From Spirochaetales bacterium (lineage in GTDB: Bacteria > Spirochaetota > Spirochaetia > Treponematales > UBA12059), in the NCBI GenBank assembly GCA_016938515.1, contig JAFGUM010000221.1, forward strand, positions 1-10,598: 10,598 nucleotides of DNA. Reading direction: 5' to 3'. The first letter of the stretch is position 1, and each line of letters starts with the position of its first letter. Below the pieces are notes generated by a model, which was given only the letters and a program-made list of their open reading frames with translations, was not told the DNA's origin and did not search any database. The position numbers were made by a program, and so were the translations under genes. Positions 1 through 10,598 of this stretch are shown here, piece by piece.

Positions 1-1421
1 GGCACTCGGGTCTCAACTTCTATCTTCTGCGCGTGGCGAACCTTGTCCAGAAGAATGTTGAGGTGTAGTTCACCCATGCCTGCTATGACGGTCTCCTTCG
101 TCTCGGCGTCAAAGCGGATGGTAAAAGTCTTGTCTTCTTCGGAAGCCTTGTGCAGAAGTTCAGACAGCTTGTCCTCTTCCTTTTTGGAGACGGCGCTTAT
201 GGCTACAGCGTGGACGGGTTGAGGCAGACTCAATGGTTTGAAGCTCAGCGGCAATTCTGGCGCGGTAATGCTCTCGTTTGTCTTGAGAGACGGGCTCTTG
301 ACGAGGATACCTATGTCGCCAGCTACCAGTTTGTCTACCTCTTCCAGCTTCTTGCCGGTCGCGGAGAACAGCTTCCCGGCCTTTTCTTTCTTGTTCTCGG
401 CAACGTTGAGGTATTCCGTATCCTGGGACAACACGCCGCGAACTACCTTGACGTATGAAAGCTTGCCTGAGAACTGGTCTATCTGCGTCTTGATGACGAG
501 TGCCGCGAGCGGCTTTTCAGCGTCTACTGTCAACTTGCTTTCTACGCCTTGCGCGTCTGTTACTTTCTCAGTGGACAGCTTGGCCGGATCGGGAGCGATG
601 CTTACCAGGAAGTCGAGCAAGGCCTGCGCGCCTGAATTTTTGGCAGAAGCCCCGGCGAATGCCGGAACGATGCGGTTGCCTACCAAAGCCTCCGACAGCC
701 CTCTAATCATCTCATCCTGGGATAATTCTCCTTCAGACAGGTATTTCTCCATCAACTCGTCGTCGCCGTCAGCAGCCGCCTCGAACAGCGCCGCGCGAGC
801 TTCGGCTACAGCGTCCGCGTACTCGGCGGGTACAGAAGCGGCAACCTCTTTCTGGTCATGCGCGCTCGGCACCGTGTATAGTTTCTGGTTGATAACGTCT
901 ATAACGCCCTTGAAACCGGCGCCTTCTCCAACGGGTATGGTAACGGCCACGGGGGCCAGCTTGAATTTCTCTTTGATGTCTGCAAGCGCACCCTGGAACG
1001 ATGCGCGGTCTTCGTCCATTTTGTTGACGAACACCATGCGCGGCTTCTCGCGATGATTCAGGTTGCGCCATATCTTTATAGTCTCGATCTGCACTCCCGA
1101 GCGGGCATCGATGAGTACGAGTGCCGACTCGCACGAGCGCAGAGCCAGGATCACGTCTCCTATAAAGTCGGAAGACCCCGGAGTGTCTATAAAATTGATC
1201 TTCGTCCCACCTACGCTGGCGTGGGCGAGGGCTGCATGCACGGAAATTTTGCGTTCGATTTCCTCTTCGGCGTAGTCGCTCACCGTCTTGCCGGACTCCA
1301 AGGTCTCGGGTTTCTGGATGGCTCCAGCGCAGAAGAGGAGATGTTCGAGCAAGCTGGTTTTACCCGTGCTACCATGGCCCGCAAGGGCCACGTTCCTGAT
1401 GAGGTCGGTCGTGTAAGCCAT
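1..1421 (-). CDS. fusA: Elongation factor G-like translational GTPase, partial (C-terminus beyond left edge)
   Basis: This is a ribosome-associated GTPase of the EF-G superfamily, represented here by its first 473 residues (full-length relatives have about 670-700). The G domain shows a P-loop GHGSTGKT (residues 15-22), a switch II DTPGSSDF (79-86) and NKMD (133-136). Domain II follows, then a domain III signature ending in GMGELHLNILLDK near the window edge. Domains IV and V are missing only because the window stops. Canonical EF-G has AHVDAGKT and DTPGHVDF; the altered motifs, including Ser where the catalytic switch II His normally sits, fit the EF-G2/EF-G-like paralogue group rather than the main translocase. 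Switch I is also altered (ERKISV where EF-G has ERGITI). The ATG at 1421 has AAGGAG seven bases upstream. A paralogue role in translation or ribosome recycling is inference. Confidence 0.93.
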   Translation of the reverse strand, partial: MAYTTDLIRNVALAGHGSTGKTSLLEHLLFCAGAIQKPETLESGKTVSDYAEEEIERKISVHAALAHASVGGTKINFIDTPGSSDFIGDVILALRSCESALVLIDARSGVQIETIKIWRNLNHREKPRMVFVNKMDEDRASFQGALADIKEKFKLAPVAVTIPVGEGAGFKGVIDVINQKLYTVPSAHDQKEVAASVPAEYADAVAEARAALFEAAADGDDELMEKYLSEGELSQDEMIRGLSEALVGNRIVPAFAGASAKNSGAQALLDFLVSIAPDPAKLSTEKVTDAQGVESKLTVDAEKPLAALVIKTQIDQFSGKLSYVKVVRGVLSQDTEYLNVAENKKEKAGKLFSATGKKLEEVDKLVAGDIGILVKSPSLKTNESITAPELPLSFKPLSLPQPVHAVAISAVSKKEEDKLSELLHKASEEDKTFTIRFDAETKETVIAGMGELHLNILLDKVRHAQKIEVETRV

Positions 1422-1522
1422 TAACACGCTCCTTGAGGAAGTTTGGGGGTCCGTCGCGCCGCCGCAAGGCGGGGCCGAGCCTCCTACGAAACAGCAGAAC
1501 CGTAACGTATCATTAGTGCGAA

Positions 1523-1551
1523 ATGATGGAACCGTTTTTGTCTGTTGTCAA
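1523..1551 (-). promoter_or_regulatory. Candidate sigma-70 promoter for the EF-G-like gene
   Basis: Read on the minus strand, a perfect TTGACA (1551-1546) is followed after 17 bases by CATCAT (1528-1523), a 4/6 match to TATAAT. This implies a 5' leader of roughly 90-100 bases before the EF-G-like ATG. The leader holds one small GC-rich hairpin (CCGCC/GGCGG, around 1456-1475). The -10 is weak, so this is a sequence-based guess. Confidence 0.45.
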
Positions 1552-1571
1552 GAAAAAGCGCTGAGCAGCGC
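1551..1571 (-). terminator. Short intrinsic terminator candidate, minus strand
   Basis: On the minus strand GCGCT-GCTC-AGCGC (1571-1558) forms a five-pair hairpin followed directly by TTTTTCT (1557-1551). It would end minus-strand transcripts coming from the two hypothetical genes to its right and crossing the tRNAs antisense. It abuts the TTGACA of the EF-G-like promoter. The stem is short, so termination may be inefficient. Confidence 0.35.
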
Positions 1572-1590
1572 CAAAAGAAATGTCGGCTCA

Positions 1591-1620
1591 TTGACAAACG
1601 GCGGAGGCACGGCATATACA
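1591..1620 (+). promoter_or_regulatory. Strong sigma-70-like promoter for the tRNA pair
   Basis: TTGACA (1591-1596, perfect) is separated by 18 bases from TATACA (1615-1620); an overlapping TACAAT lies at 1617-1622. Transcription would start around 1627-1630, just before the first base of tRNA-Pro at 1632. A near-consensus promoter with almost no leader is typical of stable RNA genes. Confidence 0.7.
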
Positions 1621-1631
1621 ATAGACCTCTG

Positions 1632-1704
1632 CGGGACGTAGCCTAGCGGCTAAGGCGCCAGCTTTGGGAGCTGGATATCGGGGGTTCGAATCCCCCCGTC
1701 CCGA
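1632..1704 (+). tRNA. tRNA-Pro, anticodon TGG
   Basis: A full cloverleaf can be drawn. The acceptor CGGGACG (1632-1638) pairs with CGTCCCG (1697-1703), and the discriminator is A1704. The D arm is GCCT/AGGC. The anticodon stem CCAGC/GCTGG holds loop TTTGGGA with anticodon TGG at 1665-1667, which reads CCA and other CCN proline codons. The T arm is GGGGG-TTCGAAT-CCCCC. The CCA tail is not encoded, so it must be added by a nucleotidyltransferase. It is co-transcribed with tRNA-Arg nine bases downstream. Confidence 0.97.
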
Positions 1705-1713
1705 TGAATACGC

Positions 1714-1787
1714 GGGATCATAGCTCAACTGGATAGAGCAGCTGCCTTCTAAGCAGCAGGTCGGGCGTTCGAGTCGCCCTGGTCCCA
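1714..1787 (+). tRNA. tRNA-Arg, anticodon TCT
   Basis: The acceptor GGGATCA (1714-1720) pairs with TGGTCCC (1780-1786) with one G-T pair, and the discriminator is A1787. The D arm is GCTC/GAGC. The anticodon stem GCTGC/GCAGC holds loop CTTCTAA with anticodon TCT at 1748-1750, which reads AGA/AGG arginine codons. The T arm is GGGCG-TTCGAGT-CGCCC. CCA is not encoded. It shares the upstream promoter with tRNA-Pro and is followed by a terminator-like hairpin. Confidence 0.97.
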
Positions 1788-1798
1788 TGGAGCTATGC

Positions 1799-1833
1799 GA
1801 GCCAGGTCAACTGGTAAACGGCCTGGTTCTTTT
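1799..1833 (+). terminator. Candidate intrinsic terminator of the tRNA transcript
   Basis: GAGCCAGG (1799-1806) pairs with CCTGGTTC (1822-1829), eight pairs including one G-T, with a 15-base loop, followed by TTTT (1830-1833). It begins 11 bases after the tRNA-Arg discriminator base, as expected for tRNA terminators. The T tract is short. It overlaps the last codons of the convergent gene at 1807-2448. Confidence 0.5.
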
Positions 1834-2448
1834 CGTCAGCCGCCTGAGCCCGAAAAAAAGCGCCCCGGCGCAGTACAGCAGCGACACAATCAAACCCGCC
1901 CACTCCATCCGCATAAAATACATCGACAGCCCCAGAGCCGCCACAAGAAACGCAGCCGCTATGATCGCGACGTGCTTGAAAGCGCCGGGTAATCCATCCT
2001 TGGCTGCTTCCTCGACGGCAACGGGAAAGACGATAGCACTGGAAGCCAGCAGCACCGGTACGAGCAGCGCGTATACCCTCCCCGGCTGTCCCCACGTGAT
2101 AACAGTAGTGGCAATGCAGAAAACCGACATCGATCCCGCGGTAAAAGCCACGAGACGCTCGTAATCACTTCCACGCTCCAGGCCATGGAAGCCAACCGCC
2201 AGCGAAAACGCCGCGGCAGTCAGGCCAAACGGCAGCAACCAGTAGCGGAGATACAGCGAAAGGACGACGAACGGAGACCCCCAGAAGGGTTGGGAAAGAG
2301 GCAAGGCCAGCAACCATAGAATGGTGCCTGGAATGCCGAACAGAAGACCACGCGCGAACGCGCGCCATACGGTCTCAGCGCCTTTGCGAGACCAGGCGAT
2401 GGCGGTGAAAAAAGACAAGGGCATTGATACGAGGGCAAAGAGGTACAT
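1807..2448 (-). CDS. Polytopic membrane protein of unknown function
   Basis: I do not recognise a family. The 213-residue product is very hydrophobic, with about seven likely membrane-spanning stretches separated by short charged loops (for example SRKGAETVWR after the first segment and EEAAKDG before the sixth) and a basic C-terminal tail RRLTKRTRPFTS. No catalytic motif or metal-binding pattern is visible. The ATG at 2448 is chosen; a GTG two codons upstream (2454) is equally open and neither has a clear Shine-Dalgarno sequence. It lies 67 bases downstream of the small helical protein gene on the same strand and is probably co-transcribed with it. Its 3' end converges on the tRNA pair. A real gene seems likely because of the long hydrophobic frame and helix-loop pattern. 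Confidence 0.65.
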   Translation of the reverse strand: MYLFALVSMPLSFFTAIAWSRKGAETVWRAFARGLLFGIPGTILWLLALPLSQPFWGSPFVVLSLYLRYWLLPFGLTAAAFSLAVGFHGLERGSDYERLVAFTAGSMSVFCIATTVITWGQPGRVYALLVPVLLASSAIVFPVAVEEAAKDGLPGAFKHVAIIAAAFLVAALGLSMYFMRMEWAGLIVSLLYCAGALFFGLRRLTKRTRPFTS

Positions 2449-2515
2449 GCTCACAAGGCTATCACGAGCAGGTTAGCTCGACAAGTGTTCGCGCGTCAGG
2501 CTAAACCACCACGGT

Positions 2516-2917
2516 TCAGAACAACGCGAGCAGATCGAGGTGATCCGTAGCCCAACTCGCGAATTTGCGGCACCCGTCGGCCATGGCATGCACTCGTTGA
2601 CGAGGATCCTCATCGGGGATAGACGCGGAGTACTGCTCAAGGGCCGCGGCAAAGGCGGTTTCGTGCTCCTGTATGGCCCTTAGAATGGCTTCCGGATCTG
2701 CCGCAGCCTTCAGGGCAACCCGTGGAGGCGTCCCGGAATACCAAGCCTCCAGCGCACCCAATTCGTGCAAGTGCTCGCTTTTCTGCCGCAGAATGGAGTC
2801 AAGAACCTTGCGAATGGCAGGCGACTGTACTGTCTTGCCCGAATCGCGGTACGCTGCGATTGCCTCACCACACGCGCGTGACAGCGATACGGCGGCATCT
2901 CCAACGTTTTCGTTCAT
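2516..2917 (-). CDS. Small all-helical hypothetical protein, possibly ferritin-like
   Basis: The 133-residue product is predicted to be almost entirely alpha-helical, with four helices of roughly 25 residues. It is rich in Ala, Glu and His. It has E48xxH51 in the second helix, an EHE cluster at residues 84-86 in the third, and D125-H126 in the last. Paired Glu/His helices recall rubrerythrin or ferritin-like di-metal bundles, but the classical two ExxH pattern is not complete, so this is only a possibility. No signal peptide or membrane segment is seen. The ATG at 2917 has no Shine-Dalgarno sequence; a good promoter lies so close upstream that the mRNA may be leaderless. It is divergent from infC and likely heads a two-gene unit with the membrane protein gene. 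Confidence 0.65.
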   Translation of the reverse strand: MNENVGDAAVSLSRACGEAIAAYRDSGKTVQSPAIRKVLDSILRQKSEHLHELGALEAWYSGTPPRVALKAAADPEAILRAIQEHETAFAAALEQYSASIPDEDPRQRVHAMADGCRKFASWATDHLDLLALF

Positions 2918-2923
2918 AAAGCA

Positions 2924-2952
2924 ACGATACTACCACTGCAGGAAGCTGTCAA
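2924..2952 (-). promoter_or_regulatory. Promoter for the helical protein gene; leaderless start likely
   Basis: On the minus strand TTGACA (2952-2947, perfect) is followed after exactly 17 bases by TATCGT (2929-2924). The expected start of transcription, about seven bases after the -10, falls on or next to the ATG at 2917. That would give an mRNA with essentially no 5' leader, matching the lack of a ribosome binding site. Confidence 0.55.
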
Positions 2953-2978
2953 ATGCCGTTTCAGCATCGTCTGACCCT

Positions 2979-3008
2979 TTGACGCGCTCGTATCCTCTAT
3001 GCTAGACT
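2979..3008 (+). promoter_or_regulatory. Promoter for the infC-rpmI-rplT operon
   Basis: TTGACG (2979-2984) is separated by 18 bases from TAGACT (3003-3008), which is preceded by TGC, an extended -10 element. Transcription would begin near 3014-3016, leaving a leader of only about 38 bases before infC. That is too short for the long L20-type leader found upstream of infC in Firmicutes. It lies back-to-back with the divergent promoter at 2924-2952. Confidence 0.5.
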
Positions 3009-3052
3009 CCAACGCACCATAGAAATTTGCAGGGTAAGCCGAAGGAGGTCCA

Positions 3053-3631
3053 TTGGCGGACAACAAGAACCTGCGGACCAATGAACAGATCAGGGTCCGT
3101 GAAGTGCGATTGATCGACGATGCGGGGGAGCAAAAGGGCGTACTGCCCACGGCGGAGGCCCTGCGCATGGCCAAGGACATTGGCCTGGACCTGGTTGAGA
3201 TCGCGCCGCAATCAAATCCGCCGGTCTGCAAGATCCTTGACTACGGAAAGTTCAAATTCGAGCAGGAAAAAAAGCTCAAGGACAACCGGAAGCACCAGAA
3301 GATCGTAAAGATCAAAGAAGTCCGGATGCAGCCCAAGATCGATGATCACGATCTGGATTTCAAGTCCAAACACGTTCGCGGGTTCCTTCAGGAAGGTAAC
3401 AAGGTCAAAGTTACCATACGCTTCAGAGGCCGTGAACTGGCTCATACCGAGATAGGCGAGGAAGTTCTCAGGAGCGTCCTCACCAAGATAGAGGGATTGT
3501 ACGTCATGGAGAGCCCCCCGAGGATGGAAGGCCGCTTCATGTCGATGATGCTTATACCAAAGGCGCCGGTCATCAAAAAACCGGAGCCCGCGCGGCCAGC
3601 TTCGGAACCCGCGCCAGAGACTACCGCGTGA
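3053..3631 (+). CDS. infC: Translation initiation factor IF-3
   Basis: IF-3 binds the 30S subunit, prevents premature 50S joining and monitors start-codon and initiator-tRNA selection. The 192-residue product has the N-terminal domain (about 1-75, with [20 protein letters not shown] and LDLVEIAP), a lysine-rich linker, and the C-terminal domain (about 85-170, with [15 protein letters not shown]). A Pro/Glu-rich tail of about 20 residues extends past the usual end of roughly 175-180. Translation starts at a TTG (3053) preceded by AAGGAGGT (3042-3049), a full anti-Shine-Dalgarno match, with short spacing. No other plausible start precedes the conserved N-terminus. Rare start codons are typical of infC (AUU in E. 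coli, used for autoregulation); TTG is a milder version. rpmI follows after 13 bases. Confidence 0.97.
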
Positions 3632-3644
3632 AGGATGGATTGAA

Positions 3645-3845
3645 ATGCCCAAGATGAAAACGAAGCGGTCGGCCGCAAAACGCTATACGCTTACCTCCAA
3701 TGGCAAGGTCAAGTACAAGAAAATGAACCTCCGCCATATCCTTACAAAAAAGTCATCCAAGCGCAAACGCAAGCTCCGCAAGGCTGGATTCGTTGCCGCG
3801 GGTCCTGTATACCAGATAAAGAAGAAGCTGCTCCCGTACGGTTGA
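3645..3845 (+). CDS. rpmI: 50S ribosomal protein L35
   Basis: This is a component of the large ribosomal subunit. The 66-residue, strongly basic product begins [14 protein letters not shown] and carries the L35 hallmark of an early KTKRSAAKR block followed by [16 protein letters not shown]. Its length is standard for the family. The start at 3645 has AAGGA (3631-3635) nine bases upstream, overlapping the infC stop codon, so it is probably translationally linked to infC. It sits in the classic infC-rpmI-rplT order. The following intergenic region is unusually long and structured. Confidence 0.97.
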
Positions 3846-3846
3846 G

Positions 3847-3966
3847 CACTATGGCCCTGAGCCCCGACAGGGCCTTAGTGACTGCGTCCGGGACTACAGG
3901 CGAGTGTATCGCACCGCCGGATACCAACGAGCCGATCAAGGGGGCCACGGCAACCTGAATCGGCTC
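3847..3966 (+). promoter_or_regulatory. Structured RNA element between rpmI and rplT, candidate autoregulatory site
   Basis: Three hairpins fill this gap. The first is CACTA/TAGTG (3847-3851 with 3876-3880), one T-T mismatch, then GGCCCTG/CAGGGCC (3853-3859 with 3868-3874), with loop AGCCCCGA. The second is GTATC/GATAC (3906-3910 with 3920-3924). The third is a perfect eight-pair GAGCCGAT/ATCGGCTC (3929-3936 with 3959-3966) with a 22-base loop. Loop one (GCCCC, 3861-3865) is complementary to GGGGC (3941-3945) in loop three, so a kissing or pseudoknot contact is possible. The rplT ribosome binding site (TTAAGGAGA, 3981-3989) follows. L20 represses its own operon through structured mRNA in several bacteria; that this element is an L20 target is inference. 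No U-tract follows either long hairpin, so simple termination is unlikely. Confidence 0.6.
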
Positions 3967-3995
3967 TGTTCCCAGTTACGTTAAGGAGACAGAAC

Positions 3996-4370
3996 ATGCC
4001 CAGAGCAGTAGACGGCACCAGGCGAAAGGATCATCGCAAAAAGATCCTCAAGCTTGCCAAGGGATATTACGGACGAAGGTCCACCAATCACAAGACCGCC
4101 AAAGACGCCGTAGCCAAGGCGCTCATGTACGCGTACCGCGATCGTCGCGACAGAAAGCCGACCTTCCGCGCCCTCTGGATCACGCGTATCAACGCGGCGT
4201 GCAGGGCAGAAGGAATAACCTACAGCCGCTTTATCGCGGGTGCGGCCCAGGCCAATATGACCATGGATCGAAAGGTACTCGCCGACATAGCCGTCCGCGA
4301 TCCTGCCGCCTTCAAGGCCATCGTCGAGCGGGTAAAGTCAGTAGCGCAGCCAGCCGCGGCGCAGGCATAG
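3996..4370 (+). CDS. rplT: 50S ribosomal protein L20
   Basis: L20 is an early assembly protein of the large subunit that binds 23S rRNA; in several bacteria it also represses its own operon. The 124-residue product has a long basic N-terminal extension ([16 protein letters not shown], then [10 protein letters not shown]) and the conserved [21 protein letters not shown] segment, followed by the globular C-terminal domain with YSRFIAG and NRKVLAD-like DRKVLADIA. An Ala-rich tail makes it slightly longer than the usual 118 or so residues. The start at 3996 has TTAAGGAGA seven bases upstream. The downstream coiled-coil gene begins three bases after the stop, so translation of the cell-division genes is probably tied to L20 expression. 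Confidence 0.97.
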
Positions 4371-4373
4371 TCG

Positions 4374-4769
4374 ATGATAAGCCTCGAGCAAGTTCGTGCC
4401 CTTGAGGCGCGGGTGGAAAAAGCTGTAGCTCTTATCGGCTCGCTCCGATCGGAAAACGCTTCGTTGCGTACCGGGCTACAGGCAGCAGAGATGCGCGTCG
4501 CCGAGCTCGAAGGCCTCATCCAGGATTTTCAGAAAGACCAGGCGCGAATCGAGGAAGGCATCATCGAAGCGCTGCGCAAGCTCGACTCGTTTGAGGATTC
4601 CGTGCACCTGGCCGTTGCCAACGGCAAATCCGCTGAGCAGCCGTTAGCTGAGCAGCCCATGGCTGAGCAGCCGTTAGCTGAGCAGCCAACGGCTGAACTT
4701 ACAGAAGATCAGCCCGAGGAAGAGGCTCCCCAGGCAACCGACAGCACGGATTCTCTAGACATATTTTAG
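4374..4769 (+). CDS. ZapB-like coiled-coil protein with AEQP repeats
   Basis: The 131-residue product is a parallel or antiparallel coiled coil over about residues 4-75, with leucines, isoleucines and alanines at heptad spacing (LEQVRALEARVEKAVALI, then LQAAEMRVAELEGLI). This is followed by an acidic, proline-containing, probably disordered tail. The tail contains four direct AEQPx pentapeptides (residues 87-106) and ends in DSTDSLDIF. The overall design, and its place one base upstream of zapA, suggest a ZapB-type partner in Z-ring assembly, but coiled-coil similarity is weak evidence and no signature motif exists. The ATG at 4374 lacks a strong Shine-Dalgarno sequence and lies three bases after the rplT stop, which implies translational coupling. 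No signal peptide or membrane segment is present. Confidence 0.75.
   Translation: MISLEQVRALEARVEKAVALIGSLRSENASLRTGLQAAEMRVAELEGLIQDFQKDQARIEEGIIEALRKLDSFEDSVHLAVANGKSAEQPLAEQPMAEQPLAEQPTAELTEDQPEEEAPQATDSTDSLDIF
4632..4691 (+). repeat. Four in-frame 15-bp tandem repeats
   Basis: Units start at 4632, 4647, 4662 and 4677. The constant part is GCTGAGCAGCC and the last four bases vary (GTTA, CATG, GTTA, AACG). Units one and three are identical. Each encodes A-E-Q-P plus L, M, L or T. A fifth partial unit (GCTGAACTT) follows. Because the unit is a multiple of three, copy-number change would lengthen or shorten the tail without a frameshift. Confidence 0.9.
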
Positions 4770-4770
4770 G

Positions 4771-5124
4771 ATGTCAGTAGAAATCGTGCGCGTCGAGTTG
4801 CTCGGCACCTCGTTTTCAATCCAGACCGACGAGAGCAAGGAATACGTCGAGTCGCTGATCGCCTACCTGGGGTCTAAAGTCGAGACGGTAAAGTCGTCGT
4901 CTAAAATAGACGATCCACTCAAAGCCGCGATCCTGGCCGGGATATTTCTGGTCGATGAGTTATACAGGGAACGGGTAGACGCGTCGGCGACGACGGCTAC
5001 CACGACACCGGATGAAGATATGGGCGCGCTGGCTGAACGGCTGATAGCCCGTATCGACGAATCGCTGAACGATGACATACGGCGAGAACATCAATCGCCG
5101 TCCCATATCGGAGGGGAACCATGA
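4771..5124 (+). CDS. zapA: Cell division protein ZapA
   Basis: ZapA binds and bundles FtsZ protofilaments at the division site. The 117-residue product has the ZapA N-terminal beta-strand pattern (VRVELLGTSFSIQTDESKEY), then a helix with YVESLIAYLGSKVETVK and the conserved segment DPLKAAILAGIFLVDELYRER that leads into the dimerising coiled coil. A low-complexity Thr/Ala stretch (DASATTATTTPDEDM) interrupts the coil before a last helix. The ATG follows the stop of the upstream coiled-coil gene by a single base and has no Shine-Dalgarno sequence, so expression depends on reinitiation. Its stop overlaps the next start as ATGA. The pairing with a coiled-coil gene supports a ZapA-ZapB-like complex. 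Confidence 0.88.
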   Translation: MSVEIVRVELLGTSFSIQTDESKEYVESLIAYLGSKVETVKSSSKIDDPLKAAILAGIFLVDELYRERVDASATTATTTPDEDMGALAERLIARIDESLNDDIRREHQSPSHIGGEP

Positions 5125-5309
5125 GTATGCCGCTGGAAGACTTGTTCGAATACGACGGGAATGCCTACGAATTCACCGTCGCCGTCAATCGTCGTTCGTA
5201 CCAGCTCGCCGTCCTTAAGACCCCCGAGGTTGAAAAAAACAACGGCAAGGTCGTTTCACTCGCCATGAAGCAGATTTTCAGCACCCAAATTGAGTACCGC
5301 TTCGAATAA
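5121..5309 (+). CDS. rpoZ: DNA-directed RNA polymerase omega subunit, divergent
   Basis: Omega helps fold and assemble the beta-prime subunit of RNA polymerase. The 62-residue product matches the short omega pattern: PLEDLFEYDGNAYEFTVAVNRRSYQLA corresponds in order to the usual V-x-N-R-F-E-L-x(5-7)-A-x-R-A-R-Q-L region, and NNGKVVSLAMKQI corresponds to the conserved K-P-x-V-x-A-L-R-E-I. Several normally basic or small residues differ, so the assignment is by pattern rather than strong identity. The ATG at 5121 overlaps the zapA stop (ATGA) and has GGAGG (5110-5114) six bases upstream; a second in-frame ATG at 5127 is possible. Its last 20 bases overlap the miaA start. Confidence 0.75.
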   Translation: MSMPLEDLFEYDGNAYEFTVAVNRRSYQLAVLKTPEVEKNNGKVVSLAMKQIFSTQIEYRFE

Positions 5310-6222
5310 AGTACTCGTACTGTTTGGCCCAACTGCCGTTGGCAAGACGGCGACCATCGAGAGGCTCGCGAGCGACGACCGGCTGCATGGCATGCCGGTC
5401 GTCGTCGTTTCTTGTGATTCGCAGCAAGTGTACAAAGGCCTCGATATAGGCACCGCAAAACCAGGCGCGGCTGAACGCGCCAGGATACCCCACCGGCTTA
5501 TCGACATTGCCTATCCAGATGAATCATTCTCGGTGGGACGTTTCGTGGAGCTCGCGGACAAGGCGTGCGCGGATGCCTTGGCCGCGGGAGCCTTGCCCAT
5601 CCTTTCCGGCGGCACGGCGTACTACATACGGGCTTTTCTGTACGGCCCGCCACCGGCGCCACCGGCTGATCCAGTAGTACGAGCCATGCTGCGGGCAGAG
5701 CTTGCGACCAGAGGCGCGGATGCGTTGCGCAGGGAACTGGCGGAGGTAGATCCGGCGAGCGCAGCCAGGATTAGCCCCGCAGACCTGTACCGCACAACTC
5801 GGGCGCTGGAAGTGTACCGATGCTCCGGTAAGCCACTCTCTTCGTTCGCGCCGCCTACCCTTCCACGCGCGCGCTGGAATACGCTCACCCTGGGGCTCGA
5901 CAGACCGCGGGCGGAGCTGTATGCCCGCGTAGAGGCACGCGTAGACGCCATGATGGCCGCCGGCCTTGAAGCTGAGGTTGCCGCGCTCAGGGCTGCTGGA
6001 TACGGTCCCGAATCTCCGGGAATGAAGGCCATAGGTTACGCGGAGTTTTGCAACGGTGGCGAACTAACCACCATCGTCGATGCTATCAAGCTGCATACGC
6101 GCCGCTACGCCAAGCGACAGCTCACGTTCATGCGGAGCTTGCCGGGAGTACGGTGGTTCAACGCGGACGACTACGTTGGCGTCGTCGATACCATAACGGG
6201 CTGGCTGCTAGAAACCGCGTAG
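5290..6222 (+). CDS. miaA: tRNA dimethylallyltransferase
   Basis: MiaA transfers the dimethylallyl group of DMAPP to N6 of A37 in tRNAs that read codons beginning with U, the first step toward ms2i6A. The 310-residue length is normal. Visible motifs are the P-loop GPTAVGKT (13-20), DSQQVYKGLDIGTAKP (43-58), IPHRLID (66-72), the substrate-tunnel segment GGTAYYIRA (107-115), and the C-terminal MKAIGYAEF and TRRYAKRQLTFMR. Gln replaces the common Met in DSMQVY and Tyr replaces the common Leu in GGTGLY; neither removes a catalytic group. Translation appears to start at TTG 5290, inside the end of the omega gene, with no strong ribosome binding site. The 3' end overlaps the convergent nrdG by 15 bases. 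Confidence 0.95.
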   Translation: MSTASNKVLVLFGPTAVGKTATIERLASDDRLHGMPVVVVSCDSQQVYKGLDIGTAKPGAAERARIPHRLIDIAYPDESFSVGRFVELADKACADALAAGALPILSGGTAYYIRAFLYGPPPAPPADPVVRAMLRAELATRGADALRRELAEVDPASAARISPADLYRTTRALEVYRCSGKPLSSFAPPTLPRARWNTLTLGLDRPRAELYARVEARVDAMMAAGLEAEVAALRAAGYGPESPGMKAIGYAEFCNGGELTTIVDAIKLHTRRYAKRQLTFMRSLPGVRWFNADDYVGVVDTITGWLLETA

Positions 6223-6909
6223 CCGGGCTTTTGGAGCGGCCTTCTGTATCGTCGCCAGGAATAACGCCAGCTTCTCGTCAGGGTATGGTGATACCGTAGA
6301 CGCCCAGGCCTGATCGAGCACGCGGCCTTCCCTGTAACGCTGCAGAAATACGTTGTCTTCTGGCCGTAGCAACGATGCTATGACGTCTATGGATTCCGCG
6401 TTGATAAACCCAGGCGTACACGTAATCCTGAATTCGTATCCTTCGCTCGTGCCACGCACAGCATCCATGCTGCTAACGATTCGCTCGGCGGCATCCACCG
6501 GTGCATCCGGCCACAGTTCGGAGTAGCGGTCGGGAGACGTTTTAAGGTCCATCGCTACGTACTGGGCGCCAACGGGTTGTATCCTCCCGGGAAACGACCC
6601 GTTGGTGTCCATTTTTACGGCATACCCCAGGTTGCGGATAGAAGCGGCCAGAGCCGGCAGGTCTTCGTGCAGGGTTGGTTCGCCACCGGAAATGGCTACG
6701 CCCGAAATCTTGCCCACGCGGCTGGCAAGAAACTTCAGGGCTGCTTCCTCAGTAATGAAGCCGTTATCCGCGGGCGAACCCGGTGGCGATACGACCAGGT
6801 CCGGGTTCTGGCAGTACGGGCAGCGAAAGTTGCAACCGACGGTAAAGAGAACCGCGGCAACACGTCCCGGAAAGTCAACGAGACTGGTTTTTTGCAGGCC
6901 GAGCAACAC
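6208..6909 (-). CDS. nrdG: Anaerobic ribonucleotide reductase activating protein, radical SAM
   Basis: NrdG uses a [4Fe-4S] cluster and S-adenosylmethionine to install the glycyl radical on the class III reductase. The 233-residue product has the cluster motif CNFRCPYC (C26, C30, C33), preceded by TSLVDFPGR, and the SAM-binding SGGEP (74-78). The length and the N-terminal KTSLVDFPG fit the longer NrdG subgroup often annotated with a two-domain radical SAM fold. Translation most likely starts at GTG 6909, ten bases after the stop of the gene encoding the radical-loop/redoxin protein. Its substrate here would be Gly34 of that separate protein rather than the NrdD chain itself, which is an unusual situation. 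It is last in the nrdR-nrdD operon and converges on miaA. Confidence 0.95.
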   Translation of the reverse strand: MLLGLQKTSLVDFPGRVAAVLFTVGCNFRCPYCQNPDLVVSPPGSPADNGFITEEAALKFLASRVGKISGVAISGGEPTLHEDLPALAASIRNLGYAVKMDTNGSFPGRIQPVGAQYVAMDLKTSPDRYSELWPDAPVDAAERIVSSMDAVRGTSEGYEFRITCTPGFINAESIDVIASLLRPEDNVFLQRYREGRVLDQAWASTVSPYPDEKLALFLATIQKAAPKARLRGF

Positions 6910-6919
6910 GGTATCAGCG

Positions 6920-7405
6920 CTACGCGGTAATGGCTTGCGGCAGGTTACTGGCTACGGGTTCAAAGATTTGAACCAGGATGTCGCGGCTGCGCGCCCTCGT
7001 CACCTCATCACCCGCGGCATTGAGTAGCACGGCCGTTGGCGTCGACAACACCTCGTACTGCCTGGCGAGGTCGAGCCCATCCTCAGTGTCTACGTCTACG
7101 ACTATACCCGGCAGCTCACTGCGCATAAGGTAGTCACGGACCACGGGGCAATTGGGACAGGCCTCCCGAGTAAACACCAGGTATGACGCTATTCCAGTTC
7201 TGGGTTCTGGCGCCGCCTCGGACGCGGATGGAAACGAAAACTCGACGCGCTTGCCAAACTCCTCGCGCTTGCCGGCGTTCCAGTTGCGCACCGAGCGGTA
7301 GTATCCTACGATGCGGCTATAGACCTCTGTCGGCGTCCCCTCCACCGTCATCAGCCTGGACTTGAGCTCTGCGAGTCTCGCTTCCTTCTGTTCTTTCGTC
7401 TCCAT
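6920..7405 (-). CDS. Detached NrdD glycyl-radical domain fused to a thioredoxin-like domain
   Basis: The 161-residue product has three parts. Residues 1-22 form a charged helix. Residues 26-56 carry TEVYSRIVGYYRSVRNWN and NAGKREEFGKRVEF, which line up with the C-terminal tail of ordinary NrdD (E. coli RVCGYLG...FNAGKQEEVKRRV, where Gly681 is the radical site); the equivalent is Gly34 (7306-7304). Residues 72-155 form a redoxin fold: strand YLVFT, active site CPNC (83-86), strand IVVDVDTED, then STPTAVLL with the likely cis-Pro123. The ATG at 7405 has GGAGG (7416-7412) six bases upstream, and an in-frame TAA at 7426-7424 shows it is independently translated. It lies between nrdD and nrdG. I infer that it is the radical-bearing subunit of a split reductase and may also supply electrons; function is not proven. 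Confidence 0.85.
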   Translation of the reverse strand: METKEQKEARLAELKSRLMTVEGTPTEVYSRIVGYYRSVRNWNAGKREEFGKRVEFSFPSASEAAPEPRTGIASYLVFTREACPNCPVVRDYLMRSELPGIVVDVDTEDGLDLARQYEVLSTPTAVLLNAAGDEVTRARSRDILVQIFEPVASNLPQAITA

Positions 7406-7489
7406 TGCACCCCTCCAACCACTTTAGCTGTTATATATGCTCGCCGCGCCTTCGTACGATGACGAAAACCGCGGAGATGCGGCCCCCTG

Positions 7490-9577
7490 TCAGGACGGAC
7501 CGATCAGTTCCTGTTCCAATACGGCTATCTCTGCCCTCAGCCGGGCTTCCTTCTCTGCCTTGCACTTGGGGCACGAGAAGTGCTCGCCGGAAATGTACCC
7601 GTGGATGGGGCACACCGAAAACGTTGGTGAAATCGTGTAGTATGGTATGCGGTAGCGCGCGGCTATCGTCTGTACGAGATCCCGCAGCGCGCGCCAGTCG
7701 TCAACGGCTTCTCCCAGAAAAACGTGGAACACGGTGCCACCGGTGTATTTGGACTGCAACGCCTCCTGGTGATCAAGAGCGTCGAACAGATCCTGCGTAA
7801 AGTCGGCTGGCAACTGGGTTGAGTTTGTATAGTAAGGCTCGTCGCTGCCAGAGGCAAGAATTTCGGGGTAGCGCTTGCGGTCGTGTTTGGCCAGCCGGTA
7901 CGAGGTGCTCTCTGCGGGCGTCGCCTCCAGGTTGAAAAGCTCGCCCGTATCTTCCTGGTAATCCTGCAGACGCTTCCGCATGTGTTCGAGCACTTCTTCG
8001 GCAAAGGCCTTTCCTTCGGCGTCCGCGATGGTCTTGCCCATATAATTCTGGCAGCACTCGTTCATGCCCACGAGACCTATCGTAGAAAAGTGACTGTTGA
8101 AGCTTTTAAGATACCGCTTCGTGTACGGGAACAACCCTCCATCAAGAAGCCGACTGCAGACCTTGCGCTTGATAGTGAGGCTCTGCGCCGCCAGATCCAT
8201 AAGCCGGTCCAGCCTGCGGTAGAAATCGCTTCTGCTCTCCGCGAGGTACCCGATGCGCGGCATGTTGAGCGTCACGACGCCGATGGAGCCAGTGAGCTCG
8301 TCTGAGCCAAACAGCCCACCGCCACGTTTTCTGAGCTCACGTTTGTCGAGCTGAAGCCTGCAGCACATGGAGCGTACGTCACCAGGATCGAGATCGGAGT
8401 TTACAAAATTCTGGAAGTATGGCGTGCCGTACTTGGCTGTCATCTCGAACAGCAGCCTGGCGTTGTCCGACTCCCAGTCGAAGTCGCGCGTTATGTTGTA
8501 CGTGGGAATGGGATACTGAAAGCCCCTGCCGTCGGCGTCTCCACCGAGCATAAGCTCTATGAACACGCGGTTGATAACGTCCATCTCGGCCTGGCAGTCG
8601 CCATAGCTAAAATTCTGCTCAACGCCGCCTACGACCGCGGGTCTGTCCCGCAGGTCGTCCGGGCAGACCCAGTCGAGCGTAATATTGGTAAACGGTGCCT
8701 GGCTTCCCCAGCGGCTCGGCGTGTTGACGCCGAACAGGAAACTCTGCACGCACTGTTTGACTTCCTCGTCGTTCATGTCGTCTACCTTGACGAACGGCGC
8801 CAGGTACGTGTCAAAGCTGGAAAACGCCTGCGCTCCGGCCCACTCGTTTTGCAGGATGCCGAGGAAGTTGACCATCTGCTGCACGAGCGTATTGAGGTGC
8901 TTTGCCGGAGCGCTCGTTATCTTGTCAGGCACACCACCGAGGCCCTCAGCTATGAGCTGCCGCAGCGACCACCCGGCGCAGTAGCCCGAGAACATGGACA
9001 AATCATGAATATGGAAATCTGCTTCCCGGTGTGCCTCGGCTATCTCTTCTGGATAGATGTTTTTTAGCCAGTAGTTGGCTGTTACCGTGCCGGAATTGTG
9101 CAGTACGAGCCCACCCAGCGAATAGTTGACGTTGGCGTTTTCCTTGACTCGCCAGTCTACCTGAGCCAGGTACCCGTCCATAGTCGTGTTTATATCGACC
9201 ATCAAGCGTTGCGCGTCCCGGACCGCCTCGCGCTTCGCCCGGTACAGGATGTAGGCGCGGGCTACCTGGGCTTCGCGCGCTTCTATGAGCGCCGTCTCTA
9301 CGAGATCCTGAATTTCCTCTATGGCGGGGATGGAGTTTGGATGCCGCCCGGCTAGAAGGAGAGCCAGCCGTGATTCGACGTCAGCGGCGATGCGCTTTAC
9401 CTTGTCGTGATCGGCTACTCCCTGCACCGCCGTAAAGGCTTTTTCGATAGCGGTTTCGATGCGGGAACGGTCGTACCGTTCTATACTACCCGAACGCTTG
9501 GCTACAAAACGACGAACCTGATCGCCTTCACCCAAAAAACCACGCCATTCAGGAAATATCTGCTGAGCGCCGGCCAT
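7490..9577 (-). CDS. nrdD: Anaerobic (class III) ribonucleoside-triphosphate reductase, lacking the glycyl-radical loop
   Basis: NrdD reduces ribonucleotides to deoxyribonucleotides without oxygen. Numbering from the ATG at 9577 gives 695 residues. There is an N-terminal ATP-cone (about 21-113, RRFVAKRSGSIERYDRSRI) for allosteric control, then the ten-stranded barrel with DFHIHDLSMFSGYCAGWSL, MCCRL (404-408, the likely thiyl-radical finger loop) and HFSTIGLVGMNE (496-507). The C-terminal metal site is CPIH (C656, H659) and CPKC (C669, C672). The usual RxxGY radical loop should follow, but the protein ends after a 23-residue helix; that loop is on the next gene. The ATG has GAGGAG five bases upstream and lies two bases after the nrdR stop; GTG 9583 is less likely. 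The barrel shows no other lesion. Confidence 0.95.
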   Translation of the reverse strand: MAGAQQIFPEWRGFLGEGDQVRRFVAKRSGSIERYDRSRIETAIEKAFTAVQGVADHDKVKRIAADVESRLALLLAGRHPNSIPAIEEIQDLVETALIEAREAQVARAYILYRAKREAVRDAQRLMVDINTTMDGYLAQVDWRVKENANVNYSLGGLVLHNSGTVTANYWLKNIYPEEIAEAHREADFHIHDLSMFSGYCAGWSLRQLIAEGLGGVPDKITSAPAKHLNTLVQQMVNFLGILQNEWAGAQAFSSFDTYLAPFVKVDDMNDEEVKQCVQSFLFGVNTPSRWGSQAPFTNITLDWVCPDDLRDRPAVVGGVEQNFSYGDCQAEMDVINRVFIELMLGGDADGRGFQYPIPTYNITRDFDWESDNARLLFEMTAKYGTPYFQNFVNSDLDPGDVRSMCCRLQLDKRELRKRGGGLFGSDELTGSIGVVTLNMPRIGYLAESRSDFYRRLDRLMDLAAQSLTIKRKVCSRLLDGGLFPYTKRYLKSFNSHFSTIGLVGMNECCQNYMGKTIADAEGKAFAEEVLEHMRKRLQDYQEDTGELFNLEATPAESTSYRLAKHDRKRYPEILASGSDEPYYTNSTQLPADFTQDLFDALDHQEALQSKYTGGTVFHVFLGEAVDDWRALRDLVQTIAARYRIPYYTISPTFSVCPIHGYISGEHFSCPKCKAEKEARLRAEIAVLEQELIGPS

Positions 9578-9579
9578 GA

Positions 9580-10050
9580 TCACTCCTCTTCGCGGGCGTT
9601 CTCGAGTCGCCCAATCTCGAGCATAAACTCGTCCATCGACTCGAACTGCCGGTAGACGCTCGCGAACCGTATGTACGCAACCTTGTCCAGGTCGTATAAT
9701 TTGTGCAGGGTCATTTCTCCCAGAGACGAGCTGGGAACCTCGTTGCCGCCCTTGCCGAGCATGGCGGCGTCGTCCTCAATATCGTTGAGTATGTTTTCTA
9801 TGGTCATCTGGGAGACGGGGCGCTTTTCGAGAGCTCGCTGCAACCCCCTTTCAAGCTTTTGCCTGTCGAAGGGTTCGCGGCGGCCATCGCGCTTTATGAC
9901 CATCAGGGGTTTTTCCTCGATGCGCTCGTAGCTGGTGAACCTGAAACCACACGACAGGCACTCGCGACGCCTGCGTATGCTCTCCCCGTTGGCCAGGGTG
10001 CGCGAGTCTGTAACGCGGTCGTCCAGGGAACCGCAATGCGGGCATCTCAC
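9580..10050 (-). CDS. nrdR: Transcriptional repressor NrdR
   Basis: NrdR senses ATP/dATP and represses ribonucleotide reductase genes. The 156-residue product has the N-terminal zinc ribbon CPHC (C3, C6) and CLSC (C31, C34) with the intervening RVTDSRTLANGESIRRRRE, followed by an ATP-cone (about 49-139, PLMVIKRDGRREPFDRQKL). Length is standard. Translation starts at GTG 10050, with GGAGG (10065-10061) ten bases upstream. It is the first gene of the operon with nrdD, the radical-loop/redoxin gene and nrdG, and two NrdR-box-like sites sit just upstream, so it probably represses itself together with the reductase it controls. Confidence 0.96.
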   Translation of the reverse strand: MRCPHCGSLDDRVTDSRTLANGESIRRRRECLSCGFRFTSYERIEEKPLMVIKRDGRREPFDRQKLERGLQRALEKRPVSQMTIENILNDIEDDAAMLGKGGNEVPSSSLGEMTLHKLYDLDKVAYIRFASVYRQFESMDEFMLEIGRLENAREEE

Positions 10051-10085
10051 TTTATTACTTCCTCCAGGCCATCATACCGTCAAAC

Positions 10086-10101
10086 ATACTATCAATTGTA
10101 T
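10086..10101 (-). promoter_or_regulatory. NrdR box 2 (proximal)
   Basis: ATACTATCAATTGTAT matches 11 of 16 positions of the ACACTATATATAGTGT form of the NrdR box (consensus acaCwAtATaTwGtgt), differing mainly in the centre. It begins 36 bases upstream of the nrdR GTG and lies exactly 31 bases from the second box. Confidence 0.65.
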
Positions 10102-10115
10102 CACCATCACTACAA
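10086..10115 (-). promoter_or_regulatory. Candidate promoter of the nrdR-nrdD operon, overlapped by the NrdR boxes
   Basis: On the minus strand TTGTAG (10115-10110) is followed after 18 bases by TAGTAT (10091-10086), each a 4/6 match to consensus. The -35 falls between the two NrdR boxes and the -10 lies inside the proximal box, a geometry suited to repression. The hexamers are weak, and TACAAT nearby is an alternative -10. Confidence 0.35.
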
Positions 10116-10116
10116 A

Positions 10117-10132
10117 CATCTATATATAGTGG
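10117..10132 (-). promoter_or_regulatory. NrdR box 1 (distal)
   Basis: CATCTATATATAGTGG contains CTATATATAGTG, a perfect match to the twelve-base core CwAtATaTwGtg of the NrdR box. NrdR sites occur in pairs separated by about 15-16 bases, and the gap between this site and the other is 15 bases (31 bp start to start). Confidence 0.75.
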
Positions 10133-10248
10133 CCCTTCGCTCTATTGTCAATATCAAAATTCACGACTGCAGCATTCTCTGCGCATTGATTTTTATCGAC
10201 GATAGGGCGATTGTATAGTAGCTTCCATAACTAAGGGGAGGATACCAC

Positions 10249-10590
10249 ATGACATTTTCAGAGCGGATGAAAGACATCGTAGACAAAGGCATCAAGACTT
10301 CCAAGGAAGTCGTGAAGCAAGCGGGCGACAAGGCGCAGCAGTGGGGTGAGATGGGTGTTCTGAAGCTGGAGATTGTGCAGCTCAGGAACCAGGCTGAAAA
10401 GCTGACTGCTCGTCTCGGCGCGGAAGTTTTCGAGGTTCTCGTCGAGAAGGGTCAGAAAACGGTAGGCAAGGAATCTCCAGCCGTCAAGGAAACCATAGAC
10501 CGGATTGAGGAGATAGAAGCCCTTATCAAGTCTAAGGAAGACACATTCAGGAAATCTGGCGGCAAGGAAGAAGATCTCCGAGACCAGTAG
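10249..10590 (+). CDS. Small amphipathic helical protein of unknown function
   Basis: I do not recognise a named family. The 113-residue product is nearly all charged amphipathic helix. An N-terminal MTFSERMKDIVDKGIKTSKE segment is followed by a coiled-coil-like stretch (VLKLEIVQLRNQAEKLTARLG, about residues 37-57), a short break at KGQKTVGKESPA, and a second helix (IDRIEEIEALIKSKEDTFRK) with a polar tail. There are no cysteines, no signal peptide and no membrane segment, so a cytoplasmic oligomer is likely. The ATG at 10249 has GGGGAGG (10235-10241) seven bases upstream, a good ribosome binding site. It is transcribed away from nrdR; TATAGT (10214-10219) could be a -10 but no convincing -35 accompanies it. 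The gene ends eight bases before the window edge. Confidence 0.8.
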   Translation: MTFSERMKDIVDKGIKTSKEVVKQAGDKAQQWGEMGVLKLEIVQLRNQAEKLTARLGAEVFEVLVEKGQKTVGKESPAVKETIDRIEEIEALIKSKEDTFRKSGGKEEDLRDQ

Positions 10591-10598
10591 CCGACAGA

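Follow-up and report, generated by a model that had tools for sequence, protein, structure and literature searches.

Stand-alone glycyl-radical domains are known as spare parts of pyruvate formate-lyase, and in the accessible text of a 2021 paper only YfiD (GrcA) and T4 Y06I are given as validated cases, while others may exist (PMC8683613). Ribonucleotide reductases in more than one piece have also been described, such as the two-chain class II enzyme NrdJa/NrdJb (PMC9669993) and phage nrdD genes split by introns or inteins (PMC3653736). Among the class III enzymes, the NrdD2 type is marked by a third cysteine and a glutamate, with a methionine in some members (accessible part of PMC4493059). 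The locus described here shares with the NrdDs of T. maritima, P. copri, T4 and S. thermophilus the barrel, the ATP-cone, the zinc motif, the finger-loop cysteines, the NrdG partner, and the sequence and predicted position of the radical loop. Unlike in those enzymes, however, the radical loop lies on a separate, redoxin-bearing polypeptide, and new helices are found at both ends. In contrast to GrcA/YfiD and Y06I, NrdD itself is tail-less here and a redoxin is attached to the radical domain. NrdJa/NrdJb differs in being class II, in lacking a glycyl radical and in its split point (PMC9669993), and the phage nrdD pieces are mostly interruptions by mobile elements, according to the available text (PMC3653736), whereas here a break at a domain boundary is kept across a phylum. 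We found no earlier description of an NrdD separated from its radical domain in the open-access literature, outside which most subscription papers lie. Small proteins of this kind are already listed in databases under the name of reductase, for example from Treponema pedis, but as far as the open-access literature shows they have been annotated and not explained. We consider it highly probable, from sequence and predicted structure, that the two genes encode a two-piece class III ribonucleotide reductase, an oxygen-sensitive type of enzyme for making DNA precursors anaerobically, in which the radical and probably the reductant would come from a detachable subunit. The computed support consists of the split itself, its conservation, the co-occurrence of the pieces, natural fusions, genomes with no other reductase found, and the predicted fit of the loop.

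The window, by which we mean the whole stretch of DNA analysed (10,598 nucleotides), covers positions 1-10,598 of contig JAFGUM010000221.1 of a Spirochaetales bacterium (GCA_016938515.1). It contains the run nrdR-nrdD-small gene-nrdG on the minus strand, on which all features given below are located. The first gene, nrdR (9580-10050), encodes the transcriptional regulator of ribonucleotide reductases (TIGR00244, 187 bits, cut-off 124.65). It is followed by nrdD (7490-9583; PF03477, PF13597, NF006126), encoding the catalytic subunit with ATP-cone and barrel and without a glycyl-radical tail, by the gene of a 161-residue glycyl-radical/redoxin protein (6920-7405), and by nrdG (6208-6909), encoding a radical-SAM activase of the NrdG2 type (TIGR02495, 150.9 bits, cut-off 131.15). 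The host genome comprises 2.55 Mb in 605 contigs and is 79% complete; apart from nrdD and the small gene, no third NRDD match was found in it. The same genome (G000) encodes a class I/II-type catalytic subunit on contig C565:1516-3660, where the profile match falls in two pieces within one frame.

NrdD starts with a GTG at 9583; the ATG at 9577 had been used in the original prediction. The protein matched PF03477 with 70 bits and NF006126 with 1079 bits, and was aligned to the Pfam NRDD profile (PF13597) over positions 1-532 of 562 with 590 bits. Its C-terminus reads SVCPIHGYISGEHFSCPKCKAEKEARLRAEIAVLEQELIGPS, followed by a stop. Inspection of the sequence revealed no RxxGY motif downstream of the zinc site in the nrdD frame, the break point lying past the zinc site and ahead of the radical loop. 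The double-cysteine finger-loop motif SMCCRL, with Cys407 and Cys408 (8360-8365), was invariant in a 41-row alignment, and these residues are presumed to be the thiyl/reductant cysteines. Glu553 in the motif NLEATPAES (7925-7927) was invariant in the same alignment and was aligned to T. maritima; we equate it with the glutamate of thioredoxin-capable NrdDs, its role following the accessible text of PMC4493059 and PMC9669993 and its position following the alignment. The motifs accordingly include both the third cysteine and the active-site glutamate of NrdD2, the latter as placed by the T. maritima alignment. The zinc-site motif CPIH...CPKC (7562-7612), identified by sequence and aligned with NrdDs in the PDB, is followed at the very end by a predicted C-terminal helix (7502-7570; block pLDDT 95-96, with 64 at the helix end). 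NRDD barrel profile, ATP-cone, finger-loop cysteines, zinc-site motif and adjoining NrdG are all those of a class III reductase; only the radical glycine is missing from the polypeptide, as NrdD stops at profile position 532 and Gly34 belongs to the next gene.

The small protein supplied the remainder of the profile. It covered NRDD positions 532-562 with 32.5 bits (curated cut-off 26.2, E 5e-8), and the last ~30 positions alone of three NCBIfam NrdD models matched it, with scores under their whole-protein cut-offs. No match to the GrcA/PFL-type glycine-radical family was obtained in Pfam and NCBIfam at E<=1. A predicted N-terminal helix with a conserved start (7349-7396, block pLDDT 92-94) precedes the glycyl-radical domain TEVYSRIVGYYRSVRNWNAGKREEF with its flanks (7238-7333; PF13597 match and alignment), in which Gly34 (7304-7306) is the equivalent of the radical glycine by alignment column and by the end offsets of fold alignments. 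Gly34 was invariant in 28/28 aligned small-protein sequences and, in the 41-row alignment, shared a column with the radical-loop glycine of full-length relatives. Behind a linker follows a thioredoxin/glutaredoxin-like domain (6986-7189), which as a single sequence scored under the Pfam cut-offs. Profile A1 matched PDB redoxins with a best E of 6e-11, and the 60 of its 80 PDB matches that were listed are all redoxin-type chains, with no NrdD tail among them; profile similarity and the CxxC motif together agree with this fold. The CPNC redox motif lies at 7148-7159, and TEVYSRIVGYYR as well as Cys83 and Cys86 were invariant across the 28 sequences. A redoxin domain with an invariant CxxC could also serve other targets, the radical-like segment being then a docking tag. 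This we regard as very improbable, because the radical loop is the best-conserved region of the small protein while linker and redoxin vary among the 28 sequences, and because versions free of redoxin exist.

A fold was predicted for the read-through chain. In the fold alignments Gly34 lay at, or no more than 2 residues from, known radical glycines; 6 of the 13 NrdD fold alignments with a known radical glycine ended 1-2 residues off an exact Gly-to-Gly match. Since the model is a read-through chain and full-length relatives were in its alignment, it cannot count as separate proof that the two chains bind in trans. According to the original prediction, NrdD stops short of its radical site, this site opens the next gene with Gly34 as the radical glycine, and a CPNC redoxin domain follows it. 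The profile boundaries and the alignment column agree with these points. The predicted fold sets the loop where the native one sits, in line with the proposed docking into the barrel, and an nrdG gene with a TIGR02495 match above cut-off adjoins the small gene.

From these features the following mechanism can be proposed. NrdD would provide the catalytic barrel, the allosteric cone and the double-cysteine finger loop, and the radical loop of the small protein would enter the barrel in the manner of a normal C-terminus. The chains would probably be held together by the helices, one of which was added at each new end, if these pair with each other. NrdG, as its adjacency and homology suggest, would place the radical on Gly34, from where it would pass to a finger-loop cysteine for the reduction of the ribonucleotide. 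The attached redoxin would then re-reduce the active-site cysteines, a role suggested by its fusion to NrdD in five genomes. With radical and reductant placed together on their own chain of ~18 kDa, a cleaved chain might, speculatively, be swapped while NrdD is kept.

We then asked how widely this arrangement occurs. A search with the small protein yielded 1047 proteins, the query among them, at E<=0.001. In named genomes 383 relatives were detected, of which the best 80 were all spirochaete-named, for example Breznakiella homolactica, Gracilinema caldarium and Treponema lecithinolyticum. Both the window and 77 of the 80 loci, which as the best matches to the small protein are biased towards it, showed an NrdD with the same end point followed by the small gene on the same strand; the other three loci start at a contig end immediately upstream of the small gene. 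In the window nrdD and the small gene share a frame, with two stops between them. Over 78 loci, one of which (L065) has its redoxin in a different frame, the frame relation was spread 20/32/26, that is, in frame in 20 and out of frame in 58. Programmed read-through was therefore ruled out. The shared frame in the window might also suggest a recent broken copy, a frameshift or an assembly artefact. We attach practically no weight to this explanation and rejected a pseudogene or frameshift, given the frame counts, the conservation over the phylum, the extra helices at both new ends and the five genomes, described below, in which the split enzyme is the sole reductase found. The original prediction had named a complete NrdD in close relatives, or a second intact nrdD in the genome, as evidence that would speak against it. 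No complete NrdD was found among seven same-genus genomes searched, one of which had no NrdD at all and one a fragment only, and no second intact nrdD was found in the 79% complete genome.

To extend the comparison to the phylum, 159 genomes including that of the window were sampled, 87 of which had an NRDD match. In the 84 classifiable genomes the large NRDD match ended at 525-539 in 69 and at >=554 in 22, with both kinds in 7. Two of the 69 (G074 and G082) carry the radical domain in the NrdD frame, leaving 67 of 84 with a tail-less NrdD. In G070, classed as full, a stop separates the NrdD and radical parts. A radical-domain profile built from 14 sequences was run on 71 genomes, comprising 68 tail-less by profile end (including G074, G082 and the atypical G197), G070 with its in-frame stop, and G164 and G184 with fragments. 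It matched all 71; the match occupies a separate frame in 69 and falls inside the NrdD frame in G074 and G082. Of the 39 genomes that lack a tail-less NrdD, 11 had a radical-domain match, and 11 of the 12 matches lay inside NrdD frames. A separate radical domain was thus present in 69/69 genomes with a tail-less, fragmentary or stop-interrupted NrdD versus 1/41 others (Fisher 2.5e-29). The single case among the others is G124, one of the 39 genomes, in which the radical domain (contig C388:7197-7286) lies outside any NrdD frame and the NrdD match spans 16-560. The NrdD of G197 (L150) is distantly like that of the window, matches positions 1-530 and has no obvious RxxGY tail.

Among 30 near-complete split-bearing genomes, five (G037, G167, G191, G121 and G067; 96-99% complete) gave no class I/II catalytic-domain match, and their only large NRDD match was tail-less. 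In these five the split enzyme appears to be the sole reductase. A free-living cell lacking every reductase would be unexpected. Because no other reductase was found and such a cell needs one, the two-piece enzyme very probably works in these five genomes, as far as gene content can tell. An NrdG2-type match was present in all 30 genomes, above cut-off in 28.

The split was found in two main designs. In type A, that of the window, NrdD has a CPxH...CPxC-like motif followed by an added helix, with a median of 26 residues past the last CxxC (84 NrdDs), and the small protein consists of its own helix, the radical loop, the linker and a redoxin, the CxxC of which is kept in 84/84 loci, in line with the redoxin domain originally predicted. 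In the full-length relatives L007 and L010, CPxCGAE runs directly into TEVYSR without intervening helices, so the type A helices are extra; the two may pair with each other. SMCCRL was present in 81 of the 84 type A NrdDs, the remaining three having an insert at the motif, and type A loci had an nrdR match in 70/81 and an nrdG match in 60/81. In these three (L095, L101 and L104; NrdD frames of ~1018 residues) an intein-like insert of ~310 residues, with Cys first and THN last before Cys, parts the two catalytic cysteines (SMC/CRL); it had no Pfam match in L095 and L101. A phage NrdD (L130) contains a different intein-like insert. In type B, NrdD ends in CPVH...CPxxH (CPYEN in L163) and a short tail, and the partner adjoining nrdD is an open frame of 61-83 residues without redoxin, orphan copies having 54-107. 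In L265 and L266 (G082 and G074) a single open frame runs from a type B NrdD tail through a stretch of 40-50 residues into the radical domain, a candidate fusion or scarred re-fusion. G005, G012, G022 and G053, considered as one-frame fusions, turned out to have two frames with an intervening stop. A third layout occurs in the g12 group (G024, G027, G054; L112-L114), where a small gene of about 95 residues without redoxin adjoins nrdG, 95-527 kb from nrdD; its CDCPP tail looks like a leftover of the redoxin motif CPNCPP. Type B and the g12 group have no redoxin, which makes it dispensable for the design. In G067 the small gene and nrdD lie on different contigs, and the small gene adjoins a radical-SAM gene other than the best NrdG match of the genome. 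Natural fusions of NrdD, radical domain and redoxin were found in five genomes (L010, L147, L148, L151, L152). In a tree of 87 NrdDs types A and B were separate, and these five fusions together with the canonical L007 fell among type A. For a topology test we used a quick tree of 54 rows, from which six long or odd rows had been dropped and the rest thinned from 87. On this tree at least 5 changes between split and full forms were needed, and a single shared origin of the split was rejected (p-AU 2.8e-41). As fused and canonical forms are interspersed with split ones, splitting is not required.

Two readings of the separation itself have to be weighed within the two-piece enzyme. The chains may assemble once into a permanent heteromer, the split being neutral or serving stoichiometry and not repair; this alternative to exchange falls only slightly short of an even chance in our estimate. 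The interspersion of fused and split forms agrees with it, as does the single copy of the radical domain in type A genomes of the 71-genome search, usually beside nrdD. By analogy with YfiD/GrcA, on the other hand, oxygen might cleave Gly34 and a fresh chain replace the damaged one. We hold this original suggestion of a replaceable cartridge only tentatively and as rather doubtful, the precedent of YfiD and pyruvate formate-lyase (PMC8683613, accessible text) speaking for it. The enzyme repaired by GrcA/YfiD carries a radical tail itself. No tailed NrdD was found in the 79% complete genome, and an NrdD without its own tail should make the small piece obligatory, not a spare. Some genomes contain additional copies, chromosomal or prophage-like, which favor exchange over permanent assembly but are absent from the type A genomes of the 71-genome search. 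At least two radical-domain matches were found in 15 of the 71 genomes (in G117 one of three lies inside a 969-residue NrdD frame). The orphan copies neighbor leuS, a malate/lactate dehydrogenase gene, radical-SAM genes, or phage-type genes for anti-restriction, RecE-like, replication-initiator and helicase-loader proteins. The distant small genes of the g12 group and of G067 likewise argue against permanent assembly, as do radical domains found alone on viral contigs.

Among viral contigs, 459 places were found to code for a relative. Among the best 80 of these 459 loci, 66 were stand-alone without NrdD in the locus, three were separate with NrdD nearby, and 11 lay inside an NrdD-like frame. 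Whole contigs were searched for 46 of the 66 stand-alone loci, namely 43 contigs (6.9-99.7 kb) and L189, L197 and L210; with eight first-scan loci, which include the contigs of these three, 51 viral contigs were searched whole. Each of the 51, from records listed as linear and often fragments, gave one NRDD match, the radical domain (below the family cut-off in one), and no NrdD elsewhere on the contig. The neighbors on four viral contigs include head, tail-fibre, terminase, portal, helicase and primase genes. The patterns R..G[YF] and WN.[GA][KRQ] were kept in 69/69 separate viral copies, and one viral copy (L251) has a redoxin as well. The viral loci concerned are L122, L123, L124, L127, L131, L132, L136, L138 and L185-L264; the L127 copy closely resembles that of a type B spirochaete (L175). 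Stand-alone radical domains were also named in Desulfuromonas, Desulfuromonadaceae/-ales and Candidatus Moranbacteria (P0255, P0270, P0273, P0297, P0307, P0312, P0340).

In summary, beyond the original prediction, the split is phylum-wide and occurs in two designs, the redoxin is optional, and extra copies and lone viral pieces exist. A broader reading, to which we lean not quite as much as to its contrary, is that radical domains are mobile and exchangeable. The two-piece enzyme of Spirochaetota would be obligatory, with the split gained or lost several times and extra copies kept in some genomes, and the small radical domain that phages would widely carry by itself would re-arm or take over a tail-less or oxygen-cleaved host NrdD for DNA precursors. 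The two-piece enzyme would set a radical store naturally apart from its catalytic body, so that docking, activation by NrdG, radical transfer and repair after oxygen could be studied with two purified proteins. Because the radical domain has the candidate reductant attached, the enzyme would also give a genetic handle on electron delivery to redoxin-type class III reductases. It would carry the spare-part idea from pyruvate formate-lyase, as set out in the accessible text of PMC8683613, to an enzyme of DNA synthesis. Finally, the viral domains that occur on their own point to a very small auxiliary gene, which may help decide the anaerobic supply of DNA precursors during infection.
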